Positions 1 through 62,561 of a stretch of 62,561 nucleotides of DNA are shown here, piece after piece. A model generated the notes under the pieces. It searched no databases, was not told where the DNA came from, and worked only from the letters and a program-made list of their open reading frames with translations. Source of the stretch: an uncultured Bacteroidales bacterium (GTDB lineage Bacteria > Bacteroidota > Bacteroidia > Bacteroidales > Muribaculaceae); NCBI GenBank assembly GCA_946412245.1, contig CAMKGM010000014.1, positions 1-62,561 of the forward strand, read 5' to 3'. Made by a program: the position numbers and the translations under genes. How positions within the stretch are numbered: position 1 is the stretch's first letter; each line of letters starts with the position of its first letter.

Positions 1-2
1 CG

Positions 3-287
3 GCCAATGCATACTACTTTGATTACGATGGCACGATTCTGGATGGCGACACGGGAGAATATGCCACCACAGTGGAGATTGCTCCCACTTCGACCGGACA
101 GCCCGGTGATGTGAACGGTGACGGGCAGGTGAACGTGATGGACGTGACGGCCGTGATAAATCACATTTTGGGCATGACTCCTGATAACTTCAATATGCAG
201 GCTGCCGATGTGAATAATGACGGCAACATTAATGTGATGGATGTGACCGGCTTGATCAATATAATACTGGGAGTCACGAGCAAGTAG
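3..287 (+). CDS. C-terminal end of a secreted protein with a dockerin-type module (5' partial)
   Basis: The frame is open from the left edge of the window and ends at the TAG at 285, so only the last 94 residues are seen. They contain two calcium-loop repeats, DVNGDGQVNVMDVTAVINH and DVNNDGNINVMDVTGLINI, the paired D-x-N-x-D-G...D layout of dockerin type I. The upstream residues (NAYYFDYDGTILDGDTGEY) give no family. The same C-terminal layout ends the two BspA-like proteins at 35.4 and 37.7 kb, so this is probably another secreted or surface protein that uses the dockerin pair as a terminal module. Its main domain lies outside the window. Confidence 0.8.
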   Translation, partial: ANAYYFDYDGTILDGDTGEYATTVEIAPTSTGQPGDVNGDGQVNVMDVTAVINHILGMTPDNFNMQAADVNNDGNINVMDVTGLINIILGVTSK

Positions 288-303
288 TGAACTTGTGTGG
301 TTG

Positions 304-328
304 TTCTCGAGGAAAACCGAGAAATTTA
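304..328 (+). terminator. Weak hairpin after the dockerin protein
   Basis: TTCTCG at 304-309 pairs with CGAGAA at 318-323 around an 8-nt loop and is followed by ATTTAAT. The stem is short and the T-tract is poor, so termination is only plausible. Confidence 0.3.
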
Positions 329-361
329 ATGACTCTCATTTATGATTTCGTTAATCAAAAC

Positions 362-392
362 TTTGTTAATTGCTAATTAATAATTAACTTTG
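362..392 (+). promoter_or_regulatory. Bacteroidetes promoter (-33/-7) for the lipoprotein pair
   Basis: TTTG at 362-365, a 19-bp spacer and TAACTTTG at 385-392 match the Bacteroidetes primary-sigma consensus TTTG-N19-TAnnTTTG exactly. The start site is expected near 397, giving a leader of about 44 nt before the ATG at 441. Confidence 0.75.
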
Positions 393-440
393 TGTTTAAA
401 TAATAAATATTTATTCATCTATTTAAAAATAAAACGAATT

Positions 441-944
441 ATGAAAAAGATTTTTATGATGCTGACAGCTGTGGTGGCTGTGTTTGCCTTGGCTTCGTGC
501 AACGGAGGCGGCAAAGGCGCTGAAGACATTGAAGCCTTGAAAGGCAATGTGATGGAGTGCGATAAATTCAGCATGAATGTGCCTAAGAGCATGAAAGAGA
601 CTTATAAGAGCGACATTGCTTTTAATGTGAGCAACGAAGACGAGGAAACGAAGATGGATGCTACCTTTAGCGACTATCCCTGCAAACCCGAAGACTTTGA
701 GAAATATGCTCAAGGGCTGACCGGAATGGAGATGTTTAGCCTGTATAAGTTTGATAAGCCGGTTATTGACGGCAACATCATGACAATAAAAGGCGTTAAC
801 GGTGACCGCGTGATGAACCAGTTTGTGGTTTATCTGGGTGAGAAGGCAGGCGTTGCCGGCAAGGTGGAATATCCTGTAGCCAAGGCCGCGGAGATGGAGG
901 AACTGCTTGTGCCGATGCTCAAGTCGATAAAGCAGAAACAGTGA
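441..944 (+). CDS. Small lipoprotein of unknown function
   Basis: 167 residues. The start is placed at 441 because the product then opens with a typical lipoprotein signal (MKKIFMMLTAVVAVFALASC). A lipobox ALASC puts the lipidated Cys at residue 20; the longer frame from 390 would bury the signal. The mature part is acidic and predicted to be periplasmic or surface-exposed. It resembles the next gene's product in layout: an early FSMNVPKSM segment against YSVQMPEGF, and a late Y-P-(V/T) followed by an amphipathic helix. I recognise no named family. It is probably cotranscribed with the next gene, 44 nt downstream, from the promoter at 362-392. Confidence 0.8.
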   Translation: MKKIFMMLTAVVAVFALASCNGGGKGAEDIEALKGNVMECDKFSMNVPKSMKETYKSDIAFNVSNEDEETKMDATFSDYPCKPEDFEKYAQGLTGMEMFSLYKFDKPVIDGNIMTIKGVNGDRVMNQFVVYLGEKAGVAGKVEYPVAKAAEMEELLVPMLKSIKQKQ

Positions 945-988
945 TTTGGCTCATGTATTGGATTTATAACTAAACTATGCAGACGAAC

Positions 989-1468
989 ATGAAAAAGACT
1001 TTATTATTATTCACCGCAATGGTGGCAATGCTGACGCTCTACTCGTGTGGTGGCGGCAACACCTATGAGAACAAGGAACTTAACTACTCGGTTCAAATGC
1101 CTGAGGGCTTCGCGCCTCAAAATTCTGATGCCGCTATGGAGAAAGAACGCGGCGGAAAGCTGTATGTGAACGAAGGCGGATGTATGATAGACGTAACCGG
1201 CAAGAAGATGGACTATAAGTACATTACAGCCGAGGAGTCGCTCAAGCAAGGTTTTGAGTTTGCCAAGATGGCAGAGGGAGTGCTGTCGAGCGATTTGCAA
1301 GCCGACCACTACTGGGTGAAGTTTCAGGACTCGTTTGGCTATCGTGCCGTGTATGAGATGCAAAAGAACGGCGTGAGCGTGAATGTGAGCTTGACATACC
1401 CGACTGAGAAGAAGGCTGAGTTTGAGAAAGACTGTGATGCCGTGTTGCAATCGGTGGATGTGAAGTAA
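989..1468 (+). CDS. Small lipoprotein of unknown function, probable paralogue of the preceding gene
   Basis: 159 residues from the ATG at 989; an in-frame ATG at 977 would add MQTN in front of the signal. The N terminus MKKTLLLFTAMVAMLTLYSC ends in a lipobox (LYSC, Cys 20) followed by GGG, which favours export past the inner membrane. The body alternates short beta-like stretches (YSVQMPEGF, CMIDVTGKKM, YWVKF, VSVNVSLTYP) and ends in a helix with acidic residues. The layout matches the 441-944 product, suggesting a tandem duplication that has diverged widely. No enzyme motif is visible. A strong hairpin terminator follows at 1480-1536. Confidence 0.8.
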   Translation: MKKTLLLFTAMVAMLTLYSCGGGNTYENKELNYSVQMPEGFAPQNSDAAMEKERGGKLYVNEGGCMIDVTGKKMDYKYITAEESLKQGFEFAKMAEGVLSSDLQADHYWVKFQDSFGYRAVYEMQKNGVSVNVSLTYPTEKKAEFEKDCDAVLQSVDVK

Positions 1469-1479
1469 TAAAAAAAAAA

Positions 1480-1536
1480 CACAGGCAATTAGCTGGCGCG
1501 TGAGGCTGAAAGGCATCGCGCGCCAGTGTGTTTTAT
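1480..1536 (+). terminator. Rho-independent terminator after the lipoprotein pair
   Basis: CTGGCGCG (1493-1500) pairs with CGCGCCAG (1519-1526). The flanks AAAACACA and TGTGTTTT extend the symmetry, so the element could work in both directions. Confidence 0.7.
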
Positions 1537-1548
1537 TGTGTGTTGTGG

Positions 1549-1579
1549 TTGGCCAAACATGATAAAATGGTTAACTTTG
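1549..1579 (+). promoter_or_regulatory. Promoter for trmN
   Basis: TTGG at 1549-1552, a 19-bp spacer, then TAACTTTG at 1572-1579 (perfect TAnnTTTG). The expected start is about 1584, some 23 nt before the ATG at 1607. Confidence 0.65.
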
Positions 1580-1606
1580 GGGTCATGTAATGATAGCAGT
1601 ATTGTA

Positions 1607-2326
1607 ATGGCAAGAGAGAAGACATTCAGGTTTAAGCGTTTTGAGGTGCTGAATGACAAAACCGCAATGAAGGTGGGTACCGATGGCGTGTTGTTAGGGG
1701 CCTGGTGCGATGTGGCAGGTGCGCGAAGGGTGCTTGATGTGGGCACGGGGTGTGGTGTGATAGCCTTGATGGTGGCACAACGCAATGGCGAGGCTCAGAT
1801 TGACGCTGTGGAAATCGACAAGGACTCGGCCGATGAGGCTGCCTTGAATTTCTCTCATTCTCCTTGGTCAGAGCGCCTTCATGTGGTTGCTTGCGATTTC
1901 AACTCGGTTGAAGCGTGGTGGAGCGGTGAAAAATATGATTTAATTGTGTCAAATCCGCCTTTCTTCACCAATGGCATATTGCCGCCTGACGCATCGCGGA
2001 TGTCGGCTCGGCATACTCAACATTTGACTTATGGGCAGTTGCTGAAAAATGCCGAGAAGCTACTTGCTGATGGCGGAAAAATGGCACTGATAACGCCTTT
2101 TGACAACATTAAAGAAATTATCGAAGAAAGCGTATTTAACAACTTGAATATAAGCTCAAAAATAAATGTTATCTCTGTGAATGGAATGTCGCCTAAACGA
2201 GTACTGTGGGAACTGGTGAAATATCCTTGTTCGATGCATGAAAGTGAACTGGTGATTGAGATATCACCAGGTGTGTTCAGTGAAGAGTATGTCGCCCTGT
2301 GTAAGGATTTTTACTTGAAGATGTGA
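1607..2326 (+). CDS. trmN: tRNA1(Val) (adenine(37)-N6)-methyltransferase, TrmN/YfiC type
   Basis: 239 residues; a class I SAM-dependent methyltransferase. The N-terminal F-R-F-K-R-F...M-K-V-G-T-D-G-V-L-L-G segment is characteristic of the YfiC/TrmN6 family. The SAM-binding strand VLDVGTGCGVIALM follows, and the catalytic NPPF tetrad is at residues 116-119. The family methylates N6 of A37 next to the anticodon of tRNA-Val. The start is set at 1607, downstream of a good promoter and directly before the conserved MAREKTFRFKRF; the frame opens further upstream, but that part overlaps a terminator. It converges with the dus gene, leaving only 6 bp between the stops. Confidence 0.85.
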   Translation: MAREKTFRFKRFEVLNDKTAMKVGTDGVLLGAWCDVAGARRVLDVGTGCGVIALMVAQRNGEAQIDAVEIDKDSADEAALNFSHSPWSERLHVVACDFNSVEAWWSGEKYDLIVSNPPFFTNGILPPDASRMSARHTQHLTYGQLLKNAEKLLADGGKMALITPFDNIKEIIEESVFNNLNISSKINVISVNGMSPKRVLWELVKYPCSMHESELVIEISPGVFSEEYVALCKDFYLKM

Positions 2327-2332
2327 AGTCCT

Positions 2333-3253
2333 TTAGAGGGCGGCGAAAAGGGAGTCGACAGCAGCTTCATATTTTGCGATTGAAGTGGCTTTTTTGATGG
2401 CTTTTCGGCTCTTTCGATCGGCATGAAGCAGATAGAGTTCCCAGAACGATTGCATCTTTTTGAGCACCTGGTGTTCGCCGCCATCAAGTGTGTCGGTGAA
2501 GTGTCTGTAAATCTCGTCATGCATTGCACTGTAGTTTTGAGTAGTAGCCTTCTCGGGGCAAAGCAATGCAGGATTTGATGCGAGCGCCCTGCCAATCATG
2601 ATGCCATGTAGTGAGGGCCAACGCTGTGTAATACTTTGAATATCGGCCTGGGATGTAATTTCGCCATTGTAGATGACGGGAAACTCGCAACACGCCATGA
2701 ATTGGTCTAGTTCGTCAAGATTCAGATTACCTTTGTACTGGTCACGACCGATGCAGGGGTGGACAGTGATGTGAGCGGGGCTGATGATTGACATGAGGGG
2801 CAAAACTTCTTTCCATTGACCATCAGCATCCCAACCCAGTCTCATCTTGACTGAATAAGTGATATCGGAAATTTGTGCAAGCGCGTTAAAAAGCGATTCA
2901 ACCTCGGCAGGATAGGGGAGCATTCCGGACCCTTTGTGCCGTAGGGCAATGGGTGGGAACGGGCAGCCCAAATTCACGTTGATGTGCTTGTAGCCAAGTT
3001 CTCTCAGATGGCACACCATCATAGTAGCATCGTCGGGCTTACAAGCAAGAATCTGCGGAATGAAAGGGATGCCGCTATTATTGTCGGGGTTCACATCATT
3101 GAGATCGCGCTTGAGCATTGAGCCATGCTCAATCCTCATGAACGGAGAAAGATAGCAGTCAATACCGCCAAAAATGCGTGCATGCGCATTGCGCCACACA
3201 TGAGTGGTGAAGCCCTGTAATGGGGCGCTATAGATTTTATATGAAGATATCAT
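2333..3253 (-). CDS. tRNA-dihydrouridine synthase
   Basis: 306 residues, an FMN-dependent TIM-barrel enzyme that reduces uridines in the tRNA D-loop. Visible family marks are YSAPLQGFT at the N terminus, the substrate-binding NVNLGCPFP with the catalytic Cys, SVKMRLGWD, the phosphate-binding region ITVHPCIGR, and VIYNGEI followed by GIMIGRALASNP. The length suits DusB/DusC-like proteins, but I cannot assign the exact uridine position. The helical C-terminal domain starts around residue 240. A TACCTTTG -7 box lies only 4 nt upstream of the ATG, so the transcript is probably leaderless. Confidence 0.88.
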   Translation of the reverse strand: MISSYKIYSAPLQGFTTHVWRNAHARIFGGIDCYLSPFMRIEHGSMLKRDLNDVNPDNNSGIPFIPQILACKPDDATMMVCHLRELGYKHINVNLGCPFPPIALRHKGSGMLPYPAEVESLFNALAQISDITYSVKMRLGWDADGQWKEVLPLMSIISPAHITVHPCIGRDQYKGNLNLDELDQFMACCEFPVIYNGEITSQADIQSITQRWPSLHGIMIGRALASNPALLCPEKATTQNYSAMHDEIYRHFTDTLDGGEHQVLKKMQSFWELYLLHADRKSRKAIKKATSIAKYEAAVDSLFAAL

Positions 3254-3257
3254 GTCA

Positions 3258-3265
3258 CAAAGGTA
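3258..3265 (-). promoter_or_regulatory. -7 box for the dus gene; predicts a leaderless mRNA
   Basis: On the minus strand TACCTTTG (3265-3258) is followed by TGAC and then the ATG at 3253-3251. With the usual start site 4-6 nt after the box, transcription begins at or next to the start codon. No good -33 element is seen. Confidence 0.55.
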
Positions 3266-3285
3266 ATAAATTAAAATATTCGTTG

Positions 3286-3293
3286 TATCTTTG
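3286..3293 (+). promoter_or_regulatory. -7 box for the ABC-F gene
   Basis: TATCTTTG matches TAnnTTTG and lies 18 nt before the ATG at 3312. It is divergent from the dus promoter, with about 20 bp between the two -7 boxes. The -33 region is weak. Confidence 0.6.
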
Positions 3294-3311
3294 CAACTGA
3301 ATTAATGCGCA

Positions 3312-5249
3312 ATGATTTCTATACAAAACCTAAAAGTCGAATTCAGCAGTAAGCCTCTGTTTGATAACATCAACTACGTTATCAATAAGAAAGACAAGAT
3401 AGCTCTTGTGGGCAAGAACGGTGTGGGCAAGTCAACTATGCTCAAGATTATTGCCGGCTTGCAGCTGCCCACAAGCGGCACAGTATCAAAACCGGTTGAA
3501 ACCACAATCGGCTACTTACCCCAACAGATGCGCTTGGCCGATGAAACCACCGTTCGTGCTGAGGTTGGCAAGGCATTTGACCATGTGAAAGAACTCGAAC
3601 GCGAGTTGTCACGGCTCAACGACGAACTAAGTAATCGCACTGACTATGAAAGCGAGGCTTATCAGCGCTTGCTGGAGACCATTGCGCACAAAACCGATGT
3701 GCTCACCATGATGCGCAGCGACAATCACGAGGCCGAGATGGAGAAGACCCTGCTTGGACTGGGATTTGAACGAAGTGATTTTGATCGTCCTACCAGCGAG
3801 TTCAGCGGCGGTTGGCGCATGCGACTGGAGATTGCCAAGTTGCTACTTACACGTCCCGATGTGTTGCTACTTGATGAGCCCACCAATCACCTTGACATTG
3901 ATTCCATTCAATGGTTAGAAGGTTTTTTAAAGGCCTATCACGGGGCTGTAGTGGTGGTTTCGCATGACCGTGCATTCATTGACAACGTGACGACGCGCAC
4001 CATTGAGATTTCGTTGGGCAAGATATATGATTACAATGTGAACTATTCGCACTTTGTGGAATTGCGCAAGGAACGAATAGAGCAGCAGATGCGAGCCTAC
4101 GAAAACCAGCAGAAACTGATTCATGACACTGAGGATTTCATTGAGAAATTTCGTTATAAAGCCACTAAGGCTGTTCAGGTGCAGAGCCGCATCAAGCAAC
4201 TGGAGAAGATAGAGCGCATTGAGGTTGACCAGGTGGATACATCACGATTGAGGCTCAAATTCCCTCCGGCACCACGGTCGGGCGACTATCCGGTGATAGC
4301 CGAGGATGTTGCGAAGAATTATGGTAATCTGCAGGTTTTCAGTGGCGTCACATTTACTATTAAGCGTGGTGAAAAGGTGGCTTTTGTGGGCAAGAATGGC
4401 GCGGGTAAGTCGACGCTGGTCAAATGCATTATGAACGAAATCCCATTTGATGGCAATCTCAAAATAGGGCATAATGTGAAGATAGGCTACTTTGCTCAAA
4501 ACCAGGCGCAGTTGCTTGACGAGAATTTGACTGTCCATGACACTATTGATTATGTGGCCGTGGGCGACATTCGCTCTCGCATCAACGACCTTTTGGGTGC
4601 TTTTATGTTTGGCGGCGAGGCCTCAGAAAAGAAGGTGAAAGTGCTGTCAGGAGGCGAGAAGAGCCGACTGGCGATGCTACGATTGCTGTTGCAACCGGTG
4701 AATCTGCTTATTATGGATGAGCCAACCAACCATCTTGATATGCGCACCAAGGACATCCTAAAGGATGCTATCAAGGACTTTGACGGTACAGTAATAGTTG
4801 TGTCGCATGACCGAGATTTTCTTGATGGGTTGGTTGATAAGGTCTACGAGTTTGGTGGTGGAAAAGTACGCGAGCACTTGTGTGGCATCTATGAGTTCTT
4901 GGAGCATAAACGCATTGACACCCTTGCTGAACTGGAACGAAAAGACAAACCTCAGCAGACCGTCGCTTCGTCGGTCGATGAGGTGAAGCAGTCAAAACTC
5001 GATTATCTGGAACAAAAAGAACTGAATCGCCGCATTCGTCAGGCGCAGAAACGCGTTGAGACACTCGAAACTCAAATCCACGAACTTGAAGTGGAAATCA
5101 AAGAGATTGAAGATAAACTGGCAACAGGAGCGAGCAATGATCCCGATATCTACACCCGACACGCACGCTGCAATGAGCAACTTGAAACTGCCATGCAACA
5201 GTGGGAGCAAGCAAGCGACGAACTGGAAACAATCACTCAACAACAATAA
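3312..5249 (+). CDS. ABC-F family ATPase (ribosome-associated type)
   Basis: 645 residues with two ABC cassettes and no membrane segments. Cassette 1 has Walker A GKNGVGKST (about 35-43), signature FSGGWRMRL and Walker B LLLDEPTNHLD. Cassette 2 has GKNGAGKST, LSGGEKSRL and LLIMDEPTNHLD. The linker between them is helical and basic, as in the P-site tRNA-interaction motif. The C-terminal 110 residues form a charged coiled coil (KRVETLETQIHELEVEIKE). Members (EttA, Uup, YdiF, YheS and resistance proteins) act on ribosomes in translation. The C-terminal coiled coil resembles Uup or YheS more than EttA, but I do not assign a subfamily. The M13 peptidase gene follows after 5 nt. Confidence 0.88.
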   Translation: MISIQNLKVEFSSKPLFDNINYVINKKDKIALVGKNGVGKSTMLKIIAGLQLPTSGTVSKPVETTIGYLPQQMRLADETTVRAEVGKAFDHVKELERELSRLNDELSNRTDYESEAYQRLLETIAHKTDVLTMMRSDNHEAEMEKTLLGLGFERSDFDRPTSEFSGGWRMRLEIAKLLLTRPDVLLLDEPTNHLDIDSIQWLEGFLKAYHGAVVVVSHDRAFIDNVTTRTIEISLGKIYDYNVNYSHFVELRKERIEQQMRAYENQQKLIHDTEDFIEKFRYKATKAVQVQSRIKQLEKIERIEVDQVDTSRLRLKFPPAPRSGDYPVIAEDVAKNYGNLQVFSGVTFTIKRGEKVAFVGKNGAGKSTLVKCIMNEIPFDGNLKIGHNVKIGYFAQNQAQLLDENLTVHDTIDYVAVGDIRSRINDLLGAFMFGGEASEKKVKVLSGGEKSRLAMLRLLLQPVNLLIMDEPTNHLDMRTKDILKDAIKDFDGTVIVVSHDRDFLDGLVDKVYEFGGGKVREHLCGIYEFLEHKRIDTLAELERKDKPQQTVASSVDEVKQSKLDYLEQKELNRRIRQAQKRVETLETQIHELEVEIKEIEDKLATGASNDPDIYTRHARCNEQLETAMQQWEQASDELETITQQQ

Positions 5250-5254
5250 TTACA

Positions 5255-7264
5255 ATGAAAACCAAGAGATTATTAATGTTAACATTATCTGCAATTTCCA
5301 TTATGACAATGAATGCAGGAAACCTTGAGAAGGGCGTTGACCGCAACAATTTAGATTTGAGCGTGAAGCCCGGAGATAACTTTTATCAGTATGCCTGTGG
5401 CGGATGGCAAAAAGCCAACCCACTTGACCCGCAATATGCCCGTTTTGGCACCTTTGACCAGTTGGGCGAGAACAGTCGTGAGCAGGTGAAGGATATCATT
5501 ACTCACCTCGGTGACAATCAGCCAAAAGGTAGCATCGCCCAAAAGGTTAACGATATGTACAAACTGGGCATGGACAGTGTGCGACTGAATCAAGAAGGTG
5601 CTAATCCACTCAAAGCCGACCTTGCACGCATCGACAATGCAAAGCGTGCCGATTTCATGAGCATCATCAAGTGGCTGCACATGGGCATCGCTGCTCCGTT
5701 CTTTAACACTTCAGTGATGGCCGATCTCAAAAACTCAAACGAGAATATGTTCTACCTGATGCAAGGTGGACTGGGCATGGGCGACCGTGACTACTATCTT
5801 GAAAAAGACGTAAACACAGTGAAAGTGCGTAACGCCTATTCCAACTATATTGAACAACTTTTTGTTCTGGTCGGTTATAAAAAAGGAGCCGCAAAAACAG
5901 CTGCCAAGAATGTCATGAAGATTGAGACCGAATTGGCACGCGTGGCTATGACTCGCGAAGAGACCCGCGACTACAGTAAACTCTACAACGTGATGACCAT
6001 TGAACAACTCAAGTCTTTATACAAGAATATTGACTGGGATGTGATTAATGTTAAGAATGTAGATAAGATTTGCGTGTTCCAGCCCAAGTCGATTGCGAAA
6101 GTCAATGAAATGATGCTAAGTCTTAAAGATCAAGAAATCAAAGACTACTTGAAATTCAAATACATTGATGCTGCCGCTAACTATTTGAGCGATGACTTTG
6201 TGCAAGCTAACTTTGACATGTATAGTCGTGCCATGTCGGGCAAGCAGGTGATGCAACCTCGCTGGAAACGCTCACTCAATGTGCCCAACACACTGCTTGG
6301 CGAGGCTGTGGGCCAACTCTATGTTGAGAAATACTTCCCCGCCGATTCTAAGAAGAAGATGCAGAAACTGGTAGACAACCTCAAAGTCGCTTTAGGAGAA
6401 CGTATTTCCTCACTCACCTGGATGAGTCCTAAAACCAAGGTGAACGCGCTGGTGAAACTCAATAGTTTTACTGTGAAGATAGGCTATCCCGACAAATGGC
6501 GTGACTACAGTGGTGTGGAAATAGACCGCGCAAAGTCATACTGGGAGAATGTGAAGGCTGCGTTGCAGTTCAGCGCCGAGTATGAGATGTCGCAATTGGG
6601 CAAACCCGTTGACAAAGACCGCTGGTATATGACTCCGCAGACGGTGAACGCCTATTACGAACCTTCAACAAACGAAATTTGCTTCCCTGCCGCCATTCTT
6701 CAAGCGCCTTACTTTGATCCTAAGGCCGACGATGCCAGCAACTACGGTGCCATTGGTGTTGTCATCGGTCATGAAATGACACATGGATTTGATGATCAGG
6801 GCCGTAACTTTGACCATAATGGCAATATGGTAGACTGGTGGACTGCTGAGGATGCCGAGAAATTCAAGGCTCTCGCTGAGAAACTTGGCAATCAATATAG
6901 TGCCGAGATTGTGGCCGACGGTGTGCATGCTAACGGCAGCTTCACCATGGGCGAGAACATTGCAGACCATGGCGGACTTCGCGTGGCCTATAGTGCTTTT
7001 AAGAAAACCGACCAAGGCAAGGGCAATGAAATGATTGACGGATTCACTCCCGACCAGCGCTTCTGCTTGAGCTATGCCAATGTGTGGGCAGCCAATATCA
7101 CCAAGGAAGAGATTCTGCGCCGCACCAAGGTAGACCCACACTCGCTTGGTGTAAATCGCGTGAATGTGGCACTGCGCAATATGGACTGGTTCTTCAAAGC
7201 CTTTGATATTAAAGCCGGCGATAAGATGTATCGCACACCCGAAGACCGTGTAGGAATTTGGTGA
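5255..7264 (+). CDS. M13 family zinc metallopeptidase (neprilysin/PepO-like)
   Basis: 669 residues. The start at 5255 gives a signal-like N terminus (MKTKRLLMLTLSAISIMTMNA); an earlier in-frame ATG at 5201 lies inside the upstream gene. The mature part opens with PGDNFYQYACGGW, typical of M13. The zinc site is HEMTH from residue 506 (VIGHEMTHGFDDQGRNFD), and the third ligand is in GENIADHGGL (Glu about 567). The substrate motif NAYYEPSTNEICFPAAILQ precedes it. The C terminus CxxW-like ending is replaced here by EDRVGIW. It is predicted to degrade peptides in the periplasm or outside the cell. It is tightly linked to the ABC-F gene and followed by a strong terminator. Confidence 0.92.
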   Translation: MKTKRLLMLTLSAISIMTMNAGNLEKGVDRNNLDLSVKPGDNFYQYACGGWQKANPLDPQYARFGTFDQLGENSREQVKDIITHLGDNQPKGSIAQKVNDMYKLGMDSVRLNQEGANPLKADLARIDNAKRADFMSIIKWLHMGIAAPFFNTSVMADLKNSNENMFYLMQGGLGMGDRDYYLEKDVNTVKVRNAYSNYIEQLFVLVGYKKGAAKTAAKNVMKIETELARVAMTREETRDYSKLYNVMTIEQLKSLYKNIDWDVINVKNVDKICVFQPKSIAKVNEMMLSLKDQEIKDYLKFKYIDAAANYLSDDFVQANFDMYSRAMSGKQVMQPRWKRSLNVPNTLLGEAVGQLYVEKYFPADSKKKMQKLVDNLKVALGERISSLTWMSPKTKVNALVKLNSFTVKIGYPDKWRDYSGVEIDRAKSYWENVKAALQFSAEYEMSQLGKPVDKDRWYMTPQTVNAYYEPSTNEICFPAAILQAPYFDPKADDASNYGAIGVVIGHEMTHGFDDQGRNFDHNGNMVDWWTAEDAEKFKALAEKLGNQYSAEIVADGVHANGSFTMGENIADHGGLRVAYSAFKKTDQGKGNEMIDGFTPDQRFCLSYANVWAANITKEEILRRTKVDPHSLGVNRVNVALRNMDWFFKAFDIKAGDKMYRTPEDRVGIW

Positions 7265-7291
7265 AAAAATTATAAATAACACAATATTTTG

Positions 7292-7323
7292 TGCCGCCGA
7301 TAAAATTCGGCGGCATTTTTTTC
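7292..7323 (+). terminator. Rho-independent terminator after the M13 peptidase
   Basis: A perfect 9-bp stem TGCCGCCGA (7292-7300) / TCGGCGGCA (7307-7315), a 6-nt loop, then a run of T. Confidence 0.9.
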
Positions 7324-7343
7324 GTTATTCAAGTAAAAAATTG

Positions 7344-7351
7344 TATTTTTG
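7344..7351 (+). promoter_or_regulatory. -7 box for dnaN
   Basis: TATTTTTG fits TAnnTTTG; TTCG about 19 bp upstream may serve as a degenerate -33. The ATG is 54 nt further on, after an A/T-rich leader. Confidence 0.5.
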
Positions 7352-7405
7352 TAGGTTAATTGAAAAAACATAATTAGATTAATAATAAAAATAAATTATA
7401 ATAAT

Positions 7406-8521
7406 ATGAAATTCAACATTCAAAGTAAATTGTTGCTCGCTCGTCTGTCGGCCGTGAGCAAAGTTGTGAACTCCAAGAACAAACTCACAATCCTCGACAA
7501 TTTCTTGTTCAATCTCGAGGGTGACAAGTTAGTGATTACCGGTAGCGATCAGGAAAATACCCTGACCACCTATGTGCAAGTTGAGGATGCTGAAGGTTCC
7601 GGAAAATTCGCCGGCAACGTCAAGAATCTACTTGACATGCTTCGTACGCTTCCCGATCTGGCCTTGACCTTTGAAGTTAATGAAGAATCGCTTGAAATCA
7701 ACATCCGTTATCACAATGGTCACTTCAACTTTGTTGGTATCAATGGCAACGAATTCCCCTCAAAGTCTGTAACTGACGAGGAACCTAAGAAATTCAAGTT
7801 GCCCGTTGCTAAAGTGGTAGAGGGTTTGCAACGCACCATCTTTGCTGTGGGTGTTGACGATATGCGTCCTGTTATGATGGGTATTTTCTGGGATATCAAA
7901 CCCCAGGAAGTGGTGTTTGTGGCATCAGACACACACAAACTTGTTCGCTATCGCAAGCTGAACATTGAGACCGGTCTTGAGCACTCGTTTATCATGCCTA
8001 CGAAGCCCGCATCAATTCTTGGCAGCATCCTTGAGAAGGCCGAAGGCGACATTGAGATTACCATGGACAGCAAAAGCGCAACCTTTGAGACTGCTGACTA
8101 CTCACTGACTTGCCGCTTTGTCAATGGTCGCTATCCTAACTACAACTCTGTGATTCCGACTAACAATCCTTATAACCTTACAGTAGACCGTATGTCGCTT
8201 TTGAATGCCTTGCGTCGTGTGGCCGTATTCACAAGTTCAAGCGGTCTCGTGAGATTGGAACTCAAAGAGAATGAAATCAAGCTTTCGACACAAGACATCG
8301 ACTACTCAACATCGGCCGAGGAGATTGTACAATGCGAGTACAATGGCGAAGAGATGGCAATAGGTTTCAACGATGAGCATATCATTGACGTGCTCAATAA
8401 TATCAACGCTGAGACTATCGTGATGAAATTGATGGACGCATCTAAGGCAGGTGTGTTTGTTCCAGTTGAACAAAACGACGACGAGGAACTGCTCACACTG
8501 CTCATGCCCATGATGCTCTAA
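7406..8521 (+). CDS. dnaN: DNA polymerase III beta subunit (sliding clamp)
   Basis: 371 residues, the usual length. It shows the three-fold clamp organisation: an N-terminal MKFNIQSKLLLARLSAVSKVV...LTILDNFLF segment, a middle domain with the DDMRPVMMGIFWD and ASDTHKLVRYR motifs, and a C-terminal domain with GRYPNYNSVIP and the end FVPVEQNDDEELLTLLMPMML, the conserved tail of Bacteroidetes clamps. It tethers polymerase III to DNA. It heads the co-directional dnaN-exonuclease-coaBC-recN block. Here dnaN is 14 kb from dnaA rather than adjacent to it. Confidence 0.96.
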   Translation: MKFNIQSKLLLARLSAVSKVVNSKNKLTILDNFLFNLEGDKLVITGSDQENTLTTYVQVEDAEGSGKFAGNVKNLLDMLRTLPDLALTFEVNEESLEINIRYHNGHFNFVGINGNEFPSKSVTDEEPKKFKLPVAKVVEGLQRTIFAVGVDDMRPVMMGIFWDIKPQEVVFVASDTHKLVRYRKLNIETGLEHSFIMPTKPASILGSILEKAEGDIEITMDSKSATFETADYSLTCRFVNGRYPNYNSVIPTNNPYNLTVDRMSLLNALRRVAVFTSSSGLVRLELKENEIKLSTQDIDYSTSAEEIVQCEYNGEEMAIGFNDEHIIDVLNNINAETIVMKLMDASKAGVFVPVEQNDDEELLTLLMPMML

Positions 8522-8543
8522 ATTAAGAAAAACGTCTTGATAT

Positions 8544-9305
8544 ATGGAACTTAACCTAAAGAGTCCTATTATCTTCTTTGACTTGGAGACCACGGGGGTC
8601 AACATTATGACTGACCGAATCGTGGAGTTGTCTCTAATTAAGGTCTATCCTAATGGTGATGAAGAGGTGAAGTCACGACGTCTTAACCCCGAGATGCCCA
8701 TTCCGCCACAAGCCACGGCCATCCATCACATTACAGATGAAGATGTGAAAGACGCTCCTACTTTCAAGCAAATCGCAAAAGATTTGGCTCGCATCTTTGA
8801 GGGGTGCGACGTAGCGGGGTTCAATAGCAACCGTTTTGACATTCCACTGCTCGAAGAGGAGTTCTTGCGCGCGGGAGTTGATTTTGACTTCAGCAAGCGT
8901 CGTTTCATTGATGTTCAGACCATCTTCCACAAGATGGAACAGAGAACGCTTGTTGCAGCCTATAAGTTCTATTGTCACAAAGACTTGAACGACGCCCATT
9001 CGGCCGAAGCCGACACTCGCGCCACCTATGAGGTACTGAAGGCTCAACTTGACCATTATCCTACATTACAGAATGATGTGGCATTCCTTTCAGAATTTTC
9101 CACTCAAAACAAGAATGTGGACTTGGCGGGACGCATGATTTATAATGAGAATAAGGTTGAAGTCTTCAACTTTGGTAAGCATAAAGGCAAACCCGTTGAA
9201 GAGGTGCTTCGAAACGAGCCCAGTTATTACGGCTGGATGATGCAGGGGGAGTTCCCCTTAAACACCAAGAAGGTGCTCACCCGCATCAAGTTGAGAATGA
9301 AATAA
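8544..9305 (+). CDS. DnaQ-like 3'-5' exonuclease (DEDDh)
   Basis: 253 residues. Exo I FFDLETTGVN carries the catalytic D and E, Exo II is FNSNRFDIPLLEEE, and Exo III HSAEADTRATYEVL supplies His and Asp. This is the DEDDh arrangement of the polymerase III epsilon family. The C-terminal ~70 residues contain FNFGKHKGKPVEEVL...YYGWMMQGEFP, a small domain often attached to such exonucleases in Bacteroidetes. It lies 22 nt after dnaN and is probably cotranscribed. It could be the proofreading subunit or a stand-alone repair nuclease; position next to the clamp fits either. Confidence 0.85.
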   Translation: MELNLKSPIIFFDLETTGVNIMTDRIVELSLIKVYPNGDEEVKSRRLNPEMPIPPQATAIHHITDEDVKDAPTFKQIAKDLARIFEGCDVAGFNSNRFDIPLLEEEFLRAGVDFDFSKRRFIDVQTIFHKMEQRTLVAAYKFYCHKDLNDAHSAEADTRATYEVLKAQLDHYPTLQNDVAFLSEFSTQNKNVDLAGRMIYNENKVEVFNFGKHKGKPVEEVLRNEPSYYGWMMQGEFPLNTKKVLTRIKLRMK

Positions 9306-9326
9306 CAACAGAATAATTGCATACTG

Positions 9327-10535
9327 ATGATTGCCGGAAAAAACATCATTTTAGGAATCACGGGAGGCATTGCCGCCTACAAGTCGGCATCCCTTGTACG
9401 CTTGCTGGTTAAGGCCGGAGCTCAGGTACAAGTAATCATGACTCCTAATGCGCGAGAGTTCATTGCTCCGCTAACTCTCTCCACGCTGAGCGGCAAGCCC
9501 GTTATCACCGAGTTTTTCACAGCCAACACGGGTCAATGGAATAGCCATGTAGATTTGGGTCTATGGGCCGATGCTATGGTTGTGGCACCGGCTACCGCCT
9601 CAACAATAGCCAAGATGGCTCATGGTGTTGCCGACAATATGCTGGTAACTACATATCTGTCGGCAAAGGCGCCCGTTTTTGTCGCTCCCGCAATGGACTT
9701 GGACATGTTCAAGCATCCCACTACACAGCACAACCTTGATTTGTTACGTAGCTATGGCAATCACATCATTGAGCCTGCGGCAGGCGAACTTGCCAGCCAT
9801 TTGATAGGTAAGGGCCGTATGGAGGAACCCGAGAATATTTTCAAAGTTCTTGAAGGTTTCTTCAGCGACACATTAGACCTGAAAGGCAAGAAAGTGCTCA
9901 TCACAGCCGGTCCCACTTATGAGAAGATTGATCCGGTGCGTTTCATCGGCAATTTCTCGTCAGGCAAGCAAGGCTTTGCTTTGGCACAGGAATGCGCTGA
10001 CCGGGGTGCAGAGGTGACTCTGATTACAGGTCCTGTGAGTCTCTCTATTGACAACAGTCATGTGAATAGGGTAGACGTGATGAGTGCCGATGAGATGTAT
10101 GACGCAGTGATGGAGCATTTCCCCTTGCAAGATGCGGGCATCATGTGTGCGGCAGTTGCCGACTACAAAGTGGAACATCAGCTCAACAGTAAAATTAAAC
10201 GCGAAAAAGGTGAAGCCCCCGTGCTCACTCTCGTCAAGAACCGCGACATAGCCCGTGCTGCCGGGGAGAAGAAACGCGAAGGACAAGTGCTTGTGGGATT
10301 TGCGCTCGAAACCGACAACGAAGACGCACATGCCCATGAGAAACTTCTCAAGAAGAATCTTGACTTCATCGTACTTAACTCGCTCAACGATCCCGGAGCC
10401 GGTTTTCAGTGTGCTACCAATAAGGTGAAAATCATTGAGCGCGATGGTTCAGAGACCGTTTATCCGTGCAAAGACAAACGAATGGTGGCCAAAGACATCG
10501 TTGATGTCCTGGTCAATAAATATTTGAAATCATGA
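9327..10535 (+). CDS. coaBC: Bifunctional phosphopantothenoylcysteine decarboxylase / phosphopantothenate-cysteine ligase
   Basis: 402 residues, two fused enzymes of coenzyme A synthesis. The N-terminal CoaC half is a flavodoxin-like FMN enzyme with GGIAAYK, the catalytic His in NSHVDLGLW and the PAMDLDMFKHP substrate-clamp motif. The C-terminal CoaB half begins near residue 188 with VLITAGPTYEKIDPVRFIGN, then SSGKQGFALA, AAVADYK and the KIKREKG lysine motif. Together they convert 4'-phosphopantothenate and cysteine to 4'-phosphopantetheine. Its stop overlaps the start of the next gene by 4 nt. The later CoA step, coaE, lies 6 kb downstream in the same block. Confidence 0.95.
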   Translation: MIAGKNIILGITGGIAAYKSASLVRLLVKAGAQVQVIMTPNAREFIAPLTLSTLSGKPVITEFFTANTGQWNSHVDLGLWADAMVVAPATASTIAKMAHGVADNMLVTTYLSAKAPVFVAPAMDLDMFKHPTTQHNLDLLRSYGNHIIEPAAGELASHLIGKGRMEEPENIFKVLEGFFSDTLDLKGKKVLITAGPTYEKIDPVRFIGNFSSGKQGFALAQECADRGAEVTLITGPVSLSIDNSHVNRVDVMSADEMYDAVMEHFPLQDAGIMCAAVADYKVEHQLNSKIKREKGEAPVLTLVKNRDIARAAGEKKREGQVLVGFALETDNEDAHAHEKLLKKNLDFIVLNSLNDPGAGFQCATNKVKIIERDGSETVYPCKDKRMVAKDIVDVLVNKYLKS

Positions 10536-11461
10536 AGACTAGTCGACTTATTATCGCAATAATTCTACTGCTTGTGACAGGCGGTTATGTATCGCTCCAC
10601 GCCGAGGAACTGAATTGTGAGGTGGAGATTAATGCCGCCAAGGTTTCAAACGCCAATAAGGAGATATTCAAAACGCTGCAAGAAGCTATTGCAGAATATA
10701 TGAATACCACCAAGTGGACTGATGCCCAGTTTGCCACAAACGAGAAGATTCAGTGTAAGCTCTTTTTCACGATTAGCGAATACAATGACGGAACCGGCCA
10801 AATGAAAGGCGACCTGCAAATTCAGTCGCAGCGTCCGGTATACAACAGTTCCTACACAACCACAATTATCAACTTCAAGGATACAAAAATAGACTTTACT
10901 TATCAAGAAAATGAGCCCCTTGTATTCTCTGAAGTTGATATGCAAAGTAATCTCACCGCTATTCTCAATTTCTACGCTTACCTGATTATTGCCCTTGACT
11001 TTGACACATTCTCTCTGAAAGGCGGTGACCCCTACTATGAAAAGGCTGCCAACGTGGTGCGACTGGCGCAGAGCTCCGGAGAAAGCGGCTGGAAAGCCTT
11101 TGAGGACACCAAAAACCGTAGCGCGGTGCTTAGCGCATATACCGATAAAGCGACCGATCCCATTAGGCAGATATACTATGACTACCATCGATTGGGTTTA
11201 GACCAGATGGTAACCAGTGTAGATAAAGGCCGGGCCGTGATAACACAGTCACTATCGTTGCTCAAGAAGATATACGACGACACCCCCATGTCGGTGTGCT
11301 TATCGATGTTCAAAGACGCTAAACTCGATGAGTTGGGTAACATTTATTCTAAAGCCAACATGACCGAGAAAGAGTCGGTCTATGAACTTTTGTACCCTAT
11401 ATATCCCACAGAGACACAACGCTTAGACAAGATTAAGAAAGAACAGACTGACCGTTCGTGA
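10532..11461 (+). CDS. DUF4835 family protein (PorD-like, type IX secretion associated)
   Basis: 309 residues with a signal peptide (about 1-24, ending SLHAEE). The segment ELNCEVEINAAKVSNANKEIFKTLQEAIAEY is the signature of the DUF4835 family. Some Bacteroidetes members of that family are named PorD and linked to type IX secretion; I recall this link from annotation practice and cannot verify it here. The protein is predicted to be periplasmic. It is translationally coupled to coaBC (4-nt overlap) and sits 4 nt before recN, the standard Bacteroidetes order. No catalytic motif is visible. Confidence 0.8.
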   Translation: MKTSRLIIAIILLLVTGGYVSLHAEELNCEVEINAAKVSNANKEIFKTLQEAIAEYMNTTKWTDAQFATNEKIQCKLFFTISEYNDGTGQMKGDLQIQSQRPVYNSSYTTTIINFKDTKIDFTYQENEPLVFSEVDMQSNLTAILNFYAYLIIALDFDTFSLKGGDPYYEKAANVVRLAQSSGESGWKAFEDTKNRSAVLSAYTDKATDPIRQIYYDYHRLGLDQMVTSVDKGRAVITQSLSLLKKIYDDTPMSVCLSMFKDAKLDELGNIYSKANMTEKESVYELLYPIYPTETQRLDKIKKEQTDRS

Positions 11462-11465
11462 AACA

Positions 11466-13130
11466 ATGATTAAGACCCTGAAAATATCGAATTATGCCCT
11501 TATCGATGAACTCAGCATTGAGTTTGGAGAAGGGTTGTCGATTATTACAGGAGAGACCGGAGCAGGAAAGTCAATCATTTTAGGTGCGTTGTCACTATTG
11601 CTCGGAGAGCGTGCCGACGTTAAATCAATCAGTCGCAAAGATGTGAAAACGGTGGTTGAGGCCACTATCGCAGTAGGGGATTATCAATTGAAGCCATTCT
11701 TTGAAGAGAATGATATTGACTATGACAATGAATGCATCGTGAGGCGTGAGATTACACCTGCCGGAAGATCACGAGCATTCATCAATGATACTCCTGTGAG
11801 TCTACAAACACTCAAACAATTGGCCACAAGGCTTGTTGACATTCACTCGCAGCATAGTAATATGCTGTTGTCGGAAAGCCGTTTTCAACTCTCTACACTC
11901 GATGAACTGGGTAAGAATGGCAAATTGCTGAGCGAGTATGCCGAGAGTTACAATAATTTCACTTCACTCGCAAAACAGCTTGAGATACAAACTCAAGAAA
12001 TGCAACGAGCGCGTGCTGAAGAAGACTACCTGCGTTTTCAGTACACCCAACTTGAGGAATTGCGACTTCAGCCCGATGAGGATGTAGAACTGGAGCGGGA
12101 ACAAAGTATGCTCAGCAACGTTGCCGAGCTGAAAGAGGGCGTATCGCAAGCCGAATCAGTGCTTACCAGTGCTGAAGATTCAGTGTGCGATCAGCTACGA
12201 CTTGTTGTGCAGCGATTGTCGGGTAGCACTGACAAACTGCAAGAGTTGCAAGAATTATCTCAGCGCATTGAGTCTGCTGCCATAGAACTAAAGGACGTGT
12301 CACGCTCACTCTTCGATATTGAAGAGAAACTGGTTGATGATCCGCAACGATTGGAACAAGTAGAAAACCGGCTTAACGACATCTTTGCAATTGAGCGAAA
12401 GCATAATGTTACGTCGGTTAATCAACTACTTGAACTTCAGCACCGTTTTGAGACACAGCTTGAACTCATTGACAATAGTGATGAGTCTCTCAGCAAACTA
12501 ACTCAACAAGTTGAGGAGAGCCGACAAGTGATGCTCAGCCACGCGCAAGCGTTATCAGTATCGCGCAAGCAAGCCGCATCGCACTTTGTCAAGGACCTCT
12601 TGCCGCTGGCAAAGACGCTGGGCATGAATCATCTGCAATTTGAGATTACTTTTACTGAGACACAGCCCGGCAACTCAGGCATAGACCATGTGGAATATTG
12701 CTTTGCCTTCAACAAGAATCAGCCATTGATGCCTATCAAGGATACGGCCTCGGGAGGTGAGATATCGCGTCTGATGCTATGTGTAAAGTGGTTGCTGGCG
12801 CAAAGTGTGAATTTGCCCACTATTATTTTTGACGAAATTGACACTGGCGTTTCAGGTGATATGGCAAGTCGCATAGGCACTATGATGCAAGAAATTTCAA
12901 ATCACATTCAAGTGATTAGCATCACGCATTTACCTCAGGTAGCAGCCTGCGCTACTACGCATTACCTTGTATACAAGACTGATGATCAGCAGTCAACCGC
13001 AACCCACATGGAGCGTCTTGACTCGCAAGCGCACATTTATGAAGTGGCCCGTATGCTCAGTGGCAAGGATGTGGATCAAGCCGCCATTGAGAACGCTAAA
13101 TCTTTAATTACAAAAGCATATGATAGATAA
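11466..13130 (+). CDS. recN: DNA repair protein RecN
   Basis: 554 residues, an SMC-like ATPase of double-strand break repair. Walker A GETGAGKSI lies at about residues 29-37 after the typical MIKTLKISNYALIDELSIEFGEGLSIIT start. The central 330 residues are heptad-rich coiled coil. The C-terminal half has the ABC signature ASGGEISRLMLCVKWLLAQ, Walker B TIIFDEIDTGVSG and the switch VISITHLPQVAA. Length and order match RecN. The last 11 nt overlap the start of rlmB, suggesting coupled translation. Confidence 0.95.
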   Translation: MIKTLKISNYALIDELSIEFGEGLSIITGETGAGKSIILGALSLLLGERADVKSISRKDVKTVVEATIAVGDYQLKPFFEENDIDYDNECIVRREITPAGRSRAFINDTPVSLQTLKQLATRLVDIHSQHSNMLLSESRFQLSTLDELGKNGKLLSEYAESYNNFTSLAKQLEIQTQEMQRARAEEDYLRFQYTQLEELRLQPDEDVELEREQSMLSNVAELKEGVSQAESVLTSAEDSVCDQLRLVVQRLSGSTDKLQELQELSQRIESAAIELKDVSRSLFDIEEKLVDDPQRLEQVENRLNDIFAIERKHNVTSVNQLLELQHRFETQLELIDNSDESLSKLTQQVEESRQVMLSHAQALSVSRKQAASHFVKDLLPLAKTLGMNHLQFEITFTETQPGNSGIDHVEYCFAFNKNQPLMPIKDTASGGEISRLMLCVKWLLAQSVNLPTIIFDEIDTGVSGDMASRIGTMMQEISNHIQVISITHLPQVAACATTHYLVYKTDDQQSTATHMERLDSQAHIYEVARMLSGKDVDQAAIENAKSLITKAYDR

Positions 13131-13881
13131 ATCTCAATATATCTTTGGCACAAGAGCCGTCATGGAAGCCTTCGAAGCCGGCAAACAGATTGACAAGATT
13201 CTGGTCAAAAAGGATTTGAAGGGCGATCTTGTACATTCGCTACTTACAGAAGCCCGTCAACGTGCGGTGCCGGTGCAAAAGGTACCAATAGAGCGACTGA
13301 ACCGCATTACGCGTGGTAATCATCAAGGTGTCATTGCCTTGCTTGCCGCTGTCAATTACTATAAGGTTGACGATGTGGTTCCCATGCTTTTTGACGAAGG
13401 CATCAATCCATTTCTGGTAGTGCTTGACGGTATTACTGACGTGCGCAACTTTGGTGCCATAGCACGAACCTGCGAGTGTGCTGGTGTTAACGCACTTGTT
13501 ATACCTGAGCGCAATAGCGTCACTGTCAATGCCGACGCAGTTAAAACATCGGCGGGCGCATTGAACTATCTCACCGTGTGTCGAGAACCGAATCTTGTCA
13601 AGGCAGTCCGATATTTGCGTGATAGCGGTTTCAAGGTGGTGGGCGCCTCTGAGAAAAGTGATGTTGTTTTTACTCAAGCCGACTTTACCTCGCCGGTGGC
13701 ACTTGTGCTGGGTGCTGAAGATCACGGCATTTCAACTGACGTGCTCAACTTGTGTGACACTCTTGTGGCCATTCCCGAGTTCGGTAACATTCATTCGCTC
13801 AATGTGTCAGTAGCCGGTGGCATCATGATGTATGAAGTGGTGCGTCAGCGACTCAACGACGGACAAGCGTTTAACTCATGA
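13120..13881 (+). CDS. rlmB: 23S rRNA (guanosine-2'-O-)-methyltransferase RlmB / TrmH family
   Basis: 253 residues. The N-terminal substrate-binding domain has an L30e-like pattern (FGTRAVMEAFEAGKQIDKILVKKD). The C-terminal SPOUT domain has motif 1 DGITDVRNFGAIARTCECAG with the catalytic Arg, motif 2 VALVLGAEDHGIS and motif 3 VAIPEFGNIHSLNVSVAGGIMMYE. In E. coli RlmB methylates G2251 of 23S rRNA. The family assignment is secure; the exact target nucleotide is inferred. It overlaps the end of recN by 11 nt and precedes nusB by 17 nt. Confidence 0.9.
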   Translation: MIDKSQYIFGTRAVMEAFEAGKQIDKILVKKDLKGDLVHSLLTEARQRAVPVQKVPIERLNRITRGNHQGVIALLAAVNYYKVDDVVPMLFDEGINPFLVVLDGITDVRNFGAIARTCECAGVNALVIPERNSVTVNADAVKTSAGALNYLTVCREPNLVKAVRYLRDSGFKVVGASEKSDVVFTQADFTSPVALVLGAEDHGISTDVLNLCDTLVAIPEFGNIHSLNVSVAGGIMMYEVVRQRLNDGQAFNS

Positions 13882-13898
13882 CTTTAACAATTTGAAAT

Positions 13899-14828
13899 AT
13901 GATAAATCGCGTTTTAATTAGAATTAAGGTGGTTCAACTGGTTTACTCATTCTTGATGAACCGTGAAACCAAAACACAAGCAGCGGCTAAGAAGGAACTC
14001 AAGAAAAGTTTTGACAAGTCGCACGAGTTGTATTACTTATTATTTAAATTGATTATAGACCTCACAGAATTGCAGGCATCCCGTCTTGATGAGGCCAAAC
14101 ACAAGTTTTTGCCAACAGATGCCGACCTGCATCCAAATACACGCTTTATTGACAACCGCTTGGTTGATCAACTGCGTCAATCAGAACCATTGCAAGAATT
14201 CATCAACGAACACAATCTCACTTGGCGCGATGATGATATTTTCTTGCGCTTAATGCTTGACAAAGTTCTCAATAGCAAACTTTATCGCGATTACATGGAA
14301 ATGGAGCAGAACGATTTTGCTATTGATTGCGAGTTGTGGTATCAAATGCTCAAGCGCGTGATTCTGTGTGACGATGATATGCTCGAAACTATTGAAAACA
14401 AGTCAATTTACTGGAGCATTGACGACATGAACATTGTGGGGCAGTTTGTGATGAAAACCATACGTCGTTTTGAAGACAAACTCGAAGATCCCATTCTGCC
14501 ACAGTTCAAATCAGAGGACGATGCTGAATTTGGCGAGGAGTTGTTCCTTACTTCGTTGAAGCAGTACGATGAAAACAGTGAGCTTATTGACTCGCTGGTC
14601 AATGACGAGAGTTGGGATGCCGATAGGCTCGCAATGATGGACCGCATCATTATGTGTGTGGCACTCACTGAGATAAAGACTTTCCCAAACATACCTGTCA
14701 ATGTGTCACTCAATGAGTATATTGAGATGGCCAAGAACTTCAGCACCGCCCGAAGCGGTCAGTTCGTTAATGGCATACTTCACGCATCGGTGCGAAAACT
14801 GAAGAGTGAAGGACAAATTTTGAAATAA
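13899..14828 (+). CDS. nusB: Transcription antitermination factor NusB (long Bacteroidetes form)
   Basis: 309 residues, about twice the length of E. coli NusB, as is normal in Bacteroidetes. The N terminus MINRVLIRIKVVQLVYSF carries the first NusB helix. The C-terminal third holds the RNA-binding core with IPVNVSLNEYIEMAKNFSTARSGQFVNGILHA. The acidic insert between them (DDDMLETIENKSIYWSIDDMN and after) has no assigned role. NusB works with NusE/S10 on rRNA leader antitermination. Its neighbours yajC and ybbR follow in the same orientation, the conserved phylum order. Confidence 0.92.
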   Translation: MINRVLIRIKVVQLVYSFLMNRETKTQAAAKKELKKSFDKSHELYYLLFKLIIDLTELQASRLDEAKHKFLPTDADLHPNTRFIDNRLVDQLRQSEPLQEFINEHNLTWRDDDIFLRLMLDKVLNSKLYRDYMEMEQNDFAIDCELWYQMLKRVILCDDDMLETIENKSIYWSIDDMNIVGQFVMKTIRRFEDKLEDPILPQFKSEDDAEFGEELFLTSLKQYDENSELIDSLVNDESWDADRLAMMDRIIMCVALTEIKTFPNIPVNVSLNEYIEMAKNFSTARSGQFVNGILHASVRKLKSEGQILK

Positions 14829-14857
14829 TTTATTCATAACTAATAAACTAATTTATT

Positions 14858-15220
14858 ATGCTTAATTTAATTTTACTTGAAGCCGCCAAGACGGCTCCCG
14901 CATCGGCCGAAGCCGCTCCCCAAGGAATGGGCGGCATGAGTTCACTCATTATGATTGTTGCACTCATCGCCATTTTCTACTTTTTCATGATTCGTCCGCA
15001 AAACAAGAAGCAGAAAGAGATTCGTAAATTCCGTGACGCAATGCAGAAAGGTGACAATGTCACAACTGCCGGAGGTATTCATGGAAAAATCAAAGAGGTG
15101 AAGGACAACGGAACCATCATTCTTGAGATTGCCGATGGAGTGAAAATCACCATTGACAAGGCCATGGTTTATCCATCGGCTCAAGATGTGGTTGCCACAG
15201 GAGCCGACGTGAAGCGTTAA
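14858..15220 (+). CDS. yajC: Preprotein translocase subunit YajC
   Basis: 120 residues. A single membrane segment (about 28-48, SSLIMIVALIAIFYFFMIRPQNKKQ) is followed by the cytoplasmic YajC domain with RKFRDAMQKGDNVTTAGGIHGKIKEV and KITIDKAMV. It is an accessory subunit of the SecDF-YajC complex in the inner membrane. The N-terminal 25 residues are Ala/Pro-rich and may be a loosely conserved extension. It lies 29 nt after nusB and is probably in the same transcript. Confidence 0.95.
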   Translation: MLNLILLEAAKTAPASAEAAPQGMGGMSSLIMIVALIAIFYFFMIRPQNKKQKEIRKFRDAMQKGDNVTTAGGIHGKIKEVKDNGTIILEIADGVKITIDKAMVYPSAQDVVATGADVKR

Positions 15221-15294
15221 TCCAATACTTTATTTATATTGAGTACTACTTGCGACAAGCAAATAGTATCTCATTACCAGCCGATTGATTGTTC

Positions 15295-16245
15295 ATGCAA
15301 ATCAAGTCACAAACAACCAGATCAATACTGCTGTACCTGCTATTCGTTGTGATAGCGGCACTATTTTGGTGCTTTATCACGTTGAATAAAAGCATACAGC
15401 AGGATTTGACGTTCAATGTGGAATATACCGGTATCCCATCAGATGTAACTATGATAGACAAGTTGCCGACGACGGTTACTGTAACTGTCAAGGACCGCGG
15501 TTCATCGTTTGTCAAGTATTATTTGGCGTCGGATATGAAAATAGTAATTCCATTTGAGACTTATGCCGATAATGGTTTGGGAGTGTTTAAGATGACATCA
15601 ATACAGCTCAAGAATATTCTCAAAAAGTCAATTGGTCGTGATGCCAGTATTGTGAGTATCTATCCTGAGTCACTCAATTTGAAATTCACCACATTACCCG
15701 GCAAGAAAGTCCCGATTCGTTATGATCTGGACATTGAGCCCGATTTGAAATATGTGATTAACGGCACCACTGTCACCAGTCACGACTCGGTTGTCATCTT
15801 CTCTGACCGCCGCACGTTATCGTCAATTGACGAAGTCTTTACCTATCATGTGCAGGAGAAAGGATTGACCGACACACTGCACCGCAAGGTGAAGATTGCG
15901 CCCATCAATGGAGTGAAGATTGTACCGGCTATTGTAAACATTACTGTACCCATTGAGCAGGTGATAATGAAACGCAAGATGGTTCCGGTATCGGTTCGCA
16001 ATTTGCCTCCGGGCATCAATGTGGTTGTGTTGCCCTCAACTGTTGAAGTCTCTTTTCTTGTGCCAAAAAGTCTGTACAAGGATGACGAACGCGACAACGA
16101 TATTACAGTTGTGGTTGACTATAACACACTTGACATCAAGTCACGGAACAATAAGGCAAGCATCGCTATAGGCGAATCACCTGCAGTGTACAAGAATGTT
16201 GAAGTGAGCATGGACAGTGTTGAATACATCATCGAGAAGCGTTGA
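15295..16245 (+). CDS. YbbR/CdaR-like domain protein
   Basis: 316 residues from the ATG at 15295; a TTG two codons earlier is also possible. An N-terminal membrane anchor (SILLYLLFVVIAALFWCFITL) is followed by an extracytoplasmic region built from YbbR-type beta units (LTFNVEYTGIPSDV...LPTTVTVTVKDRG; KVPIRYDLDIEPDLKY; MVPVSVRNLPPGINV). In Firmicutes YbbR (CdaR) modulates the diadenylate cyclase CdaA. In Bacteroidetes the role is unclear, and no CdaA gene is next door here. Conserved linkage with coaE just downstream supports the call. Confidence 0.85.
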   Translation: MQIKSQTTRSILLYLLFVVIAALFWCFITLNKSIQQDLTFNVEYTGIPSDVTMIDKLPTTVTVTVKDRGSSFVKYYLASDMKIVIPFETYADNGLGVFKMTSIQLKNILKKSIGRDASIVSIYPESLNLKFTTLPGKKVPIRYDLDIEPDLKYVINGTTVTSHDSVVIFSDRRTLSSIDEVFTYHVQEKGLTDTLHRKVKIAPINGVKIVPAIVNITVPIEQVIMKRKMVPVSVRNLPPGINVVVLPSTVEVSFLVPKSLYKDDERDNDITVVVDYNTLDIKSRNNKASIAIGESPAVYKNVEVSMDSVEYIIEKR

Positions 16246-16252
16246 CGTGAGT

Positions 16253-16828
16253 GTGAAGCTGGTAGCAATAACAGGCGGAATCGGGACAGGTAAGAGCGTG
16301 GTCTCGCACTTACTTTCAATCATGGACTATCCCGTCTATGATACCGATGCCGGAGCGAAACGTCTCATGGCAAGCGACAGCGACTTGCAAAGACAGTTGC
16401 GCGACACATTTGGAAACGAAATATTCATGCCCTGCGGAGAACTGGACCGCAAAGGCCTGGCTAATCTTGTGTTTAATGACCAACAGGCTCTGCAGCGTCT
16501 TAATGCTATTGTGCATCCTGCGGTAATCAACGATGTGTTGCACTGGCGCAGTCAACTTGCATCGCCTGTGACATTTGTTGAAACGGCCATTCTGTATCAG
16601 AGCCACCTTGACCAGGTGGTTGATGCCGTGTGGGAGGTCAGCGCACCGTTGCAGGTGCGAATCAATAGGGTGATGGCTCGCAATGGGTCTACTGCCGAGG
16701 AAGTGTTGCGACGTATTGAGGCTCAAGCATCGGAGGAGTTGCGCCATTCTAAGCATGACTTCATTATTAATGACGGACTTAAGCCCCTGTTACCACAAGT
16801 GACTCAGCTACTCCAAGTGTTAAAGTAA
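16253..16828 (+). CDS. coaE: Dephospho-CoA kinase
   Basis: 191 residues from a GTG at 16253, chosen because it gives the standard (V/M)KLVAITGGIGTGKS N terminus; a GTG at 16247 is also possible. The P-loop GGIGTGKS lies at residues 8-15. The family motifs DTDAGAKRLM, LDRKGLANLVF, NAIVHPAV, and ETAILYQSHLDQVVDAVWEVSAP are all visible. It phosphorylates the ribose 3'-OH of dephospho-CoA, the last step of CoA synthesis begun by coaBC in the same block. It starts 7 nt after the ybbR stop. Confidence 0.93.
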   Translation: MKLVAITGGIGTGKSVVSHLLSIMDYPVYDTDAGAKRLMASDSDLQRQLRDTFGNEIFMPCGELDRKGLANLVFNDQQALQRLNAIVHPAVINDVLHWRSQLASPVTFVETAILYQSHLDQVVDAVWEVSAPLQVRINRVMARNGSTAEEVLRRIEAQASEELRHSKHDFIINDGLKPLLPQVTQLLQVLK

Positions 16829-16883
16829 CTTTTCATTTGTTACATTGCAATTCATCAATCAGGTTCAAGTCAAAAATAATCCT

Positions 16884-16891
16884 TAACTTTG
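16884..16891 (+). promoter_or_regulatory. -7 box for the DUF5606 gene
   Basis: TAACTTTG is a perfect TAnnTTTG and lies 27 nt before the ATG at 16919. The -33 position is only weakly matched. Confidence 0.6.
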
Positions 16892-16918
16892 TAGCACTAA
16901 CAATTAAAACAAAACACT

Positions 16919-17356
16919 ATGTTGAAGAAAATTCTGAACATTTCCGGAAAACCCGGTTTGTATAAGTTGCTTTCTTATGGCAAAAACAGCATCATTGTTG
17001 AAAGTCTCGTTGACAAAAAACGCATGCCGGCCAATGCCCGCGATAAAATCATCTCGCTGGGCGATATAGCTATCTACACCACTGGCGACGACATTCCTTT
17101 GAACAAGGTGCTAGAGGCCGTTTATGAAAAATATGAAGGCAAGCCATTAGATCCTAAACAATATAACACACCTGAAGAGTTGCATGATTTCATGTCGGGC
17201 GTGTTGCCCGAGTATGATGAGGATCGCGTCTATAAAACCGATATCAAGAAAATGATTTCATGGTATAACGTCCTCGTCAATGCCGGGTTCACTTCATTTG
17301 CCGACGAAGAGGGCGAAGAAGAAAACAAAGAGGCCGAAGAAAAGAAAGAAGACTAA
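16919..17356 (+). CDS. DUF5606 domain protein
   Basis: 145 residues, cytoplasmic. The N-terminal LKKILNISGKPGLYKLLSYG and RDKIISLGDIAIYTTGDDIPL are hallmarks of the DUF5606 family, found across Bacteroidetes near coaE. The last 20 residues are a Glu/Lys tail (EEGEEENKEAEEKKED). The function is unknown. It has its own -7 box and a strong terminator, so it is a single-gene unit at the end of the coaE block. Confidence 0.88.
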   Translation: MLKKILNISGKPGLYKLLSYGKNSIIVESLVDKKRMPANARDKIISLGDIAIYTTGDDIPLNKVLEAVYEKYEGKPLDPKQYNTPEELHDFMSGVLPEYDEDRVYKTDIKKMISWYNVLVNAGFTSFADEEGEEENKEAEEKKED

Positions 17357-17374
17357 ATTCATAACCCAAAAGAA

Positions 17375-17422
17375 GTGTGCCAGGAGGAGTTGTGCTATTT
17401 TGCACTCCGTGGCACACTTTTT
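17375..17422 (+). terminator. Rho-independent terminator
   Basis: GTGTGCCA (17375-17382) pairs with TGGCACAC (17410-17417). GGAGT/ACTCC-type pairing extends the stem, and CTTTTT follows. Confidence 0.85.
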
Positions 17423-17466
17423 AATTACACAAAAACCGCCGTTTTTAAAATCAAAGCCCTCTTGTC

Positions 17467-18024
17467 ATGAATGTTGCGCGAGTCAACAGTTTGCTAATCA
17501 AGTTACTATTCTTGGCCTTAATAACTGGAGTGTCAGCTTGCCACTCTAAAAAGAAAGCCACGGCAGAGACTTCGCACACCACTCACACAACTCATCATGT
17601 GAGTGATGACTGGCTAACGCTTGATATTAAACTTGACCGACATGACAACAAACGACTCTATCGTGAAATCAAATCATGGCTGGGCACTCCCTACAAGTAT
17701 GCGGGCCATTCACGAAACGGAACTGACTGCTCGGGATTTGTGATGGAAGTCTATCAAGCGGTGTATCACTTGTCCTTGCAGCGCAATTCACAAAAGATTT
17801 TCGAGAAGAATTGTGATGAAATTGACAAGGATAAACTGCATGAGGGTGATCTGGTTTTTTTCAACACCGGCAATAAGAACCGACGCATTAATCATGTGGG
17901 TATCTATTTAAAGGAAGGTAAATTTGCTCACGCATCATCATCGAGAGGTGTCACTGTGAGCGATATTCGGGAAAAATATTATGTGAAACACTTTGTCGTT
18001 GCGGGTCGTGTAAGACGTGATTGA
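17467..18024 (+). CDS. NlpC/P60 (C40) peptidoglycan hydrolase, lipoprotein
   Basis: 185 residues. The signal with lipobox GVSAC puts the lipidated Cys at residue 26. The catalytic domain begins near residue 68 (IKSWLGTPYKYAGHSRNGTDCSGFVMEVYQ); Cys 88 is the nucleophile and His 143 in NHVGIYLKEGKF the base, with HASS as the following family motif. It resembles E. coli Spr/MepS, which cuts peptide cross-links in peptidoglycan. The His-rich stretch after the lipobox (TTHTTHH) is odd but may be only a linker. It has no close partner gene. Confidence 0.9.
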   Translation: MNVARVNSLLIKLLFLALITGVSACHSKKKATAETSHTTHTTHHVSDDWLTLDIKLDRHDNKRLYREIKSWLGTPYKYAGHSRNGTDCSGFVMEVYQAVYHLSLQRNSQKIFEKNCDEIDKDKLHEGDLVFFNTGNKNRRINHVGIYLKEGKFAHASSSRGVTVSDIREKYYVKHFVVAGRVRRD

Positions 18025-18099
18025 TAAATGCCCGTTTATGACTATTTTGTAGGCTAAACTCCATTAAGCGAGACGATTGTGGTTGTGCACAGCTTGTGC

Positions 18100-20172
18100 T
18101 CACCATTGCTGAACCCAGGCGCCGCTATTAACCACGGAATAATAAGAGGTATGGGCTGATTCACACTCGTGCACCAGTATGTCATGATCGGGACGATAAA
18201 TACCGCCTGAGAGGATAAGTGTCGCGGTAGGGTAGCGCTCATGCAACTGACCGACTGTGGCATGGCATCGCTTGGTAACAATAGCTAAATCAACTTTGGG
18301 CAATGAATCAGAGGCATAAGCCGGACTATGCTTGTTGCCAATGGCTGCGATACGCTGATTGCCTATCATAGCGAAAGGTGGTTTGACATAGGCCCAAGGC
18401 AACTCAATGCCATCATCGTTCACAACGCGAACAGAGTCAATGCGCTGGTGAGCCAGCATACCCGCATATCGCCGCTTGAATTTGACGAGATTGACCGTGT
18501 CGGCATCAGGCACCCACAGATAACCTTGACGATTTTCGAAAAAGAAAATCGGCGTGTTACTGAAGTCATTGAGCAATGTCACTCCTTGCTGTGGCAATCT
18601 AAGCACCTGATAAGCCTGCAAGAGAATGCCTATAGCCAGCACACTGCCACCCGCAATTGCAAGTTTTTTTGACCTCATTTTCCATGCCATTCCGAGTAGC
18701 GATATCATGATATAATATACCAATACGTCAGTGAGCGACACATAGACATTGTCAATGTAACTAATGCCCAGGCTGTTTATCGAATCTACAATACGGTTAA
18801 TGATATGGAACAGCCCATTGATGGTCCAGTCAATTATGAATAAGTCTATGCCTGCCAGCGACAAAAGGAAGAATACTGCTCCACAAGCCATTACCACTGT
18901 GAGCACTGGCAACACAAGCAAGTTTGAAAAGACCGCTGCCAATGAGATTGTATGAAAATAGTAGGCCGACAGCATCAAGGTTGACAGCATGGCAATGAGT
19001 GAGACTATGACCGTTGAAGAGACGTAAGAAAGTACTGGATTCTTCTTGTTGCTATTGTTTCGTTTTTGAGGGAAGAAAAAGATGATAGCCGCAACGGTAA
19101 TGAAACTGAGTTGGAATCCAACGTTAAACAAGGAACTTGGCGTAATCACAAGTATCACGAGTGCCGCTGCCGCAAGTGCACTGAGCGGAGATGATTTGGT
19201 AAACAGCACATAACCGATGAATACAAATGCTGTCATCACCGTGGCCCTGATAACCGATGCCGACAAGCCCGTCAGTATGGCAAAGGCGATGAGCATCAAC
19301 AAAGTGACACCTAACCTCAATTTCTTGAGCCGCAAGTAGTCAAGAGGGTAGAGCAGAAACCAGATGAGCAGGGTAACAATACCCACATGCAAGCCGCTCA
19401 ATGCCAAGATGTGTGCAATGCCGGCGCATGAATAAGCATAGCGAGTGTCGCGATCAATGAAGGCGGCATCTCCCAGTAGCAATGCAATCATGAATGATTG
19501 TGTGTCGGCATCTAATCGCGAGTTGATGATTCGTTGTTCAAGGTTGCCGCGAAGCCGGGTAATCTTGTTTCGGAACGATTCCTTATGCCCAATTTTCTCA
19601 ATTTGGTCTAACTTGAGATGTTGCGTGTAGAGTATGCCTTTATTGTATTGTAACCGGGCATAGTCGGTTTCATAAGGATTTCCTTGATTCTTGATTCTTA
19701 ACAAATGCGCATCAAATGCAATCAAGTCGCCCACATCAAGGGTATAATCACAGCCGCGGGTTGATATATGGACTTTTACGTTTTGCGTGGTGCTGTCATC
19801 TACTTGAAGTAGCGTTGCGGTTATGTTACTTGAGAAATCGGTGAATTTCAACTCATCTACACGAGCAATGGCCGTTTTGCCTTCAATTGCCGCCACGTCA
19901 AGAGTGGGAGGCGCGCTGATTAGCGCATGGAAATTGCCCAGCCCGACAAGCATCAATGCAATGGGCACAATGGCATGATGACGTAGTTTCTCTTTTTGTT
20001 TAAATCCATGACGCCATGCCACGTTCATCGTGAGATACGCACCGATTCCAATAATGATCAATAGAATGGAAATGACGGTGTTATGCTGAATTTCGGTAAA
20101 AGCGATGCCCACCGCAAACGGGATGAGAATGCGTAGCAATGGAATCTTAGATAAGGGGGTGGCTTGTGCCAT
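18100..20172 (-). CDS. comEC: ComEC/Rec2 family DNA-uptake channel protein
   Basis: 690 residues from the ATG at 20172; longer starts would overlap aroE. The N terminus is hydrophobic, followed by a soluble OB-like domain (VDELKFTDFSSNITATLLQV) and then the Competence domain with ALSGLHVGIVTLLIWF and many membrane helices. After the last helix (about residue 545) comes a 140-residue soluble tail with no complete metallo-beta-lactamase HxHxDH motif. The nuclease-like domain of longer ComEC proteins is therefore missing or strongly diverged. The protein family transports single-stranded DNA across the inner membrane. It lies 25 nt after aroE and is probably cotranscribed. Confidence 0.88.
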   Translation of the reverse strand: MAQATPLSKIPLLRILIPFAVGIAFTEIQHNTVISILLIIIGIGAYLTMNVAWRHGFKQKEKLRHHAIVPIALMLVGLGNFHALISAPPTLDVAAIEGKTAIARVDELKFTDFSSNITATLLQVDDSTTQNVKVHISTRGCDYTLDVGDLIAFDAHLLRIKNQGNPYETDYARLQYNKGILYTQHLKLDQIEKIGHKESFRNKITRLRGNLEQRIINSRLDADTQSFMIALLLGDAAFIDRDTRYAYSCAGIAHILALSGLHVGIVTLLIWFLLYPLDYLRLKKLRLGVTLLMLIAFAILTGLSASVIRATVMTAFVFIGYVLFTKSSPLSALAAAALVILVITPSSLFNVGFQLSFITVAAIIFFFPQKRNNSNKKNPVLSYVSSTVIVSLIAMLSTLMLSAYYFHTISLAAVFSNLLVLPVLTVVMACGAVFFLLSLAGIDLFIIDWTINGLFHIINRIVDSINSLGISYIDNVYVSLTDVLVYYIMISLLGMAWKMRSKKLAIAGGSVLAIGILLQAYQVLRLPQQGVTLLNDFSNTPIFFFENRQGYLWVPDADTVNLVKFKRRYAGMLAHQRIDSVRVVNDDGIELPWAYVKPPFAMIGNQRIAAIGNKHSPAYASDSLPKVDLAIVTKRCHATVGQLHERYPTATLILSGGIYRPDHDILVHECESAHTSYYSVVNSGAWVQQW

Positions 20173-20197
20173 TGAGGAGCAGTAAGATTGACAAACT

Positions 20198-20959
20198 TTA
20201 TCGAGTCCAAATTGAATAGGATTCAAATGCTTGCAACAACAGCATTTCAAGACCGTTCTTCACCTGAGCTCCGGCTTGCAGCGATTTCTTCATGAACAAG
20301 GTCTCATCGGGATTGTAGACCAAGTCATAACATAAATGCTCCTTAGTCAAGAATTTATAAGGGAAATCGGGACATTTATCCACATCAGGGAACTTGCCAA
20401 GCGGTGTGGCATTGATGATGAGTTTATTGGCGTGAACCATATTTTTGGTAATTTCCTCATAGACTACAGTGTGCGCCGTTTTTTGTCGTGACACAAATGA
20501 TACCTCTACACCCAGCTGACGCAAGGCGTGTGCTACAGCCTTTGCTGCACCTCCGGTTCCAAGAATCATTGCCTGCTTGCGTTCTTCGTTGATGAGGGGC
20601 TGTACTGAACGAAGGAATCCCATTACATCAGAGTTATAGCCATGCAGTTCCAAGCCTTTATCTTGACGCACAAATTTGATGACATTCACAGCACCCACCA
20701 CCTCAGCACTTTCATCAAGATGATTCATGTAAGGCAGAACTTGTTCCTTATAAGGTGAGGTTACATTCAAACCATTCAATCTAGGTTCTTCGGCAATGAT
20801 TTCCATCAAGTCTCCAATATCTTCAATCTCAAAGTTGACATACTCAGCGTTAATGTCCTCGGCATGAAACTTGTGATTAAAGTAGTCGATTGAAAAAGAA
20901 TGCCTTAACGGATATCCAATGAGTCCGTAGATCGTCTTGGGTTCAGTGTAGATGGCCAT
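20198..20959 (-). CDS. aroE: Shikimate dehydrogenase
   Basis: 253 residues from the ATG at 20959, chosen for the standard opening YGLIGYPLRHSFS; the longer frame is rich in Leu/Phe/Cys and runs through the promoter. Marks are the substrate motif NVTSPYKEQV with catalytic Lys, SAEVVGAVNVI, the NADP-binding GTGGAAKAVAHAL and INATPLGKFP. It reduces 3-dehydroshikimate in aromatic amino acid synthesis, the same pathway as the DAHP synthase at 59.5 kb. Confidence 0.93.
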   Translation of the reverse strand: MAIYTEPKTIYGLIGYPLRHSFSIDYFNHKFHAEDINAEYVNFEIEDIGDLMEIIAEEPRLNGLNVTSPYKEQVLPYMNHLDESAEVVGAVNVIKFVRQDKGLELHGYNSDVMGFLRSVQPLINEERKQAMILGTGGAAKAVAHALRQLGVEVSFVSRQKTAHTVVYEEITKNMVHANKLIINATPLGKFPDVDKCPDFPYKFLTKEHLCYDLVYNPDETLFMKKSLQAGAQVKNGLEMLLLQAFESYSIWTR

Positions 20960-20990
20960 AATGATGCAATTTAAGAGTCTTTGAATAATA

Positions 20991-20998
20991 CAAAAATA
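20991..20998 (-). promoter_or_regulatory. -7 box for aroE-comEC
   Basis: TATTTTTG on the minus strand, 31 nt upstream of the aroE ATG. It is divergent from the mlaD-like gene's promoter. Confidence 0.55.
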
Positions 20999-21063
20999 CA
21001 ATAAAAATCTTAACGAGGCGAAAAAATCATTGCAGTTTTTATTCAAATCAAGCAGATTTTTTC

Positions 21064-21071
21064 TATTTTTG
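21064..21071 (+). promoter_or_regulatory. -7 box for the MCE/MlaD gene
   Basis: TATTTTTG matches TAnnTTTG, 35 nt before the ATG at 21107. Confidence 0.55.
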
Positions 21072-21106
21072 CATAATCTTTGATTGTACTAAAACGTATT
21101 CTCTGA

Positions 21107-22003
21107 ATGAAAAAGAATTTCTTAATAGGCTTGACCGTTCTTATTGGCATTGTCTTGCTATATTGGGGCATCACTTACCTCAAAGGCGTTAATCTCTTCA
21201 AACCAGCTAATTACTTCTATGCTAACTTTGATCGTGTAGACGGTATAAATGTTGCCACACCTGTTACGGTTAACGGATTTCAAGTGGGTCAGGTTCGTAA
21301 CATAGAATATGACTATGCCTCTAATAAAATAGAGGTAGAACTTAATCTTGAGAAGGAATTCAAGGTGCCACAGGGAACTACAATCACCAGTTCTGCCGAA
21401 CTGCTTGGCGGTGCAAAACTGGAACTGTCGCTTGGTGACTCTCAAGCATTTATGAAACCCGGTGACAAGATACCCACAAAACGCATCTCAGGTTTAATGG
21501 ACAAGGTGGGCTCAGATGTGATACCTCAAGTCACCGCTATGCTCCCCAAACTTGACTCCATTCTAACCAGTGTAAACACATTGGTGGCAAACCCTGCGCT
21601 CAATCGTTCAGTGTCAAGACTTGACGGCATTACCATTCAGCTTGAAACTAGTGCTCATCAACTGTCAACGCTCATGTCGAACCTTAACAAATCAGTGCCT
21701 AACCTCATGAGCAATGTGAATGGTGTGACAGGAGAACTCAAGACCACTGTTTCCAATTTCTCAGATATGTCGGCTTCACTCAAGCAGCTTCCGCTTGACG
21801 CAACCGTTGCAAACCTGAACCAGACCATCAACAATCTCAAGCAGCTTTCAAACAAACTTAATGACAACAACTCCTCGCTTGGACTCTTGTTGAGCGACAA
21901 GCAACTCTATAATAATGCCACTCAAGCCATTGCTAACCTTGAGGCACTGTTGGCCGACATTAAGCAGAATCCAAAGAAGTATATCACAATCAAGGTATTC
22001 TAA
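21107..22003 (+). CDS. MlaD family (MCE domain) lipid-transport protein
   Basis: 298 residues. One N-terminal membrane anchor (LIGLTVLIGIVLLYWGITYL, about 6-25) is followed by the MCE domain: ANFDRVDGINVATPVTVNGFQVGQVRNIEY...GTTITSSAELLGGAKLELSLG. The rest is Asn/Leu-rich helix (NLNKSVPNLMSNVNGVTGELK), likely the coiled needle or barrel seen in MCE hexamers. MlaD-type proteins carry phospholipids between membranes with an MlaE permease and MlaF ATPase. No mlaE or mlaF gene is next to it here. A perfect palindromic terminator follows. Confidence 0.9.
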   Translation: MKKNFLIGLTVLIGIVLLYWGITYLKGVNLFKPANYFYANFDRVDGINVATPVTVNGFQVGQVRNIEYDYASNKIEVELNLEKEFKVPQGTTITSSAELLGGAKLELSLGDSQAFMKPGDKIPTKRISGLMDKVGSDVIPQVTAMLPKLDSILTSVNTLVANPALNRSVSRLDGITIQLETSAHQLSTLMSNLNKSVPNLMSNVNGVTGELKTTVSNFSDMSASLKQLPLDATVANLNQTINNLKQLSNKLNDNNSSLGLLLSDKQLYNNATQAIANLEALLADIKQNPKKYITIKVF

Positions 22004-22020
22004 GCTGAAATGTTTCACTT

Positions 22021-22060
22021 AAAATCGTTATTTAGAATGGTTCTAAATAACGATTTTCTT
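22021..22060 (+). terminator. Terminator with a perfect 17-bp stem
   Basis: Bases 22021-22037 (AAAATCGTTATTTAGAA) and 22041-22057 are exact inverted copies around a 3-nt TGG loop. CTTT follows on the plus strand and the stem itself ends in TTTT. It could also act on antisense transcripts. Confidence 0.8.
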
Positions 22061-22353
22061 TAAAAAAAACATCATTTTTTCAAAACGCACATAAAAAGGG
22101 CGTTTTAGAGGAATGACTCCCGATAGAAATGTTTGCCAAAATTCAGTAGGGTGCACACATAATTAACTGACAGAGAAAAAACTACACATTGCAAGTATGC
22201 TCTCGTGACAAAATTGGTAGCCTAAGGCTCTAAGTTATTGTTTTTCAAATATGATAGAATTAATTTAAAAAAAACAAATTTTTCCCACACTTTTTTTTAT
22301 AAAAAAATACTTGCAATTTTGTAATGCTAAAACTAGCCTCTAATTGAAAATTA
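22061..22353 (+). other. Non-coding gap upstream of dnaA
   Basis: The gap is A/T-rich with runs of A and T just before dnaA. I see no clear DnaA box (TTATCCACA), no RNA gene and no supported reading frame. CAATTTTG at 22315-22322, one base off TAnnTTTG, could be the dnaA -7 box. Confidence 0.5.
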
Positions 22354-23754
22354 ATGTCAGCGAAACAACACATATCGCAATGGGATAAGTGCCTTGAAAT
22401 TTTCAAGGATAATCTTTCGGCCGAGCAATATAATGCTTGGTTCGCTCCCATTGTGGCTGTTGACTACACTGACGATAAACTCACACTCAACGTCCCGTCA
22501 GAGTTCTTTGTGGAGCAAATAGAGGAGCGCTTCTACAAGTTGCTTAAGTTTACGCTTAAACGTGTCTTTGGGAACGACGTCAAACTCTTCTACAATTATA
22601 ACATTGTTAAAGATGACCAAACGTCGGGCATTACGGTGAAAGAAGATGCCGGTAGCCTCCTTATTAATAATAAGGTGAAACAGCAGCAGTCATCTAACAC
22701 CTCAAATCCGTTTGACACGGGTGAGTATACCGATATTGACCCACAACTGAATCCTCGCTACACATTCGAGAACTATTGCGGAAGCATGAGCAACAAGCTC
22801 GCGGTGAGCATAGGTCAAGCAATAGCAACCGATCCAAACTGCAAGACATTCAATCCTTTGTTTGTATTCGGTTCAACAGGCGTTGGCAAGACTCATTTGA
22901 TTCAGGCCATAGGCATTCGCATCAAGGAGCAGAATCCTAGAACACGTGTACTCTATGTTACTGCACGACTGTTCGAGAATCAGTACACGACCGCTGTGCG
23001 CACTAACAAAGTGCCCGATTTCATCAACTTCTACCAGAGTATTGATGTTCTCTTGATTGATGACATTCAAGAATTAGCAGGAAAACCCGACACACAGAAT
23101 ACTTTCTACCACATCTTCAACCAGCTTCATAATCAGGGTAAGCAACTTGTTTTGTCAAGCGACTGTCGTCCTGTAGACATGGATGGCATGGTTCCTCGTC
23201 TCATTTCCCGTTTCAAGTGGGGCATGACCGTGGAACTGGAGAAACCCGACTATGAGCTGCGCCGTGAAGTTCTGGCCATGAAAGCGGCTCAAGATGGTCT
23301 TGACATTGCCGATGACGTGCTTGACTTTATTGCACAAAACGTGACCGAAAGCATTCGTGATCTTGAAGGCATTATCGTGTCGCTGCTGGCTCATGCAACA
23401 ATGCTCAATCAGGATATTACCGTTGACCTTGCTAAAGCGGTAATTTCTAATTCGGTGCGCATTAACAAGCCGCAAATCACATTTGAACTTATCGCAGAGC
23501 GTGTTGCTTCGTTCTACAATATTGACACAACCGACTTGTATGGCAAATCACGCAAGCGCGAGATTTCTGATGCACGACAGTTGCTCATGTACTTTGCTAA
23601 AAACCAAACGCAACTTTCTTCGACCAACATCGGCTCACGTTTGTCGCGCACCCATGCCACTGTGCTTCATGCTTGCAAGCAGATTGAGCAGCGGCTCTCG
23701 GTCGAGAAAAAGTTCCAGGAAGAGGTTCATGCTATCGAGGAAACGCTAAAATAG
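22354..23754 (+). CDS. dnaA: Chromosomal replication initiator DnaA
   Basis: 466 residues with the full domain order. Domain I is at 1-80 (ISQWDKCLEIFKDNLSAEQYNAWF), followed by a short variable linker. The AAA+ domain has Walker A GSTGVGKTH at 173-181, Walker B VLLIDDIQELAGK and sensor VLSSDCRPVDM. The C-terminal domain IV ends with the DnaA signature region SRTHATVLHACKQIE, which binds DnaA boxes. It initiates chromosome replication. It is a single-gene unit with a terminator behind it; no obvious origin flanks it. Confidence 0.97.
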   Translation: MSAKQHISQWDKCLEIFKDNLSAEQYNAWFAPIVAVDYTDDKLTLNVPSEFFVEQIEERFYKLLKFTLKRVFGNDVKLFYNYNIVKDDQTSGITVKEDAGSLLINNKVKQQQSSNTSNPFDTGEYTDIDPQLNPRYTFENYCGSMSNKLAVSIGQAIATDPNCKTFNPLFVFGSTGVGKTHLIQAIGIRIKEQNPRTRVLYVTARLFENQYTTAVRTNKVPDFINFYQSIDVLLIDDIQELAGKPDTQNTFYHIFNQLHNQGKQLVLSSDCRPVDMDGMVPRLISRFKWGMTVELEKPDYELRREVLAMKAAQDGLDIADDVLDFIAQNVTESIRDLEGIIVSLLAHATMLNQDITVDLAKAVISNSVRINKPQITFELIAERVASFYNIDTTDLYGKSRKREISDARQLLMYFAKNQTQLSSTNIGSRLSRTHATVLHACKQIEQRLSVEKKFQEEVHAIEETLK

Positions 23755-23795
23755 GGACCTTAAAGCCCTCTTTTATCCACCCAAATCTCCATGAA

Positions 23796-23819
23796 ATGCG
23801 CAGTTTGTGCATTTTTTTT
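23796..23819 (+). terminator. Terminator after dnaA
   Basis: ATGCGCA (23796-23802) pairs with TGTGCAT (23806-23812), with one G-T pair and a 3-nt loop. Eight T follow. Confidence 0.75.
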
Positions 23820-23839
23820 GAAAAAATATCGCAGAAATT

Positions 23840-23870
23840 TTGCAGAATGAAATATTTGCACTAATTTTGC
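23840..23870 (+). promoter_or_regulatory. Promoter of tRNA-Glu
   Basis: TTTG at 23840-23843, a 19-bp spacer and TAATTTTG at 23863-23870: a full consensus promoter ending 11 nt before the tRNA. Confidence 0.75.
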
Positions 23871-23881
23871 ACTCGCTAAAC

Positions 23882-23953
23882 GGTGGTATCGGCTAACGGT
23901 TAGGCCACAAGATTCTCAATCTTGCAATCCGGGTTCGATTCCCGGTACCACTA
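23882..23953 (+). tRNA. tRNA-Glu (anticodon CUC)
   Basis: 72 nt fold as a cloverleaf: acceptor GGTGGTA/TACCACT with a terminal G-U pair, a D-arm with GGTTAGG, anticodon stem CAAGA/TCTTG with loop TTCTCAA, and T-arm CCGGG-TTCGATT-CCCGG. The anticodon read from the loop is CUC (codon GAG). The discriminator is A and CCA is not encoded. A separate tRNA-Glu(UUC) is expected elsewhere in the genome. Confidence 0.93.
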
Positions 23954-23956
23954 CAA

Positions 23957-23986
23957 AAAAGGCTTCCGAATTTCCAGAAGCCTTTT
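23957..23986 (+). terminator. Terminator after tRNA-Glu
   Basis: AAAAGGCTTC (23957-23966) pairs exactly with GAAGCCTTTT (23977-23986). The symmetry would also serve lon on the opposite strand, whose stop is 23 bp away. Confidence 0.85.
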
Positions 23987-24008
23987 CTATATTGTGTCAC
24001 CACGAAAC

Positions 24009-26462
24009 TTATTCTAAGGGTAGGGGATTCTTTACTTTTTCAGGCAATAGGGCAAAATCAATGACGTCCTTAATCGTGTTCACATAGTGGAAGGAGAGTC
24101 CTGTCAAGTAACGTTCGTTGATTTCTTCCACATCCTTTTGGTTCTCCTTACATAGAACAATGTGAGTGATTCCGGCGCGCTTTGCTGCCAGAATTTTTTC
24201 TTTGATTCCACCCACCGGCAGCACTTTGCCCCTCAGCGTAATTTCACCGGTCATGGCTATGTGGTCACGGACCTTGCGTTGAGTGAATGAAGATACCAAA
24301 GAAGTGGCCATAGTGACACCTGCCGACGGGCCATCTTTGGGAATAGCGCCTTCAGGTACATGGATGTGTACATTATACTTGTCAAATATCTCGTGATTGA
24401 TGCCGAAAGAATCAGCATGTGACTTGATATACTGGAGGGCTATAACCGCCGACTCCTTCATTACGTCGCCCAGATTACCAGTCAGTGTCAGTTTCTCGCC
24501 TGATTTTCCTGCCTTAGCAAGCGATGATTCAATAAATAAAATCTCACCGCCCACGGCTGTCCATGCGAGTCCGGTCACCACACCCGCAAACTCGTTGCCT
24601 TCATAGTTGTCACGATTTATTTCCTCTTTTCCGAGATATTGCGACAAGTCGTCGGGTGTAATGCTTGTCTGATAGTCGGCTCCTGACGCTTTCAGGCGTG
24701 CAATCTTGCGAAGCACTTTGCCTATTTTCTTCTCCAATTCACGCACGCCGCTCTCACGTGTATAGCTCTCCACAATTTTCACAATGGCTTTTTTGGTAAA
24801 AGAGATTTCACGCGGGTTGAATCCATTTTCCTCAAGTTGTTTTGGCACGAGATGTCTACGGGCTATTTCCACCTTTTCTTCCATAATGTAGCCATTAATT
24901 TCAATGACTTCCATACGGTCAAGCAAAGGTTGAGAAATGGTTGACAGGTTGTTGGCAGTGGCTATGAAGAGGACTTTTGACAAGTCATAATCCACGTCAA
25001 TATAGTTGTCGTGGAAACGATTGTTCTGCTCAGGATCAAGTACTTCGAGAAGCGCTGATGATGGATCGCCCTTAAAATCCTGGCCCACCTTGTCAATCTC
25101 GTCAAGCAGTATCACGGGATTACTGCTTCCGCACTTGGCAATTGCTTGCATGATGCGTCCAGGCAGTGCTCCAATGTAGGTGCGTCGGTGTCCACGTATT
25201 TCAGCCTCGTCGTGCAAGCCGCCCAGTGAAATGCGAGCATACTTTCGGTTCAATGCTTCGGCAACTGACTTGCCTAACGAAGTCTTGCCCACGCCCGGAG
25301 GGCCATAAAGACACAAAATTGGGGCTTTCAAATCACCACGTAATTTCAGCACCGAGAGATGTTCCAAGATGCGGTCTTTCACCTTCTCCAAGCCATAATG
25401 GTCGTGGTTAAGCTTTGCCTCAACTTTCTTAAGGTTGAAATTGTCTTTAGTATATTCTTTCCACGGCAATGACAGCAGGTTGTCAAGATAGGCATACTGA
25501 ACCGAGTAGTCGGGTGATTGGGGATTTAAACGCTCAAGCTTTTTCAGTTCTTTAGTAAAGTGAGCTGCTTCGGCCTCATCCCATTTCATCTTACTCATGC
25601 GTTCCTGCAATTCAGTAATGTCATCATCGCCATTGCCCAGCTCTTCCTGGATGGTCTTGATTTGCTGTTGCAAGAAGTGCTCACGCTGTTGCTGTGACAA
25701 GTCTTCACGAGTTCGTGATTGAATAGCTGCTTTCAGTTCAACAAGTTGAGCCTCTTTCGAAAGATAACCATAGAGCAAGTAAGCGCGTTTCTTGATGTTG
25801 CGTTCTTCAAGCAACGCCTGCTTTTGCCTTGACTCAAACGGAATATTGGTTGCCAAGAAGTTGATCAAGTAAACGGGGCTGTCAATGTTCTTGATGGCAA
25901 ACATCATTTCCTTTGCCCCATCGCCAACATTATTCAGCATTTCAAATGTTAAATCCCTAATAGATGACAACAACACCTTAAACTCGCGGTCACTCTTGGC
26001 GGGCATCGGATCTTCGAGTAGCGTCACTTTGCCCTTCATGTAGGGTGAATAAGTTGTTATTTCGTTTAACTCAAAACTCGTCCTTCCTTGCAGGATTACA
26101 TTGGTTGAGTTGTCGGGCAATTGCAACACCTTAATTATATCAGCTACGGTTCCCACTCCATACAAATCGTTGCGAGTGGGGTTGTCCACTGAACTGTTTA
26201 CCTGACAAATCACGCCAATGGGTCTGTTGCTTTTTTGCATATCGTTAATGAGAGCCAGCGATTTATCACGTCCCACGGCCACAGGCATGGTCATACCGGG
26301 AAACAGCACCATGTTGCGCAATGGCAAGATTGCCATATCGTCAAGTTCGGTTGCTTGCAGTTGAGCGTCATCGGGTTCTATGTGATGAACCTCAGTGAAG
26401 ATGGGCACCAAATGGGGTGTACCTTCGCTCATATCTTTGTCTTGATTAAAAAAGTCAGTCAT
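24009..26462 (-). CDS. lon: ATP-dependent protease Lon
   Basis: 817 residues from the ATG at 26462 ([14 protein letters not shown]); upstream in-frame Met codons would add unconserved sequence. The N-terminal substrate domain begins at [20 protein letters not shown]. The AAA+ module has Walker [10 protein letters not shown] at about 387-395 and Walker [12 protein letters not shown]. The protease domain has catalytic Ser 713 in PKDGPSAGV and Lys 756 in GGIKEK. It degrades misfolded and regulatory proteins in the cytoplasm. It is divergent from groES-groEL, so two proteostasis units share one intergenic region. Confidence 0.97.
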
Positions 26463-26570
26463 ATCAAGTTTAAATTTAGTCAACATTATTATATAATCGT
26501 GCGATATACCTTTTACAAATAAAATGCCAAAAAACAACATGACACCTTTTCACTGCCATTAACTAAATAG

Positions 26571-26647
26571 CTATTGCGTCATTTGGTTAATATGACATAC
26601 ATTTGCTGACAAAATGTCGCACAATAGTCGTTGGCACGAATTATGCA
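26571..26647 (+). promoter_or_regulatory. Possible sigma-54-type promoter with upstream inverted repeat, in front of groES
   Basis: TGGCAC (26632-26637), 5 nt, then ATGCA (26643-26647) gives the GG-N10-GC spacing of -24/-12 promoters. The expected start is near 26659, 42 nt before groES. Upstream, CTATTGCGTCATTTG (26571-26585) and the reverse complement of 26610-26627 form an imperfect inverted repeat, with GACA-AAA-TGTC (26608-26618) nested in the right arm. No TAnnTTTG box and no CIRCE element was found here. Sigma-54 use is inference. Confidence 0.45.
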
Positions 26648-26700
26648 ATACGTATAGCGGAATTTTAAAAAACAACAACTAACATAAAAATAAACTCATT

Positions 26701-28637
<1,937 letters not shown>

Positions 28638-28682
28638 ATTTGAATCAGTGGTAATAGTTATTCATAATTTATTTGATGTTTT

Positions 28683-28717
28683 AGTGGCGGCGTGCATTGG
28701 CATCCGCCACTTTTTTG
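28683..28717 (+). terminator. Terminator after groEL
   Basis: AGTGGCGG (28683-28690) pairs with CCGCCACT (28704-28711), and a T-run follows. Confidence 0.9.
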
Positions 28718-28828
28718 TTAGTGGGTATTCTGATGACTGAGATTGTCATTTTAACACTGCGGTGTGATTACTTTTGAAGATAAATGAAAATGTTGAGGTA
28801 ATAGGTGGTGTAATTCAGGTATTTTGAG

Positions 28829-28836
28829 TAAATTTG
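28829..28836 (+). promoter_or_regulatory. -7 box for gpmI
   Basis: TAAATTTG fits TAnnTTTG, 40 nt before the ATG at 28877; no convincing -33. Confidence 0.5.
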
Positions 28837-28876
28837 CAGCTCAAAATTAAAGACATTATATTTTAATAATAAAGCA

Positions 28877-30394
28877 ATGGGAAATAAAGCACTGTTAATG
28901 ATTTTAGACGGGTGGGGCATAGGTCCTACCGAGAAAAGTAATGCAATCTATAGCACACCTACTCCTTATTGGGACAGTCTTCTTGAGAAATATCCTCATA
29001 GCCAACTCATGGCTTGCGGTGAAGACGTGGGTCTACCCAACGGTCAGATGGGCAATAGCGAAGTAGGGCACCTGAACATAGGCGGAGGCCGTGTGGTGTA
29101 TCAGGACCTCGTGAAAATCAACAAGGCAATTGCCGACGGCTCAATTCGCAAGAACCCCGAAATCGTGAAAGCCTACACCTATGCCAAAGAAACCGGTAAG
29201 GGCTTGCACATCATGGGTTTGACCTCGACCGGTGGTGTACACAGTTCGCTCGAGCATTTGTTTGCATTGTGCGACATTGCCAAGGAATATGGTCTCGAGA
29301 AAGTCTTTATTCACTGCTTTATGGATGGTCGTGACACCGACCCCGAGAGCGGCAAAGGCTTTGTGGCCGATGTTGAGCGCCATTGTGCCGAGAGTGCCGG
29401 CGTGGTATCAACCATCATTGGCCGTTACTATGCCATGGATCGCGACAAACGCTGGGAGCGCATCAAGGTGGCCTATGACCAGCTGGTGAACGGCGAGGGC
29501 AAGCAGAGCGACAACATGACGCAGGCCATTCAGGAATCGTACGACGAAGGCGTGACCGACGAGTTTATCAAACCCATTGTGAACAGCACAGTAGATGGTC
29601 GCATTAAGGAAGGCGATGTGGTGATCTTCTTCAACTACCGCAACGATCGCGCTAAGGAAATCACCATTGCTCTTACTCAACAGGATATGCCCGAGCAGGG
29701 AATGACTACCATATCGGGGTTGCAGTACTTCTGCATGACCCCATACGATGCCTCGTTCACAGGTGTGAACATCCTCTTCCCCAAGGAGAATGTGACCAAT
29801 ACACTCGCCGAGTATCTCTCAAGCAAGGGCAAGAAGCAGTTGCACATAGCCGAGACCGAGAAATATGCTCATGTCACCTTCTTCTTCAATGGTGGTCGAG
29901 AGGAACCCTTTGAGGGCGAAGACCGCATCTTGGTGCCGTCACCCAAAGTGGCCACTTATGACTTGAAGCCCGAGATGAGCGCCTACGAGGTGAAAGACAA
30001 ATTGGTTGCTGCCATCGGTGAGCAGAAGTATGACTTCATCGTAGTGAACTATGCCAACGGCGACATGGTGGGGCACACCGGTGTGTACGATGCCATTCAA
30101 AAAGCGGTCGTGGCTATTGACCAGTGCGTGAACGAGACCGTTGAGGCAGCCAAGAAGGCCGGCTATGAGGTGATTATCATTGCAGACCATGGTAATGCCG
30201 ACCATGCCGTGAATGCCGACGGCACTCCCAATACCGCACACTCGCTCAATCCCGTTCCGTGCATCTATGTGAGCGAGAACAAGCAGGCTCATGTGAAGAA
30301 TGGTCGCCTTGCCGATGTGGCACCGTCGATATTGCAGATTATGGGCCTTGAGCAACCTGCCGACATGACAGGCGAGAAGCTGATTGTGAAATGA
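28877..30394 (+). CDS. gpmI: 2,3-bisphosphoglycerate-independent phosphoglycerate mutase
   Basis: 505 residues, the normal length for the Mn-dependent enzyme. Its alkaline-phosphatase-like core starts with [10 protein letters not shown] and has the phosphorylated Ser in [13 protein letters not shown]. The transferase domain carries [24 protein letters not shown] and [12 protein letters not shown]. The C-terminal metal motifs are [13 protein letters not shown] and [11 protein letters not shown]. It interconverts 3- and 2-phosphoglycerate in glycolysis. GC content and codon use look slightly richer in GC than in the neighbouring block, fitting a highly expressed gene. Confidence 0.97.
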
Positions 30395-30447
30395 CAGATT
30401 AAAATACAACAAAGATTATATCTAACCGGAAAAGCATTTAAACAATT

Positions 30448-31401
30448 ATGTCAATTATCGACCGACAGTCAAAACTGACTCAAGAAATCATTGCCTATGC
30501 GCTGCTCGTGATAGGTAGCGCATTGTTCGCCATTGGCGATGTGATGTTTGTCAACCCCTACCTGATGGCGCCTGGTGGCACCTATGGTCTGAGTAACGTG
30601 TTCAACACCCTTTGGCCTTGGAAGATTTCTCTCTACGCCATCTGCATGGACGTTCCTTTGCTCATTATCGGCACTTGGATTTTGGGACCGAAATTCGGTA
30701 TCAAGACCATCATTTCTACCGCTTTGATATTCTTATTCACCCTCATCCTTGAGAGTTGGTGGGGTTATAACCCCGTGATTCACGATGGCGCTATTGTGTC
30801 ATCGGCAACCGACTCATCAATGGTGCCAATTCCGCATGACGGCGGTTTCTTCCAGCCCGACTATTTCCTAAACACTGTGGTTGCCGGTATCATCTATGGT
30901 TTGGCAATCGGTCTCATCTTCCGTTCGGGTGCAACCAGCGGCGGCTCCGACATCATTTCGATGATTCTGCACAAGTACACCAAGATTTCGCTTGGCACGC
31001 TGGTCATGATTGTTGATGGCCTGATTACACTTGTCACACTGGTGGCATTCGGCGACATTCGCCTGCCCATCTACTCAGTGATTGTAATCTTCATTGAGGG
31101 CAAGGTGATTGATATGGTTGTGGATGGTATGAAGAGCTATCGAACCATGTTCATCATTACCGATAAGCCTGAGGCGATTCGTGACTTTATCATCAATGAC
31201 ATCAAGCGAGGCGGCACTTGCATCACCGGAACCGGTTTGTATCGTGGCACGGAGCACAAGATGATTTATGTTACGCTCGACCGCACAGGCATGGTCAAGT
31301 TGCGCCTTGCGCTGCACGACATTGATCCCAAAGCATTCGTCAACATCATGGAGAGCTCGGAGATATTGGGCGAGGGCTTCAGAATGTTGCCTAAAGAATA
31401 A
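30448..31401 (+). CDS. YitT family membrane protein
   Basis: 317 residues with about five N-terminal membrane segments: a first at about 14-32, then NVFNTLWPWKISLYAICMDVPLLII, IISTALIFLFTLIL, the conserved FRSGATSGGSDIISMILHKYTKIS segment, and LGTLVMIVDGLITLVTLVAFG. The soluble C-terminal DUF2179 domain (about 220-305) carries MFIITDKPEAIRDFIINDIKRGGT and the GTGLYRGTEHKMIYVTL pattern. The family is widespread in the inner membrane, with no established substrate. It lies 53 nt after gpmI. Confidence 0.88.
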   Translation: MSIIDRQSKLTQEIIAYALLVIGSALFAIGDVMFVNPYLMAPGGTYGLSNVFNTLWPWKISLYAICMDVPLLIIGTWILGPKFGIKTIISTALIFLFTLILESWWGYNPVIHDGAIVSSATDSSMVPIPHDGGFFQPDYFLNTVVAGIIYGLAIGLIFRSGATSGGSDIISMILHKYTKISLGTLVMIVDGLITLVTLVAFGDIRLPIYSVIVIFIEGKVIDMVVDGMKSYRTMFIITDKPEAIRDFIINDIKRGGTCITGTGLYRGTEHKMIYVTLDRTGMVKLRLALHDIDPKAFVNIMESSEILGEGFRMLPKE

Positions 31402-31446
31402 CAAGAGATTTACACATCTCTTTCATTCACATGACCATCCGGCTTG

Positions 31447-32535
31447 CTACTTGGCAGGCCGGATGGTTGCTACTATATACTCCGATTGTGTTCCGATGCG
31501 GTATTTGCCGCCCCAGATTCCTATACCGGAACTCACGTAGAAACGCGTCTTTCCTTTTTTGTAGGACCCGAATGACACTTCATACATCGCATCGGTCACC
31601 CAACTGATGGGCCATATCTGCCCACGATGTGTGTGGCCGCTCAACTGAAAGTCCACGTTCTCATTGGCGACTTCATCAAGGTGATAGGGCTGATGGTCGA
31701 GAGTGATGACGAATTTGCCACGGTCAGCGTCTTTAAGTAGGGTAGCAAGCGATTTGCGATGTCGGTTGGTTCGGTCGTCACGGCCCGCAAGCTCTATCTC
31801 GCCAATAGTGGCAACTGAGTCACGTAGCAGATGAATGCCGGCATCGGCATAGAATTTCTGTGCCTTCTTGTCGCCGCTGATGTATTCATGATTACCCAAG
31901 CAGGCATAGACCGGTGCCTTCAAGCGATGAAACTCTTCGGCCACATTTTCCACAACCAGAGGATGTGCGCTCATGTCAATTATGTCACCCGCTATCAAAA
32001 TCAGGTCGGGTTTCTCCTTATTAATCAGATCTACCCATCGGCTGAACTCGGCCCGACGGTTGTGGAACCCTAAATGCAAGTCACTCATCATCACCACCTT
32101 CATGGGTGTGGTAATCTTGGTTGAAGGCAAGTCTAACTCCACACGCACCTTGTTGTTGTATTGTATGTTGCCGTACACAAACAAGCCTATCAACAATAGC
32201 GTTAAGCCACCGGCAGTCCACCAATTGTTGCGCAACACCGAGGTCGGGATCACATGGCACAAACGCAAAATGTCAAGCAGCAAGAAAGCGAGCACAAGAT
32301 ACAGCATCACCTCTAACCAGGTAGTGCCGGTTTCATATAGCGCTTCAGTCGCTCCAAGGGACCATCTCTCTGACACCATAAAACTCACGAACAACGATGC
32401 CATTGCCATGAACATCAGTACGACGACGCACACACGCGCCCACACCGGCAACGGCAACAACTGCCACACACGCCACGACACGTAGGCATGTCCCAAAACG
32501 GGGATGAGCATAAACAAGAGGAAACCTAACTTCAT
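31447..32535 (-). CDS. Membrane-anchored metallophosphoesterase
   Basis: 362 residues. Four hydrophobic segments occupy the first 125 residues. The calcineurin-like phosphoesterase domain follows, with VMMSDLHLGFHNR, ILIAGDIIDM, CLGNHEY, ITLDHQP and SGHTHRGQIW supplying the two-metal site. It resembles YkuE/YaeI-type enzymes that act at the membrane, sometimes on lipid A precursors or other phosphoesters; the substrate is not evident. Its promoter lies 100 nt downstream of the 25-nt motif and repeat array shared with the locus at 58 kb. Confidence 0.88.
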   Translation of the reverse strand: MKLGFLLFMLIPVLGHAYVSWRVWQLLPLPVWARVCVVVLMFMAMASLFVSFMVSERWSLGATEALYETGTTWLEVMLYLVLAFLLLDILRLCHVIPTSVLRNNWWTAGGLTLLLIGLFVYGNIQYNNKVRVELDLPSTKITTPMKVVMMSDLHLGFHNRRAEFSRWVDLINKEKPDLILIAGDIIDMSAHPLVVENVAEEFHRLKAPVYACLGNHEYISGDKKAQKFYADAGIHLLRDSVATIGEIELAGRDDRTNRHRKSLATLLKDADRGKFVITLDHQPYHLDEVANENVDFQLSGHTHRGQIWPISWVTDAMYEVSFGSYKKGKTRFYVSSGIGIWGGKYRIGTQSEYIVATIRPAK

Positions 32536-32563
32536 TTTAGCAGCATTTGTAGATTGTGTGGCA

Positions 32564-32595
32564 CAAAATTACTATAATTCAGCGATACCCACAAA
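32564..32595 (-). promoter_or_regulatory. Promoter for the metallophosphoesterase gene
   Basis: On the minus strand TTTG (32595-32592), a 20-bp spacer, then TAATTTTG (32571-32564), 28 nt before the ATG. Confidence 0.65.
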
Positions 32596-32636
32596 TCAAG
32601 ACCAGTTGTCAGTTTGCAAGGGTAAGATAGTGATTG

Positions 32637-32661
32637 TTGGGAAATTTTATGGTACTCTCGT
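32637..32661 (-). repeat. 25-nt motif shared with 58428-58452
   Basis: On the minus strand it reads ACGAGAGTACC...TTTCCCAA over 25 nt and is identical to the plus-strand copy at 58428. The two copies are in opposite orientation in the window, but both point toward a downstream gene that starts about 100 nt later. Just upstream (32703-32698 and 32669-32664) GGTTAT and ATAACC form a spaced inverted repeat spanning 40 nt. Confidence 0.85.
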
Positions 32662-32695
32662 GGGGTTATGAGGGGCTGTCAGTGTTAGTAACTCG

Positions 32696-33175
32696 CTAAT
32701 AACCATACGATACGGTGAAGAAATCATCGGGATTGGGGTTGTGTACTTCCGTTGGTTTTATTGTGTACTTTCGAGGAATTTCTGTGTACTTTCGAGCGAT
32801 TTTTGGGGTTTCATTGTGTACTTTCGTAGCGTTTTTGTGTACTTTCGTTGGCCTTGATTTGAGCCGAACGCGGTTGAATTGTTGCGCTAATTGAGGCGGT
32901 ATTCCCATGCGTTGGTTGAGTTGTGCCTGACTGAGGGGTATCACTTGCCAGTACCCATTTCGTTTGGTGCCGATATGGCGAATGACTCTCATGGCTTCAA
33001 GAACACGAATGTGTTTAGCGATGGCCTCGCGAGAACGGAACATGAGTTTAGCGATACCGGCAATGGAAATGCGTCCGTTGTGTGCGAGAATGAGATTGAT
33101 GATGTAAGCGCGCACATTGTTGCCGTGAACGAGTTGTGCGATGGTGGCATAGAGTGTTTTAGAAATAGTTTTCAT
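32696..33175 (-). CDS. Small winged-helix DNA-binding protein with repeat-encoded tail
   Basis: 159 residues. Residues about 15-80 look like a winged helix: NVRAYIINLILAHNGRISIAGIAKLMF, then SREAIAKHIRVLEAMRVIRHI as recognition helix and wing. This is similar to ArsR/MarR-like or initiator-type folds. Residues 110-145 are read from five copies of an 11-bp DNA repeat and give TKVH, TKVH, RKYT, RKYT and TEVH. The frame changes between copies, so the tail is probably dictated by DNA-level constraint. I recognise no named family. It lies upstream of, and in the same orientation as, the metallophosphoesterase gene and may bind the repeats it encodes. Confidence 0.7.
   Translation of the reverse strand: MKTISKTLYATIAQLVHGNNVRAYIINLILAHNGRISIAGIAKLMFRSREAIAKHIRVLEAMRVIRHIGTKRNGYWQVIPLSQAQLNQRMGIPPQLAQQFNRVRLKSRPTKVHKNATKVHNETPKIARKYTEIPRKYTIKPTEVHNPNPDDFFTVSYGY
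32741..32847 (-). repeat. Iteron-like array: five CGAAAGTACAC copies inside the winged-helix gene
   Basis: Copies (plus coordinates, minus strand) are 32741-32751 (one mismatch, CGGAAGTACAC), 32763-32773, 32784-32794, 32816-32826 and 32837-32847. Start-to-start spacings are 22, 21, 32 and 21 bp, close to whole helical turns, so all copies present the same face of the helix. Confidence 0.92.
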
Positions 33176-34150
33176 GGTGATAAAGATTTAATAATGTTTG
33201 CGTATGTGAGTGCGAAGATAATACCCGGGGCGATGCGGATGCTATGGTAATCGCACAGTTTAGCTGACGAGTAGACAATGGAACTAGAGGCTGTTTTTAA
33301 GACATAAGGACAGAAGTTCATAAGATTTTGTAGCTGTTTTTTAAATGCGTATTTTGCTAATTTGGCTAAAATTTGGCAAATTTATATTTTAGCGTAATTC
33401 GTAAAATTCGTGTCATTCGCTTGAATATTAGTGTGTGGTAAACGAGGGGGTCGCCGCCGGCGACGAGAGAGAAGGGGCATCAATACCCCCCTTGATGCTT
33501 GTGCCGCTCGCTAACGCTCGCTCCACAACCATCAAAGGGGGTTATCAAATGGTCAGCCTCCGGCTGATGCTCAGGCTGAGAGGAGAGATGCTCTGGCGGA
33601 AAGGGAAGTGAGGGTGGGAAGGTTGTTGCAAAAGTTACAAGTACATTTCAGCAGGAGTGAAAATCGCTATACTGTCGCTGTTGAAGTTCCTCAATGTTGA
33701 GAAAAGCTTCAATGCTCTTCGAGCACCGCACACCGGCCTGGCGGCCGACTCATGCTTTGAAGTTTTCTCGAGCACTTCGTGGTTCGAGGCACGGCCATAA
33801 GTCGCTGTCTGTCACCAAACTGCGAGGACCTTCGGCCCTCAATGTTGGGTCGAGTGGTGCTGCCTGACGGCACCGCACGCCACTTCGTGACTCGTGCTGC
33901 ACCATCTCCCCGAGCACTTCGTGGTTGCATGGTGTTAATCATGATTGCGACTCTCCGAGCCGCTTGGCCTCTTCGAGGTCATTTCTGCTTTTGAAACAGT
34001 TTCACAAACGCTGCGACATCATCACGAACCCAGCATTGTGGGTAGTGGAGCTGGAGGGGTTTGTGATGAGTGTCGCTTGCTTTGCAAACGCGCACCGCAC
34101 TTCGTGCGACAAACGCTGCGACATCATCACGAACCCAGCATTGTGGGTAG
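33176..34150. other. Non-coding region between the winged-helix gene and tmRNA
   Basis: No supportable gene. The part to 33420 is A/T-rich with TTCGT-type repeats (GTAATTCGTAAAATTCG). From about 33430 to 34000 the DNA is clearly richer in GC, with several hairpins and the motif GAGCACTTCGTGGTT at 33769-33783 and again near 33912-33926. Short frames here (for example around 33709-33942) lack signals and are composed of repeated Arg/Pro-rich sequence. It may be decayed inserted DNA or a cluster of structured intergenic repeats. Confidence 0.6.
33485..33540. repeat. Long imperfect hairpin
   Basis: CCCCCTTGATG with TTGTG on the left pairs with CACAA and CATCAAAGGGGG on the right, about 16 pairs. 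The loop contains CGCTCGCTAACGCTCGCT, itself a direct repeat of CGCTCGCT. A second small hairpin TCAGCC-TCC-GGCTGA follows at 33553-33567. Confidence 0.6.
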
Positions 34151-34168
34151 TGGAGCTGGAGGGGTTTG
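34004..34168. repeat. 60-bp direct repeat containing the tmRNA 3' end
   Basis: 34004-34063 and 34109-34168 are identical over 60 bp, 105 bp apart. The second copy contains the true last 18 nt of tmRNA (34151-34168) plus 42 bp of downstream flank; the first copy is a duplicate outside the gene. The 45 bp between them include GCACCGCACTTCGTGCG. This is either a tandem duplication or an attachment-site scar; tmRNA 3' ends are common integrase targets. Confidence 0.85.
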
Positions 34169-34549
34169 AACCCTCGTCCAAACGCGGAACTAATGAGCTT
34201 TCTACATGCTTAGTCTCGACTTGATTTTCGACGACAGGCAGGCTCAAGACAACCAACCGGTCGCTTATCCTCTAAATTTCGAGCCAAGCGCGAGGAGAGC
34301 GAGGCTCTATTTCCGATATTCCTGCACCACCTGTTCGAAACGCCTCGGAACAACGGCAATCGGGTGATGTCTCGTCTCCAAGCCTTGCTCAGAGATCAAG
34401 CCAACCTACTATTCTTCGGTTAGGCAGCGAGAGCGTAGTTGTTTTCGCCATTTAAAATTTAGTGATGACTGAGATTCGAGAGCATTGCCATCATCGCTCT
34501 GCATGCTTACTCACCACCTCATCACGCTGTCAAAGCCAAATCAGCCCCA
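34151..34549 (-). ncRNA. ssrA: Transfer-messenger RNA (tmRNA)
   Basis: About 399 nt on the minus strand. The 5' end GGGGCTG pairs with CAGCTCC at the 3' end in a tRNA-like acceptor. The T-arm is near GGGTTCAAACCC, and the discriminator is A without an encoded CCA. The tag frame lies at 34449-34420 and reads GENNYALAA then TAA, the Bacteroidales-type degradation tag. tmRNA rescues stalled ribosomes with SmpB, whose gene is at 56.4 kb. A consensus promoter lies about 22 nt upstream, implying a short 5' leader removed by RNase P. Confidence 0.95.
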
Positions 34550-34570
34550 TGATTTTGCGATAAGCGGGTG

Positions 34571-34601
34571 CAAATTTACACTCATTTTTTCAAATTGCAA
34601 A
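34571..34601 (-). promoter_or_regulatory. Promoter of ssrA
   Basis: Minus strand TTTG (34601-34598), a 19-bp spacer and TAAATTTG (34578-34571), a full consensus. It is back-to-back with the lipoprotein promoter at 34621-34650. Confidence 0.75.
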
Positions 34602-34620
34602 AAATGTGCCAGAAAAAAAG

Positions 34621-34650
34621 TTGTCATGTCACGGTTTATTAGTAATTTTG
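34621..34650 (+). promoter_or_regulatory. Promoter of the DUF4369 lipoprotein gene, near-leaderless
   Basis: TTG at 34621-34623, a 19-bp spacer, TAATTTTG at 34643-34650. The ATG follows after 6 nt, so the mRNA has at most a few untranslated bases. Confidence 0.65.
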
Positions 34651-34656
34651 CACTAT

Positions 34657-35280
34657 ATGAAATGCGCATTACATCTTTTGGCGGCTCTGCTATTGTCGGT
34701 TATGGCAGCGTGCAACCACACGCAGAATACTGAGTTCGCTGTCGATTGCATCTTTGACGGGATAGTGACTGACAGTGTGACATTGCAAGTGGTTGAGGAG
34801 GACTACGGCATGAAACGTGTGGTGGCTACATCGACTGTCAAGACGGGGAAAGCCCATCTGCAAGGGCAGTTAGATGCTCCTGTTATTGCCTTACTGACTA
34901 TCAATCGCGTTGACCGCCCATTCTATTTTATATTGGAATCGGGTGCCACTCAGTTACATTTCACGCGCTCGCACACGTTAGCTCTTGGGGGTGAGCAAAA
35001 TCATGTTTATGCCCGGTATGAGCATACGCTTTCACAAATCAATGACAAAAGAACTGCCAATCGCAAGCAGTACTTGAAACATGTGGCCGATAGTTCGCTT
35101 ACCAAAATCATGGAGCGACGTTTTGTGAAAACCGATAGTCTGTTGTGCGACAGTGTGCAGCGCATGACAGTGCGGCTCATTAATGCCGGTGGACCGGTTG
35201 GGCGGCTCATCAAGGAACAGCACATAGGCCTGCTCGACTCTCTTTACCGTAATAAAATATTAATTAAGAAAAATTACTAA
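34657..35280 (+). CDS. DUF4369 domain lipoprotein
   Basis: 207 residues from the ATG at 34657, directly after the promoter; the longer frame would include promoter DNA. The signal MKCALHLLAALLLSVMAAC ends in a lipobox (MAAC, Cys 19). The domain at about 25-110 (IFDGIVTDSVTLQVVEEDYG...VDRPFYFILESGATQLHF) matches DUF4369, which in Bacteroidetes usually precedes a thioredoxin-like domain. Here no C-x-x-C domain follows; the C-terminal half is helical and charged. It is thus a truncated or stand-alone form of that architecture, probably in the outer or inner membrane. Confidence 0.78.
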   Translation: MKCALHLLAALLLSVMAACNHTQNTEFAVDCIFDGIVTDSVTLQVVEEDYGMKRVVATSTVKTGKAHLQGQLDAPVIALLTINRVDRPFYFILESGATQLHFTRSHTLALGGEQNHVYARYEHTLSQINDKRTANRKQYLKHVADSSLTKIMERRFVKTDSLLCDSVQRMTVRLINAGGPVGRLIKEQHIGLLDSLYRNKILIKKNY

Positions 35281-35290
35281 ATTACACTTT

Positions 35291-35325
35291 AAAACATCAA
35301 AATTTTTATTTTTTTGATGTTTTTT
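35291..35325 (+). terminator. Terminator after the DUF4369 gene
   Basis: AAAACATCAAAA (35291-35302) pairs with TTTTGATGTTTT (35312-35323), followed by more T. Confidence 0.75.
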
Positions 35326-35327
35326 CT

Positions 35328-35335
35328 TATATTTG
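35328..35335 (+). promoter_or_regulatory. -7 box for the first BspA-like gene
   Basis: TATATTTG fits TAnnTTTG and lies 20 nt before the ATG at 35356. Confidence 0.55.
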
Positions 35336-35355
35336 CATTTAATTAAACAATAATA

Positions 35356-37614
35356 ATGATGAAAAAGATTTTTTTCTTATTTATATCCACGCTATTGATG
35401 TCGACATTGTCTTTGGCTGAAGACATCATTGTTGGGGAGCTCAAGTATATGCACGAGGGCAACAATACTGTGCGTTGCATCGGGTTTGCCAACGAGAGCT
35501 CAACGGCTACTTCAGTTTATATCCCTGGCTATATCGTTTATAACGGGACGACTTACCAGGTGGAGTGTGTAGGCAATTATGCCTTCAGGCACAATCAGTA
35601 TCTGAAATCGGTGCGCATTGGTTATGGCGTGCAATCGCTACTTCCACAGGTGTTTTATGATACTCCCAATCTTAAGGAGGTGTATCTGCCCAGTTCGCTG
35701 AATGCGCTGCATAGAGGGTGTTTCGGCATGCCTTATTCGTCGAAGTACTTCACAACGGTTGCATGGGCCATTCAGGAGTATCCTGGCGATGGGGTGAACA
35801 ACAACAAGGGTGTGGATCCGTCGGCATTTGAAAATGCGCTTGGCAATACCACGCTCTATGTGTCGACTTACAATGCCCGAAACAAATCGTTTTTAAAATC
35901 ATCGTGGATAACCAGCAATTTCTATAATGTGTTGCAGGATGGCTCCAAGGCCTATGACTTTGCCGACAGTTCTTGGGGCGTGACCTATATAGTGAGCGAG
36001 CCCAAGACCGGCGATGTGCAGTCAAGTACCAGTGATTATACCGGAAAGGTGACCATTGTGGGATTGCAACCGGGCAAGACTGTGGTGTTGCTGCAGAACA
36101 ATGTGCAAGATGATTTCAATTACCAGTATGGTTCGACAATATTGCGTTATGCGGTGGCCGATGTGGCTGACTATGCTTTTAATGCCAACTCTCTTGTTAC
36201 GAAAGTGGATGTGACCAATGTTGCCACCTGCATTGAGCGCATTGGCAAAAGTGCCTTCGACGGCTGCATCAATCTTGCTTCACTCTCGGTTGGTGCCTCG
36301 ACTATTGATGAGCGCGCCTTCTATAACACGGGAATCACTTTGGCTTCGATGAACGAGGGGACCGTTACGGTTGGCAAGAATGCATTTGGGTCGTGCACGA
36401 AATTGTATCAAATTAATATTCCGTCGACGGTGACCGAATTGAATCAAGACTACTTCTGGACTCTGCCCAGCATGAAGTACTATAGTGTTGAGACAGAAAA
36501 TGCCAAGTACAGCAGTGACACCAACGGTATTTTGTATGATGGGGACAAGTTGAACCTCTATCATTGTCCGCCCAAAGCCGTGTCGTCGACATCGCTGCTA
36601 AGCAACTTGCCATCATCGCTTATTCGCATCGAGAAGCACTCGTTCCATCAGTTTGGTGGGGCAGGGGTCGTTATCCCATACGGTACTCAAGTCCTGGGCG
36701 ACTCGGCCTTTTACGGTTCTTCGCTGAAATATGTGAAGGTGCCCAGCACCGTGCGGATTGAAGGTGCCCGTCAGTTCTCGGAGTGCAAGCAACTTATAGA
36801 GATGAATATGGCCATGCTTGAACCATATCGTCAGACCCTTGGTAACTTCATAACATTCCCCTTCCCGTCAGGCTTCCATGCCCGTGTCGCGACTCCGGCT
36901 CTTGAAGATTATGAGAATACAATTCCCTGGATGCAGATGGACGAGGGTATGCTGACCGATGGTGGCTATGATGTGGTATGGAACTTTGGCGGCAATAACG
37001 GGCTGACCGTAGGCACCATACTTGACTTTAAGACCAAGAAAGCCCATATTGTGCACGTCAACGAGGATTATCGCAACCGTCACACCGAGACTCTGGTGAA
37101 AGGCGATATTGTGATACCTGAAACCCTCTCGTATTGGAATCAAACTTACACTGTGAAGGAGATATGCGACAAGGCCTTTATGGATGCAACCGGACTCACG
37201 GGCATTACCATACCCAATTCAGTTAACTATATTGGTTCGCTGGCTTTCTATAATTGCACAGGTCTCGCAGAGATTCACTCGCAAATCACCAATCCCACCA
37301 GCGCACCACTGGGTAACAATGTGTTCTATGGCGTTAACAAGTCTACTTGCAAGTTATATGTGCCCCGTGGCACACTGCAACTTTACAAGAATGCCGCTCA
37401 ATGGAAGGATTTCCTGAACATCGAGGAAGAAGGCGGTCTTATTGGTGATGTGAATGGCGACGGCACGGTGAATGTGAGCGATGTGACAGCTCTAGTCAAT
37501 ATGATTCTGGGTGTCATTCCCAAGGATGAGCAGCGTGCCGATGTTGACGGCAACGGCACCGTGAACGTGAGCGATGTGACTGCTCTGGTCAATCTCATCT
37601 TGGGCATTGGCTGA
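35356..37614 (+). CDS. BspA-like leucine-rich-repeat surface protein with dockerin pair
   Basis: 752 residues with a signal peptide (about 1-21, ending SLSLA). The body has BspA/LRR_5-type repeats with the pattern xxI(G/E)xxAFxxCxxLxxIxIPxxV, for example FDGCINLASLSVGASTIDERAFYN and FMDATGLTGITIPNSVNYIGSLAFYNC. A strand KLYVPRGTLQLYKNAAQWKDF ends the domain. From residue 698 the tail carries two dockerin loops (DVNGDGTVNVSDVTALVN, DVDGNGTVNVSDVTALVN). Such proteins are exposed on the cell surface and often bind host or other cells. The next gene encodes a larger relative, 58 nt downstream. Confidence 0.88.
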   Translation: MMKKIFFLFISTLLMSTLSLAEDIIVGELKYMHEGNNTVRCIGFANESSTATSVYIPGYIVYNGTTYQVECVGNYAFRHNQYLKSVRIGYGVQSLLPQVFYDTPNLKEVYLPSSLNALHRGCFGMPYSSKYFTTVAWAIQEYPGDGVNNNKGVDPSAFENALGNTTLYVSTYNARNKSFLKSSWITSNFYNVLQDGSKAYDFADSSWGVTYIVSEPKTGDVQSSTSDYTGKVTIVGLQPGKTVVLLQNNVQDDFNYQYGSTILRYAVADVADYAFNANSLVTKVDVTNVATCIERIGKSAFDGCINLASLSVGASTIDERAFYNTGITLASMNEGTVTVGKNAFGSCTKLYQINIPSTVTELNQDYFWTLPSMKYYSVETENAKYSSDTNGILYDGDKLNLYHCPPKAVSSTSLLSNLPSSLIRIEKHSFHQFGGAGVVIPYGTQVLGDSAFYGSSLKYVKVPSTVRIEGARQFSECKQLIEMNMAMLEPYRQTLGNFITFPFPSGFHARVATPALEDYENTIPWMQMDEGMLTDGGYDVVWNFGGNNGLTVGTILDFKTKKAHIVHVNEDYRNRHTETLVKGDIVIPETLSYWNQTYTVKEICDKAFMDATGLTGITIPNSVNYIGSLAFYNCTGLAEIHSQITNPTSAPLGNNVFYGVNKSTCKLYVPRGTLQLYKNAAQWKDFLNIEEEGGLIGDVNGDGTVNVSDVTALVNMILGVIPKDEQRADVDGNGTVNVSDVTALVNLILGIG

Positions 37615-37672
37615 CTTTCACCCGACATAGTACAAACCCTAATATTGATAACAAACTTAAAACATAACAACT

Positions 37673-40600
37673 ATGAAAAAATTTATTTTTGCTATCATCA
37701 CTTTCACAGCCCTATTGCCTCAAGTGGCTCTGGGATATGATTTTCAGCAGGACAACATTTGTTATCGTATAACAGAGTCGAACACGGTAAAAGTAACTTA
37801 TCAATACACTACGACACCCCGCTACCGCTACAGTTCGGCTACTGCAATCACCATCCCCAAAACGGTAACCTATGGCGGCACCACCTACATTGTGGCAGGT
37901 ATTGACGACAATGCCTTTGAAGGGACCACCAACCTGACCAAGGTGACCATGGCTGTTAATGGTAACATGGTAAAAATGGGTGATAATGCCTTCAAGAACT
38001 GCACCGGACTGCAGGAGGTGAAACTCTATGTAGATTTCATTGGAGCAAGCGCATTCAGTGGCTGCACAAAACTTGCAAAGGTTGACATGGAGGAATACGG
38101 ACGCCAAATAGGCGAAAAAGCATTCGAAAATTGCACAGCGCTCACACATGTCATCTGTCCTCGAAACAACAACCTCTCAATTGATAAAAGCGCCTTCAGC
38201 GGCTGTAATAACCTGAGCCGTGTCGATGTGTCCAGCATATACCGATGGCTCTATGGCACCTATGGCAATATTGCCAGCAACCCGCTTTACACAGGTGCCC
38301 ACCTTTATATTAACAACCAGGAAGTGACCTCCATAACAATTCCCAACGATATCACCGTCATTAACGCCTATACATTCGCCGACTTCGAGCACCTAAAGAG
38401 CGTGACGATGCACAATGCAATGACACGAATCGAGTCGTACGCATTCTATGGGTGCTCTGGGCTGACAAGTGTCAACTTGGGAACTTCGATTAAAACCATT
38501 GGTGAATATGCCTTTAAGAATTGCACAAGCCTCACCAGCGTCACCATCCCTAACTCGGTTACCGAAATAGGGTCTTATGCCTTTAACGAATGCAATGCCT
38601 TGCAGACGATAACTATAGGAACTTCGCTCAAAAAAATCGGTGATAATGCTTTTGAGCGCTGCACAAGTCTCACCAACGCCACCATCCCTAACTCGGTTAC
38701 CGAAATAGGGTCTTATGCCTTTAACGAATGCAATGCCTTGAAGACGATAAACCTGGGAAACGGTCTCAAAACTATCCAGGGGTATGCCTTTTGGAAATGC
38801 AGCAATCTTCAGAGCATAACAATCCCCAATTCAGTCACTGAAATTGGCGCGCAGGCCTTCGCTTACTGCTACGCCATGAAATCGGTGAGTATGGGCAGCT
38901 CGGTGGCAAAAATCGGTAGTGGCGCATTCGTTGCCGATACCTTACTAACACAGGTTAAAATCACCGATGTTGCCGCATGGTGCAATATTGAGTATGGAGG
39001 TTATAACAACACCGGCAACCCGCTTTATTATGCCAAACGCCTTTATGTGAACAATGTTTCGGCCGACAACCTTGTGATACCTGAAGGTGTGGTAACAATC
39101 AGAGAAGAAACCTTTGTGAACTGCACTAACCTGCGCAACATCACTTTCCCCAGCACCCTTACCGAGATTGGCATAGAAGCGTTCAAGGGATGCGTCAATC
39201 TCAATGATTTTACCTTGCCTCAATCTTTGAAAGCAATCCACATTGATGCCTTCAGTGACTGCACAAGCCTCACTTGCGTGAGCATTCCCGCGGCCGTGAA
39301 TCATGTGGGCGATCGCGCTTTCATTAATTGCACCGGGCTGAAACGGCTGGGAATAGGAGGCGCAGTCACCCTCATTGGTGCCACTGCTTTCAAGAATTGC
39401 AGTGCGCTCGAATACATCTGTTCCGACATTCAGACCATTGCCAACACCACCTTGCGCAATTCCGTGTTCAGTGGAGTCAACACATCAACATGCAAACTCA
39501 AAGTGCCACGTGGCAAGGTTGAAACCTACAAGCAAGCCGATCAGTGGAAAGCCTTTATTAACATTGTGGAGAACCTGACGAAAATCAACGGACTATACTA
39601 CAGTGTGAATGGAAGCAATCTGAACACCGCCTCGCTTGAGCCCGAGAACACGTCAGGCAATGGCTACACCTCGGTCAGCGGAAACATTATCGTGCCCGAG
39701 ATGGTGAGCATCGACAATCGTCAGCTGGCAGTGAACAGCATCAGTTCCAGAGCATTCTACACATGCCCCAATATCACCTCGGTCACATTGCCCGCAACGC
39801 TCACACGCATCAACACCTATGCGTTCTATAAATGTCAGGCATTGAAGACCGTAAACATTCCTGCCAATGTCACTCACATGGGAGCTTATAGCTTTGCCGA
39901 CTGCACCGCCCTGGGAGCCATCTACAGCCAGATTGCCGACCCCACTGCTACCACACTCGGAACCAAGGTATTCAGGAACTTGCCCACCGCTACCACCGTG
40001 CTTCATGTACCCGCCGGCACGCTCAGTGCCTATAACGCTGCCAACCAGTGGAAAGATGTGCAAAACAAGGTGGAAGGCTACACCTTTGTTGAGGGCAAAC
40101 TATATTATAATGTGAATCTTGATAACATCTCTACGCTCGAGGTAACCCACCAGAACGAGTACGGTGCCAGTTATGACAACCTGAGCGGCGACCTCAATAT
40201 TCCCGAAAAGGTGAATCACTATGGTTTGGAACATACGCTCACAATAATAGATCGCGCCTTTTCACAATGCACTGGCATCACATCGGTTACCATTCCCCGC
40301 ACTGTCAAACTCTTCAAGCGCTCAGCATTCGATGGCTGCACAGGACTCCGTGCCATTCACACAAGGATTCAGGATCCCACCGCCGTTGAGTATAAATCGC
40401 CATCTCTCACCTTCTCGGATGTGCCTAAAGACCTGTGCACGCTCTATGTGCCTAAAGGTACTAAAAACGTCTATCAAGTGACTGCCCCATGGAAGGATTT
40501 CCAGAACATTGTGGAAGAGAACGTCGGAGTCGTGGGTGACGTGAACGGAGACGGCACGGTGAATGTGAGTGATGTCACTGCACTTGTGAACATGATTCTG

Positions 40601-40702
40601 GGAGTTATTCCCAAGGATGAGCAATGTGCCGATGTTGACGGCAACGGCACAGTGAACGTGAGTGATGTTACCGCTCTTGTCAACATTATCTTACAACATT
40701 GA
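37673..40702 (+). CDS. Large BspA-like leucine-rich-repeat surface protein with dockerin pair
   Basis: 1009 residues; signal peptide about 1-21 (MKKFIFAIITFTALLPQVALG). At least three LRR_5 blocks are separated by short beta segments of the form LYVPxGTxxxYxxAxxWKDFxNIVE. Repeats include IGEYAFKNCTSLTSVTIPNSVTE and IGSYAFNECNALQTITIGTSL. Two neighbouring repeat pairs are identical at DNA level over 60 bp. The dockerin pair begins at residue 956 and is nearly identical in protein sequence to that of the preceding gene. It is probably cotranscribed with that gene and with the PepSY-like gene downstream. Confidence 0.88.
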   Translation: MKKFIFAIITFTALLPQVALGYDFQQDNICYRITESNTVKVTYQYTTTPRYRYSSATAITIPKTVTYGGTTYIVAGIDDNAFEGTTNLTKVTMAVNGNMVKMGDNAFKNCTGLQEVKLYVDFIGASAFSGCTKLAKVDMEEYGRQIGEKAFENCTALTHVICPRNNNLSIDKSAFSGCNNLSRVDVSSIYRWLYGTYGNIASNPLYTGAHLYINNQEVTSITIPNDITVINAYTFADFEHLKSVTMHNAMTRIESYAFYGCSGLTSVNLGTSIKTIGEYAFKNCTSLTSVTIPNSVTEIGSYAFNECNALQTITIGTSLKKIGDNAFERCTSLTNATIPNSVTEIGSYAFNECNALKTINLGNGLKTIQGYAFWKCSNLQSITIPNSVTEIGAQAFAYCYAMKSVSMGSSVAKIGSGAFVADTLLTQVKITDVAAWCNIEYGGYNNTGNPLYYAKRLYVNNVSADNLVIPEGVVTIREETFVNCTNLRNITFPSTLTEIGIEAFKGCVNLNDFTLPQSLKAIHIDAFSDCTSLTCVSIPAAVNHVGDRAFINCTGLKRLGIGGAVTLIGATAFKNCSALEYICSDIQTIANTTLRNSVFSGVNTSTCKLKVPRGKVETYKQADQWKAFINIVENLTKINGLYYSVNGSNLNTASLEPENTSGNGYTSVSGNIIVPEMVSIDNRQLAVNSISSRAFYTCPNITSVTLPATLTRINTYAFYKCQALKTVNIPANVTHMGAYSFADCTALGAIYSQIADPTATTLGTKVFRNLPTATTVLHVPAGTLSAYNAANQWKDVQNKVEGYTFVEGKLYYNVNLDNISTLEVTHQNEYGASYDNLSGDLNIPEKVNHYGLEHTLTIIDRAFSQCTGITSVTIPRTVKLFKRSAFDGCTGLRAIHTRIQDPTAVEYKSPSLTFSDVPKDLCTLYVPKGTKNVYQVTAPWKDFQNIVEENVGVVGDVNGDGTVNVSDVTALVNMILGVIPKDEQCADVDGNGTVNVSDVTALVNIILQH
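38543..38740 (+). repeat. 60-bp identical direct repeats inside the BspA-like gene
   Basis: 38543-38602 and 38681-38740 are the same over 60 bp, with a period of 138 bp, equal to two 23-residue LRR units. This suggests a recent internal duplication or gene-conversion event. Confidence 0.85.
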
Positions 40703-40727
40703 TTTAGAATTTTCAAAAATTACAAAT

Positions 40728-41159
40728 ATGAAGAAAAGTATCTTATTAGTTTTATCAGTGATGTTTTGCTGCAGCGTGATGACTGCTCAAAACGTGAAGG
40801 AGATAGATGTAAAAAAACTTCCTGACATGGCACAACGCACCCTTTCGGCCTATTTTCAAGGACGGACTGTGACACAGGCTATGTATATTAATGAGAAGAT
40901 GGACCGTCACTACGAAGTCTCGCTAGATGATGCAACTATCATTCACTTCGACAAGCATGGTGTGTGGAAATTTGTGAAAGCGGGTGGCGATGCTATCCCC
41001 GATTGCATGATTCCTGGCATGGTGCTCATGCATCTGCAGAAAAACAAGATTGAAGCCAAGGTAGTGGGGATGATGAGAGACAAAGACAAGAACTACATCA
41101 TTGACCTGAGCGATGGCACAACGCTCACATTTACCGAGACATTCAAATTGGTTGAATAA
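40728..41159 (+). CDS. PepSY-like (DUF2874) secreted protein
   Basis: 143 residues from the ATG at 40728, with signal MKKSILLVLSVMFCCSVMTA. Two PepSY-like units follow: LPDMAQRTLSAYFQGRTVTQAM...YEVSLDDATIIHFDKHGVWKFV and IPGMVLMHLQKNKIEAKVVGM...YIIDLSDGTTLTF. This is the usual double arrangement of the Bacteroidetes DUF2874 group. The family is periplasmic and some members resemble beta-lactamase-inhibitor folds; a role is not known. It starts 25 nt after the large BspA-like gene and precedes a strong terminator. Confidence 0.85.
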   Translation: MKKSILLVLSVMFCCSVMTAQNVKEIDVKKLPDMAQRTLSAYFQGRTVTQAMYINEKMDRHYEVSLDDATIIHFDKHGVWKFVKAGGDAIPDCMIPGMVLMHLQKNKIEAKVVGMMRDKDKNYIIDLSDGTTLTFTETFKLVE

Positions 41160-41184
41160 CTGCATCAGAAACATTATTATTGTC

Positions 41185-41213
41185 AAGGGCCAAGAAAATT
41201 TGGCCCTTTTTTT
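41185..41213 (+). terminator. Terminator of the surface-protein operon
   Basis: AAGGGCCAA (41185-41193) pairs exactly with TTGGCCCTT (41200-41208) around GAAAAT; a T-run follows. Confidence 0.9.
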
Positions 41214-41266
41214 GTTATAAGAAATAAAAAAATGGTGAAATTGCTGTGCTATTCGGTCATTTTACT

Positions 41267-41274
41267 TAACTTTG
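41267..41274 (+). promoter_or_regulatory. -7 box for nadE
   Basis: TAACTTTG fits TAnnTTTG exactly, 26 nt before the ATG at 41301; the -33 is weak. Confidence 0.55.
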
Positions 41275-41300
41275 TAAGTTAAATATATAGATTCATTATT

Positions 41301-43280
41301 ATGGCAACACAAGAAACAAAGAGTAAACCCGATTACGGCATGATGCGTGTGGCATCGGCAGTTCCGTCAGTGAATGTGGCCGATGTGGATTTCAATGTGG
41401 AGAAAATAGGCCAATGCATTGAGGCCGCCCGTAAAGCGGGGGCGCAGCTGCTGGTATTGCCCGAACTGTGCATAACCGCCTACACCTGTGCCGACCTCTT
41501 CGGTAACGAGCTGCTGCTCGATGCTGCCGAAAAGGGGATACAGACTCTTTGCGAAATGACCCGTGACCACGGCATGATGGTGATAGTGGGCGCTCCCCTG
41601 TGCAAGGGTGCAAGTCTGTTTAACTGCGCTGTGGTGATGCAGAACGGGCATGTGCTGGGTGTGGTTCCCAAGACCTATATACCCAACTACAAGGAATTCT
41701 ATGAGAAGCGCTGGTTTGCCGGAGCACATCAGGCCTTCAATCACCCCGTGATAACGATTGCTGGCGAGGATGTGCCATTTGGTAGCGATCTCATCTTTGA
41801 TGCCGGTAAGGCCAAGATTGCCATTGATGTGTGCGAAGACCTGTGGACTCCCATCCCGCCTAGCACTCTGGCTGCCCTTCGAGGTGCCAATGTGCTGGTG
41901 AATCTCTCGGCATCGGACGAGCTGGTGGGCAAGCACGAGAATCTTATTGACCTTGTCAAGCACCAGTCGCGTCAGTGCATAGCAGCCTATGTGTATTCAT
42001 CGGCCGGTTATGGCGAATCGTCGACCGACCTTGTCTTTGCCGGCAATGCAGTGATAGCCGAGAAAGGCGAGATGCTGAAAGAAGGGGAGCGCTTCAACCT
42101 GAAGGCTCAACTTCAGGTGGCCGACATCGACCTTGATGCCCTCAACAACGAGCGTCGCGTGAACGGCAGTTTTGCCGATAACGCCATGCGCAGCATGCGG
42201 CCATTCAGAATGGTGCCTGTTGCTCTGTGCGAGGCACCCGACTACGAGACTGTAGATTTGTTGCGCCCTGTGCGTCGCCTGCCGTTTGTGCCTCAGGAGA
42301 AATCGCGCCTGATGAGTCGTTGTCACGAAATAGTGAATATCCAGACTCAAGGTCTCATGCGTCGCATGGAGCACACGCACATCGACAAGCTTGTGATAGG
42401 CGTGTCGGGTGGCATCGACTCCACACTTGCGCTCATGGTGGCAACGCGTGCCTATGACCGACTGGGCTATGACCGCAAGAACATTTACGGCATTACTATG
42501 CCAGGCTTTGGCACCACCGACCGCACCTATAACAATGCCCTTGAACTGATGAAGGCGCTGGGTATCACTGTGAAAGAGATCTCGATTGCCGCTGCTGTGA
42601 CCCAACACTTCAAGGACATTGAACACGACATGACCACACATGATGTTACCTATGAGAATGGCCAGGCTCGTGAGCGAACTCAGATACTCATGGATTTCTC
42701 TAATAAAATCAATGCGTTGGTGCTGGGTACAGGCGACCTCTCGGAACTGGCACTGGGGTGGGCTACCTATAACGGCGACCACATGTCGATGTATAATGTG
42801 AACGGCAGCATACCCAAGACCCTTGCACGCCACTTGGTGATGTGGTTCGCGACTGAAAATGATGCGTCAAATCCCAATAGTCTCGTGATTCACGAAACAC
42901 TGCTTGATGTCCTTGACACCCCCATTAGCCCCGAATTAACACCCGCCAATGAGAAAGGCGAGATTCAGCAGAAGACCGAAGACCTTGTGGGTCCCTACGA
43001 GCTCCACGATTTCTTCCTCTACAACATGCTGCGCCATGGGTATTCGCCCCGCAAGATTTTCTTGCTGGCAACAAAAGTATTTGAGGGCGCCTATGACCGA
43101 GCTACCATCAAGAAATGGCTCACTAAGTTTGTGTGGCGATTCTTCTCGCAGCAATTCAAGCGTTCGTGTCTGCCCGACGGCCCCAAGGTGGGTTGCGTGA
43201 GTCTGTCGCCGCGTGGCGATTGGCGAATGCCCAGCGATGCCGCCGCCGCACTTTGGGCAAAAGAGTGCGAAACGCTGTAA
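41301..43280 (+). CDS. nadE: Glutamine-hydrolysing NAD(+) synthase
   Basis: 659 residues, the long two-domain form. The N-terminal nitrilase-like glutaminase has the Glu-Lys-Cys triad in LPELCITAYTCADLF, YIPNYKEFYEKRWF and AIDVCEDLW. The C-terminal synthetase has the ATP pyrophosphatase loop GVSGGIDSTLAL near residue 367, then GTGDLSELALGWATYNGDHMSMYNVN. It makes NAD from nicotinate adenine dinucleotide, glutamine and ATP. It is close to cinA (50.2 kb), which also acts in pyridine nucleotide salvage, though the two are not in one tight operon. Confidence 0.96.
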   Translation: MATQETKSKPDYGMMRVASAVPSVNVADVDFNVEKIGQCIEAARKAGAQLLVLPELCITAYTCADLFGNELLLDAAEKGIQTLCEMTRDHGMMVIVGAPLCKGASLFNCAVVMQNGHVLGVVPKTYIPNYKEFYEKRWFAGAHQAFNHPVITIAGEDVPFGSDLIFDAGKAKIAIDVCEDLWTPIPPSTLAALRGANVLVNLSASDELVGKHENLIDLVKHQSRQCIAAYVYSSAGYGESSTDLVFAGNAVIAEKGEMLKEGERFNLKAQLQVADIDLDALNNERRVNGSFADNAMRSMRPFRMVPVALCEAPDYETVDLLRPVRRLPFVPQEKSRLMSRCHEIVNIQTQGLMRRMEHTHIDKLVIGVSGGIDSTLALMVATRAYDRLGYDRKNIYGITMPGFGTTDRTYNNALELMKALGITVKEISIAAAVTQHFKDIEHDMTTHDVTYENGQARERTQILMDFSNKINALVLGTGDLSELALGWATYNGDHMSMYNVNGSIPKTLARHLVMWFATENDASNPNSLVIHETLLDVLDTPISPELTPANEKGEIQQKTEDLVGPYELHDFFLYNMLRHGYSPRKIFLLATKVFEGAYDRATIKKWLTKFVWRFFSQQFKRSCLPDGPKVGCVSLSPRGDWRMPSDAAAALWAKECETL

Positions 43281-43315
43281 CCACTTAATCATCATTCACA
43301 TTTGGTTGTAAATCA

Positions 43316-46300
43316 ATGAAACCCGCAGTAAAAAAGACATATAAGGTGATACGCACCATTCTTGTGACAACAATTGTTACGGTTGTGGTGTTGTACGGCC
43401 TGGCGTACATCCTATTGTCAATTCCTGCTATTCAAAACAAGATTAAGGCTTACGGTGAACGTGAGTTGAGCGAGTATCTGAAAACCGATGTCACCATTGG
43501 CGATATCTCTATCAAGCCTTTTAATCAATTGCTGCTTTATGACGTCAAAATACCTGACCAGCAGGGCGGCAAATTGATTGATGTAGAGAAAATAGGTGCC
43601 GGAATTAGTATCTACAACCTCATATTAAAGCAAAAACTGGTCTTCACTTATGCCGAAGTGATAGGACTCAAGGGCCATGTGACACGACCTGACCCCAATT
43701 CTCCTACCAATTTGCAGTTTCTTATTGATGCCGTAAAGCCCAAAGACAAGAAGCCCAAGAAACCAACACATGTCACTATACACAATATCGTGATTCGCAA
43801 GAGCGAGTTGACCTATGATGTTCTCTCTGAACCGAGACTTTCAGATCGACTTGATGTGAACCATCTTAAAGTGACCGACTTGCGTGCCGATGTTGATTTT
43901 GAGAAGCTCAAGAACCACCCGTTAGACTTGGCCCTTGATGTGAAACGCCTCTCGCTGAAGGAGAAAAGCGGCTTTAACTTGAAAAACATCTCATGTCGAT
44001 ATGAGATGGACGAGAAGCAGATACGTGTCAAGAACTTGAAACTGGAGTTGCCGGGTACGCTCATCGCACCCTCGCATGACATAATTTTGTCATATAATTC
44101 CCCCAAGACCATTGCTGCTGATCTCAAGAATCAGCGCCATCACCTGGAGTTAAAAGACAATTACATCACGCTCAACGACTTCAAGTGCATTGCGCCACAA
44201 CTCAAAGATTACACACAACCCTTGAGGTTATCAACAAAAGTCAGCGGCACAACCGACGAAGTCAGTGTCAGTAATTTTAGTCTCAAGACCGATGACAATA
44301 GCACTGTTATCAACCTGCGAGGTAACGTCTACAACATGAACAGCCTGCAGTTGCTCACATTTGATGTTCCGTCGTTTGACATCAAAGCTGAGCCCAGAAA
44401 GTTAATGAATTTGCTTGGACAAAACACATTGAATATCTCTCCCGTCGTCCGCTCCATTATCAATAACTGCAACACCCTTCAGGTTAAAGGAAAGATTAAA
44501 GGCAATATTGATAATATTCAGTGCAACAGTACTATTACGACACCGCTTGGTGGCGTCACTATAGACGGCGCATTCAAGAAGAACGCCGCCGGCGAGATGA
44601 AATTTGACGGACACATCGAGACACCACGACTCAACATTGGAGGCTTGCTTGACAAGCTTGACCTTTTTGGCGAAGTGGGTCTTAATACCGATGTGTCGAT
44701 TGCCTTACTGAAGAACCAACTGCAATCGGCACAACTCAACGGAACCATTGCATTCGTAGATTTCAAAGGCAATCGCTATGAGAATATCCATGCCGACTTC
44801 ACAGGGAAAAAAAATGAGTTTCATGGCTTGCTCACCATGAATGATCCTGACGGCAATATTGAACTCAATGGCGATGCGGTGCTCAATGGTGCCAACACCA
44901 AAGTTGATCTTGATTTGCTTGCCGATAGGGTAGACCTCTCTAAATTGCGCTTCATCAGTGCCGACATGCCTAACAATGTTGTGTCATTTAAAATGAATGC
45001 CTCTTTCACCGGCGATGACATCAACCGAGCTAACGGTGCCGTCAATATTAATAACCTCACTATTGCCAAGCCTAATGCCAATGCCGCGCCCATTCACTTC
45101 AATCACATAGAGCTCATGGCGCAAAGCACCGGTACTCCACAACTCATCAGCATCACTTCTGACTTCGTCAATGGTGAAATTGAAGGAAAATATGACTTCA
45201 AGACGCTGGTACCCGCTGTGAAAGGAATGCTCGCTCAGACGTTTCCCGATATGTTTGGCAAGTTTGCGAAATATGCCGGCCATCAATCTGACAACGACTT
45301 CGCCTTTCATTTCGTGATTGACCCGAACGACGAGTTTAATGCTCTAGTAAAAACACCTGTCAAGTTGGTTTATAAAGCTACTGTCAATGGTAATCTCAAT
45401 GCGCGCGACAAAGATTTCAATCTCAATGTTGACCTGCCATATTTATTGCAAGGAAACAAACTGATAGAGGGCTCCTCGCTCACCGCTTCTCTCAACAAGG
45501 GTGAGGATGCGCAAGTAGCCGTGCGAACTATGCTCCCTTCTAAAAACGGCAAGATTGACATAGCCCTTGATGCGCAAGGCGTGAACGATCGCATTGATTC
45601 AGACTTGCGCTGGAAATATGACCGTGAACATGATTATCACGGCAACATCAAACTCACTACACTGTTGCGTCAAGGCATTAACAACTCACTGCTGGCAAAC
45701 GTTGAGTTGCTCCCTTCTGAAATTGTAGCCAACGATACAGTATGGACTGTTGAGAGTGGCAATGTCTACATGATGAACAATGAAATTCTCGTTGATAGCA
45801 TCATGGCTCATCGCGACAACCAGTTCATAGGCATCGACGGAAAAATTTCAAAGAATCCTGACGATGTGCTCACACTCACACTTCAGGACATTGATCTTGA
45901 TTATGTGTTCGACGCTTTACACATCAATCATGTGAACTTCGGGGGTAGGGCAACCGGAGTCTTTTATGCGAGTAATCTTTTCTCGAAAACACCTCAACTA
46001 GCCACTCCCGGTCTCAACGTGTCAAAACTCAAGTATAATGGCGCCATCATGGGCGATGCCTTGATTAAGAGCCATTGGGATGCCGAAAATCAAGCCGTTG
46101 CCCTCAATGCCGACATCAGTCAATATAATGGAAATCACTCTATTATCAATGGTGAGATATTTCCGGGTCAAGATTCGCTCTACTTTGATTTCAATGCCAA
46201 TGCCGCTAACATTGCATTTATGAAGCCCTTTGTATCAGCCTTTTCAAGCGACATTCAAGGTGAGGCCACCGGACGGGCGATTCTGCTCGGAAATTTCCAC

Positions 46301-47908
46301 AATATCGACCTCTATGGCGACATCAAGGCCGACGATTTATCTTTCAAAATTGATTACACCAATGTGGTCTACACCTGTCGAGGCGATTCAGTACACATGA
46401 CTCCGGGCTCTATAGCGTTCAACGATGTTACCATCTACGACCGTGACAATCACAAGGCAAAACTCAATGGCTGGATTACGCATCGCTATTTCCATGACCC
46501 CGTCTTCAATTTTTCAATTACAGACGCACACGATTTGCTTGCCTACGATATCTCTGAACGCGACAACCCTGACTGGTACGGAACCATCTATGGCGACGGA
46601 TCGGCCTTCGTCAGTGGTGAGCCGGGAATTGTCGACATTAGAGTGGCAATGGAGTCGGCACCACGCAGCAAGTTTACATTCGTGATGTCGGATGCCGAGG
46701 TGGCAAGCGAGTATAACTTCATCACTTATCGCGACCGAGACATACTCAACGCGCCACCTGTTGTTCGAGTTGTGCCTGAAGACACATTGCCTGAAATCGT
46801 GCGACAACTCAAGCAACAAATTAACAAGACCAACACTTCGTTGCCCACCAAGTACAAGATTGACTTGCAAGGCGCCATTACCCCCGATTTGCAGATGATT
46901 CTTGTCATGGATCCCATCGGGGGTGATAAAATCAAAGCCACCGGACGAGGCAACCTCAAACTCACTTATGACAACAACGACGAGCAACTGGGCATGTTCG
47001 GCAAGTATGTGCTCGAAAAAGGTTCTTACAACTTCACCCTTCAGGATATCATAATCAAGGACTTTACCATTCGCGATGGTAGCTCCATTTCATTCCAGGG
47101 CGACCCCTACAAGGCTCAGCTCGATTTGGAAGCTATCTACTCACTTAATGCCAACATTCGCGACCTTGATCAGTCTTTTGCCTCTGACCGAGACTTGAAC
47201 AGGACTAATGTCCCCGTCCATGCCTTGCTGCGTGCTCAAGGCGAAATCAGTGCGCCTGAAATCAGTTTTGACCTGGAATTCCCCACGCTCACCTCCGAAG
47301 CACATCGCAAGGTGATGAGTGTGATCAGCACCGAGGATATGATGAACCGCCAAATCATCTATCTACTCGCGCTCAACCGATTCTATACTCCTGAATACAT
47401 GAATAACTCAACCAACAACAACGAGCTGGCTTCTGTGGCTTCTTCAACCATCTCGTCGCAGTTGGGCAGTATGTTGGGACAACTTAGTGAGAACTGGAGC
47501 ATTTCGCCTAATTTCAGGAGCAATAAGGGCGACTTCTCAGACATGGAAGTAGACCTTGCTTTGTCAAGCCAGTTGCTCAACAACCGATTACTTTTCAACG
47601 GCAACTTCGGTTATCGCGACAACACTTACAACACTAAGAACTCCAACTTTATTGGCGACTTTGACATAGAGTACCTGATTAATCCTAAGGGTAGTATACG
47701 TCTCAAGGCCTACAACCATTTCAATGACCAGAACTACTATGTGCGCAATGCAATGACTACACAAGGTGTGGGCATTGTGTTCAAACATGATTTCGATCGT
47801 TGGTTTGATTTTATACACAAGAAAAAAAGTAAGGAACCGGTTGACACGTTGCCCAAACCGCAAGATGCCGTTATCATCAATACAAACGATTCAACACACA
47901 AACCATGA
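43316..47908 (+). CDS. tamB: TamB-like translocation and assembly module protein
   Basis: 1530 residues. A single N-terminal membrane anchor (VIRTILVTTIVTVVVLYGLAYILLSIP) is followed by AsmA-like beta repeats with the opening IQNKIKAYGERELSEYLKTDVTIGDISIKPF. The long beta-taco body follows, and a C-terminal DUF490 domain with DPYKAQLDLEAIYSLNANIRDL...ISFDLEFPTL and VDLALSSQLLNNRLLFNGNFGYRD. TamB spans the periplasm and helps outer-membrane protein insertion or lipid flow. The last 4 nt overlap the start of the next gene, a predicted outer-membrane barrel. Confidence 0.9.
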   Translation: MKPAVKKTYKVIRTILVTTIVTVVVLYGLAYILLSIPAIQNKIKAYGERELSEYLKTDVTIGDISIKPFNQLLLYDVKIPDQQGGKLIDVEKIGAGISIYNLILKQKLVFTYAEVIGLKGHVTRPDPNSPTNLQFLIDAVKPKDKKPKKPTHVTIHNIVIRKSELTYDVLSEPRLSDRLDVNHLKVTDLRADVDFEKLKNHPLDLALDVKRLSLKEKSGFNLKNISCRYEMDEKQIRVKNLKLELPGTLIAPSHDIILSYNSPKTIAADLKNQRHHLELKDNYITLNDFKCIAPQLKDYTQPLRLSTKVSGTTDEVSVSNFSLKTDDNSTVINLRGNVYNMNSLQLLTFDVPSFDIKAEPRKLMNLLGQNTLNISPVVRSIINNCNTLQVKGKIKGNIDNIQCNSTITTPLGGVTIDGAFKKNAAGEMKFDGHIETPRLNIGGLLDKLDLFGEVGLNTDVSIALLKNQLQSAQLNGTIAFVDFKGNRYENIHADFTGKKNEFHGLLTMNDPDGNIELNGDAVLNGANTKVDLDLLADRVDLSKLRFISADMPNNVVSFKMNASFTGDDINRANGAVNINNLTIAKPNANAAPIHFNHIELMAQSTGTPQLISITSDFVNGEIEGKYDFKTLVPAVKGMLAQTFPDMFGKFAKYAGHQSDNDFAFHFVIDPNDEFNALVKTPVKLVYKATVNGNLNARDKDFNLNVDLPYLLQGNKLIEGSSLTASLNKGEDAQVAVRTMLPSKNGKIDIALDAQGVNDRIDSDLRWKYDREHDYHGNIKLTTLLRQGINNSLLANVELLPSEIVANDTVWTVESGNVYMMNNEILVDSIMAHRDNQFIGIDGKISKNPDDVLTLTLQDIDLDYVFDALHINHVNFGGRATGVFYASNLFSKTPQLATPGLNVSKLKYNGAIMGDALIKSHWDAENQAVALNADISQYNGNHSIINGEIFPGQDSLYFDFNANAANIAFMKPFVSAFSSDIQGEATGRAILLGNFHNIDLYGDIKADDLSFKIDYTNVVYTCRGDSVHMTPGSIAFNDVTIYDRDNHKAKLNGWITHRYFHDPVFNFSITDAHDLLAYDISERDNPDWYGTIYGDGSAFVSGEPGIVDIRVAMESAPRSKFTFVMSDAEVASEYNFITYRDRDILNAPPVVRVVPEDTLPEIVRQLKQQINKTNTSLPTKYKIDLQGAITPDLQMILVMDPIGGDKIKATGRGNLKLTYDNNDEQLGMFGKYVLEKGSYNFTLQDIIIKDFTIRDGSSISFQGDPYKAQLDLEAIYSLNANIRDLDQSFASDRDLNRTNVPVHALLRAQGEISAPEISFDLEFPTLTSEAHRKVMSVISTEDMMNRQIIYLLALNRFYTPEYMNNSTNNNELASVASSTISSQLGSMLGQLSENWSISPNFRSNKGDFSDMEVDLALSSQLLNNRLLFNGNFGYRDNTYNTKNSNFIGDFDIEYLINPKGSIRLKAYNHFNDQNYYVRNAMTTQGVGIVFKHDFDRWFDFIHKKKSKEPVDTLPKPQDAVIINTNDSTHKP

Positions 47909-49119
47909 CGTTAAAATATGCCATATTGACCTTGCTTTTCTTTGCTTCTCTGTGCATTCATGTCACTGCAGACGACACGGCTTCTACATTTGACATGTCA
48001 GACACTATCACCACAATAAAATCTGCATCTGACACACTCACCGGTAAGAAGCAAAATGACATCAAAACATTTCTCAAGAATTGGCAGGAACCCTACGACA
48101 CCACTCGAGACGAAGGCTATTGGAAACGAGCCTTGGTTCATCGTAAATTCGACATCAACGATAAGTCGGTCAAATATCCCTCTTTCATTGACTTTTGTAT
48201 TCGCGTCTATCGTTGGGGCGATTACACTTTCAATCACTACGATTCAACCTATGTTGTAGGTACGGGCAAAAACTGGAAATTCATGCTCAAGAACGATAAC
48301 AGAATGGACACCTACTATGGTCACCTCAACGACCGAAAGATGCCCATCGGCATGAATTCGCCCATGCGTTGCAGTTTTGGCGTTCAAGTCGCATTCATGG
48401 CTGTGAGCCTCGGTTATATGCTAAATCTCAATGATCTGCTTACCGGCGAAAAAGTCAAAACCAAGACCTGGGAGTACTCTTTCACATGCTCTCGCATCTT
48501 GATGGATACCTACTATAGCAAATCGACAAACGATGTCACGCTTAATAGATTGGGCGAATACCGAAGCACCAGTAAATATTCACACATATTTAAGGGGCTC
48601 AAACAAGAGAACTTTGGCCTCTACGGCTATTACATATTCAATCACACCCATTACTCGCAGGCTGCAGCCTATTGTTTTTCAAAGTATCAGCGGCGCAGTT
48701 CAGGATCTCTCATTGCGGGCCTCAATTTTTCCTATCAGGATATTGACATGGATTTCAATGAGTTGAACAAGGATATGCAAGGGTACTTAATTGACGATAA
48801 GACCGATTATCGTTTCCGTTATACTGACTACAACTTCCTGTTCGGTTATGGCTACAGTTGGGTTTTCAAACCCCGCTGGTTGTTCAATGTTACTGTAACA
48901 CCCGGTATTGGATATCGCCATTCCTATTCTAACTCCATTGAGGGTTCGCAAAGTATGCTTTCAACCAATTATCGAATTCGTTTAGCCCTTGTCCACAACC
49001 GCGGCAACTATTTTTATGGTTTGCATGCCATTTCGGCAGGGAGTTGGTATAGGAGCAATGAGCATTCATTTTTCCACTCCCAGCACAATGTATCAGTAAC
49101 AGCAGGTTACCGTTTTTAA
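47905..49119 (+). CDS. Predicted outer-membrane beta-barrel protein (DUF4421-like)
   Basis: 404 residues with a signal peptide (about 1-23). The conserved segment YDSTYVVGTGKNWKFMLKNDNRMDTYYG followed by alternating strands resembles DUF4421. The second half has paired amphipathic strands with aromatic ends (FNVTVTPGIGYRHSY, FYGLHAISAGSWYR) and the protein ends in VSVTAGYRF, a C-terminal aromatic typical of barrels recognised by BamA. It is coupled to tamB by a 4-nt overlap, suggesting linked envelope roles. The DUF assignment is moderate; the barrel prediction is firmer. Confidence 0.75.
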   Translation: MTLKYAILTLLFFASLCIHVTADDTASTFDMSDTITTIKSASDTLTGKKQNDIKTFLKNWQEPYDTTRDEGYWKRALVHRKFDINDKSVKYPSFIDFCIRVYRWGDYTFNHYDSTYVVGTGKNWKFMLKNDNRMDTYYGHLNDRKMPIGMNSPMRCSFGVQVAFMAVSLGYMLNLNDLLTGEKVKTKTWEYSFTCSRILMDTYYSKSTNDVTLNRLGEYRSTSKYSHIFKGLKQENFGLYGYYIFNHTHYSQAAAYCFSKYQRRSSGSLIAGLNFSYQDIDMDFNELNKDMQGYLIDDKTDYRFRYTDYNFLFGYGYSWVFKPRWLFNVTVTPGIGYRHSYSNSIEGSQSMLSTNYRIRLALVHNRGNYFYGLHAISAGSWYRSNEHSFFHSQHNVSVTAGYRF

Positions 49120-49151
49120 TAGATTATTTAGAAACCCTTTAATTGCTTATC

Positions 49152-50168
49152 ATGAGTATCACAATATTAGGTATTGAATCTTCGTGCGACGACACTTCAG
49201 CAGCCGTGGTGCGTGATTGTGTTTTGATGTCGAATGTAATTGCAAGTCAACGTGTGCACGAAGCTTATGGGGGTGTCGTGCCCGAATTGGCTTCTCGAGC
49301 TCATCAGCAGAATATTGTTCCGGTCGTGAGCGAAGCCATCAAGCAAGCCGGCATCAAGAAAGAGGAAATTGATGCAATTGCTTTTACGCGCGGCCCGGGT
49401 CTTCCCGGCTCGCTCCATGTGGGTACTTCATTTGCCAAAGGACTGGCTTTGGCTCTCAACATTCCTCTCGTCGATGTCAATCACCTGCATGGCCATGTGT
49501 TGGCCCACTTCATCAAGGAAACGCCTGAAACTGAAGTTCCGCAATTCCCATTTCTGTGCTTGCTCATATCAGGTGGCAATTCTCAGATTGTCAAGGTTAA
49601 TGCTCCTAACGACATGGAAATTCTTGGTCAGACTATTGACGATGCAGCCGGTGAAGCCTTCGACAAGTGCGCCAAGGTTATGGGACTCCCATACCCCGGA
49701 GGCCCGATTATCGACGCTCTGGCCGCCGAGGGCGACCCTGACCGTTTTAAATTCTCAAAACCGCACATCCCGGGCTACAATTATAGTTTCAGCGGACTCA
49801 AGACATCGTTCCTCTACACCTTGCGCGACGCTCTCAAGGTCAATCCCAACTTCATTGAAGAGAACAAGGCCGACCTGGCGGCCTCGCTACAAAAGACCAT
49901 CATCGACACGCTAATGAACAAGTTCACCAAGGCCATTAAAGATACGGGCATCAAGACTGTGGCAATCGGTGGGGGAGTGTCGGCCAATTCCGGTGTGCGT
50001 GCCGCGGTCGAAGACTATTGCCGTCGTCGACGCATCAAGGCTTTCATTCCCAAACGTTCTTTCACGACCGACAACGCTGCCATGATTGCTGTCGCCGGAC
50101 ATTTCAAATTTCTTGACAAGCAGTTCTGTGATATTGCTGCTCCACCTTACTCGCGTGTCATTATCTAA
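49152..50168 (+). CDS. tsaD: tRNA N6-adenosine threonylcarbamoyltransferase
   Basis: 338 residues from the ATG at 49152 (an upstream TTG is possible). It is a Kae1/TsaD ASKHA fold with ILGIESSCDDTSAAVV at the N terminus, the metal-binding VNHLHGHVLAHF, TRGPGLPGSLHVG, LLISGGNSQIV and GEAFDKCAKVMGLPYPGGP. It transfers threonylcarbamoyl to A37 of ANN-decoding tRNAs together with TsaB and TsaE, whose genes are not in this window. It may share a transcript with tamB and the barrel gene. Confidence 0.96.
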   Translation: MSITILGIESSCDDTSAAVVRDCVLMSNVIASQRVHEAYGGVVPELASRAHQQNIVPVVSEAIKQAGIKKEEIDAIAFTRGPGLPGSLHVGTSFAKGLALALNIPLVDVNHLHGHVLAHFIKETPETEVPQFPFLCLLISGGNSQIVKVNAPNDMEILGQTIDDAAGEAFDKCAKVMGLPYPGGPIIDALAAEGDPDRFKFSKPHIPGYNYSFSGLKTSFLYTLRDALKVNPNFIEENKADLAASLQKTIIDTLMNKFTKAIKDTGIKTVAIGGGVSANSGVRAAVEDYCRRRRIKAFIPKRSFTTDNAAMIAVAGHFKFLDKQFCDIAAPPYSRVII

Positions 50169-50194
50169 TCTCATATTAACACAAGTTTTAACCT

Positions 50195-51436
50195 ATGAAA
50201 TATACCATTATTGCCATTGGCGATGAATTGCTCATTGGGCAGGTGACCGATACTAACTCGGGCTGGATAGCTCGCCATCTTACCCCATATGGATGGGAGG
50301 CGCAAAGTTTTAAGGTTATATCAGATGATTCTCACTCCATAACCCAAGCCATTGAAGAAGCCTTTGAACACACTGATGTGGTTCTGATGACCGGTGGCCT
50401 GGGACCTACTAAAGACGACATTACCAAACCTGCATTGTGCGACTATTTTGGTGGCGAACTCGTATATAACGAAACCACTGCTGCTAATGTACGCTCCGTC
50501 ATGGCCAAGCGTAATCTGCAAGTTAACGAGTACACCCGCCTTCAAGCAATGGTGCCCACATCGTGCCGTGTGATTCAGAACCAGGTGGGCACTGCTCCTA
50601 TCATGTGGTTTGAACGTGACGGCAAGGTACTGGTGTCAATGCCTGGTGTCCCTTTTGAGACCGAAGCAATGATGGAGCGTGAAGTGATTCCGCAACTGCT
50701 CAAACGTTTTCATCGCGATGAGGTGATTATGTTCCGCACTTTTATGATCATGGGAATCATTGAGTCCGATTTGGCCATGATGCTTGATGAATTTGAGCGT
50801 AATCTGCCACAGTGTCTTCATCTTGCCTATTTGCCTCAGCCGGGACTGATGCGACTGAGGTTGACAGGAATTAGTGCTGATGCTGAGACCTTGAAATCGC
50901 AAATGACGCATCAAGAAAAGGAATTGCATCGTCTGCTGGGTAAAGCCATCATTGCCGACGAGGATATTCCACTTGCCGACATTTTAGGACGCAAACTGCG
51001 TGAATCGAAGCTGACGCTGAGCACAGCCGAAAGCTGCACCGGTGGGAATATTGCTCATGTGATAACCGAGATTGCAGGCAGTAGCGATTATTTCAAGGGT
51101 GCGGTTGTTTCCTATGCTAATGAGGTGAAGACTTGTGTACTGGGTGTTTCACCTGACGTGCTTGAAACTGAAGGTGCTGTGAGTCAACCCGTAGTGGAGC
51201 AGATGGTGCGTGGCGTGAGCGAATTGTTACATACTGATTGTGCCGTAGCAACTTCGGGCGTGGCGGGCCCGGGGGGAGGCACTCCTGATAAACCCGTTGG
51301 CATGGTCTGGATGGCTGCCAAGTGCGGCGATAGGGTGGTTAGCCAGGTCAAGCGGCTTCCCGGTGATCGTCATCGAGTCATTGACCGTGCCACTACCGAG
51401 GCGCTACTCTTGCTCTTGCGTCTCATCCAGCAGTAA
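50195..51436 (+). CDS. cinA: CinA family nicotinamide-nucleotide amidohydrolase
   Basis: 413 residues. The N-terminal MoeA/MogA-like domain has IIAIGDELLIGQVTDTNSGWIARHL and VVLMTGGLGPTKDDITKP. A linker follows, and the C-terminal deamidase domain has LSTAESCTGGNIAHVIT, SSDYFKGAVVSYANEVK and ATSGVAGPGGGTPDKPVG. The C-terminal domain converts NMN to nicotinate mononucleotide; the N-terminal domain has ADP-ribose pyrophosphatase activity in studied members. It lies 26 nt after tsaD and is convergent with the next gene. Confidence 0.93.
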   Translation: MKYTIIAIGDELLIGQVTDTNSGWIARHLTPYGWEAQSFKVISDDSHSITQAIEEAFEHTDVVLMTGGLGPTKDDITKPALCDYFGGELVYNETTAANVRSVMAKRNLQVNEYTRLQAMVPTSCRVIQNQVGTAPIMWFERDGKVLVSMPGVPFETEAMMEREVIPQLLKRFHRDEVIMFRTFMIMGIIESDLAMMLDEFERNLPQCLHLAYLPQPGLMRLRLTGISADAETLKSQMTHQEKELHRLLGKAIIADEDIPLADILGRKLRESKLTLSTAESCTGGNIAHVITEIAGSSDYFKGAVVSYANEVKTCVLGVSPDVLETEGAVSQPVVEQMVRGVSELLHTDCAVATSGVAGPGGGTPDKPVGMVWMAAKCGDRVVSQVKRLPGDRHRVIDRATTEALLLLLRLIQQ

Positions 51437-51463
51437 TAAACACTTTGATTTTGAACCTTTTGC

Positions 51464-52558
51464 TCACTCCAGCACTTTCGAGAAGCGAATTTGTGACTGA
51501 TAGACAGGGAAATTGATAGTCAGTATTACCCCAGACTCAAAGGCGGCATATACATCCTGCTCAAAAGGCTTGAATGTCGCGTCAATCCACATAGCTTGAT
51601 AGTTGTCGGTGAATATGGTGTTCTTGAGTCGTCCCTTGAGCATGCCTGTCAGCCATTGGCTCTTCTTCACTTGAGCACCGTCCACATAGATGATGTCATA
51701 ACCCGTCGGTGTCTCTACCAGTGCCACAGTATATCTGCCACCCAACTTCAGCCACTTGTCTTCCAAATCTCGGTCTAAATAGTTCCAATAGCCTTCGTAG
51801 GGGTTCTTGCTTTGGGCAAAATGCTCGTCAAGGCGCTCGCGCGTCCATTGAGTCATCACTTGCGTGGGAGCCTCGTCTTGATAAGCGACTACCGCACGTT
51901 CAATGCCCACATCGGCACCGGGTCCCACAAATACTCCCACGGAGCAATCGCCGTTACTCCTCTCAAGCGATGCATGGAGTAGGGGAGTGAGTCGCTTTTC
52001 ACCCGCCAAAACAGTGATTTCGTTAGGAGTAACATCCAAGCCTATCACGTTAAAGTCGCCGGTCATGTTCATGCCTTGTGTGAGCGTGGTGTCATGCTTG
52101 AGCACCGTTTGCCCGTTTATCTGATGTCTCAAGGTTACCGTCATCACACGTTGGTCGGTCACATCATTAAAGCGATCGGTATTATGACTGTTGAATGTGG
52201 CGCTCCAGTAGTCATTCTCGCTCATGGTGAGCACAACACCTGCTTCAGTACTTGTCAGCTTGTGGCGTGAGCCGTCGGCGCGAGTCACGGAGTAGGAATG
52301 CCCCTCCTTGCTGTGCGCATTTTGGAGTCTTGCGTAGTAGCGGAATGTCTGAGCTGCAACGCTCAGAGTGTCAATCAGCAGCATGGGCCGGTCAGTATCA
52401 TTGCCCGCGCACAGTAAATCACCTTCAATCCGGCTCTTGTTTACATCATAGAGCGATCCGAAATGGTTATAGGTTGTGGCATATCTTGTGACACCTTGAG
52501 CGCTTGTTCCTAACAGCGTGAGCGCAATCACTACTGAGATTATGAATGTTGATTTCAT
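51464..52558 (-). CDS. Secreted protein of unknown function
   Basis: 364 residues with a cleavable signal (about 1-20, ISVVIALTLLGTSAQG). The segments RYATTYNHFGSLYDVNKSRIEGDL, SENDYWSATFNSHNTDRFND and NYLDRDLEDKWLKLGGRYTVALVETPTGYDIIYVDG suggest a beta-rich, possibly laminin/jelly-roll-like fold, but I recognise no family. There is no lipobox and no sorting tail. It has its own -7 box (52590-52597) and converges with cinA with 27 bp between the stops. Confidence 0.72.
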   Translation of the reverse strand: MKSTFIISVVIALTLLGTSAQGVTRYATTYNHFGSLYDVNKSRIEGDLLCAGNDTDRPMLLIDTLSVAAQTFRYYARLQNAHSKEGHSYSVTRADGSRHKLTSTEAGVVLTMSENDYWSATFNSHNTDRFNDVTDQRVMTVTLRHQINGQTVLKHDTTLTQGMNMTGDFNVIGLDVTPNEITVLAGEKRLTPLLHASLERSNGDCSVGVFVGPGADVGIERAVVAYQDEAPTQVMTQWTRERLDEHFAQSKNPYEGYWNYLDRDLEDKWLKLGGRYTVALVETPTGYDIIYVDGAQVKKSQWLTGMLKGRLKNTIFTDNYQAMWIDATFKPFEQDVYAAFESGVILTINFPVYQSQIRFSKVLE

Positions 52559-52589
52559 GATGTAAACTTTATTGAAACTTCCACATTCA

Positions 52590-52597
52590 CAAAGTTA
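52590..52597 (-). promoter_or_regulatory. -7 box for the unknown secreted protein
   Basis: TAACTTTG on the minus strand, 31 nt before the ATG at 52558. Confidence 0.5.
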
Positions 52598-52681
52598 CAA
52601 GTTTATTTTTTAATAGCAGTCATTTTTGGCCTCAAATGTAAGTAAATGCAAAAAAATGCTATTTACTATCAATATTTTTAT

Positions 52682-52689
52682 TACCTTTG
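52682..52689 (+). promoter_or_regulatory. -7 box for the LysE-type gene
   Basis: TACCTTTG fits TAnnTTTG, 25 nt before the ATG at 52715. Confidence 0.5.
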
Positions 52690-52714
52690 CACACTGCTTT
52701 ATGCAGTTTTACGC

Positions 52715-53419
52715 ATGGAAACGGTTTTATCAATCATATTTGGCTGTTTTGCGATTGGAGTGATTCTGTCGGCCCCCATGGGACCGATAGGTATTCTATG
52801 CATTCAGCGCACCCTCAACAAGGGGCGTGAATCCGGTTTCCAAACGGGCATCGGTGCTGCTATCTCCGACCTTTTCTACTGCCTGCTCACAGGCTTGGGT
52901 ATGTCCATTGTCCTTGACTTTATTGAGGCAAACCAGAGCCTGCTGCAAATCATTGGCAGCCTTATCTTGCTTATCTTCGGCATTTATCTCATTAAGCGTA
53001 ATCCTGCTACCGACATTCGCAAACCTGTAGAGCAAGAACTTGCTGAACCGGAGGGAAAGTTCGAAAAAATTCTATTTAAACTCAAGAAGTTTTTTAGCAA
53101 TCTTGCTAAAAACGACATTTTTTCAGGCTTTGCACTCACACTGTCGAACCCGCTCATCATCTTCCTCATCATTCCGCTATTTGCGCAGTTCAAGTTCCCG
53201 TCACCTGAATACACTTGGCCACTCATTATCTTGGGCTACGCTTTCATTGTGGTGGGTGCCATCTCTTGGTGGGCTCTTATTACCTATGGCGTGAATGCGG
53301 TGCGGTCACACTTCAACATTCGCAGTATGTGGATTATCAATCTCGTGATTGGTATCATTATCTTGCTCCTATCGGCGTTCGGACTCTTCACCGGTATCAA
53401 GGATTACTTCTTTACCTAA
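52715..53419 (+). CDS. LysE family translocator
   Basis: 234 residues from the ATG at 52715; the longer frame contains the promoter. There are six probable membrane segments: about 5-24, 40-62, 68-88, a pair after residue 140, and a last near 205-228. The family motif APMGPIGILCIQRTLNKGRESGFQTGIGAAISDLFYC is clear. A charged cytoplasmic loop (residues about 92-128) separates the halves. LysE/RhtB proteins export amino acids; the substrate cannot be read from the sequence. Confidence 0.88.
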   Translation: METVLSIIFGCFAIGVILSAPMGPIGILCIQRTLNKGRESGFQTGIGAAISDLFYCLLTGLGMSIVLDFIEANQSLLQIIGSLILLIFGIYLIKRNPATDIRKPVEQELAEPEGKFEKILFKLKKFFSNLAKNDIFSGFALTLSNPLIIFLIIPLFAQFKFPSPEYTWPLIILGYAFIVVGAISWWALITYGVNAVRSHFNIRSMWIINLVIGIIILLLSAFGLFTGIKDYFFT

Positions 53420-53481
53420 CATTTCTTTCAACCCTAATTTGACCTTATGACCGATTTGGGGTCAAGCTGCATGCATAAAAA

Positions 53482-53509
53482 ACACCCACTCGTCATTACG
53501 AATGGGTGT
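53482..53509. terminator. Bidirectional terminator
   Basis: ACACCCA (53482-53488) pairs with TGGGTGT (53503-53509), with partial pairing inside. TTTTTT follows on the minus strand and CCTTTATTTT on the plus strand, serving both convergent genes. Confidence 0.8.
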
Positions 53510-53528
53510 CCTTTATTTTCAGAGTCTG

Positions 53529-54416
53529 TTATTCATCGGCCGTGAGCCGCTCGATGACCGTAGCAATCAGGTCGTTCACCGCCGTCTTGTAGTTGGGATT
53601 GACCGAGGTAGCCACTCGATTGGCAATAATTGAGCATACCGTCATTGCGCGATGACCCATCAGCTTGGCAAGTCCTTGCAGAGCGGCACTTTCCATCTCA
53701 TAGTTTGTAATGTGTCCGCCTTCGTATTCAAATTGTTCAATGCGGCTGTTCAGCTCAGGCTCAGCCAGGGGCAGTCTCACCTCGCGGCCCTGAGGACCAT
53801 AGAAACCTACAGCCGAGATAGTGTAACCGCGCACCATGTCGTCACGGCCCACTTTCTCCACCAAACTTGGGTCGGCCTCCACTACATAGGGGCTGCAGAA
53901 TTGCTTATTCCACTTTACGAATTTGCAGAACTGTTTCTCAAATTCCAAGTCGCACACATCATTGCGACCCTTATAGTAGTTGAGCACGCCGTCAAAGCCT
54001 AGTGCTCGAGCGGCAATCACAGGGGTTCCTACGGGAACGTATGGTTGCAGACCGCCCGAAGTTCCTACTCGCACTATGTTCAGCGTTCGGTGTTTATCGT
54101 TCACAGTGCGTGTTTTGAAGTCAATATTTGCAAGGGCATCCAGCTCGTTCATCACAATGTCGATGTTATCACCGCCAATGCCGTGCGACAACGCCATGAT
54201 GGGCTTGCCGTTCTTCGTGCCACCTATTGTGTGGAACTCACGGCTTTGAACCTCAAAATCTTTTGAGTCAAAGTAAGAGGCAATCATTGTTACACGGCCG
54301 GGATCGCCACACACTATAATATTGTCGGTCAGTTGTTCAGGTAACAAGTGCAGATGGAAGATGCTGCCATCTGAATTAATGATCATCTCTGAATCAGGTA
54401 TAACTCTTTTGCTCAT
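53529..54416 (-). CDS. Nucleoside phosphorylase (uridine phosphorylase-like)
   Basis: 295 residues of the PNP/UDP family. Phosphate and base sites are seen in NIIVCGDPGRV, ALSHGIGGDNIDIVMNEL, IVRVGTSGGLQPYVPVGT and TNYEMESAALQGLAKLMGH. It splits ribonucleosides with phosphate in salvage pathways. The YEMES motif fits uridine phosphorylase and related enzymes; specificity could also include other nucleosides. It is a single-gene unit with its own -7 box and the bidirectional terminator. Confidence 0.88.
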   Translation of the reverse strand: MSKRVIPDSEMIINSDGSIFHLHLLPEQLTDNIIVCGDPGRVTMIASYFDSKDFEVQSREFHTIGGTKNGKPIMALSHGIGGDNIDIVMNELDALANIDFKTRTVNDKHRTLNIVRVGTSGGLQPYVPVGTPVIAARALGFDGVLNYYKGRNDVCDLEFEKQFCKFVKWNKQFCSPYVVEADPSLVEKVGRDDMVRGYTISAVGFYGPQGREVRLPLAEPELNSRIEQFEYEGGHITNYEMESAALQGLAKLMGHRAMTVCSIIANRVATSVNPNYKTAVNDLIATVIERLTADE

Positions 54417-54444
54417 AGCCTTATCGTTTTAATGTTTTAAACTA

Positions 54445-54452
54445 CAAATATA
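54445..54452 (-). promoter_or_regulatory. -7 box for the nucleoside phosphorylase gene
   Basis: TATATTTG on the minus strand, 28 nt before the ATG. Confidence 0.5.
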
Positions 54453-54518
54453 AAACTTTTTTTTCACAATCGCTGTTTCACCGAAATATTTTTTTGAAAA
54501 TCGGCAGGTTTAAGTGCT

Positions 54519-55772
54519 TTATTCAAACTTCATGGTCGATGCCGGCTTGATTGTAGATATGATGTGGCTTGGCGCCAATAAGGTCAAGTATGCCACGACA
54601 ACGATACCCACATTCAGCAGCAACAACGCGGGGATGCTGATTTCTATAGGCACGTACGGCATATTATACGCATCGGGATTCAGCTTCACAATATGTAAGT
54701 GCTGCTGTAACAATGCCAAACCTATACCTATGATATTGCCAAGCACAATAGCGCGCACAATGAGTTTCAATGTTAAGTAAATGAAAATGCGGCGCACATA
54801 ACCATTGCCGGCACCCAGGGCCTTGAGCAACCCGATGGTGCGAATGCGCTCCAATACAATCATGAGCATGGCCGAAATCAGCGTAAAGCCTGACACAATC
54901 ACCATCAGCACAATGATAATAACCACATTCATGTCGAGCATATCAAGCCAGGTGAAATAGGCCTGATTGCTCTGCTTCACCTCAGTCACGCGATGCAGGG
55001 TGTTGTAACCTCGGCTGTAAGTGGCCGCTGCTAAGGTGCCATATACTGCGTATGATGCCTTGCCTAACTCATCAGTGCTCGTCATGTTCACACCCACATA
55101 GTTGCCCATGTTGTCGCTCCAGCCGTTCACACTCTGCAAAGCGGCTATGTTGCCCACTATATTGTATTTGTCAAAGTTGTCAAAATCAGATGAATAGACA
55201 CCAACAATCACCGAGCGACGCACTTTCACTTTGTTGTCAATAAAATAGGTGAATACACGGTCGCCCACGTGCAACTGCAACTTGTCGGCGACAATGCGCG
55301 ACATCAAAATCTCGTTCACATTTGCCGTGTCGGAATACGACGGAACTCGGCCATCAACCAGGCAAGATTGCAGATAAGACCAGTCAAAGCCGTCATCAAC
55401 ACCTTGATATATTACTGCGTTAAAGTCACTTTCTGTTTTTAAGATTGCAGGTTTCTCTGCCATCAGGCTCATGCTATGAATCTGAGGCATTAGTGTTGAG
55501 TCGGCTAACAGTGAACTGAACACTTCTCTTCCGTCAACGGTTGAAATATTGTCGTCTATGCCCAGTGCCGCATTGGTTACCTTCAGATGCGGGTTCAGCG
55601 AATAGAGCTTATGCGTGATTTCTTTCTTGAATCCCATCACAATCACAATCGATAATATCATGATCACGATGGCTAGCACAATGCCCACTAAGGCTATAGT
55701 GATGCTGGGAGATCCTTTCTTGTGCGAATCACCCAGTTTCAGACGCTGTGCTATGAAAATTTCGTTTCTCAT
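54519..55772 (-). CDS. FtsX-like ABC transporter permease (LolC/LolE type)
   Basis: 417 residues. The first membrane segment (SITIALVGIVLAIVIMILSIVIVMGF, about 23-48) is followed by a periplasmic MacB-type domain of about 225 residues. Three C-terminal segments follow (VVIIIVLMVIVSGFTLISAMLMIVL; LIVRAIVLGNIIGIGLAL; IPALLLLNVGIVVVAYLTLL), giving the four-helix layout of LolC/LolE. The motif RIRTIGLLKALGAGN is the coupling helix region to the ATPase. It probably extracts lipoproteins from the inner membrane. No ATPase gene is adjacent. The leader is very short (8 nt from -7 box to ATG). Confidence 0.85.
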   Translation of the reverse strand: MRNEIFIAQRLKLGDSHKKGSPSITIALVGIVLAIVIMILSIVIVMGFKKEITHKLYSLNPHLKVTNAALGIDDNISTVDGREVFSSLLADSTLMPQIHSMSLMAEKPAILKTESDFNAVIYQGVDDGFDWSYLQSCLVDGRVPSYSDTANVNEILMSRIVADKLQLHVGDRVFTYFIDNKVKVRRSVIVGVYSSDFDNFDKYNIVGNIAALQSVNGWSDNMGNYVGVNMTSTDELGKASYAVYGTLAAATYSRGYNTLHRVTEVKQSNQAYFTWLDMLDMNVVIIIVLMVIVSGFTLISAMLMIVLERIRTIGLLKALGAGNGYVRRIFIYLTLKLIVRAIVLGNIIGIGLALLQQHLHIVKLNPDAYNMPYVPIEISIPALLLLNVGIVVVAYLTLLAPSHIISTIKPASTMKFE

Positions 55773-55780
55773 TTTCGCTA

Positions 55781-55788
55781 CAAAATTA
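55781..55788 (-). promoter_or_regulatory. -7 box for the FtsX-like permease gene
   Basis: TAATTTTG on the minus strand, only 8 nt before the ATG at 55772, so the leader is a few nt at most. Confidence 0.55.
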
Positions 55789-55830
55789 GCAAAAATTGCC
55801 TTAGGATTTCGCTATTTCAAGCAATAATAT

Positions 55831-55838
55831 TAATTTTG
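55831..55838 (+). promoter_or_regulatory. -7 box for the YIP1-like gene
   Basis: TAATTTTG, 16 nt before the ATG at 55855, divergent from the permease promoter. Confidence 0.55.
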
Positions 55839-55854
55839 CGAAAATTTTTCATGA

Positions 55855-56409
55855 ATGAGTATCGCTAAAAACATATTTATGGTCATCACTTCGCCCAAAT
55901 TGGGGTGGGAGGGTGTAAACGAGTCGGTAACCGCAACTGCCAGGGTCTTGTCTTCAGGGTTCTATCCGGTCTTGGCGATTCTTGCTATTGCCTCGTTTGT
56001 GCCTTACATTTACACACCCACCGACTGGCCATTGTCTAAACTGCTCATCCATGCCATTATTGAGTTCACCAGCTTCTTTGCCAGCTATTTTCTGATTAGC
56101 TATTTGCTTGGTGGTTTTTATCCGCGGTTGGTCAAGACACCGTCGGCGACCACACGACTCAATAATTTCATTATCTACAACCTCATTTATCTCGCGCTGC
56201 TGGAGATTTGCAACAATCTGCTCGATAACGCTTTCTCACCGCTCTATTTCATGCTCCTCTATGTGTGCGTCCTTGTCAATAAAGGTGCCATTCATTATCT
56301 GGGCATGAGCAATGATAAGAAACTCACCAAGTTTGTTCTCGTGGCATCGGCCTTACTGATTTTGCTACCCATCATCATTCGCTATCTGCTTGGTTTCATG
56401 ATGTCATGA
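55855..56409 (+). CDS. YIP1 family membrane protein
   Basis: 184 residues with about five membrane segments. The opening SIAKNIFMVITSPKLGWEGVNES is the usual start of Bacteroidetes YIP1-like proteins (a short amphipathic helix then SPxxxWexV). The hydrophobic stretches are at about 36-52, 66-86, 107-120, 130-146 and 160-180. The function is unknown; eukaryotic Yip1 proteins act in membrane traffic, which does not transfer to bacteria. The smpB gene follows after 28 nt, perhaps in one transcript. Confidence 0.75.
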   Translation: MSIAKNIFMVITSPKLGWEGVNESVTATARVLSSGFYPVLAILAIASFVPYIYTPTDWPLSKLLIHAIIEFTSFFASYFLISYLLGGFYPRLVKTPSATTRLNNFIIYNLIYLALLEICNNLLDNAFSPLYFMLLYVCVLVNKGAIHYLGMSNDKKLTKFVLVASALLILLPIIIRYLLGFMMS

Positions 56410-56437
56410 CACCCAATAACCAAACAATTGTAACACA

Positions 56438-56902
56438 ATGGCTTCCAATAAGAATACAAACAACATAAATATCAAAAACCGCCGCGCTACCTTCGACTAC
56501 CTCATTGAGGAGAAGTTCACGGCCGGCATGGTGCTAACTGGCACTGAAATCAAGTCTATCAGGCAAGGAAAAGCTGGATTGACCGATTGTTATTGCATGA
56601 TCGAAAACCGCGAGATTTGGCTTAAAAATATGTACATTGCCGAGTATTCGCTGGGTTCTTACAACAACCACGCAACACACCGTGACCGCAAACTGCTCCT
56701 CAACCGAAAAGAAATCAATAAATTGGCCAAAGCGCAGCAACAACCGGGTTACTCAATCATTCCCATTAGAGTGTTTCTGAACGAACGTGGATTGGCTAAG
56801 ATTGAGATTGCAATTGCGCGAGGTAAGCGTCAGTTCGACAAGCGTCAAGCCATCAAGGAACGTGAGGACAAACGCTCCATGTCACGCATGTTTAAACAGT
56901 AG
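56438..56902 (+). CDS. smpB: SsrA-binding protein SmpB
   Basis: 154 residues. The OB-like core has [56 protein letters not shown] and [16 protein letters not shown]. The C-terminal basic tail ([27 protein letters not shown]) enters the mRNA channel of stalled ribosomes. It is the partner of the tmRNA encoded at 34.2-34.5 kb. The KRxxxDKRxxxKER segment is fully conserved. Confidence 0.97.
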
Positions 56903-56946
56903 GGGAGTGCTACTCGCTCACCACTTGTCTACCCCAATTGCATGGA

Positions 56947-57900
56947 TTAGAATTGTGCCACAAATGACACTCCAACCGACTTATATTCAGGATTATACGA
57001 AGGCATTGCCGCAACTGTGGCCGACGCCTTTTTGTTGTTGATTTTCAGTAACTTACGCTCAAAGGGGAGTAGCCAATAGCCTATGCGTGCGCTCAAGATG
57101 CCTATGCCGGCTCCCATCACCACATCGTGCAACCAGTGTTTATTATTATACAAGCGTAGAAATGCGACAGCTGTAGCTGCGGCATAACCACCTAATCCAT
57201 AACCATTTCCGTACTCAATTCGCATCAGTTCGGCGCCGGTAAATGCCAGCGACACATGTCCCGATGGGAACGATTTGCGGTCGCTCATGTCGGGCCGACG
57301 TTCTTTAAAAACCAACTTAAAACCATAGCCCAAGGCAAGCATCGATGCATGCGAGGTTGCTGCCACCAGTAAGCGTTCGCGGGTATTATGTTTAGCCTTC
57401 ACGCCCGGAATGAAACCGAGTCCTAAATAGGCTGCAGACGGCAAGAATCGGAGATAATTGTCAATTTTACACGAGTGCGTTCCGCGCCAGTCATCCATGC
57501 AGTCTTTGACGGCTTTGTTCACACCGTTTTTTTCATTGATGGTTCCTAACAGTCCCAATCCTAAAAGTACACCGGGTGCTATGAGTTGCTTAAAACTGAA
57601 GCGCTCACATGGCATCGTGTCATTCATGGCCGGTGTGTCGCCAACTGTTGGCATTGACTCTGATTGTAGAGCCGCATCCGACAAATCAATCGGCTCAACT
57701 GCCTGAGAATTCAAAATTCCGGCTTCGTCTTGATATTGATAAGAAAATTCAGAAAAATTTGATTCTCGCAAGGTTGAGTCAATAGTCGTATTCGATTGTT
57801 GCCCATGTAATGAAATGGGGACAATGCTCATTGCGATAATAATTGCGAGACTTATGAGATGACGATAATATGCGATTTTCTTGAGGTTCATTCGGTGCAT
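56947..57900 (-). CDS. PAP2 family phosphatase
   Basis: 317 residues. The first 35 residues look like a signal or membrane anchor, followed by a 70-residue linker and then the PAP2 domain. The three motifs are KLVFKERRPD (KxxxxxxRP), FPSGHVSLAFTGA (PSGH) and YNNKHWLHDVVMGAGIG (SR-like to HxxxD, with YNNKH in place of the usual SR). Several hydrophobic helices surround them. In Bacteroidetes such enzymes dephosphorylate lipid A, undecaprenyl or phosphatidylglycerol phosphates; which is not visible. It has a full consensus promoter and converges with smpB. Confidence 0.87.
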   Translation of the reverse strand: MHRMNLKKIAYYRHLISLAIIIAMSIVPISLHGQQSNTTIDSTLRESNFSEFSYQYQDEAGILNSQAVEPIDLSDAALQSESMPTVGDTPAMNDTMPCERFSFKQLIAPGVLLGLGLLGTINEKNGVNKAVKDCMDDWRGTHSCKIDNYLRFLPSAAYLGLGFIPGVKAKHNTRERLLVAATSHASMLALGYGFKLVFKERRPDMSDRKSFPSGHVSLAFTGAELMRIEYGNGYGLGGYAAATAVAFLRLYNNKHWLHDVVMGAGIGILSARIGYWLLPFERKLLKINNKKASATVAAMPSYNPEYKSVGVSFVAQF

Positions 57901-57921
57901 ACGAAACTATTTATTGAGGAA

Positions 57922-57952
57922 CAAAATTAAACAATTAATTCTAAACGTCAAA
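57922..57952 (-). promoter_or_regulatory. Promoter of the PAP2 gene
   Basis: Minus strand TTTG (57952-57949), a 19-bp spacer and TAATTTTG (57929-57922): full consensus, 21 nt before the ATG at 57900. Confidence 0.7.
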
Positions 57953-58274
57953 ATTTAACTCTTCAATCCCACATTCAATACTGTAACTCAAATAAGTTGC
58001 CGTTCATTTCCGATTTTAATATAGAAAAAATCATAATTTATATTATGTTAAATACAAATAATGCAACAACACAAGTTGCTGAAGCATGCATCCCCAACTC
58101 GCGAGTTATAATCACAAATCCTCACTCCTTATTCTTCCCGTTTCAATTGAAATACTACTTTTGTGATTCACATTTCACATCCCTCCATTTTGATTTATAT
58201 TTGCCAATCAAACGCGCACATTGACATCCTTTCCATTTTACTTATCGCTTTATTTGCCCAATTAGACCCATCAC
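57953..58274. other. Non-coding region left of the second repeat array
   Basis: A/T-rich with no supported gene; a 75-codon frame at 57997-58224 has no signal or family features. TATATTTG at 58196-58203 fits a -7 box pointing toward the array and could start a short non-coding transcript, but the -33 is weak (TTTC). Confidence 0.45.
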
Positions 58275-58349
58275 CGAAAGTACACAAATATCATTCGAAA
58301 GTACACAATTTTTAATCGAAAGTACACAATCAAATTCTCGAAAGTACAC
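58275..58349 (+). repeat. Iteron-like array: four CGAAAGTACAC copies
   Basis: Exact copies at 58275-58285, 58296-58306, 58317-58327 and 58339-58349, spaced 21, 21 and 22 bp. The spacers differ. It is the same 11-bp unit as the array in the winged-helix gene at 32.7-32.8 kb, here outside any gene. GGCCTG (58381-58386) and CAGGCC (58414-58419) form an inverted repeat spanning 39 nt downstream. Confidence 0.93.
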
Positions 58350-58427
58350 AATTTAACTTTCAACGACACACCAACTTTAAGGCCTGAAAATTAGAAAGAT
58401 ATGCTCATTGTTGCAGGCCACTATACG

Positions 58428-58452
58428 ACGAGAGTACCATAAAATTTCCCAA
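58428..58452 (+). repeat. 25-nt motif shared with 32637-32661
   Basis: ACGAGAGTACC...TTTCCCAA, identical over 25 nt to the copy before the metallophosphoesterase gene. It begins 79 nt after the last repeat (80 nt at the other locus) and ends 104 nt before the next ATG (101 nt at the other). Confidence 0.88.
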
Positions 58453-58501
58453 TATCTGCTTTCCTGCTTTTCCCAATCTTTCCAATAAATTCAATTTAGA
58501 A

Positions 58502-58532
58502 TTGTTTATGACTAAAATTATGATTAACTTTG
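58502..58532 (+). promoter_or_regulatory. Promoter of the zinc-ribbon membrane protein gene
   Basis: TTG at 58502-58504, a 20-bp spacer and TAACTTTG at 58525-58532; the ATG at 58557 is 24 nt on. Confidence 0.65.
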
Positions 58533-58556
58533 CCTATTGACAAAATTCTTTTGATT

Positions 58557-59507
58557 ATGGAACAGCAAGTACAAATACAATGTCCTAACTGCCACACTAC
58601 ACTGATGGTGAAGAATCTCAATAACACGAGTGAGCGAGTAATAAACTGCCCCAAGTGTCAAACCCCGATTCAAGTGGTCTTCGGTGCTACTCAAGCTCCG
58701 ATTCCTCCTTACAATCCGCAAGGCAATATGCCTGTTGGTACACCACCGCCGCCTGCACCTATAACAGAACCTGCGGCACCCGCTAAGGGTAATGGCAATA
58801 AAACCCTGGTGATTGTTCTGCTTTCATTACTTGTTGCTGCGCTGGCCGGTGTGCTCATTTGGCTTCTTTTAATTAAGGATAAGGACAAAACAAGTTCAGA
58901 TTCTGAAACATCCTCATCGTCAGTTAAACAGTACGAAATGGCATCGGCATCAGTTGCGCCTGAAGCATCGGCCTCGGTTGTTGCACTTGACGACGAGATA
59001 CCCGAAATCTCTGCTAATGCCTCAGCCTCAGTGGCACCTGAAACTTACTCTAGAGATTATTCCCTCCCCTACCTCGGTAATTCCTCCTATGGCGTAGGGG
59101 AAAAACTATATAATCAGTTAAGAACGAGTAGCTTCGTAAATGTGTACAACGGCATTTCAGGCAGCGAATTCTCGTCAATTCGACACATGGACACTTCTAA
59201 TTCAAGCAACCAACTCAAGGTCGAGAACAGCGATGGCTATCGCTATCAGTTCTTCTTCATGGGTTCAAATAAAAACAATGGTCGCCTCACCGGCGTTGCC
59301 GTGAGCCGTGCATGTGCTAACCCCTCAAGTGAATGTCTTGATTTTGAGAACTATGTTGCCGGTAGTGGAAACTTTACCTGGGTGAGAGATGGCCTGTATC
59401 GTTCGTCAACCGGATGCTACGTATCGCCGGGCTACTCTAAAGGACGCTTCTACGTTTACTATTACTTGCCAAACGCTCCCGAAAAAGATCCGGCTCCGAG
59501 AAACTAA
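58557..59507 (+). CDS. Zinc-ribbon, single-membrane-span protein of unknown function
   Basis: 316 residues from the ATG at 58557, after the promoter. An N-terminal zinc ribbon CPNCHTTLMV...CPKCQTPIQVVF resembles MJ0042-type fingers. A Pro-rich linker (about 45-78) is followed by one membrane span (TLVIVLLSLLVAALAGVLIWLLLI). Then comes a Ser/Ala-rich stretch with ASASVAPE twice and the related ASASVVAL, and a 140-residue C-terminal domain with aromatic strands (YRYQFFFMGSN, GRFYVYYYLP). The finger is predicted cytoplasmic and the C-terminal domain outside. I recognise no family for the C-terminal domain. The upstream repeat array suggests regulation shared with the metallophosphoesterase. Confidence 0.75.
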   Translation: MEQQVQIQCPNCHTTLMVKNLNNTSERVINCPKCQTPIQVVFGATQAPIPPYNPQGNMPVGTPPPPAPITEPAAPAKGNGNKTLVIVLLSLLVAALAGVLIWLLLIKDKDKTSSDSETSSSSVKQYEMASASVAPEASASVVALDDEIPEISANASASVAPETYSRDYSLPYLGNSSYGVGEKLYNQLRTSSFVNVYNGISGSEFSSIRHMDTSNSSNQLKVENSDGYRYQFFFMGSNKNNGRLTGVAVSRACANPSSECLDFENYVAGSGNFTWVRDGLYRSSTGCYVSPGYSKGRFYVYYYLPNAPEKDPAPRN

Positions 59508-59510
59508 CAC

Positions 59511-60632
59511 ATGATTGACAGCAACACATTCTCACAATTACAACCCCTACCCTGCCCTCGTCCCAATAATCGACGACAGTGGGTGATTGCCGGACCATGC
59601 AGTGCCGAGAGCCGTGAGCAGGTCCTTGACACTGCACGGGCACTGAGCAGGATGGGTGTTGGCCTATTTCGTGCCGGTGTCTGGAAACCGCGCACCAGTC
59701 CCGACTCGTTTGCCGGTCATGGACGAATTGCACTCGCCTGGCTAATGGAAGCTGAACGGACCACGGGCTTAACGGCTTCAACCGAAGTTGCCACACCTGA
59801 GCACGTCGTTGACGCACTCAATGCCGGTCTGCGTTGGTTCTGGATTGGAGCAAGAACCACCGCCAACCCATTCGCAGTTCAAGCAATTGCCGATGCTCTT
59901 GCGCAGCATGGCACAAGCAACATAACGATTCTTGTAAAGAATCCCATAAACCCCGATTTGGAGTTATGGATTGGCGCGCTGCAGCGATTGTATAATGCCG
60001 GCATCAAACGTTTAGGTGCTATTCATCGCGGATTCAGCACCTTTGCCAGCAACCAATACCGTAATGACCCGCAGTGGCAAATTCCCATTGAGCTCAAACG
60101 GCGCATCCCGCCCTTGACTGTCTTCTGCGATCCCTCACACATGGGCGGACGCACCGAACTCATCGCTCCCCTATCCCAGCAAGCACTCGATATGGGCTTT
60201 GATGGACTCATGATTGAATGTCACTGCAATCCTGCTACTGCCCTGAGCGATAAAGAGCAACAAATTACTCCAACGGAGCTTCAGCGCATCCTCGAGTCGC
60301 TTGTCGTCCGCAATCATAACTTGGCAAGCGACAACCTGAGCGAGTTGCGACAGCAAATTGACCTGTGCGATGACCAACTCCTTGACATCATGAAGCGTCG
60401 TCTTGACTTGTGTTGCGCCATTGGCCGAATCAAGAAAGACAATAACATTTCAATCGTGCAAGCCAAGCGTTATGATGAGATTCTTAAGCAGCGCATTGAA
60501 CAGGCTACGCAGCTGCATCTTGACCCGCAGTTTGTCCAGTCGCTCATGCAATTGGTTCATCATGAGGCTGTCAGACTTCAACTCGATATCCTCAACAATT
60601 CTCATCACGACGACAATCCGAAAATGAACTGA
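59511..60632 (+). CDS. Bifunctional DAHP synthase / chorismate mutase
   Basis: 373 residues. The DAHP synthase (class I beta) covers about 25-265, with VIAGPCSAES, LFRAGVWKPRTSPDSFAG, STEVATPEHV, ILVKNPINPD, GAIHRGFSTF and VFCDPSHMGGR. The C-terminal AroQ-type chorismate mutase starts near residue 275 (LSELRQQIDLCDDQLLDIMKRRLDLCCAIGRIKKDNNI). In Bacteroidetes this order, with the mutase at the C terminus, joins the first step of the shikimate pathway with the branch to prephenate, and the mutase part may give feedback control. It begins 3 nt after the previous stop. Confidence 0.93.
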   Translation: MIDSNTFSQLQPLPCPRPNNRRQWVIAGPCSAESREQVLDTARALSRMGVGLFRAGVWKPRTSPDSFAGHGRIALAWLMEAERTTGLTASTEVATPEHVVDALNAGLRWFWIGARTTANPFAVQAIADALAQHGTSNITILVKNPINPDLELWIGALQRLYNAGIKRLGAIHRGFSTFASNQYRNDPQWQIPIELKRRIPPLTVFCDPSHMGGRTELIAPLSQQALDMGFDGLMIECHCNPATALSDKEQQITPTELQRILESLVVRNHNLASDNLSELRQQIDLCDDQLLDIMKRRLDLCCAIGRIKKDNNISIVQAKRYDEILKQRIEQATQLHLDPQFVQSLMQLVHHEAVRLQLDILNNSHHDDNPKMN

Positions 60633-60774
60633 TAATTTGACCTTTGGAACACATTTTCTTCTTTCCTCTTCGTTTTTCACTGTCTAAACACCATTTTGCT
60701 CCTTAAAAACTTGCCTAAATCGCACATTTTTCGCAACTTTGCACACTAATTTGTAAATTTCTATCGTAACAAAC

Positions 60775-61806
60775 ATGAAAATAACTGCTCAACAGCTTGC
60801 TGCTCTGGTGCATGGCACCGTGGAGGGCGACAACGAAGCTGTGATTGTTAACTACGCAAAAATCGAAGAAGCACAAGAAGGATGCCTAACCTTCCTTGCT
60901 AACCCCAAATACACTCACTACATTTACACAACTAAGGCAACTGCCGTGTTGGTGCGCAATGATTTTCAACCCGAGAAACCGGTCAACACCACCCTGATTC
61001 GTGTTGATGATCCCTATGCCACGCTTGCGCAACTGCTCAACTTTGTCAATGCCCAACGTCAAAGCAAAACCGGCATCGAATCACCTTCGTTCATTGCGCA
61101 AGGCGTTGAGATTCCTGATGATTGCTATGTGGGTGCCTTTGCCTACATTGGTAGTAATGTGAAATTAGGCAAGAATGTAAAGATTTATCCGCAAGTCTAT
61201 GTAGGCGACAATGTGCAACTGGGCGATGATGTTATCCTATACCCGGGAGTCAAGGTCTATCATGGATGCCAAATTGGCAACCGGTGCATAGTTCAAGCCG
61301 GTGCGGTGATTGGTGGCGATGGTTTCGGCTTCGCTCCCAAGCCCGACGGAACCTACGAGAAGATTGCCCAAGTGGGTATCGTCATTCTGGAAGATGATGT
61401 AGAGATTGGAGCTAATACAACCATCGACCGTGCCACTATGGGAGCTACCGTGGTCAAGCGTGGTGTGAAGCTCGACAACCTCATTCAAGTTGCACATAAT
61501 GTAGTGATTGGAGAAAATACCGTCATGGCTGCTCAAGTAGGCATTGCCGGTTCAACCAAGATTGGCAAGAATAACATGATTGGCGGTCAAGTGGGATTTG
61601 CCGGACACATTACCGTAGGCGATAACAACGGCATCGGAGCCCAAACGGGTGTACCTAATAGCATAGGTGACAACCAACGTCTGCTTGGAGCACCGGCAAT
61701 CAGCGCACTTGAGTTTGCACGTCAGCAGGTCTATCTCAAGCGACTTCCTGAAATTGCCGGCGATGTCAAGAAACTCAAGAAGATGTTGCAAGACATTGAT
61801 AAATAA
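60775..61806 (+). CDS. lpxD: UDP-3-O-acylglucosamine N-acyltransferase
   Basis: 343 residues. The N-terminal uridine-binding domain ([19 protein letters not shown]...[13 protein letters not shown]) is followed by a left-handed beta helix of hexapeptide repeats ([31 protein letters not shown]). The catalytic His lies in [14 protein letters not shown]. The C-terminal helix ends [11 protein letters not shown]. It adds the second 3-hydroxyacyl chain in lipid A synthesis. A degenerate -7 box (CAACTTTG near 60735) precedes it. lpxC follows 29 nt later, the usual Bacteroidetes order. Confidence 0.95.
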
Positions 61807-61835
61807 CAATTTGAATACTACTACTTAAACATAAA

Positions 61836-62561
61836 ATGAAACAATCTACTCTTAACGAAGCGTTTACCGTAAGTGGCAAAGGACTGCACACCGGTCTTGA
61901 TATCACTGCCACATTCAAACCTGCACCTGTCAATACTGGTTATGTGTTTAAACGCATTGATTTAGAAGGAGAACCCACTGTTGAAGCTCTGGCCGAAAAT
62001 GTCATTGAAACTCAACGAGGCACCGTCATTGCAAGCCGAACCAACAAGGAAGTGCGTGTCAGCACCATTGAGCACGCGTTGGCTGCACTGTATGCCATGG
62101 GCGTAGATAACTGCCTGATTGAGGTCAATGCCCCCGAGTTACCCATTTTGGACGGTAGTGCCATTGTCTATTGCAATCACATCACTGAGTGCGGACTCCA
62201 ACAACAGGACGCCGACAAGGAATACTACGTGGTGAAGCAGCGCATCAAGGTGGTTGACGAAAACTCCGGTTCTTCGCTCATCGTGTTGCCTGACGATGAC
62301 TTCTCAATTGACACCATGATTGAGTTTGACTCGCCCGTTCTCTCTAATCAATTCGCCTCGCTCACTGATATTTCACGCTTCAAAGATGAGATTGCCGCGA
62401 GTCGCACATTCGTCTTCGTGCGTGAAGTCATGCCCCTGCTGCAAATGGACCTTATCAAGGGCGGTGACCTTGACAATGCCATTGTCATCTACGACACCCA
62501 CATGGAACAGGCCGACCTCGATCGTCTTGCCGATGCCATGGGAGTTGCACACAAACCCGCC
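61836..62561 (+). CDS. lpxC: UDP-3-O-acyl-N-acetylglucosamine deacetylase, N-terminal part (cut by window end)
   Basis: 242 codons are visible, ending at the window edge in frame. It shows GKGLHTGLDITATFKPAP, the zinc-ligand motif STIEHALAALYAMGVDNCLIEVN, PILDGSAIVY, and the second-domain segments FKDEIAASRTFVFVREV and KGGDLDNAIVIYD. It removes the acetyl group in the committed step of lipid A synthesis. In Bacteroidetes lpxC is usually fused to fabZ; whether that holds here cannot be seen because the 3' part is missing. Confidence 0.95.
   Translation, partial: MKQSTLNEAFTVSGKGLHTGLDITATFKPAPVNTGYVFKRIDLEGEPTVEALAENVIETQRGTVIASRTNKEVRVSTIEHALAALYAMGVDNCLIEVNAPELPILDGSAIVYCNHITECGLQQQDADKEYYVVKQRIKVVDENSGSSLIVLPDDDFSIDTMIEFDSPVLSNQFASLTDISRFKDEIAASRTFVFVREVMPLLQMDLIKGGDLDNAIVIYDTHMEQADLDRLADAMGVAHKPA

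What the first reader, a model, noticed from the sequence alone, without database searches (positions are those of the whole stretch)
32535..33175. Winged-helix gene, iteron-like array, inverted repeat, 25-nt motif and promoter in a fixed order
Seen: on the minus strand, a 159-aa winged-helix gene ends in five CGAAAGTACAC repeats. These are followed by an inverted repeat spanning 40 nt (GGTTAT/ATAACC), a 25-nt motif, then a consensus promoter and the metallophosphoesterase gene. A second locus at 58.3 kb repeats the order with nearly equal distances: array-to-motif 80 vs 79 nt, motif-to-ATG 101 vs 104 nt. Inference: the winged-helix protein binds the repeats and controls both target genes, or the unit is a new small chromosomal element with its own initiator. 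I know of no described system with this layout.
Basis: partly seen in the sequence, partly recalled or inferred. Interest (0 to 1): 0.85.

Follow-up and report, generated by a model that had tools for sequence, protein, structure and literature searches.

The report
Scattered repeat elements with matching DNA-binder
In a few rumen bacteria, a small DNA-binding protein gene carries inside its own end a regularly spaced row of what are probably its binding sites, and dozens of such rows without the gene are scattered through the genome, which points to an undescribed family of small, mobile-looking elements.

Summary
The sequence observation largely holds: 159-aa winged-helix (WH) ORF, five repeat units (four exact), a 25-nt motif, and a second array at 58.3 kb. 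The inverted repeat is not conserved, and the motif-to-ATG distance is not general.

The reading changes. This is one copy of a dispersed element family: promoter-like leader, sometimes a WH gene, an array in helical phase, then a motif or TTTCCC trailer. I found 48 array loci in this genome (44 with at least two units) but three intact WH genes. Among 397 family genomes, strong WH matches and type II array pairs occur in the same four. Two WH subfamilies carry two different unit types. Third codon positions inside units are frozen (24 of 24, against 68 of 102 in the WH domain), so the row is selected as DNA although it lies inside a gene. In a relative that also has WH genes, 20 of 21 flanking orthologues have no array beside them, so the arrays are lineage-specific, not conserved operators.

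Most likely the WH protein binds the arrays and controls the elements themselves. Binding, transcription, the mobilising enzyme and the purpose are untested. Nine literature searches found no description of it.

The parts
32618..33220 (-). Type A element (module): promoter-like box, WH gene, array, 25-nt motif
   Evidence: Homology to the paralogue G000:C16 runs from -44 to +558 relative to ATG. Among the four WH-A loci all six pairwise alignments end at +558 to +575.
33213..33220 (-). TATCTTCG, promoter-like (-7 type) box of the shared leader
   Evidence: Box of this form upstream of 35 of 48 arrays; consensus TAnnTTTG from PMC7366714 (one passage). Activity not tested.
32696..33175 (-). Winged-helix ORF, 159 aa (WH-A subfamily)
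   Evidence: MarR/ArsR-like fold; dN/dS 0.13-0.16 over codons 1-102
32861..33160 (-). Winged-helix domain with flanking helices (residues 6-105)
   Evidence: AlphaFold model, block pLDDT 76-91 for residues 11-90; residues 100-159 below 50
32741..32847 (-). Array of five units inside the 3' part of the ORF, spacing 21, 32, 21, 22 nt
32637..32661 (-). 25-nt motif: a further degenerate unit (CGAGAGTACC) followed by ATAAAATTTCCCAA
   Evidence: 90 or 91 nt after the last unit in 7 of 7 type A loci checked
31447..32535 (-). Metallophosphoesterase gene (neighbour, not part of the element)
   Evidence: Pfam PF00149; no array at 29 other loci of this gene
58196..58203 (+). TATATTTG, leader box of the second element
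58275..58349 (+). Second array, four exact units, spacing 21, 21, 22 nt, no WH gene
58428..58452 (+). Second exact copy of the 25-nt motif
   Evidence: the 80 nt before it match those at the first locus at 23 of 80 positions
58557..59507 (+). Zinc-ribbon-like gene (neighbour, not part of the element)
   Evidence: weak zinc-ribbon matches only, all below the Pfam cut-offs; orthologue in G015 and G403 has no array upstream

Best explanation
The region is one full copy of a dispersed family of small elements. An element has a promoter-like leader, an array of units spaced mostly two helical turns apart, and a trailer (the 25-nt motif in type A, otherwise a 9-nt TTTCCC minisatellite). A few copies carry a gene for a short winged-helix protein between leader and array, and the array then forms part of the 3' end of that gene. 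Most copies have no gene; some are plainly genes whose WH domain has been deleted. Shown here: the arrays are conserved as DNA; the protein is under purifying selection; arrays and WH genes occur in the same genomes; each WH subfamily carries its own unit type; array positions differ between related genomes. Inferred: the WH protein binds the units, probably cooperatively on one face of the DNA, and acts in trans on all copies. Inferred with less certainty: because the array lies downstream of the element's own promoter-like leader, binding mainly throttles transcription of the element itself (autoregulation and silencing of sister copies) rather than controlling host genes. What moves the copies is unknown; no transposase lies between leader and trailer.
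For: Frozen third codon positions in units, 24 of 24 against 22 of 36 in spacers and 68 of 102 in the WH domain (Fisher p about 2e-4 each). WH dN/dS 0.13-0.16. Strong WH matches and type II array pairs in the same 4 of 397 genomes. Four WH-A genes all with A units and four WH-B genes all with B units. Unit spacing within 1 nt of a multiple of 10.5 in 90 of 101. Motif 90 or 91 nt after the last unit in 7 of 7. Gene-less derivatives that keep the array. Leader box in 35 of 48 arrays and trailer in 36 of 42. Array absent beside 20 of 21 flanking orthologues in G015.
Against: No binding, transcription or movement has been measured. Only four genomes carry the family, so co-occurrence may reflect common descent, and a WH gene brings its own array with it. 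Dominant 21-nt spacing could come from tandem duplication alone, and gene conversion between units could help to freeze them. No sharp element ends, terminal inverted repeats or target duplications were established. Type III arrays (23-nt period) have no known partner gene. A fourth, weaker copy of the motif has no array. Four single-unit clusters were kept because of their trailer; without them the trailer count is 32 of 38.
Confidence: 0.55

Rival explanations
1. A dedicated transcription regulator with a regulon: the WH protein binds arrays upstream of host genes such as the metallophosphoesterase and the zinc-ribbon gene and controls them.
For: MarR/ArsR-like fold. In the window both arrays precede a gene at about 100 nt from the motif. 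A TAnnTTTG box stands before the metallophosphoesterase gene.
Against: Arrays are not kept at orthologous genes in genomes that have WH genes. The downstream ORF is co-directional in 20 of 41 cases. At other type A loci the next gene is on the opposite strand.
Confidence: 0.13
2. A replication module: the WH protein is a small initiator and the array is its origin inside the initiator gene, as in phage lambda gene O; gene-less copies are stranded origin fragments.
For: Layout: N-terminal WH domain, units inside the gene just behind it, then a trailer. Phage lambda has four 18-bp iterons and an A+T-rich stretch within gene O (PMC3349717, passages). Weak PHROG matches to O-like initiators (E 0.008 and 0.037).
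Against: No relative in plasmids, phages or IMG/VR. The tail beyond the WH domain is predicted disordered, so no helicase-recruiting domain is evident. Some 48 active origins on one chromosome would be hard to tolerate (general knowledge).
Confidence: 0.1
3. A partition or chromosome-organising system: arrays are centromere-like sites bridged or wrapped by the WH protein, as TubR does at tubC.
For: [quoted passage not shown] Arrays are many and scattered.
Against: No partition motor among the 16 neighbouring proteins scanned with Pfam; the rest of the genome was not searched for one. Array number differs greatly between related genomes.
Confidence: 0.06
4. An ordinary miniature transposable repeat (MITE-like): the arrays are internal tandem repeats spread by an unrelated transposase, and the WH gene is an unconnected passenger.
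For: Leader, tandem repeats and tail resemble BrickBuilt (PMC4596501, passages). Copies lie in either orientation relative to genes. REP-like modules lie behind 16 of 42 arrays.
Against: The WH gene is under purifying selection and its units are frozen at third positions. Unit type goes with WH subfamily. No array pair was found in genomes without a strong WH match.
Confidence: 0.16

Closest known systems
BrickBuilt MITE of Porphyromonas gingivalis (PMC4596501; passages seen)
   Same: Leader, tandem repeats of about two helical turns (23 nt) and tail; 19 copies in ATCC 33277, intergenic; no transposase inside.
   Different: BrickBuilt repeats have no spacers and the element has small inverted-repeat ends; here units are 11-14 nt with variable spacers, no terminal inverted repeats were established, and some copies encode a WH protein.
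Phage lambda gene O with its origin (PMC3349717; passages seen)
   Same: A row of direct repeats inside the gene whose protein binds it, behind the DNA-binding part (position of the binding domain recalled).
   Different: No evidence of replication, no further domain after the array, many dispersed gene-less copies.
TubR-tubC and similar partition sites (PMC5016525; passages seen)
   Same: Small winged-helix protein with direct-repeat arrays.
   Different: tubC lies upstream of its operon and works with TubZ; here the array lies inside the 3' end of the gene and no motor is known.
REPIN-RAYT families (PMC3116915, PMC3733652; listing and start of abstract only)
   Same: Short dispersed intergenic repeats in many copies, with REP-like modules beside some of the arrays.
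   Different: REPs are palindromes; here the units are direct repeats, and the gene that goes with them is not a transposase.
MarR/ArsR-type winged-helix regulators
   Same: Fold: best structure matches are AdcR, SmtB and other members.
   Different: All Pfam scores are below the curated cut-offs; sites are phased direct repeats inside the gene, whereas usual sites are palindromes in promoters (recalled).

Membership tests
BrickBuilt-type MITE | Dispersed, intergenic, leader - tandem repeats - tail | tested here: met
   48 clusters, leader box in 35 of 48, trailer in 36 of 42. Four clusters lie inside or at the 3' end of WH-type ORFs.
BrickBuilt-type MITE | Terminal inverted repeats and target duplication | tested here: inconclusive
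   Only one inverted pair in 32500-33300, not at the module ends; alignments gave no sharp ends
BrickBuilt-type MITE | No protein encoded | tested here: not met
   Three copies in G000 carry an intact WH gene
Lambda O-type initiator with internal origin | Iterons inside the gene for the binding protein | tested here: met
   that the protein binds them is inferred
Lambda O-type initiator with internal origin | Initiates replication | not testable with these tools
   needs an experiment; weak PHROG matches only
TubR or other partition system | Cognate motor protein | tested here: inconclusive
   none among 16 neighbouring proteins scanned; genome not searched
REPIN-RAYT | Palindromic repeat units | tested here: not met
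   units are direct, non-palindromic repeats
MarR/ArsR regulators | Pfam gathering score of the family | tested here: not met
   best match MarR_2 at 23.8 bits, cut-off 27
Conserved regulon of a transcription factor | Sites kept upstream of orthologous genes in genomes with the factor | tested here: not met
   for the unpaired flanks only one side was aligned

The most novel reading that the evidence does not exclude
A new kind of intragenomic element: a non-catalytic winged-helix gene that carries its own phased binding array as DNA-selected codons at its 3' end, and whose gene-less, array-bearing copies spread through the chromosome and answer to the same protein, with at least two protein-array pairs (A and B) that have diverged in parallel and whose sites are combined in composite copies.
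Probability: 0.4. Interest if true: 0.8.

Novelty: new variant of a known kind. Interest (0 to 1): 0.62.

Why it matters
It would be a master-and-satellite repeat family whose master gene makes only a DNA-binding protein: a case between miniature mobile elements, iteron modules and transcription regulators. Two matched protein-array pairs make the specificity directly testable, and the family shows how binding sites for one protein can be scattered through a genome within a genus.

Tried and rejected
Inverted repeat GGTTAT/ATAACC as a part: rejected, not kept in paralogues. Fixed motif-to-ATG distance as a rule: rejected. Phage or plasmid origin: no relative in IMG/VR by protein or type I pattern, nor in the plasmid and phage collections; two IMG/VR matches to a degenerate type II pattern were unrelated G+C-rich sequence. 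Known RNA: only a tmRNA and two tRNAs in the six sources scanned. Exact empty-site borders: alignments of intergenic DNA gave no sharp ends. Parent gene of type III arrays: none seen at the loci read. Link of WH-B neighbours to defence genes: seen at a few loci, not tested for enrichment. The trailer as a Rho site is a guess from composition. and, for truncated loci, one search did not read the intended upstream stretch of some metallophosphoesterase loci; one search rescanned all 30 loci whole, on both strands, and is the one I rely on (five of them hold lone degenerate units, no pairs).

Full report
1. What is there. On the minus strand an ORF of 159 aa (32696-33175) holds five repeat units in its last third, four exact CGAAAGTACAC and one CGGAAGTACAC, spaced 21, 32, 21 and 22 nt. 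A 25-nt motif lies behind them at 32637-32661 and recurs exactly at 58428-58452 behind a second array of four exact units that has no WH gene. Shuffled sequence gives 0.84 and 0.00 matches. In the window's ORF the 32-nt step changes the reading frame, so the same DNA unit is read as T-K-V-H or R-K-Y-T.

2. The protein. It has one winged-helix domain. AlphaFold gives residues 11-90 block means of pLDDT 76-91, and residues 100-159 lie below 50 (9 sequences in the alignment, overall mean 63). The best structure matches are MarR and ArsR proteins (AdcR, E 2.7e-3, none below 1e-3). All Pfam scores are below the curated cut-offs. Among four WH-A genes dN/dS over codons 1-102 is 0.13-0.16 in the six pairs, so the protein is kept by selection.

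3. The array is conserved as DNA. In the three WH-A genes that align without gaps (G000:C16, G015, RGIG8059), third codon positions are identical at 24 of 24 inside units, 22 of 36 in the spacers and 68 of 102 in the WH domain (Fisher p about 2e-4 for either contrast). Gene conversion between units could contribute. The window's copy, whose array is shifted in frame, was left out of this count.

4. The genome holds a family. Exact CGAAAGTACAC occurs 34 times in the 3.17 Mb assembly (control 2), and the pattern CGNNHGYRGTAYRA 104 times (control 45). Reading the loci that I fetched gave 48 clusters, 44 of them with at least two units and four single units kept because of a TTCCC trailer. Unit spacings are within 1 nt of a multiple of 10.5 in 90 of 101 cases. 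Many clusters lie at contig ends, as repeats that break an assembly do. There are three types: A (CGRAAGYACAC), B (14-nt units) and III (23-nt period, opposite orientation). Of 22 clusters with both A and B units, 18 begin with A.

5. Shared frame. A TATCTTYG-like box lies upstream of 35 of 48 clusters on the leader strand within 700 nt (260 nt for type III), 16 of them within 110 nt; 6 of the 13 without have less than 320 nt of sequence to search. The background is 0.09 per kb. It resembles the Bacteroides -7 consensus TAnnTTTG (PMC7366714, one passage). Downstream, 36 of 42 clusters have three or more TTCCC within 350 nt (32 of 38 without the four single-unit clusters), against 0.75% of 2000 control windows; 122 of 153 steps are 9 nt; the other strand has almost none. 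In the 45 of 53 listed alignments between copies that contain the array, identity is 69-98%, apart from one 100% pair that is the same stretch of C67 counted twice.

6. The motif. It is one more degenerate unit joined to TTTCCC (RGIG8059 has CGAAAGTACCATGAAATTTCCCA). In the seven type A loci checked, from three species, it begins 90 or 91 nt after the last unit, although at 58.3 kb the 80 nt before it match those at 32.7 kb at only 23 of 80 positions. The six pairwise alignments of the four WH-A loci end at +558 to +575 from ATG; in the window the motif ends at about +539. Against this, a fourth weak copy of the motif (C76, 3 mismatches) has no unit within 400 nt.

7. Gene-less derivatives. 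G000:C10 is a WH-B gene with the WH domain missing and the array kept. G403:C17 keeps leader, start codon, array and motif without a WH domain. G015:C13 and G000:C1 are of the same sort.

8. Distribution. In 61 relatives, six genomes have a WH match at E up to 1e-3, but strong ones only G000 and G015, which are also the only two with type II and type I array pairs. In 397 family genomes 23 have a profile match at E up to 1e-6; 19 of these are partial (at most 87 of 162 positions, E about 4e-9 to 9e-7). The four strong ones, G000, G015, G403 and G425, are exactly the four with type II pairs (Fisher p 1e-9 ignoring kinship). A WH gene brings its own array, so the stricter statement is that three of the four also hold arrays away from any WH gene; G425 showed only the array of its WH gene. 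Type III pairs, one mismatch allowed, occur in G000, G015 and G403 of 81 genus genomes (G425 not in that set). A search of 5.8 billion proteins gave 13 relatives at E up to 1e-3, one of them named, as Muribaculaceae.

9. Two matched pairs. The four intact WH-A genes (G000:C14, G000:C16, G015, RGIG8059) carry A units; the four WH-B genes (G000:C5, G015, Tb.RUG.442, G403) carry B units. The two subfamilies are 34-45% identical.

10. Not conserved operators. The gene next to the 58.3 kb array has syntenic orthologues in G015 and G403 without array. Of 30 metallophosphoesterase loci returned (61 of 81 genus genomes have the gene), only the window's own has an array; five others hold lone degenerate units. 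From 1.6 Mb of G015, 21 flanking genes of 18 G000 clusters have orthologues at 75% identity or more; beside 20 there is no unit within 1.5 kb, and the exception has a type III array. Both flanks lie together in G015 for three clusters (C4, C7 and 58.3 kb), all without array there; for most others only one flank could be placed, so the exact interval is not proved. Downstream ORFs are co-directional in 20 of 41 cases (simple ORF calls of 100 aa or more). Gain in this lineage is the likelier reading; loss in G015 is not excluded.

11. Interpretation. The simplest account is a family of small elements that has spread in this lineage, a few copies of which encode a DNA-binding protein for the array. 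Binding is inferred from co-occurrence, matched types, phase and DNA-level conservation. Silencing of the elements' own transcription is my best guess at function, because the array lies between a promoter-like leader and a C-rich, G-poor trailer that might act as a Rho site (composition only: 28 of 42 against 0.9% of controls). Lambda gene O with its origin, TubR-tubC, BrickBuilt and REPIN-RAYT each share part of the anatomy, and none has all of it. The nine literature searches brought no description of such elements; the letters of the unit occur in two papers that look unrelated by title and start of abstract.

Noticed in passing
window 34148-34548 (-), 34004-34063 and 34109-34168: tmRNA gene. 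A 60-nt exact direct repeat has one copy overlapping the tmRNA 3' end and one 105 nt away: possibly the footprint of an integration at the tmRNA end.
   Followed up: partly
L130, L128, L150 (WH-B loci): WH-B lies near the same neighbour (YgiQ-like by my reading, no call) in three genomes, with different genes beside it: DUF2357/PD-(D/E)XK with a PDC-M26A-like AAA protein in G015, a PDC-S41 (Schlafen-type helicase) in Tb.RUG.442, an unmatched 769-aa protein in G000. This looks like a defence hotspot.
   Followed up: partly
G000 arrays such as C6, C30, C42, C54: REP-like inverted pairs (GGTCGTCACC...GTGACGACC) lie between array and trailer in 16 of 42 non-type-III clusters.
   Followed up: partly
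G000:C51:4301, C5:38070, C7:6572; L204 (G403 WH-B): Another repeat of about 85 nt sits inside array units, by eye each time right after CGAA.
   Followed up: no
G000:C15:17184, C36:188, C2:86558, C8:70593; G015:C5:5234, C27: These type III elements carry a palindrome near AAGATGGCCGATCTCGGCCATCTT, or a variant of it, between leader and array.
   Followed up: no
L127:3967-4971 (-), beside G015 WH-A: A 334-aa protein that looks to me like a REP-associated transposase (recall only); Pfam gave no match.
   Followed up: no
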